From assembly GCA_021432635.1 (NCBI GenBank), contig MU270102.1, positions 62,001 to 126,000 on the forward strand: 64,000 nucleotides of DNA, read 5' to 3'. Below are positions 1 to 64,000 of the stretch, piece by piece. The stretch comes from Thozetella sp. PMI_491. Its lineage: Eukaryota > Ascomycota > Sordariomycetes > Chaetosphaeriales > Chaetosphaeriaceae. A program made the position numbers and the translations under genes. The number at the start of each line of letters is the position of its first letter. Within the stretch, counting starts at the first letter, position 1. The notes under the pieces were generated by a model. It saw nothing but the letters and a program-made list of their open reading frames with translations, was not told the origin of the DNA and ran no database searches.

Positions 1-714
1 CAGCAATCTGGCCTTGCTGGTAGTCCTGGTAGCAGGTGACATTCCAAGTCGACTGACCCGAAGTAATGTACTGGTATCCGTCGTTGGCGGGGCATGCCGG
101 GTTCGTCGCCGTGGGCGTGGCAGGCGGGGTGCTCGAAGTAGTGGTCGGGATGTCGCAGCCGTCATCGGTCGAGGTAGCTACAGCGCGACGGCGCAGGTCG
201 CGCCGCCTAGGAGCAGGCGTAACTTCCGGGGATGGCACCGTGAAGCCAGGAGGCCTCACATCAAACTGCGTCGGAGTCACGGAGAGCGCCTCATGGGCAT
301 TAAAGTTCTGGGAATAAGTTAGCAACACTGCTTTACGAGTCGTCATATATGGAATGTTCGCTCACCAGTGTGTAGGTGCCAAACTTGACCGAAGGGCACG
401 ATAGCTTGGCCTTCCCGTCTATGAGAGTAGTAGGGGTGCATTGCACAACGTTCAGGTGAGCGTCAACAAGGTAAGGGCTGATCTCCACGGAGGATCCGAT
501 GGACGCGAGGCAGGAGGCCTGAGCTACAATTTTGCTGTCAGAAAGAGAAGATAGTGGCTGAACAGGCTTTCATGAACGAACCGCTATCCAAGAAGGTACC
601 CTCGATCGAGAGGCCGAGGTTCCAGGCAAGCGGGTTGAACGTAACGATCGGGAGCGCTGCGCCGCCCCAGACGGGCAGGTTGAAAGAGCATGTAGACAGG
701 CTAATCTGGGCCAT
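1..714 (-). CDS. Partial unrecognised Thr/Pro-rich protein, 5' part
   Basis: This gene runs off the left edge, so only its N-terminal part is present. Exon 1 spans 714-367 and exon 2 runs from 307 to the edge. The 59-nt intron (308-366) has GTGAGC, a TGCTAAC branch point and CCCAG, and leaves the frame intact. I chose ATG 714 for its good initiation context (ATCATGG); an in-frame ATG at 741 would add nine residues. The protein begins with a Cys-containing, hydrophobic-rich segment, then a Thr/Pro-rich linker, then a segment (CPANDGYQYI... NVTCYQ) that resembles the start of a PAN/Apple-like Cys domain. No convincing signal peptide is seen, so an unfound upstream exon is possible. Function is not recognised; a cell-surface or secreted role is inferred only from the linker and Cys pattern. 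Confidence 0.55.
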
Positions 715-2323
715 GATGATAACGAATGTGTGCCGAAGCAAAAGAATGGAACTTGAGCAAGATCAACGGAACAGCAGGACAGCCTAGGCGGAAGTAACCA
801 ATACTGATGCCGAACCAGAGAACACGGCTCGTGGTGAGAGGGACGGCATGTTCTTAAAAGGATCGATCTTTTGCCCCTTCTGTTGTCTTCTCCCCAGTTC
901 CGGACCATATTCCATCCCTGGTACGGAGCATGTCTAGACGGGGCTAACTCTTTATCCAAGACCTTGGGCTACAACGATTGTAAACCTAGTCCTGTCAGCC
1001 GCTTACCCGCGCTTGATACTACATGCAAAACATCCCTGCGACGCTCGGTCGCAAAGACCCTGATAATGTTAATTAAGCGAGTCGGCTACACCAAGGAGAG
1101 CAAGTTTGGTGAAATTATTACCCTGGCAGGTCATGGTGAAATCTTGGGTAACACCTTAGTGCGCCCAAACCGTACAAGCGTCGCCGTTTCGGCGCATCCT
1201 TGCGATCTCGACGATGGGGCACATAAGCTGCGCCGCACGTGGACACCCTGTTCTGTTGGCCACTGCACTGGATAGCGGGCCAATAGACAGCTCAAGGGAC
1301 GAGTGTAAACTCACGCTATCTGACGATCTAGGCAATACTTTGCCCTGGTAACCCTAGCCAAGCCCTTGGTATGAGCCCAGCGTCCCTTACATGTCGACAG
1401 GGGCTGATGCAGCGGCTGCTCGTCCGGATCGTCATCGTAGCCCGGGGAGTCTGGCGCTGAAGTAGCCGATCTTCCGGGCGGCGATCACTTCCGGACTCAA
1501 CCTGAGGCTTGTATCTGTCGAGAGCAGAACGCTCTGCCTTGGGAGGAGACTTATCTGTGGTTATTTGCAAATTACGCATGGCATCATGAACACCTGTTCT
1601 TGCGAATCTGGCGCTAGGGGCCGGCCAGCTTGAGCGAAGAAGAGTACTGGGAGTCAAGTCCAAGCTAAGTTGGGAGAAGCATGATATGAAGCTCTAGCCT
1701 CAGAAATCTGCGGAGAGCCCATTCATGAATTCAGGGAACCTGCATCTCTCCGACGCGGCTTGGTTGATAAGAGGAGGAGTGGAAAATCCCACGATCTGAG
1801 GTTCTGCACACGTTTCCTATCCCTCCGGCGGGCTGCCTTTCGACCGCCGCAAACGTTACGGCTATTATTTAACGCAAGGTTTAGAAGCAAAATTAAAAGG
1901 AGGAGGGCAAGGGCTTTCGTGGGCCACCGTGCTTGCCGTATTTTGGCACCGGCCATTTGGCCTAGTTTGCCCGTAAAAATCTCACCTGGGTCATATACGG
2001 CGCAGACGCCAAGACCGAGATTCATTACCACAAAGCTTCTTGGTGCTTCTATCTTTGGAAGGCTTTCGTCGCTACGGAGATTGGTGGTAGAGTGTGAGTA
2101 GCGTATCCGGGAGATCCACGAGAGAACACAGGAGGAGACAGAGCTTGGTAGAAGATCTCCCGAGTAGACTTCGGAAGGATCTCCGTAGGAGAGACTCTTA
2201 TCTATATGGTGCTAACGTTCTGGACTAGAGATAATCTTACCCGTGTCCAACGGGATACCAACTGCAACGATATAGTGGTAAAGAGTGGAAGAAGAATAAA
2301 AACATTACCAGTATCCGTTGGGT
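715..2323. other. Gene-poor interval, no supported gene
   Basis: No reading frame here has protein-like composition or credible splice signals. The 3' part (about 2100-2300) has purine-rich repeats around gagatc/ggatctcc and looks like it could be an old mobile-element edge, but no terminal repeats or target duplication could be shown. Confidence 0.5.
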
Positions 2324-5300
2324 TTAAGCGTGAAAATTGCTCGCACGTCGCTTCTTGGAAGGACCGGTAGGTTCTCCAACATTTGGAGGACCGCCAGGAA
2401 TATTGTTGGGGTCGCATGGCTGCTGATCTAGTCCTAGCTGCGATCGGAAGAGTTGTCCATACCAGTCCACAGCGTAATAACACCAGCAGTAGCTGCTATA
2501 ATAGCCCATAGGTGTGGTCTCAGTCGGCCACGGCGCGGTTAGAATGTATCTGTTGAAATAGTCCAGTTCGGATATTCCCAACGAGCGAGCGTTATCCGCG
2601 AGTTCCAAGTCAGTGGGCCACATTGTGAGGTCACACACGGGTATGTTAAACAGCCCTGGCATGTACCACTCGTCAAAAACGGCAGTATTGATATTCCACT
2701 TGGTGTTTTTGACAATGGAAAGTGCGACATCGGCACTCATATTATATGCGTAAACGCCGGCCGGGTCGCTGAAGTATGCGTCGACAGACGAGGCGAACAC
2801 GTCTTGCGTACCCCAAGGCCAAGCACCAGTGTGCAGAGACTAGAAAATACATATTAGCGCCTAGTCACGGACAAGAAATAACACCTCCCGGTTCAATCAG
2901 GTGCTCATGATAGATCTGAAGTCAATGGCTTGATATCTCCAGCTAGTCGTTGCTTCTCAAAAAAGAGGTGGGTATGTGGCTCGACTTACTCCCCATCCCG
3001 GCGGATTAATGGTAACGTAGCGGCCCGGTTGTCCTTGGCCGCTGTCAATGTTTGTAGCACTGAAATCAAATAGTTAGATGCGGAGCTCATGCGCCTGTTT
3101 CGGCCACTCCCCAGGCACGAAGGCTGCGTGTGGCGTCTCACCTCTGGAAGTAACAGCCTTTGAGGTGGGCGGTAGAATAATATTTCAGGCGGCTATCATT
3201 GCTCCCGGCAGAGACTTCCAAGTTGTTGACTGAAGTGAAATATTAGTTTGCATGTCCAGGAGACGCTAGATGATATATGGTTCTTACATTCATCCTGAGT
3301 CATGGGAAAGCACATGATGAAGACCCCTTGCTCGATCCAAAGCCTATTCATCACGGGTGCCTGAATCATCTGGGTGTAGAATTCTATTATAGGTGTTATT
3401 GACCCACTCGAATTCAGGAGGATGATTTGGCTATAATCCAAAAATGCACCGTTTGCGAAAACGTCCTCCAAGGTGGTACCTTGCAGGTAGTCATCGCGAA
3501 ACAGTGCGTCGAATACACCTCCCAGTGCGTCTTGCTGTGCCAAGTAGACGGAACTGGTGCTATGTCCCCCCAGCCTGTCAGTTCCTACCCAAAGTTGATA
3601 CAAAAGTGAATTAGGTTGTTTAAGACTCACTCGCCGGCCACCACTATAGTGTTGCTTAGAATTTGCTCCGCTATGTTGCTGTCATCCTGCAATGAGTCCG
3701 TAAAGATGTCGATAGCGCCAGTCATTGCTGCCGATAATGCTGGAGCCCATGGCTCAGGAATGACTGCTAACATTATGCCTAAAGCGGCTCCGATGCCATG
3801 CATGATCATGGTCAACTGCATGTCTGATGCAGAATCAGCCGAGGCTGGGTAGAAGGTGCTCTGCAGAGATGACAAGTCTGCAACAGTGATTTGATAAGCA
3901 ATTGCTAGCAATTTGTAAAGACTTTGCAAGAACTAGGGTGGACGTCAGTCGGAGAGACAGGAGAAGTTATTGAGAAAGTGAAAGAGTTTACCCGTCCGAA
4001 ATTGATACACGAGAGAATAACGGCGTACGATGCTTCGGTGCCTAAAGCATTGCCGTCATTGGGCAGAGCTTTACAATTTGGGTTATCGCAACCCGCTAAA
4101 ATAGTACAGGAACCTGTGCTCTGCCCAGTATCCCAGACATCTGCGAAGTCCGAACAAAATTGGTTCCTTGATGGGTTGATGGTGGACCACATGTTATTCT
4201 TGAAGTCTAGAAAGAGGCTTAAGCATGTAATGGCTGACAAGAAATCTGAGTTTGGCATCACTCATACCTATCATGGATTGTGTGGCGTCGACCATATTCC
4301 ATATGAAGGCTTCTTGCTCCGAATCGGCTAAGGAATCGGTTAGATAAGCTGTGACACTTCACGGCAAGGTATTAGGGAGCGGTGCTTACTAGCCGCGACT
4401 TCTTGACACGTGGTGGCAGGATTGTAGTTTTGACCTGATGTGCCGATGCCGACACCCACGGTGCCGTCCGGCACCGTAACCAAGTCACAGGCTTGGGGAG
4501 GGCAGTAGCCCCGTTGGCAGGCGTAGTTGCACAGCCCATTGTAAAGAGCGGGATCTTCGCCGGACAGCGCTACCCCGGCTACGGTCGTGTCAGCCGGCTC
4601 CTGTGCTGCCAACGTGCCGGTTGCTGTGCACGTGCAGGCATTCATAGGACAGTAGCCTCGAGGACACCCGTATTGGCAGAGCCCCACGACATTGTCGGAT
4701 CCCGTCCCCCCGACGCAGGCTGGATTCGCGAAGTCATCCCACGTGGCGACTGGTACCGACACGAAATTGGTACTGCAAGCGGTAGGAGGGCAATATCCGT
4801 GGTTGCAGCAAAAGCTACACAGGCCGTCTTTGAATCACTCCCTGTTAGCAGCGACCTCGAGGAAAAAATGAAAGTATAACCACGGCCAGGGCAAAACTTA
4901 CTGTAGGTGGTATCTTCGTTTGCCAATGGGTAGCCCACCGGCCAGGTTGCGGATGGTGTTGGAACCTGTGTCCCGAATGACGTGCATACACAAGCCTGCC
5001 ATGGGCAGTATCCGTAGCCGCAAGCGTATTCGCACAGGCCTTTGAAGTTGTTGTTTCCCGTACCCTTCATACACACTTCCTGGCTTACTTTCAATGTGGG
5101 TGTCGCCGTAACGCTCCCGCCAGACGAGCTGCCGACCCAAGCATTCCAGTTGGTAATACCCTTAGTACAACTGGTGCTGATGGCCGGCCCATTAGAGATC
5201 TGCATACCTCCACGAGATACTGGCAGTTGAGGGTTAGCATATGGCGTTAGGACGGGTATATGGATGGATCCCGCTTGGTGTAGGAAGGAATAGGCGAGGC

Positions 5301-6828
5301 GGGTACTTACGCGTGATCACCACAGCGCCTGTGTGGCCGGCGAATGAGACACTGCCGTGGTACATCCCCGCCCCGCCTATAGGAGTTGACGTCCATCCGG
5401 CGCCTAGATTCACACCTCCAACCGTAACAGTGACTGTGGCAGCCGATCCGAGCAGTGCGGAATAGAAGATTTTGTCCTCCATTATGGTCGCCGGCGACAT
5501 TTCTAGCTGAAGCTGGGTGGCGGTATTGCCAGAGGTCCCACCGGACCCGCACGCCGTTCCGGGACTCGTTCTGTACCACGCGGTGAGGCCCTCTTGGGTG
5601 ATGGTGGCAATCCCATTCTTGTAAGTATCGATCAAGAAAGGAAGGAACTGACGCCATCCGTCATGCGGCCTAGTAAATGGTTACCATTGGCTAGGTCCGT
5701 CTCATCCAAAAAGAAAGGTTGCTTGAGAGGAAGAGTTGGGCACTTACATCCCTGCCGCATAATTGTATGGGGCTTTTCCAATCGTAAAGGCTGCCATGGC
5801 ATTGTCATAGAGAGGTCCAATATAGTGGGACTCTCCGTAGTCGTTCCACGAAATGATCTCTATAAACTCGGGTTGCCAATGGATGGCTTGCACCCAGCGG
5901 TCGTACCACAAATCATCGCCGCGCCAAAGCCAGTTCTTGCTATAGCCTGGCAGGTTGGTAAAGAACCAAGGCGCGACGGGCATCATGTACGGCTTCCCTC
6001 CAAGGAACTGCTTGTAAGATCCATCTCCGTAGGTGTCCATGCTTCGGTCCCCCCATGGCCACGCCGCCCAGCTGAAGAGCCCGTCAAAAACCCCGAGCTG
6101 CACTGCCTTTTCGGCTCCAAGAGAGGACCAGTCCGGTACGAAGAAGCAAGGAAGTGCGGCTTTGATATCCGCCCACAATTTGCTCTGATCAGGGCCTTCA
6201 AACGTGGAGACAAAGGGCAGACCATTGTAATGATAATAGTGCGAGTTCCCGAAGTAGGCGCTGCAGATGGTGTGGACGCTGTTGTAGTCCCACGCTCCGC
6301 CACCCGCAAAGCTACCGAAGTCTATGAGCATTTATCTAGAATTTCCCGTCGTAGGAACCGGAGGCCAGAAGGGATGTAAGAGGAGGGAATGGTGAGGGAG
6401 AGGCCGGCATCTTAGAGGGAGGAGGTGAAAAGGGGGGAGTTCCGGGTGGAGGGGTTTCTGGAAGCCAAATATTTTGCTGTACCTACTCAAATGAGAAAAA
6501 AAGCTGGAAGCCTACTGCGGAGGCGGCTTGGAATGCAAGGGCAAGGGAAGAATAAATAGAAGTGTCGTGGTTGGCGATATTCAAGGCAAAGGCGTCTATG
6601 TGGGCATTCTTGGCTTGGGTCATGTCATATTCCCAATTGGCCAGGGTGTAGTTGTTGGCATTCCCGACCTATAGGAAGACCCGCCAAGGAGCGGACTAGT
6701 CAGTACCACGTCTCACAAACGTCTATTGAGGACGCAAGATAACTTACCATAAAGTGGGCAAAGACAGCGGCGGCCTGAGCTTGGGCAGCACAAGCCACCA
6801 GTAGGGCTGTCAGGGTACTCAAGCGCAT
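2324..6828 (-). CDS. Secreted GH71 alpha-1,3-glucanase (mutanase) with Cys-rich modules
   Basis: The model has 13 exons and 1163 residues: 6828-6748, 6668-6487, 6311-5748, 5669-5311, 5219-4902, 4827-4390, 4327-4268, 4233-3992, 3932-3631, 3559-3288, 3229-3142, 3059-2990, 2839-2324. All introns are GT-AG and phases join. Residues 1-20 are a signal peptide (MRLSTLTALLVACAAQAQA). Residues from about 21 to 395 are the GH71 domain, with typical VFAHFMVGN, FSFDFAGGGAW, GLPFVSTFEGP and SWNDYGESHYIGP motifs. Residues 396-647 carry four GLCxYxCxxGYCPxxAC modules like those in fungal mutanases and chitinases. The last ~516 residues form a large region I cannot assign; it resembles C-terminal parts of long fungal chitinases. 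The enzyme should hydrolyse alpha-1,3-glucan in fungal cell walls (own wall remodelling or mycoparasitism). Secretion and family are well supported; the biological target is inferred. Confidence 0.9.
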
Positions 6829-8791
6829 CGTCGCGTGGAGAGAATCCTCTGGCTGTAGCAAGAAGAGCTTCTGTAGGTACCAAGGGTGGTGCAAAGCTGG
6901 CTGCAAACGTGTACGCCAGCCGAGCCGTTGCCCAACCATTGATCGGGCCAAGACGCCAAGAGAGTGGACATGTTACCAGGCTTTATACTGCTTCATACAC
7001 GATTGTTAGATCCTTGGGCATCGTGGGAATGTATAAGATACGTTTTGGAAAGATATTGAATCTCTGAGGCCATCAACAGGGCCTTCGCTGAGGTATTGTG
7101 GTTGCATTGGGGTCCAAATCTTTCAATAAACTATTCTGTTCTAAGCCTTCTACAATTCATCCCCTGTCTGATTGTTATCTTGATGTGAGAAAGAGGAAAC
7201 CCGTATTTGGGGGCCTGAAAGCCAGCAATCGGTTCTGGAGGCTCATCGCTGGCCCACGATAGTAAATATGAGCAGGGAGCTTGTTCATTCCCACGATAAC
7301 AACAAAACAGGGGTGGTAATTATTGTATGGGCCGACACTGACAAAAGTTCTTTACATAGACGAGATAGTTATTCCGTATGTTGGGGGCGAGGCTTCTGAG
7401 CAGGTGCTTGATTCAATAGTGGCCCCTAGCGCGACTTGCACCAAAGTTTATATTGTCTTTCGGAGGAGCAGCTCCATCTCTCATTGGCTCCTATTATTCT
7501 CGACCACGGACCATCTCGCCATTTCCATGCAGGGCCTATACAGCGAGGGGGCAAGGGAGCAAGAGTTGATGCCTGATACGCAGTTTTCATGCCGCATGCG
7601 AACCCTCTTTATGAAAACGGAGGAGCTTGCGAGATCATTCATAGTTAGCGCCATCCAAAAGAGAAAAATTCCTTAACCTAGCCACCCAATACGCCAGTGC
7701 ACCTCCTTAAACACTTCATTCTCGGCAATCGAAAGGATTATGTGCTACATTTCCACAGCTCTAGCGCTGGAATCCACTGAAGTCCGCAGCAGATCGCAGG
7801 GGTGCTTCCTTAAGATTGAGGGAGGACTGGGGCCGAGGAAAACTTCATCACAAATATATTTCGGATGTCATGAAACTGCCCAGTTTAGGGGAGTCTGCCT
7901 TGTCGGACCTTGGGCAGCTTTATGGGCTAGCGGGGCCGGCTGAGATGCATGTCGCAACCCTGGTCGCCCCGGCCCTAGCCGTAACGAACCGCCGGATTGG
8001 CATGAAGCAAAGGTGAGCTAGAAGCCGTAGTCACGCGACTTGAATTGGAACCCGTAAATACCGCTTTGCTGCGCGATGTTCATGATTCACCAAGGTTTTT
8101 AGGCGTAAACCGTCGCGCATGCATCTGCTGCGAGAGCCAGTTACTCGACCGTATTTGTGAGAAAGGGTATATATGTATGTAAAAAGAGCTTGGTATTATA
8201 TAATAAAGCTAAGTGTTGCAGCCTGTGGCTCAGACCTTGCAGATCTGCGTAATTTGCAAACTCGAGCCATCCTTTGGTCTTTTACTGATTGATCTGGTGT
8301 GATGTGTTCTTGAAGCTACATTGGAGATGTTCCCGTGCGTACTGTGTATTGCACTGGGTAGTGGCTCCTGGGTGAAATCGGCGGTCCAGCGTGCCAAATG
8401 TTCGGCGTTCGGCAGCGGCAAGTCGGGCGTGCTTCCTGGGCTAGAGCCTTCAAACATGCACTGGTAAGATGTTCGACGAAGCTCGTACCGGCAGAGTCGG
8501 TTGCAGGTGGTGATGGGTTTGCTATCCAATCGCATGTGCGTGCCTGCTCGGCGGTAGGACGCAACGATGGCGATGGCTGCATTATCCATTGGGCTTTTCG
8601 GCCGACTCTTTTCAATATGAGTGTTAATCTAGGAAAACCTAGGAGAGAATCTACCCTTGTGAATTCATCCATCTCACCGGTCCTGAAAATCTGGTAGAGA
8701 GGTAGTTTTTCACCTGCTGCCTTTGGAATCCTCAACTTGAACAAGTCTCATATGGAAATGACGATAGAGTAGAGCTAACTAAGACAGTTGG
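6829..8791. other. Intergenic interval, no supported gene
   Basis: This holds the promoter of the GH71 gene (upstream of 6828) and the 3' flank of the HET gene. The longest frame (7323-7676, +) has no family features, no splice context and no hydrophobic leader. Confidence 0.5.
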
Positions 8792-10889
8792 TTATTCAAT
8801 TTCTACATCACTATAAAGAAAGCCTTCGTTATTCCATCCTTCAGAAGTAGATACAATACCGATCCGAGCATATGATTTTCCTTCCTCTTGAACGCGCCGT
8901 AGTATTAGTCCCCAATTCCTCCTATGCGAGAAAGCTTTCGACACCCCAAGATTCAAACAGAGCACATCAATTCCCCGTGGTTCGAGCATGTCCGAAGTTT
9001 CCACATCGACGTAAATCAACATACCATCATCTGGTGGTACGTCAACCATAGACCATGTCGGGGAGTCCTCTGGCCTGATTCTCGAGTTCTGTTTTAGAAC
9101 AGCCCGCCATGCAAGCCCGGAAACTGTCAGAGAATGGGGTGTAGAATTGCCACAATCTTCCACATCCCAAATTTCCTGCGGTTTTATGACCGTAGCTTGA
9201 GTTGTGAACGTTGACGTAGGCGGAGGTTGCTCGTAGAGCCAAGTCCCTTTGATTGAAGCCCAGCTCCAAGAAGGAAACCCAGGGTTTCTGGCTTCTGCCG
9301 GACTTATGGCGGACCAGAGCAACGATAGGGGTAGGGCTTCGGACCAAAGCCCCAAAACGTAGTTTCCCAAGGTTGGGCGCACCCCTTCACTTCTCTTTAG
9401 TTGCTTTGCCAACCCCATGATCGCCTTGAGTCGATCGCTGTCGAACGTTAATCTTCGGATCAGATACATCCCCACGAGAATGTCCCAGTAACCCTGCTTA
9501 GCGCGGCCGCCGACAAGGGCATCGTGGTGTGAGGACCGAAAGCATGGTATTCCTTCCTCGGGTCTTCCGTTCCAGATGTCTGGGGTCATTCCGCATTCGC
9601 ATAAGTGTTCTGACGAGCATTCCCATACCATTTCCTCTGGTCCGAGATGCAATATTCTTCTTGAGATGAGCCTCTCCTGATAAGCCCACGCTCTGGAGAA
9701 GAGCGGCACCACTGGTGGCAGGTATTGGTTATATACGACATGATTCATGCTAAAATGCGTTGGAAGTTTGGAAACAAGGACGTTGATGTGGCCCTCAAGG
9801 ACTGGAATCGATACGGGCTCTTTTCTTTGGCGTGGGAAACAACTAAGATGGGTTCCGGCAGTTGCACCGGCAGCGATGGTCAGCCAAGCGTTTCCATAGT
9901 AGGAAGCCATTTGGGCACTCTCGCAGGACCAGTCACGTTCGTCTTCCTGAACAATACATAGCGAGTCGATCCAGATATATTGAACACCTAGAGCTCTCGC
10001 AATAGCTGCAACGTCTTGAAAAAGGGGAGGTAGGTCGCACCAGAAAATTCTCGTCTTGTAGAGATCAAGATTGGATGACAGAGTTCTCAGAGGCTGCGAC
10101 GTGCCCCAACAATAGCTCAGTGCGATATATTTCGTCTCTCCATGGGAGATGCCTTCACGGATCGCTATGTCGAGAGTGCCATCTTCTAAATCAAGATCCA
10201 AGAGCCTTGTTGGAAATTCAGGAGCTATCGATCGTGCGCATTGTTTGTGGGTGTATTCGCACGCAGATATCCATTCGGCAATTCTCTCAAACCAAGGGCT
10301 TGTGTTGGGTGTCAAGATACTTTGCTTTCCGGATGGTGCGGAATCTTGTGACTGATTAGCGCATGCTAAACCGGTCCTATGAACACGGTAGGGTCCAGGG
10401 GATTGTCCTCGGCCATTTTGCAGCAGAGTTGTGGGCGCACAAGCGCACAGCCAGGGGGGGGCGATGAGGTGTAAGCATTCTTGGATTGGTAACATGCTTA
10501 CCAGGAGCTGCGAAGTCAGAGGAGAACTCAGTAAAGTCCACCCACTCTCGTGGAATGCCTGGGTGATATTTCGACTGTGCGAGCTTTAAACCGACCCTGA
10601 GCCACGAGACACCTTGATCTGCGTCAATGATCTGCCCGAACGCAACTGCGTCATCCCAACGTTCTGCTTCTGGTCTCACAAGTGAGATCCCGCGCCACAC
10701 TAGTTTGCAAAACCGACAGCCTAAAGTAGCCGAAATTTGTATTGTCGAGACTAGGGGCTTCTCGTCAAGCTGCGTGGAGGTTGGTGGAGGCCGTAGCAAG
10801 GCATAGCAAACGTCACATGGGCCGTCGTCAGCTAATCGGCGGTGGAGATCGAACGAATCGGGGACGGCCATTGCGAGGAAGGAGCTCAC
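8792..10889 (-). CDS. HET-domain (heterokaryon incompatibility) protein
   Basis: Two exons (10889-10502 and 10365-8792) give 653 residues. The intron uses GTAAGC and TTTAG; its 136 nt is longer than most here but phases join. The HET signature is clear: YIALSYCWG near residue 209, IWIDSLCIVQEDERDW, ASYYGNAWLTIAAGA, then RAWAYQERLISRRILHLG. A Cys-pair segment near the N terminus (CDVCYAL and CRFCKLVW) is common in this family. HET proteins act in allorecognition and trigger cell death on contact with an incompatible partner; the DNA gives no hint of the partner here. An internal ATG at 10871 is an alternative start. The gene diverges from the small gene at 11412 with about 520 bp between them. 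Confidence 0.88.
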
Positions 10890-11411
10890 AGATGGAGATA
10901 CGTGAGTTTTATATTTTCAGCATGCAAAGAGCTCACAAAACTCACCTAGAGCTAAAACATCAGCACGAGAAGCCAATTATGGGAGATATGATGCTTTGTT
11001 GGCTTCTCTGCTGTAGTCGGTGAGCCGCACACACTAACTAAATATGGGTCTATACACAGCCCCCAAGTCAGCCCTGCACTAGTAAGTTGTCAGTGACTGG
11101 TACGCCACTGTGGCTATGCCTTTATTTGGCAAGGACGGAGGCCGCTAGTTATCCAAAAAGTTTTCCCACCTTTCGTGCACTATCTTTTGGTCGCGACCTC
11201 CGTACTTATTAAACATTAACGACGAGATTTAGAGTTCTAACAAATTTTCCTAACATAAAACGCCTCATCGAAACAACTGTTTAACCCTATGCTTAGGCCT
11301 CACAGTCACGAGTATCTTTCACTGAGTTGACAACCATCTTTTAAATTCACCTCCAGCTTTCTCCAAGCAGCTTTCGTTAATTTACCAAACGGATTTCCCG
11401 AGCCAACCAAG
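10890..11411. promoter_or_regulatory. Divergent promoter region, HET gene and small gene
   Basis: About 520 bp separate two outward-facing starts. The side next to 11412 has a CT-rich leader typical of fungal 5' untranslated regions. No defined operator is seen. Confidence 0.4.
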
Positions 11412-11810
11412 ATGCAGCGTCTAAACAGACTAGTTGCTTGGAAGTCGAAGCCGAATCTCGAATCTACAAGACTCATGGAAAACCGAAGCGATGCCGGACG
11501 TGTACTAGTCAGAATATCCCATCGATACTTGGCGCGTCGGGATGTTCTCGTGGACTTCCTCCGCGAGTTGTTTCCAGGCTATACGACTCAAGAAATGAAC
11601 ATTCGTTTAGTACGGGTCGCCTAGTATCCATCGAGACTATCTTTTAACACTTTTGCAAGGTCGAAGATGACTTCATTGTCTGCATTCCACGCGAGCTTAC
11701 GGACGTGAGTTTTGACTTTTTGTGTGACCAGAGGATTATCACCTTTGCTGATACGTCTATATCAGCCGGAGCGAGCCAAACTGGATGAGCGACGAGGTGA
11801 CTGGAAATAG
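11412..11810 (+). CDS. Small three-exon gene, 95 residues, unknown function
   Basis: Three exons join in frame: 11412-11609, 11660-11704, 11766-11810. The introns are 50 nt (GTACGG, TTTTAACAC, TTGCAAG) and 61 nt (GTGAGT ... TATCAG), matching the size of confirmed introns in this window. The result is a 95-residue basic, soluble protein. Its core reads VLVDFLRELFPGY, then, across the first junction, NIRLVEDDFIVCIPREL, then LTDPERAKLDERRG. No signal peptide or membrane segment is present. The two short exons read as protein only when spliced, and this argues for a real gene. I do not recognise the family. Divergence from the HET gene suggests, but does not show, a linked role. Confidence 0.5.
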
Positions 11811-14117
11811 TAGGTTCAACTCCCTTTTTTTTTTCCAGGCCCCTCCCCTTTCCTCGGCCTCCCCCATGCTGCTGCCCTGCTTTTCTCTTTCTTTTGGCGG
11901 GGCTGGGAGCAAGGGTTTTCAGGCTCATTTGGTCAGATGAGCTGATAATATATGATAATAATTAGATGATGTACCATCATCCTAACATATAAGGAATGTT
12001 TGCTCTATCTATCGTAATTGATGGCAGAGAAGCAAGTCGCAATCACTATTACCCGGAGGGTTCAGTTTAAACAAGCTCTAGTTTACATCGGAGTTGCGGT
12101 TAACGTACCAGCTATTCTTAATTAGATCAGTTTCTGGTTTATAAGGTACCGGACATGCCATTCTCGTACCCACTTCAAGAAGTCGAGCAGAAGACGAGCC
12201 CGCTTTAGAAATCAAGCTGGTGCTAGAAAACGAGGTAAGTGTAGAAATCAGGCTAGCTCTAGAAATTCTGGAAGAAGGGGGGACGGGGGTTGGTGGACAA
12301 ATGTGGTGGGATCTACAGTTGTAAAAGCAGCGAGTACCACTAAATCTAGCAAGGAAGGCTGTGTCACTACCATTATACACATATGCATCGCTATTCATCT
12401 TGATGGAATATAACCAGTTATTTTTACCCCCTACGAAGCTATTGACTATACTATGGCACGCGTGCTCCCCTAGCCTCGGGATAATACGGTCCTAAGGAGA
12501 GAAACACTAGACGACGTCGCTGAGCATTCTATATAGCGTCTGCCTCATATTTGCAACCTTTCCAGCCACCTACTTGCACGATTACTTTTGTTATCTTGCC
12601 TATTTAGCGCCATGTGCCCCATCTGGCACTTTCCATTTTCCTTGTTTCGCTGCTCCTGATGAAAGTCTAATGTTAGCTTACGTGCAAGCGGATGGGAGCC
12701 GATATCAGTAGCTCGACAAAGCCACTTTATTGAAGCAGCGCCGGACCAGAAAGTGGAAGGTCTTCACTCAACCGGTTGCACATCGCAGGAGGACAACGCA
12801 GCGGGGAATTACGGACAATAGTAGATACATTAAGGAGAGAGTATCGAGCTGGTGCAACGTAAGTTTGAGCTGTAGTCTAGTATCCAGAGTACCAAAAGCT
12901 AGAGAACCCTATAGCCTACACAGTACTCGCCATGGGGAAGTAAGGATGTGTAAACCTAACAGGGGTCACCTACCCACAGGTGTAAAGGAGGCCAATAAGC
13001 TAAGGACCTCAATCACTCTTGCTGATTAGGCCTAAGCATCCGAATTCCGGACCTACGACCCCACCTGTCGTCTCGCAGAGGTAGCTTCTTAATTTTCTGC
13101 GCTGCAACGCACAGCCTTCGCCCGATGTATTGGCCATAGTGATGCTCCTCGCGATCACACCGTCCCAGCTGTCGCCCCTCTTTCAGAGAATATCAATGAG
13201 GTACTCCGTAGACCAAAGGTTCTAGTGAAATCCCTAGGCCACGCTTTGCAGAGACCGAACTCGTCCGCCGAGGTTCGGATATATGTCAGCAGTTCTTAAG
13301 CTGCTCCAAGCGCTTTGATGCTCCATTACCCTGGGGGTCCCGATTAAGTTTAAGCCTGTCTTCTGCACCCTGCCGCCACCCCCGCCTGGGCATCAGGGCC
13401 TGGCCTCTCGTCTACAGTCTGTGGGGCCGGTTGACACTAGCCCTGGATAGTCTGGATACCTCCCTGCTTACCTCCTGGGGTTGAAGGGACTTCGGGCATC
13501 GGAAACTTGGCGCGCCCATCCTGCGATCCGCTATTGTTGTTGGCCCGTGTCTCGTTTAAACTGGATGCAACTTCACATACACGGCGATCTCAACCAGTTC
13601 AGGAGGATGCGTACCGGGGTTTCCGAGCAGCCGGGTACACCCGCAACTCGAGAGGGTGTCCTCCTTGTGGCCGGCTCCACAACCCGTCAGATTTGGAAGC
13701 TGGGGGGTGCTTGTGCCCCAAGACGCCTGGAGGGGTCATGTGCCCCCCCAGTTCGCCATACGCGTGACCCGGCACGTTGCTTTGTACAGCTGCGAAGAGG
13801 GCTAGGGCTGCGCGCTAGACGGCGAACCCGACCCATTGAGGACAAGGAGCTCACCAACCACAAAGAGCGGAGATGCTAGGTTGACCAGTCAAGTTTCGAG
13901 ACAGCAGAACGAAGGCTATTATTAGTAACGAGAAACACGCATCTGACAGATTTTTTGAAACCAAAGTAGCATATTTCAGCGCCCGACTTCGCCAGTTCAT
14001 CAGTAACATCAGCCATCAATTTCGTCCAATCGCCTCGCTACGCTTGCCATATACACCATAGAAATACCAGGATAAGCCACATTTGTCCAAAAACCTTGTC
14101 GTCCATACAGGATTCGC
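11811..14117. other. Gene-poor interval, no supported gene
   Basis: A poly-pyrimidine tract lies near 11820-11890. The rest has short frames without protein-like character (12078-12398 -, 12730-13029 +, 13481-13879 +). Possibly decayed mobile DNA, but no element could be defined. Confidence 0.45.
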
Positions 14118-15360
14118 TTAACGGACGCGGCGCTTGAACCGCTTTTGGCCCTTAGGCTCACCCTTGGTGAGCAGGTGGCTGTCGTCGATCTCGCCCACCG
14201 TGACCATCTCGTTCTCGAGCACCTCGTGGTTCATGTGCGCCAGGAACTTCTCCTGCTCCTTGAAGAAAGATTTGAGCCTCGCAGTGGCGACGGCCCGGCC
14301 GACGCCTTTCGCCTCACGAAGTTCCTTGAGCTGCCGGCGGATGCGCTCCTCGAGGATCTCCAGCCGGTACTCTGAAAACTGCCCGTACAGTTCAGACAGG
14401 TCAGAGATGGCCCGCACCGTCGTCAGCACGGTGTCATCGCGCACGAGTGGACTCCTCGGCCGGAAGGATGTCACCATGGTAATCCGTTCGGTGTTGCCGA
14501 GGGCCGCAAGTGCCTGGTGTTCTATATAGCGTCCCTGAAGGACGACAGCGCAACCCTAGGGTGCTTGTTAGCCGAATTTTGCGCACAGGTAGATAAGAGA
14601 TGTGTGCAAGTGCTCACTTTCTGCGGCCCGCGAACCTTCATGATCTCGCCGGTGCCGGTGCGGAGGGCCGTCTCTCCACCAATCATTTTCGTGCAGTCGC
14701 TAAGCATAGCAACGCACACGAAAGGATAGCTGTCGGTGTGCCAGCCCACAATCGGGGTGTCGTCGTCATCGTTGGCATTCCTCTTAGACTTGCTTGCCTG
14801 CAGCTCGCGGCCGCTCTGCTCTTCAGACTTGAAAGAGAGGTTGATGTGGGCAATTTCAAAGTCCATCTGTGTCACCAGGTCGATTCCTGCTATCTCGGAA
14901 ATGATACGTAGGGTCTCTGGGTTCTTCCACGCATCGTAGATAAACGGTGCGTACCTTATCTTTGCGGTTAGCGTTTGGCTCGCAGTATACGCAACGAGGA
15001 GTGGGGGAAAACTCACTTGTTCGCAAATCCTCGGAGCTGGCAGTGCGCGAGATTGCTCGAGTATTTGCAGTTCATCACCTCATCGCTGAAAACCTCGGCC
15101 CGCATCCTCTCTACGGCCTCCTCCGTGAAGAGCGGGAACGGCTCGGACACGGCGATGGGCGAGACCCCGGTGTCTGCCGGGAGGCTCAGATCCGCCATGG
15201 TATAAACCTTCGAAGGTGGGGTGAAGGCTAGATGCTTGCTGGCATCGAATGGGCCTTGGCACGTGCTAGTCTGGGGGGAGTCAGAAATAAGAGGGGCAGC
15301 CGTCCATCCCCGGGGCTTGCGGCCGGGGATCGCGGGCATCATCACATTCGCAGTAGCCAT
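14118..15360 (-). CDS. 2-oxoglutarate/Fe(II)-dependent dioxygenase
   Basis: Three exons (15360-15017, 14954-14618, 14555-14118) encode 372 residues; both introns are 62 nt. The double-stranded beta-helix iron site is visible: GWHTDSYPF gives His187 and Asp189, and GRYIEHQALA gives distal His240 just after the second junction. ERITMVTSFRPRS supplies Arg251/Arg259, candidates for 2-oxoglutarate binding. A charged, helix-rich C-terminal tail (EERIRRQLKELREAKG) follows the catalytic core and ends in a basic KRFKRRVR. No signal peptide is seen, so a cytosolic or nuclear enzyme is likely. The family covers hydroxylation of many small molecules; the substrate cannot be read from sequence. The gene stands alone, with no obvious pathway partners. 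Confidence 0.82.
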
Positions 15361-18334
15361 GGAGAAGGTGCGAGTAAAGTGACAAGCTTGATAGGTGCTG
15401 GCTAGGTGTAAATGCTAACGGAGGGGAGGGGGGCTTTTCCGGCGCTCTCTCGTGTGAAGACGCGAGTTGATGTGAGAACCCAGGGCTAGATCGCTCAAGG
15501 GCTTCATCGGCGCCCTTAATATCTCCATGACGCGCGGACCCCTCTGATCACCGTCCCTCCGCATTATCATGTCGGTATCATCAGGTGGCAATATCCTCGT
15601 TGCATTGGGCAGGATGGCATGCGCTTGGTATTGGCAGACAATATAGCACGGTGGAACATGATGTTCGCTGACAGCTTATCTGAACCCAACCAGGACGCCG
15701 AGGCGGACGACGGGTCCGACAAACGACATCCAATAGTCGAAGTGCCGCGAGCCCAACTATCGTGAGTATCATGGAGGCGCGGCTCTAGCTCTCAGCCGTG
15801 GGCAGGTTGCTGCGTTGTCTAGCACCGGTAACGGAGATAGGAGCCGAAAAGCGATTCGTCAGCGCCAAACCCTTTAAACTAGCCCGGTAGCAACGGTCCC
15901 GTACCCCGCGACTACCCCAAGGTTCTAGAGCAACGGGACTTCATATCCGAAATAGGAAATCGGTGGAGCTTATCGTGGTTGGCCCGGGCCGTTTCATGCT
16001 TCGCAGTTCTCGGCGGCGACGGACGGCTACTTATCATAAAATTCTCTTGTCACATGCTTCAGGGAACCAATCTGGCAGAACCACGGTGCTTCATCGGACG
16101 CTTCGTTCGCTGGATACGAAGGTTGCACATGGCTGAAATGATCGTCCTCCGATAAAGGATGAGTTATGAGTTGTCATGCAGCCAGCCAGCACCTCTAGGC
16201 TAATGTGCATCGGTCTCGCTACGCTACAGCAACTCGGCGCCAATACGCGCCCGGCCCATCAAACCAGTAGCAAAGCAGCTCACTGAGCCAGCAACGCCCC
16301 ATAACGTTCCAGCCCGTTGCCTCAAGCTAGCCAGCTTGTCTGGGAAAAGCCAAGCGGCGGCCCGTTGCAACGCTGATAGACCCTGCATAATTCACATGCT
16401 ACAGTGCGTCCGTGCAATAAGAGAACTGCGTGTTGATCGGGCCAACAGCATTCAGCGGATTTAGGTAATACGTTACTGCACTCCCCACCAATGAGATAGC
16501 CTCTCTCCCCCATTTCTGTTATCCATCGCTCGATTTGGCTACATAGATCCTCCACATGACGGTGGAACGGACTATTGGTGTACTGCCCCATATCGCACAT
16601 AATGGTCACACAGAAACAAGCCGGAAGCCTCCCTCACACCGATAATGGCAATATAAGCCGTAGCTGACCGAGAAGAGGAGATGACGACGCGGCCTGCTGC
16701 ACTAGCATGCTATTCTATTGCTTGCTTGACCAAGGATGCGAGGGATTGCTAACCCCGAATGCCGAGAAGATGCAGATACTCAACCTGACCCTGACATAGT
16801 GGCTATGCCCATATCACGCTCATCCGGAGCGGCCGCCAGTGGGGATAGCTGCCCCTCTCCGATTTCCGCCGTATCGAGTCTCAGGTGACCTGGGCTGCTG
16901 TCGAGAATTCAGAAATATTTGCTTTTTAACCCAGACAGGAATTAGCCGATTGTTTAGAACACTAAGTCTCTATTAGGAAGGACCGCAGGTGGTATGTTTC
17001 GCTAAAATGCCCTAACTGATACATTCCTACTTACTTTGCACGCCTGCAAGTAATGAAAGCGAATTGGGCGAGCGATTCTGGGCACGCTGACCTCGGTCAC
17101 TGCAGTTCAGGCGGCTACAGGAACAAGTATGTGATATGCATATCCGGATACAATGCCTTACTCTTTGTCTCGCCTTTCCACCTGTAGATTTAACCCAACT
17201 AACACCCTCAAACAGTCTGCGTAGTCACCAATTTCTCGGATTACACCGACCTTGGATTCCACGGCAACTTAGTGTGAAGTATGCGATACTCTTAGCTCTC
17301 TTCCGGAAACTTTGGTCGAGACCCTCTCCTTATTGGTTTCGTCTAACATTCCCTAGGGCAACCTAGGAAAGCACTTCACAGATTCGATCAGCTCCTTCAC
17401 CATCGACCCGGGTTTGCGTATGCCTTTTACGAGTAAGCCTAGTGCCATCTTGTCGAGTAAAGTACTCGTTGATGTAACTTAGTTTTACAAACTTCAACAC
17501 CGCCCAATGCGTTCTCGAAAATCAGCAGCATACCTAATGTTGCTGATATACAAACCATTGCGTGGAATGATCGCATTGCATCTTACCTTTGTGCCATGCT
17601 CGGAGACCCTATATGTGGTTTCTTTCCGGCCCGTTGTTAGCAAGTCGTATATTTCTTCAAGGATCTTAGGGTCTTTAACGGTCGCTCTTTTATGCTGCAC
17701 ACCATGCCTAAAGTATCTCTCCAACCCTAAATCTACATTGTTAATCTTACACGACTGGGCTAAAGTGGGGGTTAAGCAGGCGAGAGGGCTTCTACGGCGC
17801 CTTGAACGTCAGAAAATTCCTTCTTGAGGCTTCTAGAGCTCTTTATCTAATAGAATTCTAGGCTTGGATGGTCTCGGTACCTCTTGATGGAGGAATATCG
17901 TAGCACGCCCTCTTGCGCGCCTCGCAGTTAGCGTCACAGTCGGCGGTCGCATCATCCTCTCTGTGTACGGCGCAATACGGATGCGGGCATTGCGTCATAC
18001 TATTCGTAGCCCTGTTACACTGGGCTGTTTTACAGATATGGATAAGGTACCTTGTCTATCTCGATATCCCTATAGTTACACCTTTTTTTCTTGAAACATA
18101 TCTCACCTAGGGTAGTGGTGATGCGCCCACAAAAGTGGGTCAGCTGAACACCCGCTTGCAGCGGACAATTGTGTAAAAAGCTGCGGTGGGGCATTGACTG
18201 TCCCACACGCAACCTCATCACCACATAACACCCTATAGACAGCAAGACCGAGACGAGACGGCCGAGAACGCTTTCCCCGGCGGGAGAAATGATGCAGCGA
18301 CTCTCGCCTTTTCGGCGCAGCAATAGGGACTGCC
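15361..18334. other. Long intergenic interval, no supported gene
   Basis: About 3 kb between two divergent genes. A short minus-strand frame at 17494-17724 has fairly protein-like composition but no family match I recognise and no partner exons. No terminal repeats were found. Confidence 0.45.
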
Positions 18335-19885
18335 ATGGCCACCGGGGATGCTTTGGACTTGAACCAATTGGCGACACGGAGACGACGAGATGACGACGAT
18401 TCCACCACCGATCCTGGCTCGGGACCGGATGGCGGCCGGAAGATAAAGAGGCTGCAGGTGGCCAAAGCGTGTGCACGATGCAAAAGATTGCAAAAAGGCT
18501 GCAGCGACGCCCGCCCCTGCCGGCGCTGCGTGGCTGCCGGCCTCGAGGCCGAGTGCCTGGCGAACGACACCCCAGAGCACCCTGGACGGCGATCCCACGG
18601 CTTACCGGCGAGCCCCGTGGCCATGAGCCTTCTCGCGCACTCGCCCGACTTCGCTTCCGCCTGGCACCTGGCGCAATCGCCTACCAGCACTCCGGCGGCT
18701 CCCCATGCACATGGGCCGTTTGTCCGCAAGACCGACCTGCTGCCAGCGCTAGTGACTGACGGCTGCGTGCAGCGCTTCTTTGCCAGGCTCAGCCCGACTA
18801 TCCCCATCCTACCGCCGGAGTTCGTAGTAGAGCTACGGACTCGGTCTGATTCTGTTGAAGGCGACACTCTCGCCTACGGACTCACCGCTGCCATCTGCGC
18901 AATGGTGCTTCTCCAGGTCGAGCAGCCTGATGCACACGCGTTCGAGGGCATCATCACTCACACCAATGCTGCGTACGGAACGCTAATCTTCGAGGAGGCC
19001 TCGGCTGTCTACCACTCGTTGCCAGTGAGGTCGAACCCATCCCTCGAACGTGTTCTATTCTCCTTCTTCCTCTACACCTGCAATGCCGCTTTATTCCACC
19101 ACAGTCAGGCCTTCTTCTTTCTTCGCGAGGCCACGACGATGTTCATACTCCTCAAGATAAACCCCGACGATGAAACGGCGGCAGACATGACAACAAGGTT
19201 GTTTTGGGTCTTGCTCGTTACAGAGAGATCCCATGCCATCCGCTACCGCCGCCCGATCACCCTGCAGATCACAGCCGACACCCCAGATCCGGACCCGGAG
19301 ACTTCCGACGGCGGATTTCGCAGCCTGGTCGCGCTGTTTCGACCGCTAGATACCTCCTTCATCTCACTCCTTAACCAGGAGACCGTATCGTTGCCTCCTA
19401 CTCCAGCGGCTCTCGCGCAGGTCGAAACCAGCATCAGCCAGGCCTTGGACGATGCTGTCGAGCTCCACGACACGCAGAAAGCCAACCTTCGGATCACACA
19501 GCTATGGCTGAGTGTCATCCTCTGGAAAGTGCTCTTGCGTCTCGGATTGCTCTCGTCCTCCGGAAGCTCCCCAGCCTTTAGTTATCACCACCCGCTGCAG
19601 GTAGCCAAGGATCTCGTTTTGTCCACAAGAGATTTGTCCATTGACTGCATCAAAATCCACGGGGTAGGAATCACAGAGAAGCTCTTCGACGTCGCCTGCG
19701 CGGTTGTGGATGTGCTGGCAAGCCTGCCGGTAGCCGAGACCGGCCGAGGCCCGGGAGGACTTCATCCGGAGGGCAACCTTCGGTATGTTCGAAGTCTTAT
19801 CTCGAAGCTGCCTGGCGGGAGTTCGACATATGACAGGCTATTGGACAAACACATACAACAAAACCTGCCTAGCTTCGACGGATAG
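18335..19885 (+). CDS. Zn2Cys6 transcription factor, likely regulator of the MAL-type cluster
   Basis: A single exon of 516 residues. The binuclear zinc cluster is at residues 46-74 (Cys46, 49, 56, 62, 65, 74), a C-x2-C-x6-C-x5-C-x2-C-x8-C spacing typical of fungal Gal4-type factors, preceded by a basic stretch (RKIKRLQ). The remainder fits the fungal-specific transcription factor middle region, with RLFWVLLVTERSHAIRYRRP as the recognisable core; this is characteristic of AmyR/MalR/MAL-activator-like regulators. Downstream are a convergent sugar permease and then an alpha-glucosidase, so it probably responds to maltose or isomaltose-type sugars. It is acidic near the N terminus (DDDDSTTDP). 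Regulator class is certain; the inducer is inferred from neighbours. Confidence 0.88.
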   Translation: MATGDALDLNQLATRRRRDDDDSTTDPGSGPDGGRKIKRLQVAKACARCKRLQKGCSDARPCRRCVAAGLEAECLANDTPEHPGRRSHGLPASPVAMSLLAHSPDFASAWHLAQSPTSTPAAPHAHGPFVRKTDLLPALVTDGCVQRFFARLSPTIPILPPEFVVELRTRSDSVEGDTLAYGLTAAICAMVLLQVEQPDAHAFEGIITHTNAAYGTLIFEEASAVYHSLPVRSNPSLERVLFSFFLYTCNAALFHHSQAFFFLREATTMFILLKINPDDETAADMTTRLFWVLLVTERSHAIRYRRPITLQITADTPDPDPETSDGGFRSLVALFRPLDTSFISLLNQETVSLPPTPAALAQVETSISQALDDAVELHDTQKANLRITQLWLSVILWKVLLRLGLLSSSGSSPAFSYHHPLQVAKDLVLSTRDLSIDCIKIHGVGITEKLFDVACAVVDVLASLPVAETGRGPGGLHPEGNLRYVRSLISKLPGGSSTYDRLLDKHIQQNLPSFDG

Positions 19886-20047
19886 GGGGAATAATATTGC
19901 CCTAAGCACTATTAGACAAGTGTAACTCGAGTTCGAGTCAATCTGTAAATGAAGCACGGAAAGTGGCATTCGATTGGATTCCACGAGCTCTGAGGACCTA
20001 GTATTTTAGGTTTATTACATTTCCATTAAAGTTCCCTATACGTCTCC

Positions 20048-21959
20048 CTAAGTCATGCTCTTCTCCACCGTCGGCCTTGAGTCTTCTTCTACTTCGACCG
20101 AAATCTTCCCTTTTGTATGAAGAGGGTGAGCGAAGGGATCTACAGTAGTCGTGGCAAATTTCCTTGCGGGCACCTTCTGCTCAAAGAGCATATCTATCTC
20201 CGCGAACGACCGGCCTGGCAAGGAACATGTTAACAAAATAGGCGTGTAGGAGGGGCTGGGACAATAAACATACCCTTTGGCTCTGGAAGGCGGAAGTACA
20301 CCCAGACCGCGGAGAGGAGACATGACCCGGCCCAGAAGAATGCCGCTCTGGCCCCCCAGTTCCACGCTGTCGAAGAGAGCTGGTAGTTGGTCATGACATT
20401 GACGAAGATGTTGCTTGCATTGTATCCCGCGCGTGCAAGCACGATTGTCTTGGCCTTGAGGCGAGTAGAAGACAGCTCCGAGATGAGCGAGTATGTGATG
20501 GGTCCCACCGTCAGGTCGTAGACGAAGGTGAAGACGATTAGTAGAGCGCCGATCGCCCATACGGCTCCCTTGTCCGGGGAGGAAGCTAACGATCCCACGA
20601 CGACGAGGAGAACGAACTGGACACAAAGCCCCGAGAAGTGAATCGTCCGTCGGCCGACACGGGCCATGAGAAACCAGGAAGCGATTGTGCCGAGAAGTCC
20701 GAGGGCGTATTGGGCCATGTTGAGGGAGAACGAGTTGCTGGCATCCATGCCCGCCTGCTTGAGGAAGTACGCGAAGTACCCCATGATGTTCTGGCCGCAG
20801 AGTGTCTGAACGAGCCAGATACCCACGACAACCTCGGTGCGGCGCAAGTCAACGCCCTGGAAGCAGTCGCGGTAGGTGATGCCCTCCTTGAGCTGCTTCT
20901 CCATCTCATTGGTGTGCTCGATCATGGCGAGATACTCATCGGCGTTAAAGTCGGGCTGGTTGCGGGAAGTAAGCCGCAGCAGTGACCGCCTTGCCGCTTC
21001 CCTATCATTATGACGGATGTGCCACCATGGTGACCTAGCATCAGAGTAAGCATGTTGATACTGGATAGGGCATTATGTAAACCGTTGACGTACTCGGGGG
21101 CAAACACGAGGGCAGCGAGAATAGGGACTGGCCAAACCCATTGTACCTGCAAAGAATCTGTCAGCACCCAGATGCATAGACCTGTTCAAGCTCTGATGCT
21201 TTAAAAATATTTCCGGGGAGACTTACACCGTACGGCACTCTCCAAGACCAGTCATCACCTCGTTCAACTGATCCTTTATTCACAGCAGCCGCGAAGAACT
21301 GACCGATGACCCAGCACATATTAATGAATGTAGTCAGGTACGGCCGCAGCGCGAAGGGGGCAACCTCTGCGGCGTACGAGGGAGCCACACTCTGGAAGGC
21401 GCCCCATGGGAGACCTGCGAGTTTTGATCAGCGATTCTGTGGCTGGAGTAGCGGGTTTATGCGACCTACCACAGAGGATTTCGCCAACCAGGAGGACCTC
21501 AATCCGAGGCGCAAAGAAGAGGACAAAGATAAATAGGATCATCGCGACCAAGGCACCGATCGTGGTCTTCTTGTATCCGTATCGATCGGCCGCCCAGCCT
21601 GCCAAGATGAGGCCAAAGATCTCGCCAGCGCGGGCCGCGTTTGACAGGCCCGACTGCCACGCGGCCGAAATGTTGTACTTGCCCGTGGCCGGGTTTAGCT
21701 CGCCGAATCGCCGGTTGAAGGGGTCGGATGCGTAGAGGCTGCTGAGTAGCGCGAGATCGTAGCCTTCCATGATTAGAGTAGACGAAACAAGAACTGACCA
21801 GCCAATGGCCTTGGGGTACAGCCTGATGGCCTGCCAGAGCCCCATCTCGTGCTCCTTGGCATGGGCATGCTTGGCCTCAACACCGAGGACCTCATTGTGG
21901 ATGGCGTCCCCGCCGGCTTCTTTCTCGGGAGCCTTGGTTGGGGCGTTGCTGTCGGTCAT
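20048..21959 (-). CDS. MFS sugar transporter, maltose/alpha-glucoside permease type
   Basis: Five exons (21959-21470, 21414-21227, 21146-21094, 21034-20274, 20214-20048) give 552 residues. It has the architecture of sugar porters of the maltose permease group: a hydrophilic N terminus, a DRYGYKK loop, the PYGVQWVWPVP and APESPWWHIR segments joined across two introns, and VYDLTVGPITYSLISELSSTRLKAKT in the second half. The C-terminal EPKGRSFAEIDMLFEQKVPARKF is the family end motif. It is a plasma-membrane proton symporter by family. It faces the GH13 gene across a shared promoter and converges on the regulator with only 162 bp between stops. Substrate is inferred to be maltose or a related alpha-glucoside. 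Confidence 0.9.
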
Positions 21960-23211
21960 GTCGAGCGATGAGCAGGAGGGAGCGAGCCCGCGTTAAAATG
22001 GGTAATGGCAAGCAATGCTAGATGATGGGAGAGGACGCAGGTCGCTGTCACAGGAGACGGTGTTGCCTGTCACGGCTGGGAGGTGACGACACGATCCATG
22101 GACGACTATATACTGTTTTTCCGTGACACCGCCGGGAGGTGGACAGGGACACGCGAGAACACTAGCCCGGACGCAAAATAACCTAATGGGGGCTAGAGGG
22201 GAGTAGACTGCCCTCCACAAAGTAAGCCAAGCCCAGGGCATGGGACGAGAATGCGGAGACATGTGGGGTTGGGAAACATGGAGGGCGGAGGGGCGGAGTC
22301 GACACGCCCATCATTTCTCGACGCCAATCTTGTCGCCACTCCCCAGGTTTGCCACTATGGTGAAGCCTAGCGCACCCCGACATGCGAGATTGTATGCGGA
22401 AGTGCGGCAAAGGGAAACAAACAACTGAAAGGATTCCGACAGTTTGGATGCGGGGTGGACCAGGCTGTGGGGAGCACTCCATAGAACTGAGGTATTGTAT
22501 GTATCTACTTACCTACCTACCTACAGGAGCATCTAGGCGACACCGGGAGCTGCCCTATCTGCTGCTATACCACGATTGAGCGATGGCATCCTGAAGCTGC
22601 CCCTTCCATGATGAGCACGCCGAAAATCTATAAGCGCTGCGCATTGAGCATAAGACATTTTCCCTATATCACGGGAACATCTTGATTTTTCTTTTCCTCT
22701 AAAATACTGTATAGGCTCGGAAATTAGGGGCTTACAAGTCGCAGGAGCACGGGAGCACGAGAGCCCACCGCTTCTTCGGCAAGTCTTTCAGTAGAGCGAA
22801 TTAAATAGTGTCGGAGTTTAGACTCCGCCTGTGTGCAAGAGACGGCGGAGCTGGTTCGCGTTAGTATCTTCGGTGGCTTCTTAGCCTGTCAAGCCATTCA
22901 GCTGCATCAGGGGTGTCGGAGCTGTCGGAGTCAGATGCAGATGTTAGTCGGAGCTTTCGGTGGGGCCGCTGCAGGGGCGATCTCGCCCCTCTCCACACCC
23001 AAACATGTCCCACGGAGTCGGGGATGGGTTCCACGCGGGATCGGGCGCGATAGAGTCGGGTTCGCATCGCTCGTCCACTCTGGATAGACCATGAAGGCTT
23101 CTTATTTCTCCCTTCCTCCTTCACTCCCAAACCTCATGCTCTACCGCGCAGAAAACACCTGAGAGCATCACCCTTTACGACGCTTGCTGCTCTCCCAGTT
23201 CAAGCTTCACC
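21960..23211. promoter_or_regulatory. Shared divergent promoter of permease and alpha-glucosidase
   Basis: This 1.25 kb region separates two outward-facing genes of one pathway, the usual arrangement for co-regulation in fungi. It contains a short ctac tandem run near 22508-22524 and, closer to the glucosidase, several CGG elements described separately. Confidence 0.6.
22811..22962. promoter_or_regulatory. Clustered CGG elements, probable Zn2Cys6 operator
   Basis: At 22812-22827 there is a perfect inverted repeat of CGGAGT around a 4-bp centre, giving CGG-N10-CCG. At 22916-22928 and 22948-22960 the near-identical 13-mers TCGGAGCTGTCGG and TCGGAGCTTTCGG occur 32 bp apart, each a CGG-N6-CGG direct pair; another CGGCGGAG lies at 22843. 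Zn2Cys6 dimers bind CGG triplets in direct or inverted pairs. The cluster is about 250-400 bp upstream of the glucosidase start. Assignment to the regulator at 18335 is inference. Confidence 0.5.
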
Positions 23212-25026
23212 ATGAATGGCGACGACCCAAAATATCAGAACGGGTGGCTCGCTAAAGAGCCATGGTGGAAAGGAGCGCTCTTCTACCAAGTATATCCAGC
23301 GTCCTTCCAAGACTCGGATGGAGATGGCTGGGGTGATCTCCCGGGTCTCCTCCGCAGGATAGACTATCTGCATGAGCTCGGGGTTGACGTTGTATGGCTT
23401 TCACCCATGTTTGAGAGCCCGCAAAAGGACATGGGCTACGATATTTCAGATTATCAGAAGGTGTACGCCAAATATGGTACCGTGGAGGACGTGAAAGCCA
23501 TTGTCGAAGCGTGTCACGTCCGGGGAATGAAGCTGATCCTTGACCTGGTTGTCAATCATACGTCGGCCGAGCATGCCTGGTTCAAGGAGTCCAGGTCGTC
23601 CAAAACTAACCCGAAGAGGGACTGGTACATTTGGAAGCCAGCACGATACGATGAGAACGGCAACAGAATGCCCCCTACTAACTGGAGGGGCTACTTCGCC
23701 ACCTCGACGTGGACCTGGGATGAACAAACCCAAGAGTACTATCTGCATCTCTACGATAGGGACCAGCCAGACCTGAACTGGGAGAACCCGGTCTGCCGAG
23801 AAGCCATATATGACAATGCCATCCGCTTTTGGCTAGAGCTTGGCGTAGATGGCTTCCGTATCGATACTATCAACAAGTACTCCAAACGGACCGACTATCC
23901 AGACGTAGCCGTCACCGAGGCTGACTCCCCACATCAGCCAGCTCCCGAGATGTGGTGCAATGGCCCGCGCATCCACGAGTTTATCCGGGAGATGCGGGAG
24001 AAGGCTATCGACCCCTACGGCGCCGTGTCTGTCGGCGAGCTCTCCAACACTCCGCACCCGAGCACGGTACTGCCTTACGTCTCTGCCGCAGCAAAAGAGC
24101 TCGACATGGCGTTCGAATTCAGCATGATACGACTGGGGACGGGGGGTGCCTTTGGAGGGAAGTATCTCTACCGCCCGTTTCCACTCTCCGAGCTCAAGCG
24201 GCACGTGGCCACATGGCAGACCTGGCTCGAAGGTACCGACGCCTGGCACACAGTCTTTTGCGAGAACCACGACAACGGGCGGGCAGTATCGCGCTTCGGT
24301 GACGACTCCACGCCGGAGCTCTGGGCGGCGTCGGCTAAGACGCTGGCGTTGTGGCAAGCCACTCTGACGGGCAGCCTGTACCTGTATCAGGGCCAGGAGA
24401 TCGGCATGACCAACATGCCGCCCAGCTGGGGGATCGAGGAGTACAAGGATGTGGAGAGCAGTAACTTTTACGCCGAGGCAGTAGCGTCTGGGGACGCTAA
24501 ACGCGTGAAGGCCACGATGCAAGGACTTCAGCGCCTGGCTCGTGACCATTCCCGTCTGCCGTTCCAGTGGGACAGCTCCGCCGAAGCAGGGTTCACAAGT
24601 GCAGGCGCCGCTAAGCCTTGGATGCGAACGCATGACGCCTATCGCGAGATCAATGCCGAGAAGCAAATAGGGGATCCAGAGTCCGTGCTGAGCTTTTACA
24701 AGAAGGTTCTCAAGCTGCGCAAGGAGTTCAGCGATCTCTTCGTCCACGGCGCATTTCGACACCTGGTCCCGGATGACGAAAGTATTTTTGCTTACATCAA
24801 GGAGAGCCCGGTCCGGATCCACAGAAGCACGGAGAAGAGGAAGGCGTTGGTGGTCATGAATTTCACCAAGCATGCGCAGCCGTGCCTCGACGTGGCCCAA
24901 GCCCTAGGTTGCTCTGCGGAGGCTGTTCAACTGTTGTTTGGAACTGTTGCCGCACAATCTTTGGAGCCAAAGGCAACAACACTACAGCCGTGGGAAGGTA
25001 GGATTTATACCAACTTCCATGTTTAA
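23212..25026 (+). CDS. GH13 intracellular alpha-glucosidase (maltase/isomaltase type)
   Basis: A single exon of 604 residues. The four GH13 regions are intact: DLVVNHTS near 111-118, GFRIDTINK with nucleophile Asp218, SVGELSN with acid/base Glu276, and ENHDNGRAVSRFG with transition-state Asp354. The start of the barrel (WWKGALFYQVYPASFQDSDGDGWGDLPG) is typical of fungal maltases and oligo-1,6-glucosidases. There is no signal peptide, so it should hydrolyse imported maltose or isomaltose in the cytosol. It is paired with the permease and regulator, completing a transport-cleavage-control set. Substrate preference between alpha-1,4 and alpha-1,6 was not decided from sequence. The stop is 195 bp from the converging NRPS-like gene. 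Confidence 0.92.
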   Translation: MNGDDPKYQNGWLAKEPWWKGALFYQVYPASFQDSDGDGWGDLPGLLRRIDYLHELGVDVVWLSPMFESPQKDMGYDISDYQKVYAKYGTVEDVKAIVEACHVRGMKLILDLVVNHTSAEHAWFKESRSSKTNPKRDWYIWKPARYDENGNRMPPTNWRGYFATSTWTWDEQTQEYYLHLYDRDQPDLNWENPVCREAIYDNAIRFWLELGVDGFRIDTINKYSKRTDYPDVAVTEADSPHQPAPEMWCNGPRIHEFIREMREKAIDPYGAVSVGELSNTPHPSTVLPYVSAAAKELDMAFEFSMIRLGTGGAFGGKYLYRPFPLSELKRHVATWQTWLEGTDAWHTVFCENHDNGRAVSRFGDDSTPELWAASAKTLALWQATLTGSLYLYQGQEIGMTNMPPSWGIEEYKDVESSNFYAEAVASGDAKRVKATMQGLQRLARDHSRLPFQWDSSAEAGFTSAGAAKPWMRTHDAYREINAEKQIGDPESVLSFYKKVLKLRKEFSDLFVHGAFRHLVPDDESIFAYIKESPVRIHRSTEKRKALVVMNFTKHAQPCLDVAQALGCSAEAVQLLFGTVAAQSLEPKATTLQPWEGRIYTNFHV

Positions 25027-25220
25027 GAATATATATACAACCCTGGAGCATAACATAGAGAAATATTAAATCGCACTAAATCTTCATAATCCATCTAATC
25101 TCTCAGATGTGTTGTATTTTCCTAAAAGTGATATTTACTGCAATCCATTGTCCGCTAAAACATGAGCGGTGAAACGGCGGGCAGGTCCGAATGCACAGAG
25201 ATATGATGAACAGTAATCTA

Positions 25221-28200
25221 TCAAGCGGCGTTCCTCGTTCCGCTACCCCAGTGCTCCCGCAGGCTGTCGATCATTTTCTGAATCAACCGAGCGTCCGTGA
25301 CGTCTGGGAGAGTCGCTAGCGTCACGCTGGCCCTTGTAGTTTCCTCAGTGAGGTACTCCAAGATCTCCGTCTTCACTGCCCTTTCTACAGTACCGTACTT
25401 GCCCTCGAACCAATCCAGGAGCTTGATAGGTGGGTTACGTACTGCGTCTCTGTCGGATGTCCTCAGCTTCTCCATCCATTGGCCGGTCGAGAGTGTGTCG
25501 AATTTCAGACCCGCACTCGCCAGTGCCGGTAGCATATCCCTTGTCCAGTGGAACCTCTTTGGGTTGAGGACGTGGTACACCAGGGAAGGGTTCGAAAGCA
25601 GGCAGTCGTGTGATGTGGCCATCTCCGGACCGGTGAGGTTGGTGAGTTCTAGGATAGCTGTAGCAGCGTAGTCGACAGGCAGCCATGTCATTTCCTGTTT
25701 GCGGATCACGAATTAGCAGCGTGTTCATCTTCTCCTTGAGGAGCTGCATCTGAAGAGAAGGCAAAATATAATCACCTCTTCAAGAGCCGGAAGTGCCCCA
25801 AGAATCTCCGCCGTCTGGATCATTAACGGGATACCCTCGGTGGCGTTCCACTCGCCGACCTTGCTGTCACCAACTAGCTGACCGACTCGAAGAACCCGGG
25901 TCGGGGCGCCTGCTGCTGATGCCGCATTCAGTGTGATATGCTCCGCCACGTACTTTGATCTCGCATAGCCGGTTCCTTGTGCATAGGCTGGGCTAGTGAC
26001 AGGGCCCTCCTTGACATATCCAGGACGCGGGCTTCCACCCGCAGCCGAAACGGAAGAACAAAAGAAGAACCGAGCTGGCTTGCTCGTGGGGACCGACAGG
26101 CCTAGTTGAATCAGGTTGTGTAGGGCCTTGATATGCTGGTCTTCGAAACTCTGAACCGGGATGTTAAAGTTGACCGCCCAAGCACTGTGGATGGTGCAAG
26201 TGAGAGTGCTCCGAAGCTGAGCCAACTTCGCCGCGTCGAGCCCTAGGTCCGGACGGCCGAGATCGCACGCAAGTGGGACAACCTTAGATCCCTCCTCAGG
26301 ACCAAGAGTTAGTCCACGGGCGTTTAATGACCGCTGCAATCTCTCCGCCGCCGCCTCGTCCGACGGTGCTCGGATCATAGCCCATATAGCGGAGACGTTG
26401 GGGCGCGACGCCAGTTGAGCGAGGAGATGCGCCCCAAGTCCTCCGGTGACTCCGGTGACGAGCTAACGCATTGAAGTTAGACATATGTGTACATGGTCTG
26501 TTGGGGGGGCCTGGGCATTGAACATTACTTACTACCGTCTCTTTCTGGTGGTCTCCGGCCCCTCGATCCACATGGGGCTGGAAGACAGAATATTTATTAA
26601 CCAATATTTCCATTTTCTTCAGCTCGTCCTCGCCTGTGCTTTTGACGCCTTTCTTCAATTCCGTTAGATGGGCAGCGAGCCCTCGGACATTTCCGGTCTC
26701 GTAGAGCACATTTTGGCTGAGATCTGCTTGCCGTCCGCCTAGATCCAGTTCCCGCTTGATGAGGTTCCACACCTGCATACATTGCAAGCTGTCGACACCG
26801 GCGGCAAAGAAGTCAGTCTCAGGGGATGGAAGCTCCACCCCAATCTGTTCCTTCAGTCTCCGGAGGAGAAAATCTTCCAACTCGACACCAGATAGGGCAA
26901 GGCTACCGCCCTTCTCGTTTTCGAAGCTGTCGTAGGCAGCAGTGATCTCCGCCTCAAATTGGCGGTACATCGGCACGCGAATAAAAGTGCCCTTATCCGT
27001 CCGGGGGTATGCCACGTCGGCTGGGAGAATGACCAATAGCTCCTTAGGGATGCGCGAGAAAGATTCCGCTCTAGAATTGGCGTCCTCGACCGCGGGCCAC
27101 AAAAGCTCGAGGAACTCTGCATCGGAGAGGTGTGCCGCCCGGTCAGCCTTGACCACAAGCACCCCCGGGAAGCTTCGGCCATCGCCAAAGACGCAGGCCT
27201 CCTTCACGATCTCCTCTTGTCTAATACGGCCCTCGATGGGAAGGGGTAGAACCTTCTCCCCATTGATGAGAGTGAACCTATCGTCGAGTCTGCATGCGTA
27301 CTTCCACAGGCCCGGCCTCGTTGGGTGTGGAATGAAGAGATCCCTGGTTCGGAAGGACCTGGGAGGGTTGTCGGAGTTGATGGTACTCTTAGATTTGAGG
27401 CCATCGAGGGCCACGCACTCGTACAATCCAGGTGAAATCTCATCCATGAGGACGTATGGCTTCGCGGAGGGAAGCATGCGGAGGTAGTTCCAGTCCTTAT
27501 CACCAGGGGGTCGCGTCGAATTCATCAGTCTACCAGTTTCAGTCCTAGATCCAGAGGGTTAATACCAGCCCAAAGTCGTGATAATTACTAGAGCACACTT
27601 ACGCTCCATAATTTGCCACCAAGTATACTCCTTGGTCTACGAGCCGATTACCTAAATCGTCAGGACAGGCGCTCCCTCCAAACAGCACGAGCTTGACTTT
27701 AGCGAGCGACTGGACTCCTTCTTCGCTCTCGGCCAGCAGCTTCACCATATAGGGGACAAGGTGGCAGAGCTCGGGGTTGACCGTATCGATCATGTCCATC
27801 AAGCTCTGACGCGTGATGGGAATAGCGTAGTTACCGAGATAGATGGGTTTCCTCGAGTGGATGGACCGGAAGACCTCGTAAAAGCCGTGGCTGTGGAAAA
27901 GAGGAGACGCTATCAACGCGCGCATGCCTAAGTTGGTGGCAAATGCGGCAATGCAGCTGCCGTGCGTAAGGTATATGGGCTTCGGCAGGCCGGTAGATCC
28001 CGAGGAGTGGATGATGACGGCAATCTTCTTAGTCTCCGTGGCCGGGTCGCACGCGCGGGAGAATGAAGGTGCATCCTTGCCGTAGTAATCCGAGTGCGCA
28101 AAGAGCGGTTTCAGGTCAATGGGACGCTCTTGCTGGACCTCGCCCAACACCGGATGGAAATGTCTCGTGGTGAGTACTGTGTGGCAGTCCGTCATCTTGA

Positions 28201-28671
28201 GGAGTTGAGTAATGGCCGGGCTTGCGAGACGGGTTGAGATGAGAAAGACCGCATAACCCAGCCGGCTCAAGCTCATGATGGCAATGACAACATGCAGCCC
28301 GGACTGGGCCAGGATGCCGATGATAGGGGGCTTCTCTATCGCCGGATCCTTTGTGAGTTAGTAGATAGATGTGTGAATAATGGCCAAGAGCAAGGGCGGC
28401 GTACCACCGGCGGGAGACCCAGCGACTGGAGTTTAGCAACCGCGGCGTCTACGTAGCGATCAACAGCGCGTGCGCTATGCTCTTCAAAGTCGACTACCCC
28501 GTGCCTTGGATACCCTAGCAGCGGCGCATCTTGAAGCTCCTCGGCGCGCCGCTTAATGAGTTGGTCAATCGTGTAGATGGGGCGGGCGTCCTCTGCCGGC
28601 ACTGGAGACCTCGGAGAAACCAAAGAGGCACGAGCCTCGGGGCTGGTTGTGAAGGTGGTAGTGGTCGCCAT
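25221..28671 (-). CDS. NRPS-like adenylation-thiolation-reductase (carboxylic acid reductase type)
   Basis: Five exons (28671-28405, 28348-27603, 27544-26533, 26462-25776, 25694-25221) encode 1061 residues. The adenylation domain occupies roughly residues 20-550, with the ATP-binding IHSSGSTGLPKPIYLTHG loop and the NYGATETG motif completed across the second intron. The thiolation domain has the phosphopantetheine site FFAAGVDSLQ (Ser590). The reductase domain starts at residue 676 with LVTGVTGGLGAHL (NAD(P)H binding) and has the YARSK (Y-x3-K) catalytic pair. There is no condensation domain, so it should activate and reduce one acid to an aldehyde or alcohol. The substrate (aryl or alpha-keto acid are common) is unknown. 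It diverges from a Dal5-type transporter. ATG 28671 was preferred over 28707 for its context. Confidence 0.92.
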
Positions 28672-29565
28672 GATGAGCCTTGCTACCTCGATAAAATTTG
28701 TCAGCATGGCGGAGGGAAGGGAGGTGCAGGGTGCGCAGTGCTATTTATGTCTACATAGCATCAAACAGGCTTCATCTTGGCACCCAGAGGTCGGTATTTT
28801 CACGGCGACGGCACGGGGCCATTCGGGATGTGGATACCGATCAGTATGCGAGCGGAGGGATCCACTAGCTCCGTCACGTCGGAGGAGGGGCTCGTCTTGG
28901 GGAAGCCTGGAGAGGGGTCCCATGGCCACCACTGGCACGCGAGTCGTATCGCCCGTGGATATAGCCAGGCCGGGTATAGTTCTCACAGCCAAAGGCGGTG
29001 CCACTCTTTGGCTATGTTGCAGCGCGGCTATGGTTCAAGACATACCGCGGGGCATTTACACGCAGCGCTTATAGATACGGTTATAGACGGTTGGCCATCT
29101 CACACTATCTAGCTTGGATATACCTCGGGATTTGAGCAACGGATGAAATATTTCCATCAATTAGCAGAAACCTGGAAGTAATGTCTGGGTTCATGTACTT
29201 CTCCAGACATCCCCAGACTCTCCCCATGGGGTAGTCACATCCGACGCTGGCCTGAACGCCTCTTCCTAGCGTACCGGTTCCGCACAACCTAAGAAGCTTG
29301 GCTGTGATATGCGGCGTCGCTAGCTCTATCAAGTCATGCCCTGCAGCTTTTCTGTTACAAAGGGGCATAGTAGCTGGTGCCGAGTGAGCGCGCATGTAGC
29401 AGTGAAGTCGCCGGATGGTGCGTTTCTCCAACGGAGGAAGCTGTTAAGATTCCTAGAAAAGGCCTGTGGCCCCCGGATGAGAGTCCATAGCCGGTCCCAT
29501 GCAAGCTTGCTATTCGCACCCAGACCCGTTTCCAAAGACACGACTGACTCACCGCGGCCTTCGTA
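28672..29565. promoter_or_regulatory. Shared divergent promoter, NRPS-like gene and transporter
   Basis: About 0.9 kb between two outward-facing starts. A TATTTATG-type AT-rich element lies about 70 bp from the NRPS-like start (near 28740-28748). No clear operator repeats were found. Confidence 0.45.
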
Positions 29566-31299
29566 ATGGCCTCTTCGAAGCAGGATGACTCGACTGTTGG
29601 CGTTGCACACAGCAATGCAACCATAGAGCATATCGACTTCACCGAGAACCTAAAACCCGAAGAGCGACTAGACCGCTTTGGCGCCGCTGCTAAGGTTGAC
29701 CCGAAAGAAATTGCACTTGTCAAGAAGCTGGACACGTATCTTATGGTATGTACGCTAATTTCACTCTGATGCAAGCTCGAGGAAAGACAGTCTCCCCCTA
29801 ACCACGTGCCTAGCCCATTCTTTGGTTCATGTATTTTCTCAACTTTCTCTGTCGGAACGCGATCGTAAACGGAAAGTTGAACCGCTTGGACAAAGAGCTC
29901 GGAATGGTTGGGTCTCAGTACAACACCTGCGTCAGTATCTTCTTCGTCGGGTCAGTCAATCTTTACTCGCTAGAGCTCTATCCTCGCCAACTCTGCCTCG
30001 TATGTTGACAAGCAAATAAGATACATTCTTGGCCAAATTCCTTCGAACCTCTTGGTTACCCGTGTCAAGCCGGCATGGTATCTCGCCGGCTGGATGATGG
30101 CGTGGGCCATCGTATCTACTCTCACATGCATTGTCAAAGACTATCGGGGAATGCTGGCATCGAGGTAGGTAGTAGTTTCTAGTATTGCAATTCGGTGACC
30201 CTCGTCGATAAGCAGTCTCTAACACGGACACCTATCCATCTAGGATAATACTGGGTTTCACAGAGGCTCCTTTCTACTCCGGCGCCTGCTATTTGGTTAG
30301 CCTCTTCTACACTAGAAAGGAGACTGCCACCCGGCTTGCTATCTTTTATACAGGAAATCTACTTGCTAGCGCATTCTCTGGATTGATCGCGGCTGGCGTC
30401 TTTGCTGGGCTCAATGGCAAGAGCGGTATGTCCGGATGGCGTTGGCTCTTCTTGATTCAAGGAATCGTCACTGGTGAGAAGTTGTCGAAAAGCAATGACT
30501 CGGTCAAAGTTAATCTAACTTTACAATAGTTTTTATCGCCGCTATTGCCATATTTGTCTTGCCCAACAAGCCCCTTGATACGCCGTGGCTTAACGAAGAG
30601 GAGCGCCAACTCGCCCACAGACGGGTCGCCCGTGATACAACCCAAAAGCGGATGTCGACCAGCTCCTGGACAGGCCTCTGGGAGGCCGCAACGGATTACC
30701 GCACGTGGGTCTTTGCGCTTATGGGAAACCTGCATCTTTCGGCAAACGGATTCAAGAACTACATGCCAACAGCTGTGGAGACGCTGGGGTTCAACACAAC
30801 GATTACGCTAGTTCTGACTTGCCCCCCTTATCTCTTGGCCGCCTTTGCTTCGGTCGCCGTATCCTGGTCATCTGGCCACTTCAACGAGCGTACCTGGCAT
30901 GTGACCTTGTCCAAGACCGTCGCTATCGTCGGATTTGCGGTGGCGACGGGTACGTACAACATCGGTGCGCGTTATTTCGCCATGTTCCTGTTCGTTGGTG
31001 CGACCTATGGCGTCAACAATCTAAACATCGCTTGGACCTCTGCTACGGTCGGCCAGACGGACGAGAAGAAGGCTGCAGCTATTGCTATCGTCAACACACT
31101 GGGCAACTTGTCCTTCGTTTATACGCCATACTTGTGGCCTGATTCGGACTCGCCATTGTACCGCAGAGCCATGATAGCGAGCATTGGATTCTCCTTTGGT
31201 GTTGTTATGACTGCTTGGTGTATGAAATTCATCTTGATCAGGGCTAATAGGAAGATTCGGGCGGAGGACAACGAAGCCGTCAACTTTTATGCTTATTAA
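29566..31299 (+). CDS. MFS transporter, Dal5-type (anion:cation symporter family)
   Basis: Five exons (29566-29745, 29814-29950, 30021-30164, 30244-30473, 30530-31299) give 486 residues with about 12 hydrophobic segments. Family motifs include PILWFMYFLNFLCRNAIVNGKLN, IFFVGYILGQIPSNLL (formed across intron 2), GFTEAPFYSGACYLVSLFYTR and GMSGWRWLFLIQGIVT. This is the Dal5/Tna1/Seo1 group, which imports allantoate, nicotinate, small peptides or other organic anions. The N-terminal ERLDRFGAAAKVDPKE is a cytosolic tail. Its shared promoter with the NRPS-like reductase suggests it may move a carboxylic acid substrate or product of that enzyme. Transport class is secure; substrate is not. Confidence 0.9.
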
Positions 31300-32592
31300 G
31301 GTGGGAGTCCACTCAGGGTAGAATTATTTCCATCTGAAGAGACTTGGTGGCCTTGACACTTAGGACTAGGTCCATTAGGGACGACTGAATCAAGGGGCCG
31401 GAACAGAGCGAACATGGAGGAGGGGGTCGGATTAGCGGGCGCTACGAGGGTGGGCGAAATGGCTCTGTTTGGCCACTGTGTGCATCAAGACGAGCGCCAA
31501 ACTAGTTGGACATGACTACATTCGTCAATTCGCATCGACGAAAGAGTATCGAGGTCGCAAGAACTTCAGGAAAGCAAGCGCCCCAAAGTTCGGAGAAATT
31601 ACCCGGTGCGAGTGCTGAAGGAACACGCTTCTGTATCTCCATACCGACGTCCACAAACGCGTATTAAGACCAATCGGAATGACGCCTTGGTGTATTTAGA
31701 AGGCAAAATATAGTCGATTTTTGAATTGGAACTTAAAAGCGGCATTTTCTACTCGCTTCATCGGTGGCTGGTGATTAGGCGAGGTAGCTTAACCTCTTGA
31801 AGACGAGCTAAAGGGACAAATCGGGGATAGCTATCAACCTTAAAGGAACCTCGTCTTCAGCGGAAGATAATCTGACACTAATCCTATTGAAGATTATTGA
31901 TTGATTCCTACGGCTTACATTACTACATGCGAATTCGGCCAGCAGAATCGACGGCTGGCGACCGAGACGTCACAAGGAGCATATTGCACTCCCTAATTGG
32001 ATGGCTATCAATTGATACCGACCAAAGTTCAAATTGTTCCCTAGAACATAAATCAGGTGCATTGTGGTATACAATACATGCCAAGAGCAGCGGTATGGTG
32101 TCCCTGTGTATGTAGCGCTTCAGAGGAATTGGCAGTCGTGAGAAGCTTGCGATGGTCTAGACGCCCTGCAGTCAAGCCTCTCAACCTTAGACAGCGCCTC
32201 AGAAACTTCCATGAAAGCGAAGGCCGAGATATATCGTGGGTGTGGGTATGATGAGTATGGAGCAAGTCATGATTCGTCGTCCCGTAGTTGTGATTGCAGG
32301 TTTCTCAATCACTTCAGTCAATGCTTGGGTTTGGGCTAGAGACTAAGGTTATCCAGCTTTCCTGGATTGTGATGGATCCAACCAGAGCTCGTGTATTTTG
32401 TCTTTTCTACTACAGCCTCGACCTTGCCAGTTCGGGCAGGTCGAACGAGTATTTATATCGTCTTTACCTCTCTCGTTCCCAGTGGTGCTTCGTCACCTCA
32501 CCACTCATCTACTCAATAGTGACTAAAAATCACCCATATGCGACACACCTTCCTGGCCGTTTGCCTTACAACAACTACCCAAAATCGTGAAA
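31300..32592. other. Intergenic interval, no supported gene
   Basis: No protein-like frame. The last ~200 bp should be the promoter of the gene at 32593; an AT-rich tatttata lies at about 32450. Confidence 0.5.
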
Positions 32593-33209
32593 ATGCGGTC
32601 CTATCTTGCTATCCTTGGTCTTTGCATTTTCGGCGCCGCCATCGCCGCCCCTGGACGTGCCCCTGGATCTCTTGAGGAGCGTGCTGTGGGCGTTGAATAC
32701 AGTAAGTCGGATCATTCGCGGCCATTCCAGTCCTAGTGCAGCTTGCTATGGTTCACAGAGCGGCTGATATGTCCGAAGGTCTTAGTGTTGAAGAGGCCGC
32801 TTGCAGTTGGTTCAGCTGCGTCGGCTTCGCAGGCAATGTGCTGGACGTTGGCAAACAGATCGCGGATGCCATGTCTGGAGGCAGCGACAATGGCGACACT
32901 AGCGACACTAGCGACATTAGCGATGAGGGCGATGATAATAATGACGATAACGATGATGGCGGTGATGACGGTGATGACGGCGATGATGATGGAGATGACG
33001 ATGGTGACTACTTCGACAAAAGGTTCGATATTGGTGGTGCTATATCGAAGGTGGAGGGTATTATCAAGAAATTGTCCCCTAACGTATGGTTCGATCTTCC
33101 CCAACGTTGCGACTATCAAGTTACTAACCTTTTCTTCGTAAAGGCATGCTCATGCCTCTGCTGCCAAGACAAGATCAAGGCATTCCTCACAAATAACCAT
33201 ATCTGCTAA
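32593..33209 (+). CDS. Secreted Asp-rich small protein with Cys-rich tail
   Basis: Preferred model: exons 32593-32701, 32761-33083 and 33144-33209, 165 residues. The first 18 or so residues are a signal peptide (MRSYLAILGLCIFGAAIA), followed by a probable propeptide. The middle is an Asp/Gly run coded by tandem GAT/GGC triplets, ending in DYFDKR, a likely Kex2 site. The last 22 residues carry a dense ACSCLCCQ cluster. The second intron (33084-33143) has GTATGG, a perfect TACTAAC and AAAG, and is 60 nt in frame; if retained it would add 20 residues. Function is unknown. Acidic Asp tracts can bind cations, but that is only a possibility here. The first intron's acceptor (CACAGAG) was chosen because the nearer CCAG would leave a 28-nt intron. 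Confidence 0.65.
32887..33010 (+). repeat. GAT/GAC-rich triplet repeat inside the Asp-rich gene
   Basis: An imperfect tandem run of gac/gat/ggc triplets codes for the acidic tract. Such tracts change length by slippage, so the number of Asp residues may vary between strains. Confidence 0.7.
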
Positions 33210-33525
33210 TGAAATGGTGCGGGATGTATCGACACAGGTTACTGCGCTTGGAGAGTGTTGCACTAGGAATCAGCCATGTTGGTGGCCAGCACGAACGCCC
33301 AATTTGCTGAATGCTTGCGGCTGGCCTAGACACGTTCATATCGTCTAGAAAAGTTAAATGTTTTCGACCCCTGCTTTACTAGCCGGTCTATTCAAGATTC
33401 AGAGCCTAGGCTACACATTCCAGCCCTCTAAAGGCAAGAATATAGCTTTATATGGAAACAGAGGCAATCATAAATGGCTAGTTCTACTAGCTTCTTCTAT
33501 CCGTCATGCTTCCAAGATGGCCCAA
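33210..33525. other. Convergent intergenic spacer
   Basis: A 316-bp spacer between two 3' ends; nothing recognisable. Confidence 0.5.
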
Positions 33526-34245
33526 CTAGTATTTGCACCAATCAATGCTTGAGACATCCTCGTAGCAGTCCACGGCCTCGACCGTGATATTAAGTTCGTC
33601 CTTGCCTTCCAAATCTGGAAGTGTAGCGCACTGCGCCAAAAAAGTTATAGCAACGCAGTCAGAAGGGATGTCCGTCGCCACATGTCCTTCTTCATCCACT
33701 ATATGCTCCTTCGCGAACCGCACTGGGTACGGCGGGTTTGGATACACGGGAACAGTCTGGTTACAGACCATAAAGCTGCCATGGAACGGCGCGAAAGCTA
33801 TAGGATATGGGCTGCGCAGGCCGCCCAGGATTCCCGCGCCGATAGTGCCGAGGCCATAGTTCAGCTCGATAGCAGCGGGTTCCGTATCATTCGTTGGTGA
33901 TGACACGAACTGTAGCCCCATAGGGATGGCACCCACCCCAGTCGCGACCAGAGGTGGCAGCTCGATAGACGTCGCGGCAGCTGACACATCCCTCGCAGTC
34001 CCGTTGACAAAGAAAAGGGCGCTGCTATTCGGACTCAGCGAGCCGGCGCTGATGCCGGCTCCGGCGTGTAGGCCGATGAGGGCCCAGCCGTGGATGGGAG
34101 GGTTGAAGAAGTCTTTTGAGGGGTCTGAGACATTGGCGATGAGGTTGAAGCCCTGGGCCTGCTTGACGGGAGGGAAGCCTCGTGCTGTGAGCGGAGAAGC
34201 GGCTGCTAGACCTGCCAATGAGGCCAAGAGACCCTTGGAGAGCAT
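33526..34245 (-). CDS. Secreted DUF7907-like protein
   Basis: A single exon of 239 residues when started at ATG 34245, which puts a signal peptide (MLSKGLLASLAGLAAASPLTARG) at the N terminus; an upstream ATG at 34302 would add 19 polar residues and spoil it. The body opens with GFNLIANVSDPSKDF and HGWALIGLHAGAGISAG, features I associate with the fungal DUF7907 group of secreted proteins. Several NxS/T sites are present (NVS, NSS, NGT, NDT, NQT, NIT), and a few Cys residues (CNQT, SDCVAITFLAQCATL, DCYED, WCKY) could form disulfides. Biochemical role is unknown; extracellular location is well supported. Confidence 0.75.
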   Translation of the reverse strand: MLSKGLLASLAGLAAASPLTARGFPPVKQAQGFNLIANVSDPSKDFFNPPIHGWALIGLHAGAGISAGSLSPNSSALFFVNGTARDVSAAATSIELPPLVATGVGAIPMGLQFVSSPTNDTEPAAIELNYGLGTIGAGILGGLRSPYPIAFAPFHGSFMVCNQTVPVYPNPPYPVRFAKEHIVDEEGHVATDIPSDCVAITFLAQCATLPDLEGKDELNITVEAVDCYEDVSSIDWCKY

Positions 34246-35447
34246 TTTCGAAGAGCGGTGTGCGGGGAGAATGAAGTGATAGTTGTGTGTGGAACGGGGC
34301 ATAGAGCGGGAACGGCCGGGCTAAATGGGCTGGGAGCGGGGATGGTTCATTAGGCAAGTGTGCGTCATGTGCGTAGGACAATGATCTTCATGATCGACAT
34401 TCCCCAGCGCGGAGTCGCCTCTTATAACTACCCCAAGGCGAACTCTGCACGTCGGCCCCTGCAGAGACAAATCTGCTGCAGGAAGGGACACTGGAAATGC
34501 AAATCTTGTTACCCCTGCCGTAGCGCGTACATCTGGACAACGACAAAGTCGAAAGTCTTTTGGCGGAAGCTCACCTTCGGCTGCGTAGGCTAATTCTCTC
34601 TCCTTAGCCACATCAAAAACCGGGAAGCATCCCAGGGCCCCCATTGGCCAGACGTCCGCTAAAAGAGCGTATGGAGGCTGGCAGATCCCCGCAGAGTCCC
34701 CAAAACCAGTGCAACACGACAGCGTAATCATCCATCGTCTGCTTAGTGCGCTGTATCCACTAAGATAGAGACCCTGACATTCAAGGCAACATGATCGACA
34801 AACTTGTTCCGAGGTCGTACCATGATACCACGGGAAAGCAAAACTTGGTGCCCAGCCGGACAGAGCGAAGTTCGGTGGGGATTTCTTAAAATCTCACGGA
34901 CTCTAGTGCTCGCCCGGGCTTGAAAGAGATTAACGAAGGAATCGATAAGCCACCGTATACTGCTAATCCGCTCCTCTCAATATCCCCCGAATGGCAATAT
35001 GTGCGCTAGCATCCGGGAACCCCCCATCTCACTCTAGCGGCAACAACTCGCTACCCTAACAAGTCGCGAATCCTGTAATTCTGTTGGTCTACTGGGCTAA
35101 AGACCCCTATGGGTAAGATGAAGCAACTACTGGGGACGGGTGTGCTAGTACATATGAGAGCATTCTGGAGCGGAGAAGACTTGACGTTGAGAGCAGGCTA
35201 GGGGTCCTTGTTGCAGAGTAGTATTGAGAAAATATCGCAAGCTTCGGCCATAGACCACACGGTCAGCGGAAGAGAAAAATAAGGATCCAGCTCGCGAGTT
35301 CCTCGTCGTATCACAGTCGTGGCCAAGCCTCATCAAATTTCCTTGTTCTCTCGTCATAGCCCAACAAAGAAAATACATGCTTGGAATGAAAGGCTATCCT
35401 GCGGCCCTAGTGAGACAACACAGGCTCATGCAGTAGCCTAGCCTCCG
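34246..35447. other. Intergenic interval, no supported gene
   Basis: No convincing frame. It contains the promoter of the DUF7907-like gene and the 3' flank of the six-Cys gene. Confidence 0.5.
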
Positions 35448-35716
35448 CTAACAGGGTCCAACGGCGTGGAGCGGACAGTCCGAAGAGTGCAGAGGCGCTT
35501 CTAGTAGTCAGCAACTTAAAATCGTCTGAGAAGGGCCGATCTCATACCGGTAGGGACATCCCAAGCAGGGCACCACACAGTTCCAACTTGACAATAGCAG
35601 TTGGTGGCTACGCAGTTGTTGGTTTGCCGGGCCACGAGGCTCACAGGTACCGGTATCGAAGGAGCTGCGATGACAGGACCGACGGTGATGAGTGCGATAA
35701 CAATATTGAGCTTCAT
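35448..35716 (-). CDS. Small secreted six-Cys protein, effector-like
   Basis: Two exons (35716-35548 and 35500-35448) give 73 residues. The 47-nt intron has GTATGAG, TTGCTGAC and CTAG. An 18-residue signal peptide (MKLNIVIALITVGPVIAA) is followed by a short pro-like segment (PSIPVPVSLVAR) and then a mature part with exactly six Cys: NNCVATNCYCQVGTVWC and, across the junction, SDCPLHAVGPC at the very C terminus. Splicing replaces a Cys-free tail with one that adds two Cys, and this supports the model. A TATA-like TATATAA lies about 65 bp upstream. The short, secreted, even-Cys design fits apoplastic effectors or antimicrobial peptides. I do not recognise a family and no target can be named. 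Confidence 0.65.
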
Positions 35717-35779
35717 GATGTGCTTTGATGGGTGTTCTTGGTTTCTTGCCGTAGTATTCTTGTCTTGAGGTATTAGGGG

Positions 35780-35788
35780 TTTATATAT
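35780..35788 (-). promoter_or_regulatory. TATA-like element of the six-Cys gene
   Basis: TATATAAA on the minus strand, about 65 bp before the start codon at 35716. Confidence 0.5.
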
Positions 35789-38085
35789 TAGCGAACGATA
35801 GATATCCCAGCTGGCGCACGTTTCCGTGACTGGTATTCAATGTTTACGAATTCTAGGCAGATTAGGTACGCCTAGGTTGCTTTAACTTCCACTCACAGGA
35901 TGACACCGAGGCGTTATGGCAATAGAGCAAATTTGGCAGCACCATAGTCATGTGCCCCCTCCCTTCAATGTTGCTACGCCGCCGGCTGCCATGACACAAA
36001 CCTGGCAAATTAGAGCAAACAGCCATAGTTCATGTGAAAGAACTATTGCAACCGGCCAACTGCGTCTAAGGTTAAAGTCGCTGTAGGCAGCTGCGGCACA
36101 GACCGAACCACATTCGAAGCGGCCGACATAACCCGGTGCAAGATACTGTCTCGCCCCAGCGCTTTGGGATGACTTGTTCTAGTGCCTAGGAATTTCCATT
36201 TGGCTAGAGATTCTTAGCCTTACTACAAACGTCGGACCAAGGATCAACTAGTCGCAGAGGCCGGTCGTTCACTTAGATAGGGTAGAGCTTCTCAAGAGAG
36301 TCCACCCATTTAGATGAATTTCTTTCGATAATTGCTGAAGTCAAACCTAGCAAGATGGATTGGTACTTAGCCGATCTACCGGCACGAAGGACACAGCGTC
36401 CGGGTAATTCGGGCTTGAGGGCCATCTCACGCTACAACAGTCGGGGCCAAATAATTTCGTCTAGAAGCCTAATTTAAGTGCCATCAAAGCAGAGGCCAAG
36501 GCAGCGGTGGCCAGGACAGGACAAAGGCCAGCTGCGCCATGCGGCCGCGACCTGGTAATGCGAGGAGTGCAAGGCCGGCCAGAGAGCTGGGCTGTTTCAA
36601 CCTTATTTTGGATGCATATATTTGCCCTTTCAAACATGGAATCATGATGTATTTGCCAAAGAGACGAACACCCAAGCTGGCAAGTGCCCGGTCTAGGCAA
36701 CCAATTGCTAGGAATAAAGCCTTGGTAAGTCGGCTGCCAAGTCGATCTTTGGCTAAATTTAGACGTAGTATTCGCTGGCGTTTTTAGCCTTATGCTCGCT
36801 CCCTCTGCCACAAATCTTTTGATTTTGGGCCGCCTATCGTTCTCTATTTTGTGAGCTCACTAACCAATCGCCCATGCCTAGAAGCGGTAACGCTGCCCCG
36901 TCTGGGGCGGAGGTCAGCATTCGTCCGTTCTCTCTCTCGTACTCCATGGAGGCTCCGAGTCAAGCCACACGAAAGAGTGGGGTGTCCAACTCTGAGATTG
37001 GCTGGAGACTAGGTCGCATAGAGAAATATGTTTGAGGATCACGGCGCGGACTGCTGTCAGCTCACGCCTCGGTGCCACCCGAGATGCTCTCCCCGCAAAG
37101 AACCCCGAACATTTGCAGCTGCCAGCCAGCTTGTGGCTGGAGCAAGCAAGCCAATTAGATCTTCCGGGTTTGGCCCCAGGTCAGCCATCTACACCTCCCG
37201 CCCGTCGCGAAGTAGGGTCTCGGAGCCTGCCGATTCGCACCGTGGCCGGGTCGGTTCGCTGAGCCGGCGGCCACGCGACCGTGATTCGCCGCTCAGGCCG
37301 TCGAGCCGAGCCTCAGCTCTGTTGATGGTGCGAGGCGGTGAGCTCGGCCATGTCGACCAAGCCTGCTGGAATAAGATGCATTGCTCGTCGATTAGAAGGG
37401 AATGCGACGTTGCAGTCGAAGGAAGACCGCGATGACGACGTATGGCAACCTATAGTCCCGACCCAGTGCATTCCCCATCGAGACCCGAATTGAGCTATAC
37501 GACATGGCTTTCCTACTCCATACGCCACCTCGTGTGTTTTTTCCCCCGCGTGGTGCTATCTATAGAGATCACGGGAACATAGTTGGATGCTAAGATTCTA
37601 AGGCGGGCGCTGGCAAATACGAAAAGATCGTCTGCTGGAGGCCTAGTTAGAAAAGTGCGAAAGCCGACGACTTGCCCAGTCCGGAAATAAAAGAAAATAA
37701 GCTCCCTGAACAGCGGTAAGTGCTTAGCGTGGCGGGACTGGAAGGCTCTGATATAATACGGTAATGAGGCTGAGCTCGGATACGATCCAACTAGACCCAA
37801 CTAAAAGCCTGTCGGCCGAATCCGGCCTGGCCTGGCGCCATCCGCCTTCGCCGGGCTTGTGGCGCGCCCGAAACGCTGCACGACAGAATAGAGTGGTGAC
37901 ACTTAGCTGAGTCCGCAGCCCGGCCACTGGACGCCAAAGATAGATCTCGTGAGCTTTCTGGCTGGATGGCGAATGGCATCGGGCCGTAACGCTCGGCACT
38001 TGAGACTCAGCCTCTGTCAGCTGCACCATTTCACTTCTTGCATTTCGTGCATCTCTTCGTAAACATAGGCAGCAAGACGAGTAGG

Positions 38086-38093
38086 TATATAAG
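38086..38093 (+). promoter_or_regulatory. TATA box of the 38222 gene
   Basis: TATATAAG about 135 bp before the start codon, followed by an ACA/CTC-rich leader typical of highly expressed fungal genes. Confidence 0.6.
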
Positions 38094-38221
38094 GTCGCTG
38101 CCTCCACGACTTAGACCAGCAATCTCTCATCACAACCATCCAAACATCTCAGCCTCTCGCACTACAAAGCACATCTCACTTCCCATTCCACATTAATATC
38201 ATTACGATATCTCCAGTCACT

Positions 38222-38648
38222 ATGCAGTTCCTCACCATCGCCGCTACCGCCCTCTTCTCGGGCATGGCCCTGGCCGCCCCTGCCACTGCCAACACTGTCG
38301 CCTCCCGCCAGAACTACCCCAGCATCCCAGTGACCTTCAACGGTGCTGCCGATGCTTCCTTCACCATCGTTGTCACCGGCAATGCCCAGCCGGTCCCCAT
38401 CGAGAACCCCCTGAGCATTACCTCCATCTCCATGGAGGGCCGCGCTTCCTTCTGGTGCACGTCCTACGGAATCGACGGCAGCGTCACCCAGCTTGTCGCC
38501 AGCGAGGTAAGATCCCATGAGAACATTTTCCGTCTTGTATGCATGAAGCATATCCCAAACGATGTCTAACACGAGTTTATAGCAAGACGTGCCGGTTGGC
38601 CCGCCCCAGACCCAGGTTTCCATCGTCTGCGGTGCTCCTCCTTACTAA
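38222..38648 (+). CDS. Small secreted two-Cys protein
   Basis: Two exons (38222-38506 and 38583-38648) encode 116 residues. A signal peptide (MQFLTIAATALFSGMALA) precedes a mature domain of about 98 residues that starts after a Kex2-unlike linker (APATANTVASR). The mature part has beta-rich hydrophobic alternation and only two Cys (FWCTSYG and IVCGAPPY), placed to form one disulfide linking mid-domain to the C terminus. Codons are strongly C-ending, and a TATA box and leader precede it, suggesting high expression. It looks like widespread fungal secreted proteins of unknown role; an interaction with a host or the cell wall would be guesswork. Confidence 0.75.
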
Positions 38649-39126
38649 ACGTTTCTTCAAGATCTGAGACTGTTCGAGGCGGCGAGGGGTCTAAATGTTC
38701 CGGATGGGTAATGAACGGGGTGGCGGATCGGTTTGCATTGGGAAACATAGAAGAGGGCATTTCTGAAGCGCAAAGCGACATAGGAGACTTTGCATCACCC
38801 AGGTGACCGGATATACTCTCCAATAGCTTCAATAGCTTCAATAACTTTCATTTAATTCACATCAATCACTCCTGCGTATGCCAACAGAGTCGTGAGACAA
38901 CTTGCAAGGCTACTAGCCACGATTGACTCGGCAACAAAACCCGAACACATGCACACCAAGTGGCGAATAGGAGTTGAGGCGAAGAACCAAGTAATATGAG
39001 GAGCAAAGCAATCTGCTGGGATATTACTACGGTATCAAAAGACGGTGATGGAATGAGGCCGTTGAAGGTTCTGAGGTATCGATGAATACCTAAGTAATCA
39101 TGAGAATTCGCTATAGAATAACAGCT
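38649..39126. other. Convergent intergenic spacer
   Basis: Spacer between two 3' ends. A short tandem caatagctt repeat lies near 38820-38842 and could be part of a 3' untranslated region. Confidence 0.45.
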
Positions 39127-41168
39127 CTATTTGAGACGACGAGTCAAGCTATCGAGCCATCTCCAAGCTTTTTCCACGTTTGCCTTGAAATTTTTGAAAT
39201 CTCTACTCTCGACCTCCTGCAACGCATCATTCGAGAGGGTCGTACTAGCCTGAGATTCAATGGTGAGATCATACACAAAACCGCCATTAGTCTTGATCCT
39301 ACATGAAGCGGCAGACGTCGCAGTCGAAGTGTCCCCGTGCTGCCGGGAAGTACGACCTTCTCGCGAACTCGCCACCTGCCACCTGTCGATTAACGAGTAC
39401 CCAACAAGGGCCCAGAGCTGCTGAGGATCAACCTTTTCGAGGTAAAGAGTATCCGAGTTTATAATGAGGAAGATGGCAGTGATTGGCTCGCCGAAGCCAC
39501 GGAATTTCAGATCCAGCTGTGTGTAGTGAGATACAACTACGGGAATATTGTGATTTGTTGTGTCGAGTGAAGTCGCAAGTGGACGCATCGCAAGTCCTAG
39601 GTGCTCGGCAACTGATCGAGTGAGGAAAGAATACTTGCTTCCGGTATCCAAAACTGCACGGACAGGTCGAGGGTGTAATTTTTTGTCTACCACCAAGGCA
39701 GAAATCCAAGGCCGGCTCGTGGGCTCCAGAGGCTCCAGAGGCTCTATCTGCGCATCTTGTCTGAGCCACCTGTGCGCTAGGATATCTGCAGCTGTGATAC
39801 GCTTCTCTGGGTCGTATTTAAAACACTTGCACATCAAGTCGTAAAAGAGATCGACCTCTTGTCTGCTTATGGGTGCGGCATTTTCTGCCATCCATTCCTG
39901 CTTTACAAGTCCGTGGCGGAACGCGTCCTGGGGAAAGCTCGCAGTGAAAGGTGCCGGGCCCATATCTTTTTCCTTCCCCTCTCCCAAGATTTCGCTACGT
40001 TTGAGATCCCTGATTTCTTCGATGTACTTTCGCAGTGGTGTGCGAAATGGCCGGTAGTCGTCAGAGAAGGTGTGAGAGTCAGAGCAATCCTGTTCCGTGT
40101 CATGAACCGGCCATCCGTTGTCGTCAAAGAAGACAGTCTTCCAGCTTCGAAATGGAAGCCCGCCTAGAACCTCCTGCATTCTGCAGACGACGTTGCTCGG
40201 CGTATCGGGCATGTCGTAGAAAAGGTCCATCCCACCTCGCATCCGAAAAATTATGCATCCCAGCGCCCATATATCGGCCGGAGGACCGTTGCGTAGCTCA
40301 AATATGCTCTCCGGGGCAAGAAATATTGGTGGTATGCCAAGAAGGTCCGATGGCGGCTCTTCGACGGTATAGGCCTGATCAAAGTCCATGACATATACCT
40401 TACTAGAGAGATATCGAGCGGGTAATCGGCTAAGATCCATAGCCTGCACAGCATTTTTCGGTGCTCTAGAGATAGACTCGGTATCCTCTTCGTCCCGCAG
40501 AGTAATCTCCTGTGTTTCAATGGGAAAGATTTCCCAAATTTGACCCTCGGAAAGATCATCCAGCTGGGTAGAGAGCCCTTGGGAAATGTTGCGAGGGGTG
40601 AGATCTGGAAGTTATTGGTATCAATATGGCAACGTTCGACAGGGATAGACCAGGACGAAGACTTGCCTCCGTGACATATGTTGTAGGAATGCATAATTTT
40701 GAGCGCCTCAGCAATCTGGCGCGAAAAGTCCTTGGCGTACTCCGGATATAGCCTGTGGGACGGGTCGCTCAAGGCTGCCAGAGTCAAACCTAGGACTGGC
40801 AACACCTGGCATAGATGCCGACCGTTGGGGCTTTTGATAAAGAAACGTTCATATTCGGCTAGAAAGACATCTGGGAAGAGCTTCTGGAGAGGAAGGACGA
40901 GTGCCGACCGGGCATCGTACTCGGTAGAACCATCGGCAGTGACGATTTTGAGGGCGACATAGCGATTCTTATTCAGTTCTCGAGCGAGCCAGACAGTCGA
41001 GAAGCCACCCCAGCCCAACTTATGGATGATCTTGAATCGTTTCTCGAGGACTTGGCTGATTTCGACAGGACAGTAGCCTCCTTCGCAGTATGCTTCTGGA
41101 TCCTCCGCATCCACTTGGTCAAGTCCCCAGTATCGATCCCCCATCAAAGTATATGTTTCTATCGGCAA
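39127..41168 (-). CDS. SRPK-like protein kinase fused to a retropepsin-like domain
   Basis: Two exons (41168-40667 and 40604-39127) encode 659 residues. The intron has a non-canonical GC-AG pair (GCAAGT ... TTCCAG). The kinase part has the glycine loop GWGGFSTVW (52-60), the VALK lysine (Lys74), the catalytic loop HGDLTPRN with Asp168 and Asn173, DFD in place of DFG (241-243), APES (264-267) and ADIWALGC; the split-lobe layout with a long insert recalls SR-protein kinases. The C-terminal third has RAVLDTGSKYSFLTRSVAEHLGL with the DTG triad at 487-489 and ALVGYSLI at 567-569, the flap-side pattern of retroviral-type aspartic proteases. A PLEPLEP linker joins the two. Activity of both parts is plausible, not shown. 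It diverges from the Gly/Tyr-rich gene at 41795. Confidence 0.82.
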
Positions 41169-41794
41169 CAGATTTCTCTGGTTAGTTGATGAGCGCGAAT
41201 ATCGCGGATGGGGTGACGGCGCAAACGATGCAAGCGGTGAGTTGTAGTCGAGAGACGAGGCTGAAGAGGAGCCGCTTCCGGGCGGGGTTCAGCCGCTCTT
41301 ATAACCAATCAAACTGTCGTCCTTGGTGATTACATAAGAATCCTTAAGGTCCTAGTTAAACATTTGAAGGCTGAGGGACGGCTGGCATATTGTCTCTCCT
41401 TAGTACGTACGTGCCTAGGTAGGTAGCTACTGGCCGACCCGGGGGACAGTGCTCTTTTTATGCACTTTTCGGTGCCCAACTTCGCTGCCCAAGGCATTGC
41501 TATGGGAGATTCGCATCGCTAATGGACGCCCTGTACACACCCTCTTTTCTCGCTTCCAGCACATTGCAGTCACATTGGCTCTTTATGTAGCGCGGCAGAA
41601 GGACGCCGGAAGTAGGTAGCAGCACGTTAGTGGCACCACGTGTGTGCACCGCGAGGCTCGTCATTTTTTTCCCGCAGCACTCTGTCTTCAGCCGCATAGA
41701 GAGCATGTCTATATATTTTTCTTGCCGATAATCGCGGAATCTTGTGGTGCATGCCTCCTGAAGCTGGAAGGCTGTTCGCTCATATATCACTGCT
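41169..41794. promoter_or_regulatory. Divergent promoter, kinase-retropepsin and Gly/Tyr-rich genes
   Basis: A 626-bp region between outward-facing starts. It contains a CCTAGGTAGGTAG motif near 41412. No operator could be defined. Confidence 0.4.
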
Positions 41795-43045
41795 ATGGCT
41801 TCTCAGGACCTGCGAAAACCACTATATGAAAATGGAGAGCCTCAACCGAAATTAGTAGTGGATGAGAGCAGCGTTTCTTTCTCGTTTCAAACCCCTATTA
41901 CCGATGCGCAATATGCAGAAGCGCTTGAGAGGATGTCTCGAGGCGTCGCAGCTCGGCTCGGCTATACTTCTGCCAAGATAACGTGAGCCATTTCTCTCCA
42001 CTTAATCGTCTTCAATTTGTCTATGATTTCCACCGTTTGTGACAATGTACACAGTAAGGAAATCCATGACACGACAACTGGCGGCGCCCATCGTGGTAAA
42101 GGCCGTGGCAAGGTCGTGAGGAGTCCGGCTCCACCGCACATCACTCTTGAAGTCAAATCTTCGCATTTCCCCTCAAGCAACACAACGCTGCATGTCAACG
42201 TGACTCTGAAGACCCCAAACGGCGGTCAAAATTTTGAGATTAATGCGCTCCGGCGTAACGATCCAAACATATACCCGAGTGGGTATCCATATAGTGATCT
42301 TCGGGCTTCAGCATACACAATGGTGCGCGATAAGCAAACCCCAGTGGCAGCCTACGAAGATATGTACCTTAAATGGGAGAAAAGTGAAACGAAGAAGGCA
42401 AGACGGAGGGGAAGAGCTACGGGGAACAGCGGTGACTGGCCTGAGGAAGGGGGAGATCCGGGCGCCGGCACGGCTGGGCCCTCTGGACCCGCAGGCGGTG
42501 GACACGACGCCAGGTCAGATCCATCGCATACCTTTCAAGATGACTCTTCCACTTTCAGCGACCCACAAGGAAGCTCGAGCTCTGGAGACACAACAGGAGG
42601 TCAACATAGCTGTGCGGCCATGGGAGGAAGTATCCCTGGCACTGGGCATGTGGGAAGTGCTGCACATAATTCTAAATACCCAGGAGGGGCCATCTACGGC
42701 TCTGCCCCTAACCCAGACCTCGAATTTGGCTTGGACCCCGCAGGAGGGCTTGGCTATGGTCACGAATACGCAGGGAAAGCCGGGTATGAACAAGCTGGGC
42801 AAGTGAACTATGAGTACGGAGGACTGGCACCGCCTGGGTATGGGCATGAAGAACAGCTTGGGTACGGGACCGCACAGCCTGGGTATGTATACTCAGAACA
42901 AATTGGATATCGGAACGGAGGACAGCCTGGAAACTGGAACGGAGCACAGCCAGAGGCTGGATACGCAGGACAAATTGGATATCGGAACGGAGAACAGCTT
43001 GAGTATGGAGACACACGGCTAGCTGGGTATAACACGCAAAACTAA
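41795..43045 (+). CDS. Unknown protein with Gly/Tyr/Gln-rich low-complexity tail
   Basis: Two exons (41795-41982 and 42055-43045) encode 392 residues. Residues 1 to about 180 look folded: they contain SFQTPITDAQYAEALERMSRG, a basic patch (GAHRGKGRGKVVR) and a segment rich in beta-type alternation (ITLEVKSSHF...LHVNVTLKT). A short basic KKARRRGR could be a nuclear signal. The C-terminal ~200 residues are disordered: first Gly/Ser/Asp/Pro-rich, then imperfect repeats around QIGYRNGEQ, PGYGHEEQLGYG and AGYNTQ. Such tails often drive condensates or adhesion. No family is recognised. The gene shares a promoter region with the kinase-retropepsin gene, so a common function is possible. Confidence 0.7.
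42741..43040 (+). repeat. Imperfect Gly-Tyr coding repeats
   Basis: About ten degenerate copies of a ggatatcggaacggagaacag-like unit code for the Gly/Tyr/Gln tail; the best two copies share ggacaaattggatatcgg at about 42897 and 42968. Confidence 0.6.
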
Positions 43046-43535
43046 CTGGGCATGGACATGGAGACATAGTAGGGGGTGAGGAGATTTTGTGTTGGTAGTT
43101 GGATCTGAATATCGCTCCTTGGTGAGCAGTGAGGCAAATAACGGCTGATTTAATAGCAGTACGGTGCATTTAAGTCATTACCAGACCGTGAACCGTAGTT
43201 ATTTGCCTTATTTCAATCCTTAGCGGAGTATTTTATGTCTATATTAAGTCGTCTATGTCAGACTCACTTACGCCCTCAAGCTCGCCGTAAGGCCAATACA
43301 CTTTTGCTTAGCCGAAATCTAGATCTGGTATTTGCTATCCAAAAGGCCGCTTGTAAAGTGGATGAAGTGGAGGGTGTTACATTCTTATTCAACTGTCGCA
43401 CTGTGTGCCTTGGTAGACCTGACGTTAGTCGGGAGTTGCCTCTCTTGCGGTAACTCCGATACATACACTCCAACAAATAGTTCCTCACTGCGTAACCACC
43501 TGCCTAGACTCTGCATGGTGTCTTGCTGCTCCTTC
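43046..43535. other. Convergent intergenic spacer
   Basis: About 490 bp between two 3' ends; nothing recognisable. Confidence 0.5.
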
Positions 43536-45236
43536 CTACATCGGCTTAGGCTTTTCCTCCGACGATGGTCCGTCATCTACTCTGACCGGTTCTTCGCCAA
43601 GTAGCATCCGCTCCCGGATGTAACCTGGGATCACCGGGTCATCGGGTAAGAACCCCTCGGTTGTCGCCATGTACTCCCATGCAGTGCTGGTGTCTTCATG
43701 CCCATCTGGATACAGCTTTGGTGGGAAAAGCCTACTCAGTATGTAATATACCACCGCAGAAGTCACAATCGACAACAGGAACCCGGTGTTGTAGACGTTC
43801 ACGGCTGTCTGGCTGATGGACCCCGGCCTAATTGCTCCCGAGATGCCGGAGATAACCAGAACCACGCCTGACACCCAGGCCCCCGCAGCCCGGAGGTTGA
43901 CGCCTCCGGTGTAAAAGTAGGGTGATGCCTTATCAGCCCGGTACAAGGATGGTATGTGCAAGTTGCCATTGCGCACGAGCCAGTAGTCGACCATCATGCA
44001 TGCCACTACCGGGGTAATAAAGCATAGGTAGGAGCCGAGGAACGTCAGGAAGTTTTGCGCCGAGTTCACCAACAGCCACGGCACCACTGCCCAAATCAGC
44101 AGATTGCACAGGATCTGGCCACGAACGATGGTGAAGTAAGAAGGAAACAGAGCCGCCAGATCGCACCCTATGGGGATGGCGTTGCTGGAGATGTTGGTCA
44201 CAACGGTGGCGAACGCCTGGATGAAAGCGCCAAGGAACACCAGCGTCCTGGTGCCCGGGCCCCAGTAGGCATCCAGGACGGCAGAGTAAAAGTCCCAGAG
44301 GTTCCAGAAAGCCTTCCCGAATCCCTTTGCCCCCGCTGCCGTAGTGAACAGCCCGATTAGAATTACCAGCGGCTTGCTGATGAACAATCCAAACACCAGC
44401 GGCGACATGTCCCTCGGCCGCTTTCCGTATCGAGCCAAATCCGCAATATTCACCATGGGCGGCACTACGCCACTGACGACGGTGTTGATCGCACGCATGA
44501 ATGACCAGCCGAGATCGCTGCCCGACACATATTTCGCGCTTAGATTCAGCTCGACACCGTTGAACGTGCGGATTGCCCAGATCATGGTTACTAGGTAGGC
44601 GATGGGCGATAGGAACGACTTGACGGCAAAGACCGGCCCGGCCTTGCTGGGGTGCATCCAGGCCGAAGGGAGCTGGAGCAGCCAGGTGATGAAAAAGGCT
44701 GCCATCTGGGCGGTTGTGATGCCCGCCGACGCCGGGAGATGGTTGGGCATGTTCTTCCAGCTGCTCCCGAAGATACAGCGGAGGGCGACGTCTAAGAGAC
44801 GGCTGGCGTAGTACGTCTGCGTTCCTTCGTAGAATATGGCGACAATCATGCGGATGAAGACGAAGAAGTACGCGCCGTAGACGCCAGCAGACGAGCGCAC
44901 CATGACAGGGAACCCGACATGGTAGCGGGAAGGGCCGCGCGAGTTGAAGAAGAGGACGATACAGCAGAGTAACGTGCCGACGAAGGACGCGATGATGATG
45001 GTCCACCACGAGAGGCCGATCGAGTACAAGCTGCTGCCGATGTTGTAGGTTGTCGGCGAGAAGGCGATTGAGAATTGGAAGAAACCGAAGTACCAGGCAG
45101 ACCAACTGCGGTCTTGGGGCGGGGATGGCTCTAGATCGATATTTGATAGTGGTCCGTACTTGGTATCGAGCTCGTCGCTCGACTCCTTCGTCCTGGCGGC
45201 CTCCTTGAGCCGAGTCACAGCGCTTTGTCCCGCCAT
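43536..45236 (-). CDS. NCS1-family permease (purine/pyrimidine/hydantoin/allantoin type)
   Basis: A single exon, 566 residues from ATG 45236 (AAAATGG context); an upstream ATG at 45275 would add 13. The family pattern is clear: SWSAWYFGFFQFSIAFSPTTYNIGSSL in helix 1, GPSRYHVGFPVMVRSSAGVYGAY, VSGVVPPMVNIADLARYGKRP, and ITPVVACMMVDYWLVRNGN. This matches the Fur-like branch of fungal NCS1 proteins, proton symporters for uracil, allantoin, uridine or hydantoins at the plasma membrane. The next gene upstream on the same strand is an Asp/Glu-racemase-family enzyme, which in this superfamily includes hydantoin racemases; together they suggest uptake and processing of a ring compound. Substrate is inferred only. 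Confidence 0.9.
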   Translation of the reverse strand: MAGQSAVTRLKEAARTKESSDELDTKYGPLSNIDLEPSPPQDRSWSAWYFGFFQFSIAFSPTTYNIGSSLYSIGLSWWTIIIASFVGTLLCCIVLFFNSRGPSRYHVGFPVMVRSSAGVYGAYFFVFIRMIVAIFYEGTQTYYASRLLDVALRCIFGSSWKNMPNHLPASAGITTAQMAAFFITWLLQLPSAWMHPSKAGPVFAVKSFLSPIAYLVTMIWAIRTFNGVELNLSAKYVSGSDLGWSFMRAINTVVSGVVPPMVNIADLARYGKRPRDMSPLVFGLFISKPLVILIGLFTTAAGAKGFGKAFWNLWDFYSAVLDAYWGPGTRTLVFLGAFIQAFATVVTNISSNAIPIGCDLAALFPSYFTIVRGQILCNLLIWAVVPWLLVNSAQNFLTFLGSYLCFITPVVACMMVDYWLVRNGNLHIPSLYRADKASPYFYTGGVNLRAAGAWVSGVVLVISGISGAIRPGSISQTAVNVYNTGFLLSIVTSAVVYYILSRLFPPKLYPDGHEDTSTAWEYMATTEGFLPDDPVIPGYIRERMLLGEEPVRVDDGPSSEEKPKPM

Positions 45237-45930
45237 TTTGGGTACGGGCGAGCAAGAGAACAACACGGTGAGCAAGGCCCGACGGCCGGCTCGGGGAGGT
45301 CTACCATCTTACCGTACTTATCACGGACGCGAGCTCGCCGTGCGTTCGCCGCGTCGGTCACGTTAGGCGGATCGGCTGCATCATCCCGATAGATAAGAGA
45401 CGGAAGTGTGCAACCATTCGATCATCTTTCGACCCCCGGAGATAGCTCAACGTGTATGACTCGGCAACATCCTTACCTCCTGGGCAAGAGATCAGGGGTG
45501 CCAGTGAGGAGCTATGGTATTGGTCCCGGCAGCCAAGAAAGTAGATAACGGTGCGCCAGTAGTGGGGAGCTAGAGAGGAGAACTGGGGTAGGACCCCGCT
45601 GGCGGAGAGTGCGGACAGAACCCCGACGCGCTGCCAGATAAGGGCGGGGTGCGCCCTGGCCGTTGATAACCACGGCCCGTTGCCGGCGATCAGCGCGAGT
45701 ACTGCTTTCTCGGCGCAACCGTGACCCGACTGTGCTGTCAGTGTTTTCGGGGATAGCATTGATGGCAACAAACTGCGGGCATGGAACGAAGGCGGTGAGC
45801 ACACAGGAGGGAGCATATATATATGTTCGACCATCAAATTATGATCGACACGCCGACGTAGTCACGTATAATTAAGGTAGCATATGCCTAAAGGACCAGG
45901 TCAGGTATTACTAGGCACGGAGTGCGCAAT
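45237..45930. promoter_or_regulatory. Upstream region of the NCS1 permease gene
   Basis: A 694-bp region containing the permease promoter and the 3' flank of the racemase-family gene; no defined element. Confidence 0.4.
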
Positions 45931-46701
45931 TTACAGCTCAAACAGTTTTCCCCATCCCTTAATTGCTCCCTTTTCCCATCCTTTGATCCTGAGCATGTCC
46001 CATAGCACTGTTGACACTGTATCGAGAAGCACGATGTCGAGCTCCTTCTCCCACTTCTCGGCGTATTGTGCTGCGCTCAAATTGGTGCAGAAAGTCGTCA
46101 CGCCCAGGAGCACACCTTTCTCTCGCCCCCGCGCAACGACATCCTTGACCTGTGCGCCAAGGGTCGCCTCATCAATGTCGGCGAACTCGACATTCACCGT
46201 TTTTCTCAAGTGACTCTCGGCTGCGACGTCGTATCCGGCAGCGGCGTAGGTCGCCAAGATCTTGTCCTGCACGTCGTCCAGGTACGGTGTGACGAGCCCA
46301 AACGGCTTCGGCCCGGTGATGCCTTTGGACGCCGCAAGCAGGTCCAGCGCGCGATTCAGCGCCAAGGTGCTGGTGGTCGCCGGAATGCCGCCCGTCGCCT
46401 CAGTAATGGCCTTGCAGAGGGCTTCATCCTGGTCGAAACCCAGCCAGCCACCCGACGTGCCGGACCAGCCGATGACGTCAACCTTGGCGGTGGCGAGGAG
46501 GAGGGCCGCCGCGATTATGGGGGACGAGGCATCGGCGGAGTTGAACTGCGCCAGCGCGGCCGGCTTGAGCGAGATCTCGGTCACCTGGAAGCGGCTGTAG
46601 TGGACGCTCACGGCCGGGGAGAGTTGTGCGACAATCGCGCTGGTGAGCGGCTCGAGGGCCGTGTTCGAGGAGGGGACGAGGATGCCAAGCTTGAGCGGCA
46701 T
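45931..46701 (-). CDS. Asp/Glu racemase-superfamily enzyme, arylmalonate decarboxylase-like
   Basis: A single exon of 256 residues. The fold is recognised from LGILVPSSNTALEP at the start, VDVIGWSGTSGGWLG (residues 75-88), and GVTTFCTNLSA with Cys205. Racemases and maleate isomerases of this group use two Cys, one in each half; here the first site reads GTS with Gly81 where a Cys would be expected, while the second Cys is kept. That single-Cys pattern is the one of arylmalonate decarboxylases. It may therefore decarboxylate or isomerise a malonate- or maleate-like acid rather than racemise. It lies upstream of the NCS1 permease on the same strand. Reaction and substrate remain inference. Confidence 0.78.
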   Translation of the reverse strand: MPLKLGILVPSSNTALEPLTSAIVAQLSPAVSVHYSRFQVTEISLKPAALAQFNSADASSPIIAAALLLATAKVDVIGWSGTSGGWLGFDQDEALCKAITEATGGIPATTSTLALNRALDLLAASKGITGPKPFGLVTPYLDDVQDKILATYAAAGYDVAAESHLRKTVNVEFADIDEATLGAQVKDVVARGREKGVLLGVTTFCTNLSAAQYAEKWEKELDIVLLDTVSTVLWDMLRIKGWEKGAIKGWGKLFEL

Positions 46702-47697
46702 TGTGCAGACACGAGAAAGACCAAGACCAAGGTGGACAGGTAGCAGGGTGGGCGGGAAAGATGAGTAAGAAGAATACGAGAGGAGCTTTAGCTTTTTAGA
46801 TAGCTGCGGTCAAGCCGTCATTACAGCTCCTGTGGGTCCGATATGGAGTTGTTGTAGCACGGGGGTGTCGGAAGCTCCGGTGATGTCGGAACGGCCCGAT
46901 CGCCGCCGCCACCCGCGTGGCTTACGGTATGGGGAGTTCGGCGCTATTGTGGCGCGAAACCTGGGAGCTCCGTCCGCAGCGCCCCCGTTAAACTCCGGTG
47001 AGATGTCGCCTTTCCGGAATTATGAGACCGAGTACGGCTTACATGCACAAGTACCTACCTGCCTATTGCATTTTTCTCGGTGCGGGGTTCGCAATTATGC
47101 ACGCTCTTTTGCAGTTGCCGATGCACGACTGCCTACCGGCATGAGCATTGTTGCCATATCGAACACCGCCGTACGAAGTGATGGTGATCTGCGAGATTTA
47201 TTTCCATCTTTCTCTATACTGAGCCGAGGCTTGTTTCGAGAAGGTCACTAGAATTAAGGCACTACACGTGTAGCCTCAAATAAGCTGGTCTAGATCTTTG
47301 CCTGTTTGTCTATCGCTAATTCAACTAGCCCACACAACCAAAACCCCTCCCATGCCAAAAAGAGAACGCGAAATGTTCTCTTCGGTGGTCGTATTGGTAT
47401 CCCGTATCGATCATGGCATTTTTCGCAGGGCTACTTCGCCTTGCAAGGTAAAATCTATGTGACTAGACGTGGGCAGTAGTTAATATCGCTTGCGCGGCAA
47501 CTACCTGGAAGGGCTATGTGTCATGATATAACTCCTTTACAATGCGCGGCCAACTTCCCCATGCATCGACAACCATTCATATCGGTGCCTCAGTACATTT
47601 CCCGCGGAGCCTAGAGCCTGGTGACGAGATCTTCCGGCCATACCAGGCACTAGAGGAATGCTCAGGAGTTTGTGTCTAGCAGACCAACCACACTAGC
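46702..47697. other. Intergenic interval with CGG elements
   Basis: The segment 46869-46890 (tcggaagctccgg then tcgga) sits about 170 bp upstream of the racemase-family start and resembles a Zn2Cys6 binding region. The remainder holds no supported gene. Confidence 0.4.
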
Positions 47698-48273
47698 TTA
47701 GTAGGTAGCGTTGATAATGACCGAGAGGGGCTCAGCGGCATCCTCAACGGCCCGCTTGGTGAAAGAGCCGGCGACGATCTCCTCACCACGCTTGTAGGTG
47801 GCGTTGATGATCACGCTGAGAGGCTCGGCGGTGTCCCGCTCCTCAACATCGCGTCTGTAGGTGGCGTTGATGATGACGCTAAGGGGGTCGGTCTCCCGCT
47901 CCTCGACGTCGCGCTTGTAGGTAGCGTTGATGATCACGCTGAGGGGGTCAGTCTCCCGCTCCTCGACGTCACGCTTGTAGGTGGCGTTGATGATGACGCT
48001 GAGGGGGTCAGTCTCTCGCTCCTCCTTGATATCGCGCTTGGCAACACCCTCGGCAACGATGGTGTTGCCACGCTTGTAGGTTGCGTTGATGATGACGCTG
48101 AGAGGCTCAACCTCGGCACGAGCCTTAACGCCTGCTCCAATTTGTGAGTTTAGCCACCTAGGAACCTCTTTGATTCTGCCCAAGAGTGCTGTTTACGTAC
48201 CACGGGCGGGGGCAGCAGCAACAAAGCCGCTGAGAAGGGCGGTAGCCGCAGTGATGGAGGTGGAGAAACGCAT
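47698..48273 (-). CDS. Kexin-processed repeat precursor, probable dikaritin-type RiPP precursor
   Basis: Two exons (48273-48201 and 48131-47698) encode 168 residues; the 69-nt intron has GTACGT, GCTAAAC and GCAG. A signal peptide (MRFSTSITAATALLSGFVAA) leads to a body containing six identical copies of PLSVIINATY. Five copies are followed by KR or RR and the sixth ends at the stop codon. Acidic spacers (DVEERETD and variants) precede the cores, and two extra KR-bounded peptides (GNTIVAEGVA and GEEIVAGSFT) interrupt the array. This is the design of ustiloxin, phomopsin and asperipin precursors: secretory entry, Kex2 cutting, then crosslinking of a Tyr-containing core. The UstYa gene lies 1 kb away. 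An uncrosslinked secreted peptide or pheromone is the alternative; the core lacks the Trp/Cys pattern of known alpha-type pheromones. Confidence 0.85.
47701..48105 (-). repeat. Six PLSVIINATY core-coding repeats
   Basis: Cores lie at 48105-48076, 48006-47977, 47946-47917, 47886-47857, 47823-47794 and 47730-47701. Three neighbouring units are exactly 60 nt apart. Core amino acids are identical although synonymous bases differ between copies, so selection keeps the peptide. Confidence 0.9.
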
Positions 48274-49223
48274 GGCGAGTATTTAGATCTAGATATGCAA
48301 CGTAGAAGTGCTTTGCAAGACTGGGGTGGAGGCCGGTCGTACCAGAAACCGAGAGAATCTGACGAGCGAGGCAATTGGAGCGATGGGACACTTATACTTA
48401 CGACCAACCCCGTGGCACGGATCGTTCTCGGAAATGTTCCTCTCTAAGGCCTCACCAAGTCTTGTGCTACCTAAATGAGGAAGCTGCTAAGGGCCTCAGC
48501 ATACCGTGGGTATCGCAGTATGCGGCGTACTTTCGGAACCTCGAGCCAATAACACCAGTATTATGCAACAGCCTTTGACTTTCTATACCACTACTGCGCG
48601 GCTAAGTCTGGAGCCTGGGCAACCGTGCGGCTTAGCTCGTGTCGTTATCTTACCTTCCTGTTCTATGCTCCTCTCGCCACATCGCTTAGTCTTGTAAATG
48701 GGTATGCGATGGGAGCGTTGCATCCCGCCATGCTGTCACTCTCCTCAGCTGCCGCTTATGGGTGATGGACGCCTCGGCGGCCCCGCTCATTGGGCGGCGC
48801 TCGTACTTTTCCATCCTACGCCAAGGATCTCGAAGGGGCCCAGCAGATGGCCAGAAGCAGCATGCAGGACGTTTCGAACCAAGAGGGTGGAACATATAGC
48901 CTGCTGGTAAGACTATCATGGCCTATCATTTCGCGCACAGGGTTGAAAACAGAGATGGGCTAGACCATTCCCGGGCTTGCCAAAGCAACTATTCACGACT
49001 GCCTTCCATTTTGTTCTCAAGTCCTTACAGGGGTACCCCCGGTGATGCATGATGGAGGCGGGGCACGAGGGCACTAGCTCCTGCCCCGAGCGTGACATTC
49101 GCGAAGCGACACAACCCGGCTTCCTGGTTTAAGAACCGCCAGACGTCAGACTCGCCCTTCTCCTAGAATGTTCTTGATCCCCCCTTGTGACCTGGTTACG
49201 ACTGCCACTTACCTTGTTTCACG
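48274..49223. promoter_or_regulatory. Divergent region between RiPP precursor and UstYa gene
   Basis: About 950 bp between two outward-facing starts, fitting joint control. No clear operator was recognised. Confidence 0.5.
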
Positions 49224-50321
49224 ATGGCGGCTAACGAGTCCAAGTACGCTCGTCTGAGCGACTCTGAATCTGATGATTCAGAGTCTGGACCTTTCTTGGC
49301 TGCTCCCTCGCACCAGCGCCCGGCAAGACACCAGAGGTGGATATGGGTAGTGCACTTCGTCCTCTTGGTGGTCTCCTCCAGCCTCTTCATTGGGACCACC
49401 ATCCAACAGCGACGGATTTCCCGCAGCCTGGAGGTGGGGCCCAAGTACACTCGTGAATACGGTGAGTCCAACTTGCTCGATCTGTTCCAAGTGGCTCGAT
49501 TAGCCAGGCTAATGGTGTCCCGAACCAGAGCGGATAGTAAAAGACGTCGGCGAGATGCATCCTTGGCAATTTGCAGGCTCGTTTGGGCAGGAATCGAAGT
49601 GGCGCGGGGACCCGAATCCTGAGCTCGACGCTGCCTGGGACGCTATCGCCACACGTAGGTGTTAACCAGACAGTGAACGATGTTGGGTGGCGTGACTAAT
49701 CCGATGGCTACAGCGAGGGTTCTGCAAGGCGTGACGAAAGAAGACGTGGTGCGGCTAGGTAAGCTGAGCAACAGCACTGTCCAGATACCCGAAGAGTATG
49801 GGGGAGGCTACATGGCATCAGTGGAGGCGACACATCAGATGCACTGCCTGGTAAGTCCTTGGAATACCTTGCCAAGCCTATTCATGGTAGCAGGAGGCTC
49901 ATAACCGGCACTCTAGAACATGCTGCGAAAGGCTTCATACCGCGAATACTACAAGGACAAAGAACCAAACTTCTTCAACCATGCCAAGCACCAGCTTCAT
50001 CTCGGTAAGCTCGCTCATCTAATCAAACTTTGAAGGATCGATTGCTGATTGCGAGTAGACCATTGTATCGAGGCTCTCCGTCAGGTTATCATGTGCAACG
50101 CCGATATGCACATTATCACCTACGACTGGGTCGGTCACGTCACGTATCCCTGGCCCGACTTCAGTATCAACAAGCAGTGCCGTAACTATGAAAGCCTAAT
50201 GGACTGGATTATCGAACGGGAAGCGAGAGCGCCCCAGGGCCATAGTTTGCTCGTCCGGCCCCCGAACGCGGGCATTAAGCCCATCGACCCAGTGGATTAT
50301 GTTCACGAGGACTTCTCATGA
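49224..50321 (+). CDS. UstYa-family (DUF3328) oxidase
   Basis: Five exons (49224-49461, 49529-49654, 49714-49850, 49917-50004, 50059-50321) encode 283 residues. A cytosolic N terminus is followed by one transmembrane helix at about 40-60 (WIWVVHFVLLVVSSSLFIG). The two hallmark motifs are present: HQMHC (His162, His165, Cys166) and HLDHC (His195, His198, Cys199), the second created only by the last splice. The flanks PNPELDAAW and NMLRKASYREYY are also typical. UstYa proteins are membrane-bound, metal-dependent oxidases that cyclise or hydroxylate dikaritin cores in the secretory path. Position next to a six-copy precursor makes it the candidate tailoring enzyme. No second UstYb gene is seen within the window. 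Confidence 0.88.
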
Positions 50322-51248
50322 TCAGGTCGCTTTGTAAACCAGAGAGAATCTCGAGTAAATGAAGTTCTTCGTTGGACAATCAGCAAATCGTGCGCTTACT
50401 TGACGAGATCCCCGCCGTCAAGGTAGGCCTGCGGCTGGAAGCGACTATGTGCGGAACACGCAGCACAATATTATAGTCCCAGCAATGACCTCCTAGCGCC
50501 TTCAGCTAGCCCGGGAACACCGGTCGTTATGGCCTCTGACGCTGTAACATGCTTCGGACATGCTGGCAGATGTACCAAGGTCGCCATTCGTGTGAAAGGC
50601 CACCCATCAGTTGGAAGAACCTGGACTGGGGCACTTTGTGTGCTATAGGGAATGGCGACGAATAAATTTTGAGAAAAGGCCCATTTGCTTGACCCACAAT
50701 GTCCATATGCGTTGACCTGAACTTTGGAGCAATCCAGAAGACAAGGAGAACAGAGCGTCTAGGAATGAACTGTACTGCCAAGGCCACACTCAGACTAGGT
50801 ACCCAGTACAGTATGCCAGCCTTACCAGGCAAATGCATAGACCCACATCAGAAGTACAACACGCACAGGTTCTAGAAGCCCACTAAACCCTAATATAATA
50901 GAAAGCCCAGGTGCATTCCCCCGCAGAACTCGTATGAGAGACTAGAAGCGGCCGTTAGCTTATCGGGTATATCCGCTTTTGGAAACAAGGCGCTTGAAAT
51001 ATCCCGGCCTGCTGCGGGGGTGGTGGCATCAAGCTTTCGGGAGATCATTGAAACACCAGGGGTCTTGGGACTTTTGATCATATCCCTACTGCTGGTAGCA
51101 CTATCGACTCAAGAATACATATCTATGGATTGCAAAAGTCCCGATCTCACGCTAGCATCTGCTCCATATCTAAGGCTACGATAAGCTTTTACTCGATAGG
51201 GATAGAAATATACCTATGTGCCTAGTGGACGATGGCAGGCTAACCTTT
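50322..51248. other. Convergent intergenic spacer
   Basis: About 930 bp between the UstYa and ammonia-lyase 3' ends. A 103-codon minus-strand frame at 50527-50838 has no family features. Confidence 0.45.
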
Positions 51249-53484
51249 TCATGTCACCGATCTTTTCGTGCCGTTCGAACCATTTGAGGTGGTCAGCAGT
51301 CCTTCTGCAGCCATTGGCATCAAGGCGCTGCAAAGAGAGCCGCTAGTGATCGCGTCATGGATGATAGAGATCCATCCACCGATGGTCTTCTTTGGCCGAT
51401 TACCAAGTGTTTGACTTTTTGCTGTGGGATGCTCAATAAAGCCTAGGTGAAAGGGAACGCCAAGATCCTTACGCACAAACTGATAGAGGACGCGTGAGCC
51501 ATTGCCGAGGAGTGCTTCCGTGTGCGGGTTCGCGCAGAAGGAAGCAAAGTTATCCTTCCAGATGTTGAGAACAGTCGCCGTAGTCTCTACTTGCCATGCC
51601 TGCACTTGTGCTACTGTACCGTCGACGTGTGTTACCAGGATCGGGACGGCGGTGCGAACCAAAGCTTGACACCTAGCTGCGAGATCTAGCTTTCCTGTCG
51701 AACTCCATGCTGGTAACGTCTGTGACCTTAGGGTTTCTTGTAATATGGATAACCTTTCGGGAGCTAGAGCGGCCGAGAAGTGACGGTCGGTGATGCTCTG
51801 CATGGCGTCGGAGGCTTTCTCTACGAATGCCATGTGCAGGGCTCGCAGATCTAAAGCCTGGCAAACGACGTAGGTGCTACACGCACACATCTTGGAGAGT
51901 ATGTCGAAGGCGTCAAAGCTCATGCGCGCCGAGGCCAAAGCCATGGAGTTGACGGATTGGTTGTGCATCTCGGCCGCTTGTACGTGCGAACTCATGGGCT
52001 GAGCCAGATAGGACAGCTCGGCCATGTACGCGGCCATGTTAACATCCACCCCTTTCATGGTGAAGGAGAGGCTAGGATCGTCTGCAGCCAGGTTGGCCGG
52101 CAGGCCGCCGCTGAGATTCGGATCGATCATCTCCGTCGCCTGCGAGAAGAGGAGCCTCCCCAGCATCTGTAGCGCGAGCCGCACTTTCTCCATGGCTGAA
52201 GTGACGGCGGCAGCCTGGAAGTTGCAACCATAGTAGATGTCGCGGGCTGCGCTATCGACGAGGGGGTTATCGCAGGACGAGTTCAGTTCGACGCTGATTT
52301 GGCTAAAAGCGAGGCCGAGGTCCTCCAGCTGGGGACCGATCCACTGCGGTGCGCTGCGCAACGAGTAACGATCCTGAACCAGGTCCTCGCGCCGACGATT
52401 CTTCGGCTCCAGAGCATCTCGACAGAGATGTGATCCTCCTAGGAAGTAGCGGACATTGCGTGCACACTCTATCTGACCTGGATGCGGCCGTGTCTGTGCG
52501 ATGAATGGGTGGAAGCTCTCCGCACTCCCACGGAGCGCCTAGCGATGTCAGCGATTGGCTATCCCTCTGCACAGAAAACCTCACGTTCTTACCTCCACGG
52601 CTCCTCCTGTCAATACTTGGGTGAGCAACGCTAGATTGTTGGCTCCAGCCACCACTATCGCTCCAAGCCCTGCGGATGACGAGGTTCCATTGATCAATCC
52701 GAGTCCTTCCTTCGGGCCCAAAGCGATCGGTGCAAGCCCGGCTTCCTGCAGAGCCTGGGGGGCGGGCAAAACCTGACCGTCTCTCTCGACTAATATGTCC
52801 GGATTGCCCTCTAGACTCCCAGCGACGTAAGAAAGGGGCATAAGATCTCCCGAGGCGGACACCGAGCCTCGCAGTGGCACAACGGGTGTGAGGCCGTGGC
52901 AGACCAAATCTGCCACCGCTCGGATAACTGGAATTGACACGGCCGAGTGGCCGCGCATGGTCGAGTTACACCGCACCACCATGGCAGCGCGCACCCAAGC
53001 CGGAGGCATGGCGTGGCCTGGCAGCCTGCTATCGGCCCGCCGCGAGAGGATGCCGCTTTGTGTGTGCTGCATCAAGGAGGACTGTAGCGCCACCACTTCG
53101 TCCGTGCGGGAATCGGCACTTCCGCCGAAGCCGGTGTTGACCCCTAAGCCATCAGGATCCCTGCTGCGGCAGGAGGGGCAGGGAACTTTACCGTATACAT
53201 ACCAGCCCTTCGCGAGGTGGTCAAAGAGCACATCGATACTCTCCTGCACGGCTCTGGCAATGGCTGGGTCTTGACTGAGCTGTGGCTTGCAGCCGTGTCT
53301 AGGAGCTAAGTCAATCTTCCCACACTATAAGAAGGGCCCTCGAAGGCGCTTACTCTGCAGTGGCCACAACGTCGGCAATCTCGAGGTCATGACCGTTGAG
53401 CTCGTACTGACCCACCTTAATTCGCTCCTGGAGCCGCTTCCAGGTGGCATAGGTGTTGGCCAAATGAGAGCTCTGGGAAATCAT
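51249..53484 (-). CDS. Phenylalanine/tyrosine ammonia-lyase family enzyme
   Basis: Four exons (53484-53354, 53298-53192, 53143-52593, 52538-51249) encode 692 residues, the usual fungal PAL size. The MIO cofactor triad is at 176-178 within GSVSASGDLMPLSY; VYGVNTGFGGSADSRTDE supplies catalytic Tyr79; LINGTSSSAG, ELNSSCDNPL and AAEMHNQSVNS are the other active-site blocks. Where yeast PALs have HQ in the substrate-selectivity position, this protein has His106-Thr107, so preference for Phe, Tyr or another amino acid is open. ATG 53484 is the only in-frame start. The enzyme makes trans-cinnamate or a relative plus ammonia in the cytosol. It lies beside the UstYa gene, but membership in that pathway is not shown. 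Confidence 0.9.
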
Positions 53485-55080
53485 TGTCAGATAATAGGCC
53501 AATTCAGCAACCGTTTGGGAGTTCCGGCGAAGAAGACGCCTTCGGAAGATGGATGTAGGCAAAAGGTTTGCTGCAAAACAACGATACGGCGGTCGAGTCG
53601 CCTAGAAAGTTCGGGGGATCAGGAGGGACAAGTGTAACAACATGCGACAGGACGGTTCCGACAGCGGAGCTGATACTTGTTTGGCATAACGCGGCCTAGT
53701 ATTTTGATATAATTCTAGTGCGAATTATGTTGGTCTGGAGCGCTGCTCTCCGATAATCGAACCATGCCGCAGCCATAACGCCTTGTGGCTTGAGGCGTAT
53801 GGCTGACTTGTAATAAGCGGTGTGCGCATTTCAGCTCGTCAGAAGCCCTAGAAATGCACGGTCCGCACGTACGACGTAAATCCTCATGCTTTTCAGTAAT
53901 TTATTCGACCGCGTCTGTATCTTATAATAAACTGTCTGGCGGACAGCCGGGCCAACGTGGAGGCTCATTGATCGTTATCTTGTCCTACACCAACCACGTT
54001 TAACGTCGCCGTGCAAAACAGATAAGCGGAACCCGTAATATCCTCCAGATAGGACGGAACTGACCATGGCTATGGCCTATATAGGTATGTACAATGGAGG
54101 AAGGCAAAGCACGGCTCTAAATTTCTTGCTCTCGTCTCCGCCCGGCGCTATAACAAAGCAAGCAGATATGATAGCCTCTCTATCAGGTTGCGTACGATAC
54201 ATCTTGCCAAATTCAGGGCTTAATTGCCCGACTATTCAATTGCTGGTCATATGTTCGGTTAGGTCCGTCTTTCCTCCAGATGCCGAGTTACCTATAGTAT
54301 TGTGAAACTTAAAGCGACCATTGGTGGAGTTGCAACGCTCGGCATAAACATTTGGTACAGCGATACTGACTCCTGCGGCACAACTTGACAAGTGGTCAGC
54401 GGGCAGGCTAATGCGGCGTTGATACGAAATGTGAGTTTTGTATCGGAATAAAATAGCGATTCTATAAGTATAGCCTTTTCTATTCCGAAGAGCATGGATT
54501 TGCCGCGAAATAGTGGTCTTAGGTTGTCGGCCGACCCGAGCCTGCCCCGTCCTGTGAGTTGCTACAGTTTTGCAGTAAGGATTGACGCCTGTAACTAGTT
54601 GAAACTTATCGCGCTATATTAGCGGGACCCTTTAGTTTGGTTGCTTGGAGGCTGGTACTGTAGCAGCGCTTACCCAAATGAGGGCAAATAAAGTGAGCTT
54701 GCCCACTATACTAAGCGGCGTTATCTTCTGTAGGTGCCTCATTGGCCAGGCAGCCAAATATCAACCTAGCAGGCTGCCAGTAAATCGGAGTTCGCTAAGG
54801 TGAACGCCGGGACGGTCAGAGCCCTGCCGAGGCAGTTTTTACGAGGCCTTTGATGGGCCATCGAAAGGAAGAGCTTCGAGGGTATCTCCTAGCATCAATA
54901 TCTGTTGTATTTTGGTGTGCTCGGGCCTCTTACGGCATGGTTTCCCTGGTGCCTGAACGTCCAAAGTCAAGTATAAAGGCACCCGCACATCGCGCCGCTC
55001 CGACGTTTCACTTTTTTCTCCACCGCACTAGAAACCCAGACTTCAGGAGACACAGAACCACTCGCTTCCCACACCTCAAG
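53485..55080. other. Intergenic interval, no supported gene
   Basis: About 1.6 kb between two divergent genes. A TATA-like gtataaagg at about 54970 lies 110 bp upstream of the acetyltransferase start. Confidence 0.5.
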
Positions 55081-55820
55081 ATGGAGCAGATTTCAGAAGC
55101 TTTTTTGACAGCCTACGCCTCCGAGCGGCTCGTCTACCGCGCCGTGGGTAACACAGAGGAGGACAAGGAGTGGCTCTACAAGTTCCTCGACTACGATCCA
55201 CTCGCCGCAGGGCTTGGTCAGCATTCCATGTTCAAGCAGAACGACAAAAAGTCAAGCAATGCAACATTCGACAGGATCTTGGCCGCCAAGATGCTCCTAA
55301 ATACCTTTATCTGCCTGCCCGCCGAGGAGACTCCCGAGGAGGTTGCGGAACTGGAGGAGCTAGGACCCGGCGAGAGGGCAGCCCGCCGGAGAGAAAAGGC
55401 CACCCCTATCGGGCATCTCATACTCTCGCCACAGAGGGAGGGCCAGACTCATGTTCGCTTCACGCGCATCGGGCTCGGTATAGCTGAGAAGTACCAAAAC
55501 AAGGTCCGTGACACACTCTCTCGTCCGCTTCGAGCGATGGACTAACTAAGTGGCAGGGGTACGGCGCTGAGGCAATTAACTGGGCCACTGACTGGGCGTT
55601 CAACGTCGCCAACGTCCACAAGGTCGAAATCGGCACCGCTAGTTACAACGAGAGGGCAGCGCATCTGTACGAAAAATTGGGCTTCAAGCCCGAGGGACGT
55701 ATCAGGCATGTCGCTTTCATGAACCGCCAGTGGTACGATGTCCTGGAGTTTGGAATGCTGGAACACGAATGGGAGGAATTGAGGGGCCTGAAGAAGCCAG
55801 TCCCGACCCGCACGAAATAA
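55081..55820 (+). CDS. GNAT-family N-acetyltransferase
   Basis: Two exons (55081-55503 and 55557-55820) encode 228 residues; the 53-nt intron has GTCCGT, CTAACTAAG and GGCAG. The acetyl-CoA loop Q-N-K-G-Y-G-A is formed exactly across the junction, followed by EAINWATDWAF, NVHKVEIGTASYNERAAHLYEKLGF and a terminal VLEFGMLEHEW. This is the RimJ/RimL-like acetyltransferase_3 type. An acidic insert (EETPEEVAELEELGPGER) lies in the middle. Targets of this group include protein N termini, small amines and antibiotics. An initiator at 54850 is possible but would add a poorly conserved tail. Any role in the neighbouring RiPP locus is speculative. Confidence 0.85.
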
Positions 55821-56058
55821 CGTAGCCAAATAACGGCTAGGGAGAAAGGAAGATAGACCCGCCTTACATAGTGGAGATCATGAGCGCATATAGAAAGGTA
55901 TTGTCCTCTCAACTTTGCGGAGATGTCATAGTAATGCTATTTCCACAATCTTGATGAATTGTCCAATATATTCACGTGAATGATATAGCTGTGCACCACG
56001 AGGTATATACTTATAGTCGCCTTGTCCCGACCCATTTCCCAGTACTGTGCTAGAAAAT

Positions 56059-57336
56059 CTATCCAGTCAAAGAGCCGCTGTTAAAGTCAGCCGACCAGAA
56101 CATGGCGCCTCCGAGACATCTCCCATCAGCCCAGGCCAGTTTCAGCAGCAGAGTGTCGGCATCGTCATATGCCATCCACTGCCCATTGCCCCAGGTCGCA
56201 TACTTCTGTATGGCGCTCCTGTCGAGCGTGACCGCGGCGTTGTTAGCCGACAATGTCTGCTTGATATCGGTGAGGATCATAACGCCGCTCGTGTCTCGGA
56301 CGCACGACGCCGAGTTGCTCGGGCCGGACGCAGTGCAGCCGACGGTCGAGCATCCGGTGTTGGCAAGCGTGTAGCCGCGTCCATACAGAGGAATGCCGAT
56401 GTTGACCTTTGCCGGCGGGATCTTGCTCGACCAAAGGGGAAGCATGTCGGTGTCGATCTCGCGGATGTCGGCCGGGTAACTCATGTTGGACTGGCGCGTG
56501 CCGAAGTCGATGCCCCAGCCGTGAATGTCATAGGCCATGTAGTTGAAGAAGTCCATGTACTGAGCCATGTCAAGCCCGTCAAAGCCCCGCACACTACCCC
56601 AGTCCGCCGGCAAGGCAGCCGAGATACCGTAGGTAGTACCGAAGGCGGCCCGGAGCTCTCGGACAAGAGCAACCAAGTTCTGAGCGTCAGAGCCCGACTC
56701 GTTGGGGAACTCCCAGTCAAGATCCACGCCCTGGAAACCGTACTGCTTCATGAAGGAGAGGAGGGAGTTGATGAATTGGGCTCGGGACGTGGCCGTGGCC
56801 GCCATCGCGGACCAGGTTGCCACCGAGAAGCCTCCTCCGCCGATGGCAATCCACGTCTTCAGGGAGCTGCTCTTCAGGCTAGTGAACTGAGTGTAGTAAC
56901 TAACGTCTGCTGAGTCCGCCGCCACCACGGCAAAGCTGGACGGGTCGATATGGGCGAACGCGAGGACCAGGTGGCTCACACCGGCAGTCGAGATCTGCGA
57001 GGGCAGCACTACGTCGCAGGAGCGGTCGTGCGCCTGCTGCACTTGCCAGTAGCCTACCCGGCGGCCGTTGGTCGCAGACTTGCCGTTCTTGTCGCAGGTC
57101 GGCGCCTGGGGCACCGTGCAGGACCCATAGAGCGACTGGCAGCCGGAGCCGCAGTACGCGCTCGTTGTGCCACAGTATCCGGCAGCGCTGCAGCAGACGT
57201 TCATGCCGCACTTTGCCCCTCCGTCATTGGGACCGCACTGCTCTCCGTTAGGCCCGTCGGCAAGGGCAAGCGCGGGTAGGAGCGCCGACGCGATGGCCAG
57301 CGACCAGGCGGCACGAGACAAGGAAAACACAGTCAT
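56059..57336 (-). CDS. Secreted GH18 chitinase with N-terminal chitin-binding domain
   Basis: A single exon of 425 residues from ATG 57336, which places a signal peptide (MTVFSLSRAAWSLAIASALLPALALA) at the start; upstream in-frame ATGs at 57465 and 57360 give a worse leader. Residues ~27-75 are a hevein-type CBM18 with eight Cys (CGPNDGGAKC, CCSAAGYCG, YCGSGCQ). The GH18 barrel follows: WIAIGGGGFS, GFQGVDLDWEFP carrying the catalytic D-x-D-x-E, MDFFNYMAYDIHG and GGAMFWSADFN. The protein ends soon after the last barrel strand. It should cleave chitin outside the cell, for nutrition, wall turnover or antagonism. It is the shorter form, lacking the long C-terminal region seen in killer-toxin-like chitinases. 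Confidence 0.92.
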   Translation of the reverse strand: MTVFSLSRAAWSLAIASALLPALALADGPNGEQCGPNDGGAKCGMNVCCSAAGYCGTTSAYCGSGCQSLYGSCTVPQAPTCDKNGKSATNGRRVGYWQVQQAHDRSCDVVLPSQISTAGVSHLVLAFAHIDPSSFAVVAADSADVSYYTQFTSLKSSSLKTWIAIGGGGFSVATWSAMAATATSRAQFINSLLSFMKQYGFQGVDLDWEFPNESGSDAQNLVALVRELRAAFGTTYGISAALPADWGSVRGFDGLDMAQYMDFFNYMAYDIHGWGIDFGTRQSNMSYPADIREIDTDMLPLWSSKIPPAKVNIGIPLYGRGYTLANTGCSTVGCTASGPSNSASCVRDTSGVMILTDIKQTLSANNAAVTLDRSAIQKYATWGNGQWMAYDDADTLLLKLAWADGRCLGGAMFWSADFNSGSLTG

Positions 57337-59941
57337 GGCGGCGAATGGTATACTGAGCATTTCCACTCCATTCTGTAGGGACACAGCTACTATGATATAT
57401 GGCCGCACCGTCTCACTGTGGGGGACGTGAAGTAACGTGTGAGGCGAATCCAGCCCCCTAAGCACCCACGTGTAAACCGTATAACCTAGCAGAACGGTGC
57501 CTTGTTACGATCTACTAAGACCAAAACTCCACATGCATGCTAATAAAAAGCAAAAGGGGAAGTGTATTAACCCCGTGAATTCGCCGTTGTAACAAGAGTG
57601 CTGACATGGTAAGGTAAGGTTGCACTTGGCAATCCAGGCATCGAGCACACCCCTGTCCATGGCGCAGCCCTTAGTCCAGTGCCATCTGAATGCCCACCGC
57701 AGAGGACTTTTGTGGCGGCTGACGACATAACAACACAACGGACCCCAGGTGACATGGCCCACGGAGTTCTAGCATAGGTTATGCACCGCTCGTGTCGAAC
57801 AAGGTCATAAGGCATGTTTTCTCGCAGGTCGTTGTGTCGTCGTGTTCTGTGGTTCGACAACACGTGGCCCACCTTTGGAGGGGATTTATGCATGACGCCC
57901 CCCTGGCTAGTTCCTAAAGGATTTTAAGTATCAATAGAGCGAAATTTCTACTACGCACCTGGCCCATATTAGGCCCTCCAAAACGTAATAGAGATTTGGC
58001 CGAAGGGCCCAGCCAGTCGTAGGAGCGTAGCAAAGCAACCCTCGTCAGCCTTAATGACAGCCAAGCCACCGTCCCAGCAACCTCTCATCGCGCTATTTGG
58101 CCAGTCTCGGGCTCACTTTGCGACTTTTGCACCTCAAGATAAACCAACCTCCAGTGGGCGCATGTCCAGCGAGAGTTCTGCCACAAGTAGATGCATCCCG
58201 TCGAATCGGAGGCAGAGTGATTGGATTACGCGAGCAATAAGTCTTTGTGCAAGAGAATAGATGCAGGTTGAGAACTGAATGTGCTACCGGGGAAGTGCGG
58301 CTCGGCCGAGAACGTGCAGCCCTGAAATCTCGCCTCGTGTACGGAATAGAATGAGCAAACATCCTCTTTTTCACTCCTATCACCTCGACTGCGGCATCTC
58401 TGGCGCCTAGGAGCTATGCTCAACTAAACATGGTGGAATGACTGCCTCAATAGGAGCCTTTAGCACATGCTTGAGAAAGCGACGCTATAGCGACTCTTCA
58501 GCAAGCGTCTGGAGGCTCCACCAGACAGCTAGGGTACTGTACACGGCGCTTGTTGGTAGCTACGGTAGTTAGGTACCCACGTCCCGGTACATAGTTCGCT
58601 ACCATCACTCACTCGTGCGTCTCTAGTATTCGTGTAGATGTTTAGGTGCCGACTTGTGATTCCTCCATTTAAGTTAGTCTCACATGAGCCGCATGACCCA
58701 CCTTTCCCCGAGTGAGCGAGGGGGTTTACTGGATTGCCCAACCTAGAGACATTCCCGACGGCGGCACCAAGGTGGCCGGGTTTCCGAGAGGATTCCCGAA
58801 TTTGATTGCGCACTTGGATGGCCACGAAGAGGCTCGCACGTATCTCGAAAAGGCCAAGCTAAATAGTGGCGGACATAAAAATTGAGACGACCTGCACTCA
58901 CACTTGTTGTTCCAAGATGCAAGGCTCTAGCCATTAGCTGTTTTGAGAGTACTGGAGTAGCACCTCTGCCTGAAGATCTTTGCCTCACCTAACTTTTCTT
59001 ATCCGCTAAAGCCGTACCTCTCCAATGACCTAATACCCAAGCCCCAGGCGAAGCTCGGCCGCATACAACCCAATTCGGCAGAGGCATTACTTTTAAGAGG
59101 GTACAATTGACTTATGCTATTCGCCTCTAATACTGTCTGTGCTAGGCAATGTGTGTGTGTATGTGGTGTGTGTAGAGAAATGCCCCGAAAGCCGCACTAC
59201 TTTGCCCGAAAGCTCTAGCGATTTTGCGGGGTAGCATTGTTGGGGTGGCCGCTTCAGAACGCCGAGGCAGCGTTGATTGGCGGCTTTGGCGAATCTCCGT
59301 AGGGGCAAGTGGCGGGGAAGCAAGGCCCACCAGCTCGGCCCAGGGACACGACGCGGCCCGTAAACTTGGTAAACCAAAACTAAGTTGGTGACAGCTGCAG
59401 CTTGAAAATGGCGACTCATGAACCGGGTTGTTATGCCTTGGCGGCTCGGTTTCTGTCATTGGTGCGTCGGGTAGCTGCGAGTCCAAGCCCACTGTTGCGA
59501 CAACACGCGCTGGCGCGAGGTCGCAACAGGTTTGTGCACAACAGAGAGGGTGCAGCCCGGTGCTACGAACAATCGAGGCTAAACGAAAACGAAAACGAAA
59601 ACATGCGATTCCATGTCTTTCCCTCTGTTAGAAATACAGCCGTTAAGAGTTGCCCATAATTACCTGCTCTGGTGCTTATGGTACCGACTGTAGACCTGCC
59701 TCGGGAGTGGGAGAGTTGCACTAAACAAAGCTTGGCACTGGGCACCCCGCGGCGTGGTCGGGGTATTGACGTCCGATAGATTAACACCCAAGCATTGATC
59801 CGAATGGCGGGTTGAAAGCGAGCAGTGGACCTGCCCATGACGCGAGGGCACGTCGGTGGAGATAAAGTGCGGTATAGCCGCAAAGCACCTCCCGCGCGCT
59901 GAACGTTGTCTACACTTCGCTTTGCCTCGGTGACCGTCATC
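57337..59941. other. Long intergenic interval with simple repeats
   Basis: No supported gene in about 2.6 kb between divergent hydrolase genes. A (GT)n-rich tract lies at 59148-59176 and a gaaaac tandem run at about 59583-59602. Confidence 0.5.
59148..59176. repeat. GT-rich microsatellite
   Basis: A tgtgtgtgtatgtggtgtgtg tract, imperfect, likely length-variable. Confidence 0.7.
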
Positions 59942-61917
59942 ATGTACCTCCGCCGGACGGCCGCATGGCTGCTACTCTCATCCGCCTCGGCCGTATATAT
60001 CGTACCCGGCGGTAGCTGGCGCGACACGGGCGGAAGCCGCGTCAATGCGCATGCAGGCAGCGTCACCTTCGACGACAAGACGGGCAAGTTCTGGTTGTTT
60101 GGAGAATACAAAATCGAGGGACAGACCGAAGGCGGCGGCGTTAGGGTCTACAGCTCTGACAACCTTGCTACGTGGGACGACCATGGCCTCGCTCTTTGTA
60201 AGTTGCTCGCAGCCAGAAACGCACATTGAGTTGAGGCTAAGACCAGTCAGCGCCGATACCCGGGCATCCTCGCCTCGATCCCTCTATGATCATCCAGCGG
60301 CCCAAGGTTGTGTATGCGGAAAGTACGGGGAAGTACAATGCACGTCTCCCACCGACAGTGACTTGCCAATTCAGTCGTGCTCTTGCTAACTGGTGCCGCA
60401 GATGTGGTGGCATGCCGATAACGCGAGCTACGGCTTGCTACTCCAAGGCCATGCAGTGTCCGACAGCATTGCGGGTCCGTACTCCTATGTTGACGCATAT
60501 GCACCGCTCGGCAACTGGTCTCAGGACTTTGGCTTATTCACGGACTATGACACAAAGACATCCTACGCGCTGTACTCCAACGGGGACCGCAGGGAAGGTC
60601 GCGACATCTATCTGACTTCGTACAATAAGGACGTAACCATGCTGGACAAAGTTGTGCACCGGTGGGATAAGTTCGACCTCGAGGCCCCTTCCATCGTCAA
60701 GACTGAGGTTGGGTACTTTGCCATCATGAGCCACAAGACTGGCTATAGACCAAATAGTATGACACCCAGGCACGTGTACCGAGATTGACAGGACTGACTG
60801 GGATCTAGATGTCGTGGCATTCCGCGCGGACAGTCTCGAGGGGCCATGGTCGCAACCGTGGATAATTAACCCCCTCGGTACCCGAGGCCTCAACTCGCAG
60901 TCCGGAAATACCCTCAGCATCCGTGGAACAAAGCAGACAACACACCTCTATATCGGAGACCGGGTAAGTGAGAGTTTCGCTACGAGCGGACTAAGCTGCA
61001 CGGGCTAATGCAATACTGCCTCAGTGGGAGAGTAGCGCCAACTGGGAGGCTACATATGTCTGGCTGCCATTGATCATCGACAAGCAGAGGAAATATCTCA
61101 CAATCGACTGGATTGACGTATACGACCTGGACGTGTAAGCTTTTTTGCCTATTCTGATAGATGCCGTTGCTAATCACTCTAAAGGAAAACCGGAGAATGG
61201 TCCGTGGTTGAGGGCACGACATACTTCAGTGCTGATGCCGAACTCTCTGGTGATGCATTCTTTCAAGAAGCGGTAAGCGCATCTTCGCTTAATGAAAAGA
61301 GAAGTGCTGATACAATATTTTTTTAAGCCGTTTGCCAGCAACGGGACTATCGCAACCGGCATCAACGGCAACTCTAGCACCATCACCTTCGATGTAGAAG
61401 GGGAAGGAGGCGAGCAATGGGTTTCCTTCTACTACCAGAGTGAGTACAGAAGCACGAGAGAAATGCTGTTCATTCTTTAACAAACGCCTCACTAGATATC
61501 GACGACATGGGCTTCGGAGACTCCCCGGGAGGTACACCAGACCGAATCGGCGGCACTTGGATTCTACGGCGCTACGGCTGGGTCACCGTAAACGGGGATC
61601 CCACCACTCTGCAGAAGCTGACTATGAAGGACACCCACAAGGGTATTATCATGTCCTCACCTCTTGCTCTCAACCTCTCGGACGGCAAAAACACCATCAC
61701 AGTCGGAGGGCTGTCCAATGGAAACGGTACGAAGACGGGCGATATCGACCGCATCGTGGTATATCCCCTGGAGAAGAAGAACCCGGCCAACGCCACGGCT
61801 ACGGGATCGACGAGTGTAACTCGATCCGTCTCAACAGTACCTACTGCCGGAGCTACGTTAACACGGGTTTCGCTGGTAACTGTGTTGGGTTCGCTGTTCG
61901 TTGCTCTGCTCTTTTGA
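59942..61917 (+). CDS. GH43-type exo-beta-1,3-galactanase-like enzyme, surface-anchored
   Basis: Eight exons: 59942-60197, 60251-60339 (or -60357), 60402-60756, 60809-60963, 61025-61134, 61185-61272, 61328-61439, 61496-61917; 528 or 534 residues. The signal peptide MYLRRTAAWLLLSSASA leads to a five-bladed propeller starting NAHAGSVTFDDKTGKFWLFGEYK, then IIQRPKVVY, FGLFTDYD and LEAPSIVK, typical of the subgroup near exo-beta-1,3-galactanases. A C-terminal beta-sandwich (about 380-490) resembles CBM35 (GGTWILRRYGWVTVNGD, DIDRIVVYPLE). The end is Thr/Ser-rich then hydrophobic (VSLVTVLGSLFVALLF), a likely GPI-anchor signal. It should trim beta-1,3-galactan chains of plant arabinogalactan. Intron 2 is uncertain: GC-AG (62 nt) or a 44-nt GT-AG. 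Confidence 0.82.
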
Positions 61918-62195
61918 GTGCTGGCTTTGTTGCTCGCAGCTTAGCAACTGGTTGAGTAATTACATAGTTCAATGTGGTCAACATAGTAGTCACGGTAATA
62001 ATCCAGAGAGCGAGGCGAAGAAGTCTCGTGGGCTTGCAAAACATGTGATAGATAAATTGACGTCATACGCTTTCATGTTTCTTGGTTCCCGTCACGCCAT
62101 TCACCAAAAAGGTTGTTATCTTGTACAACAGTATTTCCAGCAGGTTGATGTAGAACAAACCACACAGCTTCCACATTGAAACTTGTTTTACTCAT
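61918..62195. other. Convergent spacer
   Basis: A 278-bp spacer between 3' ends, nothing recognisable. Confidence 0.5.
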
Positions 62196-64000
62196 TTACA
62201 GGTCGGCAATCGCCTCCTGGTCATCGTCAAACAGATGCCATATGTCAGAAATGCCGCCCGCAGCATCCGTCTTCTCATCGACCACAAAGTAGTCCTTCAC
62301 CACTGCCTTACCCTCTACGACCGACTTCCAGACGTCAGGAGGGCAAGTGCTCGGCTTCACGACATAGCATTTTGGCTCGGGCGATTGTGGTGGGATGTTC
62401 TTGATGTGCCAGGTGGTCTCGGGCCCTAGCGTCGCCAGGTTGTCCGTAACCGGGAGGAGCCCAGTGGCGATATCCTTGTTAAAAGTGGCGCGCATGAAGA
62501 TCTCGTAGGCCGCAATAGGCTGATACGACGGAACCTCGTGGCCCGCCTGGAACACGCGAGTAAAGCTGAAGTTGCCGAGCTGGCGGGTCATGCCGGTGAA
62601 ACCATCTGGGGTAACCAGCGGGGCGTACCCGGTCTCGGCAAACTCGTCGCTGCGGCTCCACGGCACTGCAAGGCTGGCCATCTCGCCGCCCACCCAGTTG
62701 CAGGCGTAGTCACGGTCGCCGTACATCATGTGCACCTTGACTCCGCTGTCGAGGAGGTAGGCCACGGCGTCAAGGAAGCCGCCGAGCGCGAGGTCGTTGG
62801 TGCCCATGAAGTCCTCGTATACGGCGCGGGACGAGGTCGAGAAGTTCACAGGCACGCCGAGAGCGCCCAGGACTGATTCATCGAGCAAGTAGCCGTGCAT
62901 TCCCGGCACCGGGAAGGGATCGTACTTAGAGTGGCCGATGTCGTACCAGCCACGCTTGTTCTCCACCTCGCTCTGGTACTTGGCGACAGCTTCCCCAAAG
63001 AGCTGCGCAGGGCAAGCCTCGGGCGGGAACTTATTCTGTCGGCGCAGAGCAGTGATGTCCTTCCCCTTCAGGCTGTCTTGGCACGCGGACAGTTGGTCTT
63101 TCACGCCACCTGGCCGCTCCCAGTCGTGCCAAAGCTCGTCGTAGACGCTCTGGTTGAATACCTGGACACCGTACGTCTATGTCCACGGGTTAGCAGCCGT
63201 GGCGACTTAGTTTGAGAAGTGGGGCATACGTACGTTGTTGTAGGGGAAGGTAATATAGGCCTCTGCCTGGATAAGCAGGTCTATGAGACCATTGACGATG
63301 CCTAGTGTGTCAATGTGGAGGGGCTGAGCGCCCTTCTCCGTCGAGCTCCCATTGGCGATCTTGTCGTTCTGCTCCTGGAAGAAGCGCATGAACCCAGGGC
63401 CGTAGTGGCCGCCGTAGCTCTCGGCCCAGAGGCTGATGCGGTTGTCAGCTGGCTTGTAGTACGGAAACTCAAAGAACCACGTTTGCGCGAAGTGCCACAG
63501 GGCGTGTGCCGCCTGGAGTGTGGTGTTGGCCGTGTGGGTGAGCTCTTGGCTGCTGACGGTGCCAACATAGTGCGTGGCATTTGTCTCCGGCACGCCGTCT
63601 GTGAAGTCGGTCGGGGTGAGAGTAATCTCGCCTTCCGCATCGAGGATGACCGATACGTTGGTGGGGATGTCGTACGAGAAGCCCACCTGCGTCGGCTGGT
63701 CAATGAAGAGCATGTTCACCTTGTTGTTCCAGCTCCACGGGTTCAGGCGGGTGGTCTTCGAGTCCGGCTCGATGAGGCACGGGCCATTCTCCTCCAGGAG
63801 ACCCATCATGGACGAGCCGCCAGGGCCGCCATTCAGCCAGATGGCGAGGGGCGCGTTCCCAGGATCCTCGCGCGCCTCGAAGAACCAGAAGAACCTAGAA
63901 CATGCCACATGAGCGATAGCCACCCAATCATTGGGTTCAAAGTGCCCCTTACGTGTTCACCGGGTAATCCTGGACTTCCTCATCGAGGAACCCGGGAGGG
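62196..64000 (-). CDS. S10 serine carboxypeptidase, N terminus off the window
   Basis: Three visible exons (edge-63953, 63894-63234, 63176-62196), with introns of 58 and 57 nt. The gene continues past the right edge, so the signal peptide is not seen. The family is clear: [33 protein letters not shown] (oxyanion region), [11 protein letters not shown] with the nucleophile Ser, [16 protein letters not shown] with the catalytic Asp and [13 protein letters not shown] with the catalytic His. Several NxS/T sites suggest glycosylation. It should remove C-terminal residues from peptides in the vacuole or outside the cell. The tail of about 60 residues after the His motif ([14 protein letters not shown]...) is extended compared with yeast carboxypeptidase Y. 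Confidence 0.9.

Follow-up and report, generated by a model that had tools for sequence, protein, structure and literature searches.

What does a gene make if it repeats one decapeptide six times? The gene in question lies in a window of 64,000 nucleotides (by the window, we mean the whole stretch of DNA from Thozetella sp. PMI_491 that we analysed), and each copy of the decapeptide, PLSVIINATY, ends at a dibasic site or at the stop codon. A sequence-only reading had taken the gene for the precursor of a dikaritin-type peptide. We still consider this to be the best reading, and it is strengthened by an intact gene for a UstYa (DUF3328) oxidase that lies 950 bp away, which had been overlooked. 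Our view is that the precursor and UstYa probably form a two-gene unit of the dikaritin type, in which UstYa would make a ring that is linked through Tyr10 of the core.

The precursor gene and its six cores

The precursor gene has two exons, and its spliced translation bears out what had been said of it, namely that there are six identical cores, KR or RR cut sites, and a last core that runs up to the stop codon (Table 1). PLSVIINATY occurs in exactly six identical copies in the 168-aa protein. The N-terminus (MRFSTSITAATALLSGFVAAAPAR) is hydrophobic and ends in AAAPARG; by eye and by hydropathy, which peaks at 2.1 over residues 12-21, it resembles a signal peptide. The residue before each core is always E or D. 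All six tyrosines of the precursor are at the ends of cores, where the core's sole Tyr is residue 10, and the precursor has no cysteine. There is also an N-A-T sequon in every core, for six in total, as the sequence-only reading had noticed. Kex2-processed repeat proteins (KEPs) are defined in Umemura 2020 by three or more repeats, each of 8 aa or longer, that lie between KR, KK, RK, or RR sites, together with an N-terminal signal peptide (PMC7329392). Here there are six copies: KR or RR comes after the first five, and the stop codon after the sixth.

The six-fold repeat is not due to chance: when the precursor protein was shuffled 2000 times, no 5-mer was ever seen in more than two copies, whereas the real protein has a 10-mer in six. 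In the DNA, the core array is a 60-bp tandem repeat. Compared to their consensus, the six 30-base copies differ at 12 bases in 10 codons, and all of these differences are silent, with zero amino-acid changes. Nine of the ten codons differ at a single base, and the tenth, a swap between the serine codons AGC and TCG, differs at all three. About 24% of single changes in the cores would be expected to be silent, which gives P of about 3e-6 for nine silent single-base changes, or 5e-8 if all 12 bases are counted; both values assume that changes are free and independent, and the shared ancestry of the repeats weakens them. None of the other five frames encodes one peptide across the six copies. The best of them has three of six, and in that frame there is a stop in every copy. 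The strand opposite the precursor is also open (155 aa), with peptides that vary from copy to copy.

Could this be a structural or surface-active (Rep1-like) repeat protein whose cores are not released as active peptides? It does look like a secreted repeat protein, and some KEPs are hyphal-surface peptides (PMC6339444). On the other hand, the spacers between the cores vary whereas the decapeptide beside the dibasic site is invariant, so exact conservation falls on the decapeptide. Also, UstYa adjoins the precursor. We consider the structural explanation to be extremely unlikely.

If the dikaritin-type reading is correct, then the precursor, once expressed, would enter the secretory pathway, and Kex2 would cleave after each KR or RR. 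(A match to the kexin P-domain is present in the genome.) Kex1-type carboxypeptidases would then strip the basic residues to leave peptides such as DVEERETD-PLSVIINATY, with Tyr as the C-terminus. The predicted core-bearing fragments are the N-terminal one, DIKEERETD-, DVEERETD- (twice), DVEERDTAE-, and AVEDAAE-PLSVIINATY, and the predicted cleavage also leaves two short spacer peptides. The divergent UstYa homologue, which would be anchored in the membrane with a binuclear copper site in the lumen, would oxidise the core. The most likely bond would join the phenol of Tyr10 to a carbon of an upstream Ile, Asn, or Thr and so form a ring. Aminopeptidases would remove the acidic spacer at the N-terminus, and secretion of the product would follow. 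For PLSVIINATY itself, the calculated [M+H]+ is 1090.614 if the peptide is linear and 1088.599 with one crosslink or desaturation; the corresponding values are 1219.657 and 1217.641 for EPLSVIINATY, 1205.641 and 1203.626 for DPLSVIINATY, and 2064.013 and 2061.998 for DVEERETDPLSVIINATY.

We found no other copy of the precursor in the genome, where its sole match was its own locus. Nor did we find any structured RNA or tRNA within the 64-kb window.

Table 1. Features of the window and five further precursors in the same genome (positions in the window, or in the named locus)
Feature	Position	Strand	Description	Basis
Precursor gene	48273-47698	(-)	two exons, 168 aa; ATG at 48273, TAA at 47698	
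Precursor exon 1	48201..48273	(-)	ATG and signal-peptide-like N-terminus	spliced translation, hydropathy
Precursor intron	48132..48200	(-)	putative, 69 bp, GT-AG	GT/AG borders and frame
Precursor exon 2	47698..48131	(-)	six PLSVIINATY cores, KR/RR sites, TAA at end	
Core 1, then KR	48076..48105	(-)	residues 34-43	
Core 2, then KR	47977..48006	(-)	residues 67-76	
Core 3, then KR	47917..47946	(-)	residues 87-96	
Core 4, then RR	47857..47886	(-)	residues 107-116	
Core 5, then KR	47794..47823	(-)	residues 128-137	
Core 6, then stop	47701..47730	(-)	residues 159-168	
Intergenic stretch	48274..49223	(.)	950 bp between both start codons	coordinates
UstYa/DUF3328 oxidase gene	49224..50321	(+)	five exons, 278 aa	PF11807 E 1.6e-48
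UstYa exons	49224-49461, 49544-49654, 49714-49850, 49917-50004, 50059-50321	(+)		exon 2 start set by homologues
Aromatic amino acid ammonia-lyase	51252..53484	(-)	three exons, open frame	PF00221 E 1.3e-76, 1.1e-59 (two exons)
Arylmalonate decarboxylase-like protein	45934..46701	(-)		PF17645 E 9.8e-10
NCS1 permease	43539-45308		with the arylmalonate decarboxylase-like gene, on the precursor side away from UstYa	
Further precursor beside UstYa	L003:1-504			
Further precursor beside UstYa	L010:50-433			
Further precursor beside UstYa	L016:146-529			
Further precursor beside UstYa	L023:2572-3069			
Further precursor beside UstYa	L040:6591-7373			

The UstYa gene and its neighbours

The UstYa gene and the precursor are 950 bp apart and are transcribed divergently, and it is possible that the stretch between them is a shared promoter. 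(The PF11807 E value in Table 1 and the homologue alignment are from a 267-aa model of UstYa, in which exon 2 starts downstream of 49544.) The protein has both of the HXXHC motifs (HQMHC at 157 and HLDHC at 190), one membrane helix at about residues 39-60, and two further cysteines beyond the motifs. When UstYa is aligned with 26 of the 120 listed homologues, the His and Cys of the motifs do not vary, and nor do the two further Cys. In a broader alignment of 50 sequences, with remoter and fragmentary ones among them, full identity is lost in two of the six motif columns, which are still at least 90% identical. So the precursor does have beside it what a dikaritin precursor should have, a UstYa/DUF3328 gene with two HXXHC motifs. 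In CctR, the HXXHC motif binds two coppers, and the enzyme requires O2 (Huang et al. 2025, PMC12435403); the same paper reports that AprY, the cyclase of asperipin, also depends on copper and O2. As judged from its sequence, UstYa matches these two copper-dependent enzymes in its architecture of motifs, helix, and cysteines.

The closest public protein to UstYa is GQ53DRAFT_669188 (P0001), which is a partial model of the same protein from Thozetella sp. PMI_491 (99% identity over 70%). Its start is missing, and it has an extra Val within the second HXXHC motif, which probably comes from a misplaced intron border. The next eight relatives (P0002 to P0009) are 46-55% identical and are from Anthostomella, Xylaria, Nemania, Xylogone, and other Xylariaceae; Thozetella belongs to the Chaetosphaeriaceae (Sordariomycetes). 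An AlphaFold model of UstYa, built on the public fragment P0001 (with its one extra residue in the second motif) and 49 homologues, is of moderate confidence (mean pLDDT 74.9, pTM 0.68). The model places the two motif regions in helices, at 72-86 and 102-123, as described for CctR. Because it has no significant match in the PDB (0 of the 28 listed at E<=0.001; the best Foldseek E was 3.6), the predicted fold gives no independent support. Similarly, searches for a solved structure of the UstYa family by single sequence (E<=0.001) or by profile (E<=1) found none.

About 0.9 kb past the stop of UstYa is an aromatic amino acid ammonia-lyase with a spliced model of 708 aa; the border of its last intron could be placed in frame in four ways, of which this model uses one. 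PF00221 matches at only two places in the genome. Position is the only tie between the ammonia-lyase and the precursor-UstYa pair, and its membership in the cluster is uncertain. It is doubtful that the arylmalonate decarboxylase-like gene belongs to the cluster: together with the NCS1 permease, it looks like part of a separate catabolic pair that is outside the dikaritin-type unit. To our knowledge, none of these three genes is known as a dikaritin tailoring gene.

As with the NCS1 permease, there is no evident link between the pair and an S10 carboxypeptidase that runs from 62196 onward in the window. Three other places on the minus strand also caught our attention. At 25725-28357, adenylation, carrier, and NAD-binding reductase domains follow each other in successive open frames; this is a carboxylic-acid-reductase-like (A-T-R) enzyme, and the place is possibly a separate metabolite locus. 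At 39130-41288, a kinase-like protein is followed, in frame, by a retropepsin-like aspartyl protease domain, which is an odd pairing. And at 56062-57504, about 6 kb from the UstYa gene, there is a chitinase-like protein with GH18 and chitin-binding domains.

The five-gene definition of dikaritins by Ding et al. lists a tyrosinase, multiple DUF3328 genes, a methyltransferase, and a transporter or peptidase (PMC12048977). No tyrosinase match was found at the locus, and asperipin-2a is without a tyrosinase too; none of the 80 tyrosinase matches in the genome is on the window's contig (C88). There is one UstYa gene near the precursor, as for asperipin-2a, and the one further match listed for C88 lies at a distance of about 67 kb. 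There is no clear methyltransferase, transporter, or peptidase among the scanned neighbours of the precursor-UstYa pair. More specifically, in the open frames that we scanned near the pair, we saw neither a methyltransferase nor an AprR-like reductase nor an MFS exporter.

Is the pairing accidental?

The genome (72.3 Mb in 157 contigs) has at least 153 matches to PF11807. Among the matches listed, and after merging those less than 900 bp apart, there are about 123 UstYa genes in about 91 loci; about 123 is a rough figure because it is based on the listed matches, with 150 of the first 203 candidates scored. Some of these genes are in groups, such as one of five genes around 597-610 kb of C36 and one of six around 300-313 kb of C5. 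At about 123 genes, positions no more than 950 bp from a UstYa gene make up about 0.5% of the genome. It is therefore unlikely that the adjacency is accidental, though the chance is not negligible.

If it were accidental, then the precursor could encode a linear secreted signal, a pheromone, or an effector, with UstYa as an unrelated neighbour. Some chance neighbours are expected, given so many UstYa genes. Also, Ste13-type peptidases remove XP or XA dipeptides, and in every copy of the core, LSVIINATY is preceded by EP or DP. Alpha-pheromone precursors and other linear KEPs share the architecture of our precursor (PMC9769878, PMC6339444). However, none of the Kex2 fragments starts with an XA or XP dipeptide, and the precursor has no mating-factor Pfam domain (there was one sub-threshold match to LPD15 only). 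Furthermore, according to Umemura 2020, 0 of 227 KEPs of the yeast alpha-factor group and 3 of 216 KEPs of the pheromone group had a DUF3328 neighbour (PMC7329392). We think that a linear signal is quite unlikely. As for the narrower identification as an ascomycete alpha-type pheromone precursor, we rejected it, given the absence of a mating-factor domain and the DUF3328 neighbour.

Umemura 2020 describes 7878 KEPs in 1345 of 1461 fungal strains, and for 1758 of these KEPs (22%), the 15 nearest genes included a DUF3328 gene, which mostly adjoined the KEP directly (PMC7329392). Tyr was present in 65.6% of the repeats that had a DUF3328 neighbour versus 38.2% of those that did not (PMC7329392). 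To look for similar pairs in the Thozetella genome, we used a detector of repeat precursors that asks for three or more 7-mers that resemble each other and adjoin dibasic sites in a single frame. It had 0 matches in 3.07 Mb of sequence that was shuffled in three-base blocks. Similar repeat precursors were found at 4 of 29 other UstYa-centred loci (L003, L010, L016, and L023); these loci are the best-scoring matches with flanks of 1.5 kb, and some of them overlap. Another was found at 1 of 11 further 10-kb UstYa loci, which are low-scoring (L040). For comparison with this 5 of 40 there are, rather than matched random places, only the remainder of the window and 30 kb of its contig (L033-L035), and in these the detector picked up no additional precursor. 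We left out of the count L024, which is the window's own UstYa; L001 and L032, which are the window's own precursor repeats; and off-frame signals that echo the L003, L016, and L023 arrays.

The repeats of the five further precursors include GIDYIKEG, YGVDTFGAI, SEAQSPDILYNNPAGWG, ANNVDVVLKAENWGT, and AEDVVLSGNTEQHGW. Their cores are unlike PLSVIINATY and unlike one another, and no repeat contains a sequon. Tyr is absent from the L023 repeat and from most copies in L040, which suggests other chemistry at those loci.

The likely product and its novelty

In its layout, the locus appears closest to asperipin-2a (AprA, AprY): both have a multicore precursor whose core ends in Tyr and a single UstYa homologue, and both are without a tyrosinase. 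Asperipin-2a is cyclised with one UstYa homologue from a four-gene cluster that has no tyrosinase, and in its core, FYYTGY, Tyr side chains are joined to beta-carbons (PMC6514808). However, that core is a hexapeptide with three Tyr, while the Thozetella core is a decapeptide with one. Because there is one Tyr, the two Tyr ether links of asperipin-2a could not be reproduced here. Also, asperipin has an AprR-like reductase and an AprT-like transporter, but we saw neither among the frames that we scanned. Victorin, which we compared by description, is similar in that its core has a C-terminal aromatic residue with aliphatic residues upstream, and its ring is reported to join the C-terminal Phe to an internal Leu (PMC9233826). 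It differs in having Phe instead of Tyr, and at our locus we saw no further tailoring genes.

The ustiloxin and phomopsin precursors (UstA and PhomA) resemble ours in having repeated cores, KR sites, and UstYa, and they have a signal peptide where ours has a signal-peptide-like N-terminus. But in ustiloxin and phomopsin, the ring runs from a Tyr at the N-terminus of the core to an internal Ile (PMC9233826), and these two residues belong to the EDYXI motif of their cores (PMC6339444). A tyrosinase and two or more UstYa genes are present in their clusters (PMC7329392), neither of which was found at the Thozetella locus. We rejected this topology because the core's only Tyr is C-terminal. So of the analogies that were drawn at the outset, the asperipin-like terminal Tyr stands, while the likeness to ustiloxin and phomopsin, whose Tyr is at the other end of the core, does not. 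The epichloecyclin precursor GigA, again compared by description, is a repeat precursor with KR sites, and a Tyr-Ile crosslink has been proposed for it (PMC9233826), but in its core, Ile is N-terminal and Tyr is internal. By analogy, a victorin- or asperipin-like topology seems to fit our core better than that of ustiloxin or phomopsin. Given this topology and the asperipin-like gene content, we favour a ring from the phenol of Tyr10 to an upstream carbon.

The main rival to ring closure is that UstYa hydroxylates or desaturates the core (to give, for example, a beta-hydroxy residue or dehydro-Ile/Val) and leaves the peptide linear. DUF3328 enzymes also hydroxylate, halogenate, or desaturate, and they act outside of RiPP pathways as well (PMC12048977, PMC12435403, PMC10512285). 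CctR is a DUF3328 hydroxylase (PMC12435403), and phomopsin needs three UstYa homologues for desaturation plus cyclisation (PMC10512285), as compared to the single UstYa here, with no tyrosinase on the contig. Nevertheless, asperipin-2a is cyclised with one UstYa homologue and no tyrosinase in its cluster (PMC6514808), and Tyr is retained in 6 of 6 cores. We consider it unlikely that UstYa modifies the core without forming a ring, and the Tyr10-linked ring is still our preferred reading.

A more elaborate product can be imagined. The core sequons are in a protein that presumably transits the ER, and in that case a small macrocyclic glycopeptide could be the mature product, with N-glycosylation at Asn7, a Tyr10 crosslink made by the copper oxidase, and perhaps the ammonia-lyase serving the pathway. 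This is a long shot. We know of no N-glycosylated dikaritin, and in the text that our full-text search covered, none was described, which is not proof of absence.

Is the peptide new? Among 1803 candidates that share words with the precursor, we found no relatives at E<=0.001 or even at E<=10 that could show co-evolution with UstYa, in a kind of search that unannotated relatives escape. Since the neighbouring UstYa was found at once, the precursor probably lacks a record among the public proteins of that collection. Surveys of annotated proteins would therefore not see it. We also searched for pieces of the core in the full text of 5.39 million open papers (supplementary tables are outside of this scope) and found nothing relevant; the sole match was a scanning accident in a text from 1808. 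Within the limits of the protein and full-text searches, these results agree with the sequence-only reading, which knew of no described dikaritin with this core. The peptide core looks new, although the design of the precursor is already known.

Few dikaritins have known products (five, by the count of a 2022 review; PMC10512285), even though pairs of a precursor and UstYa are frequent. The Thozetella locus is about as small as such systems get, with one UstYa and one precursor whose identical cores each contain just one Tyr. This makes the mass of the product and its crosslink easy to predict, and the locus would be a clean test of what one DUF3328 enzyme does alone. The five or more other precursors that adjoin UstYa genes in the same genome provide material for comparison.
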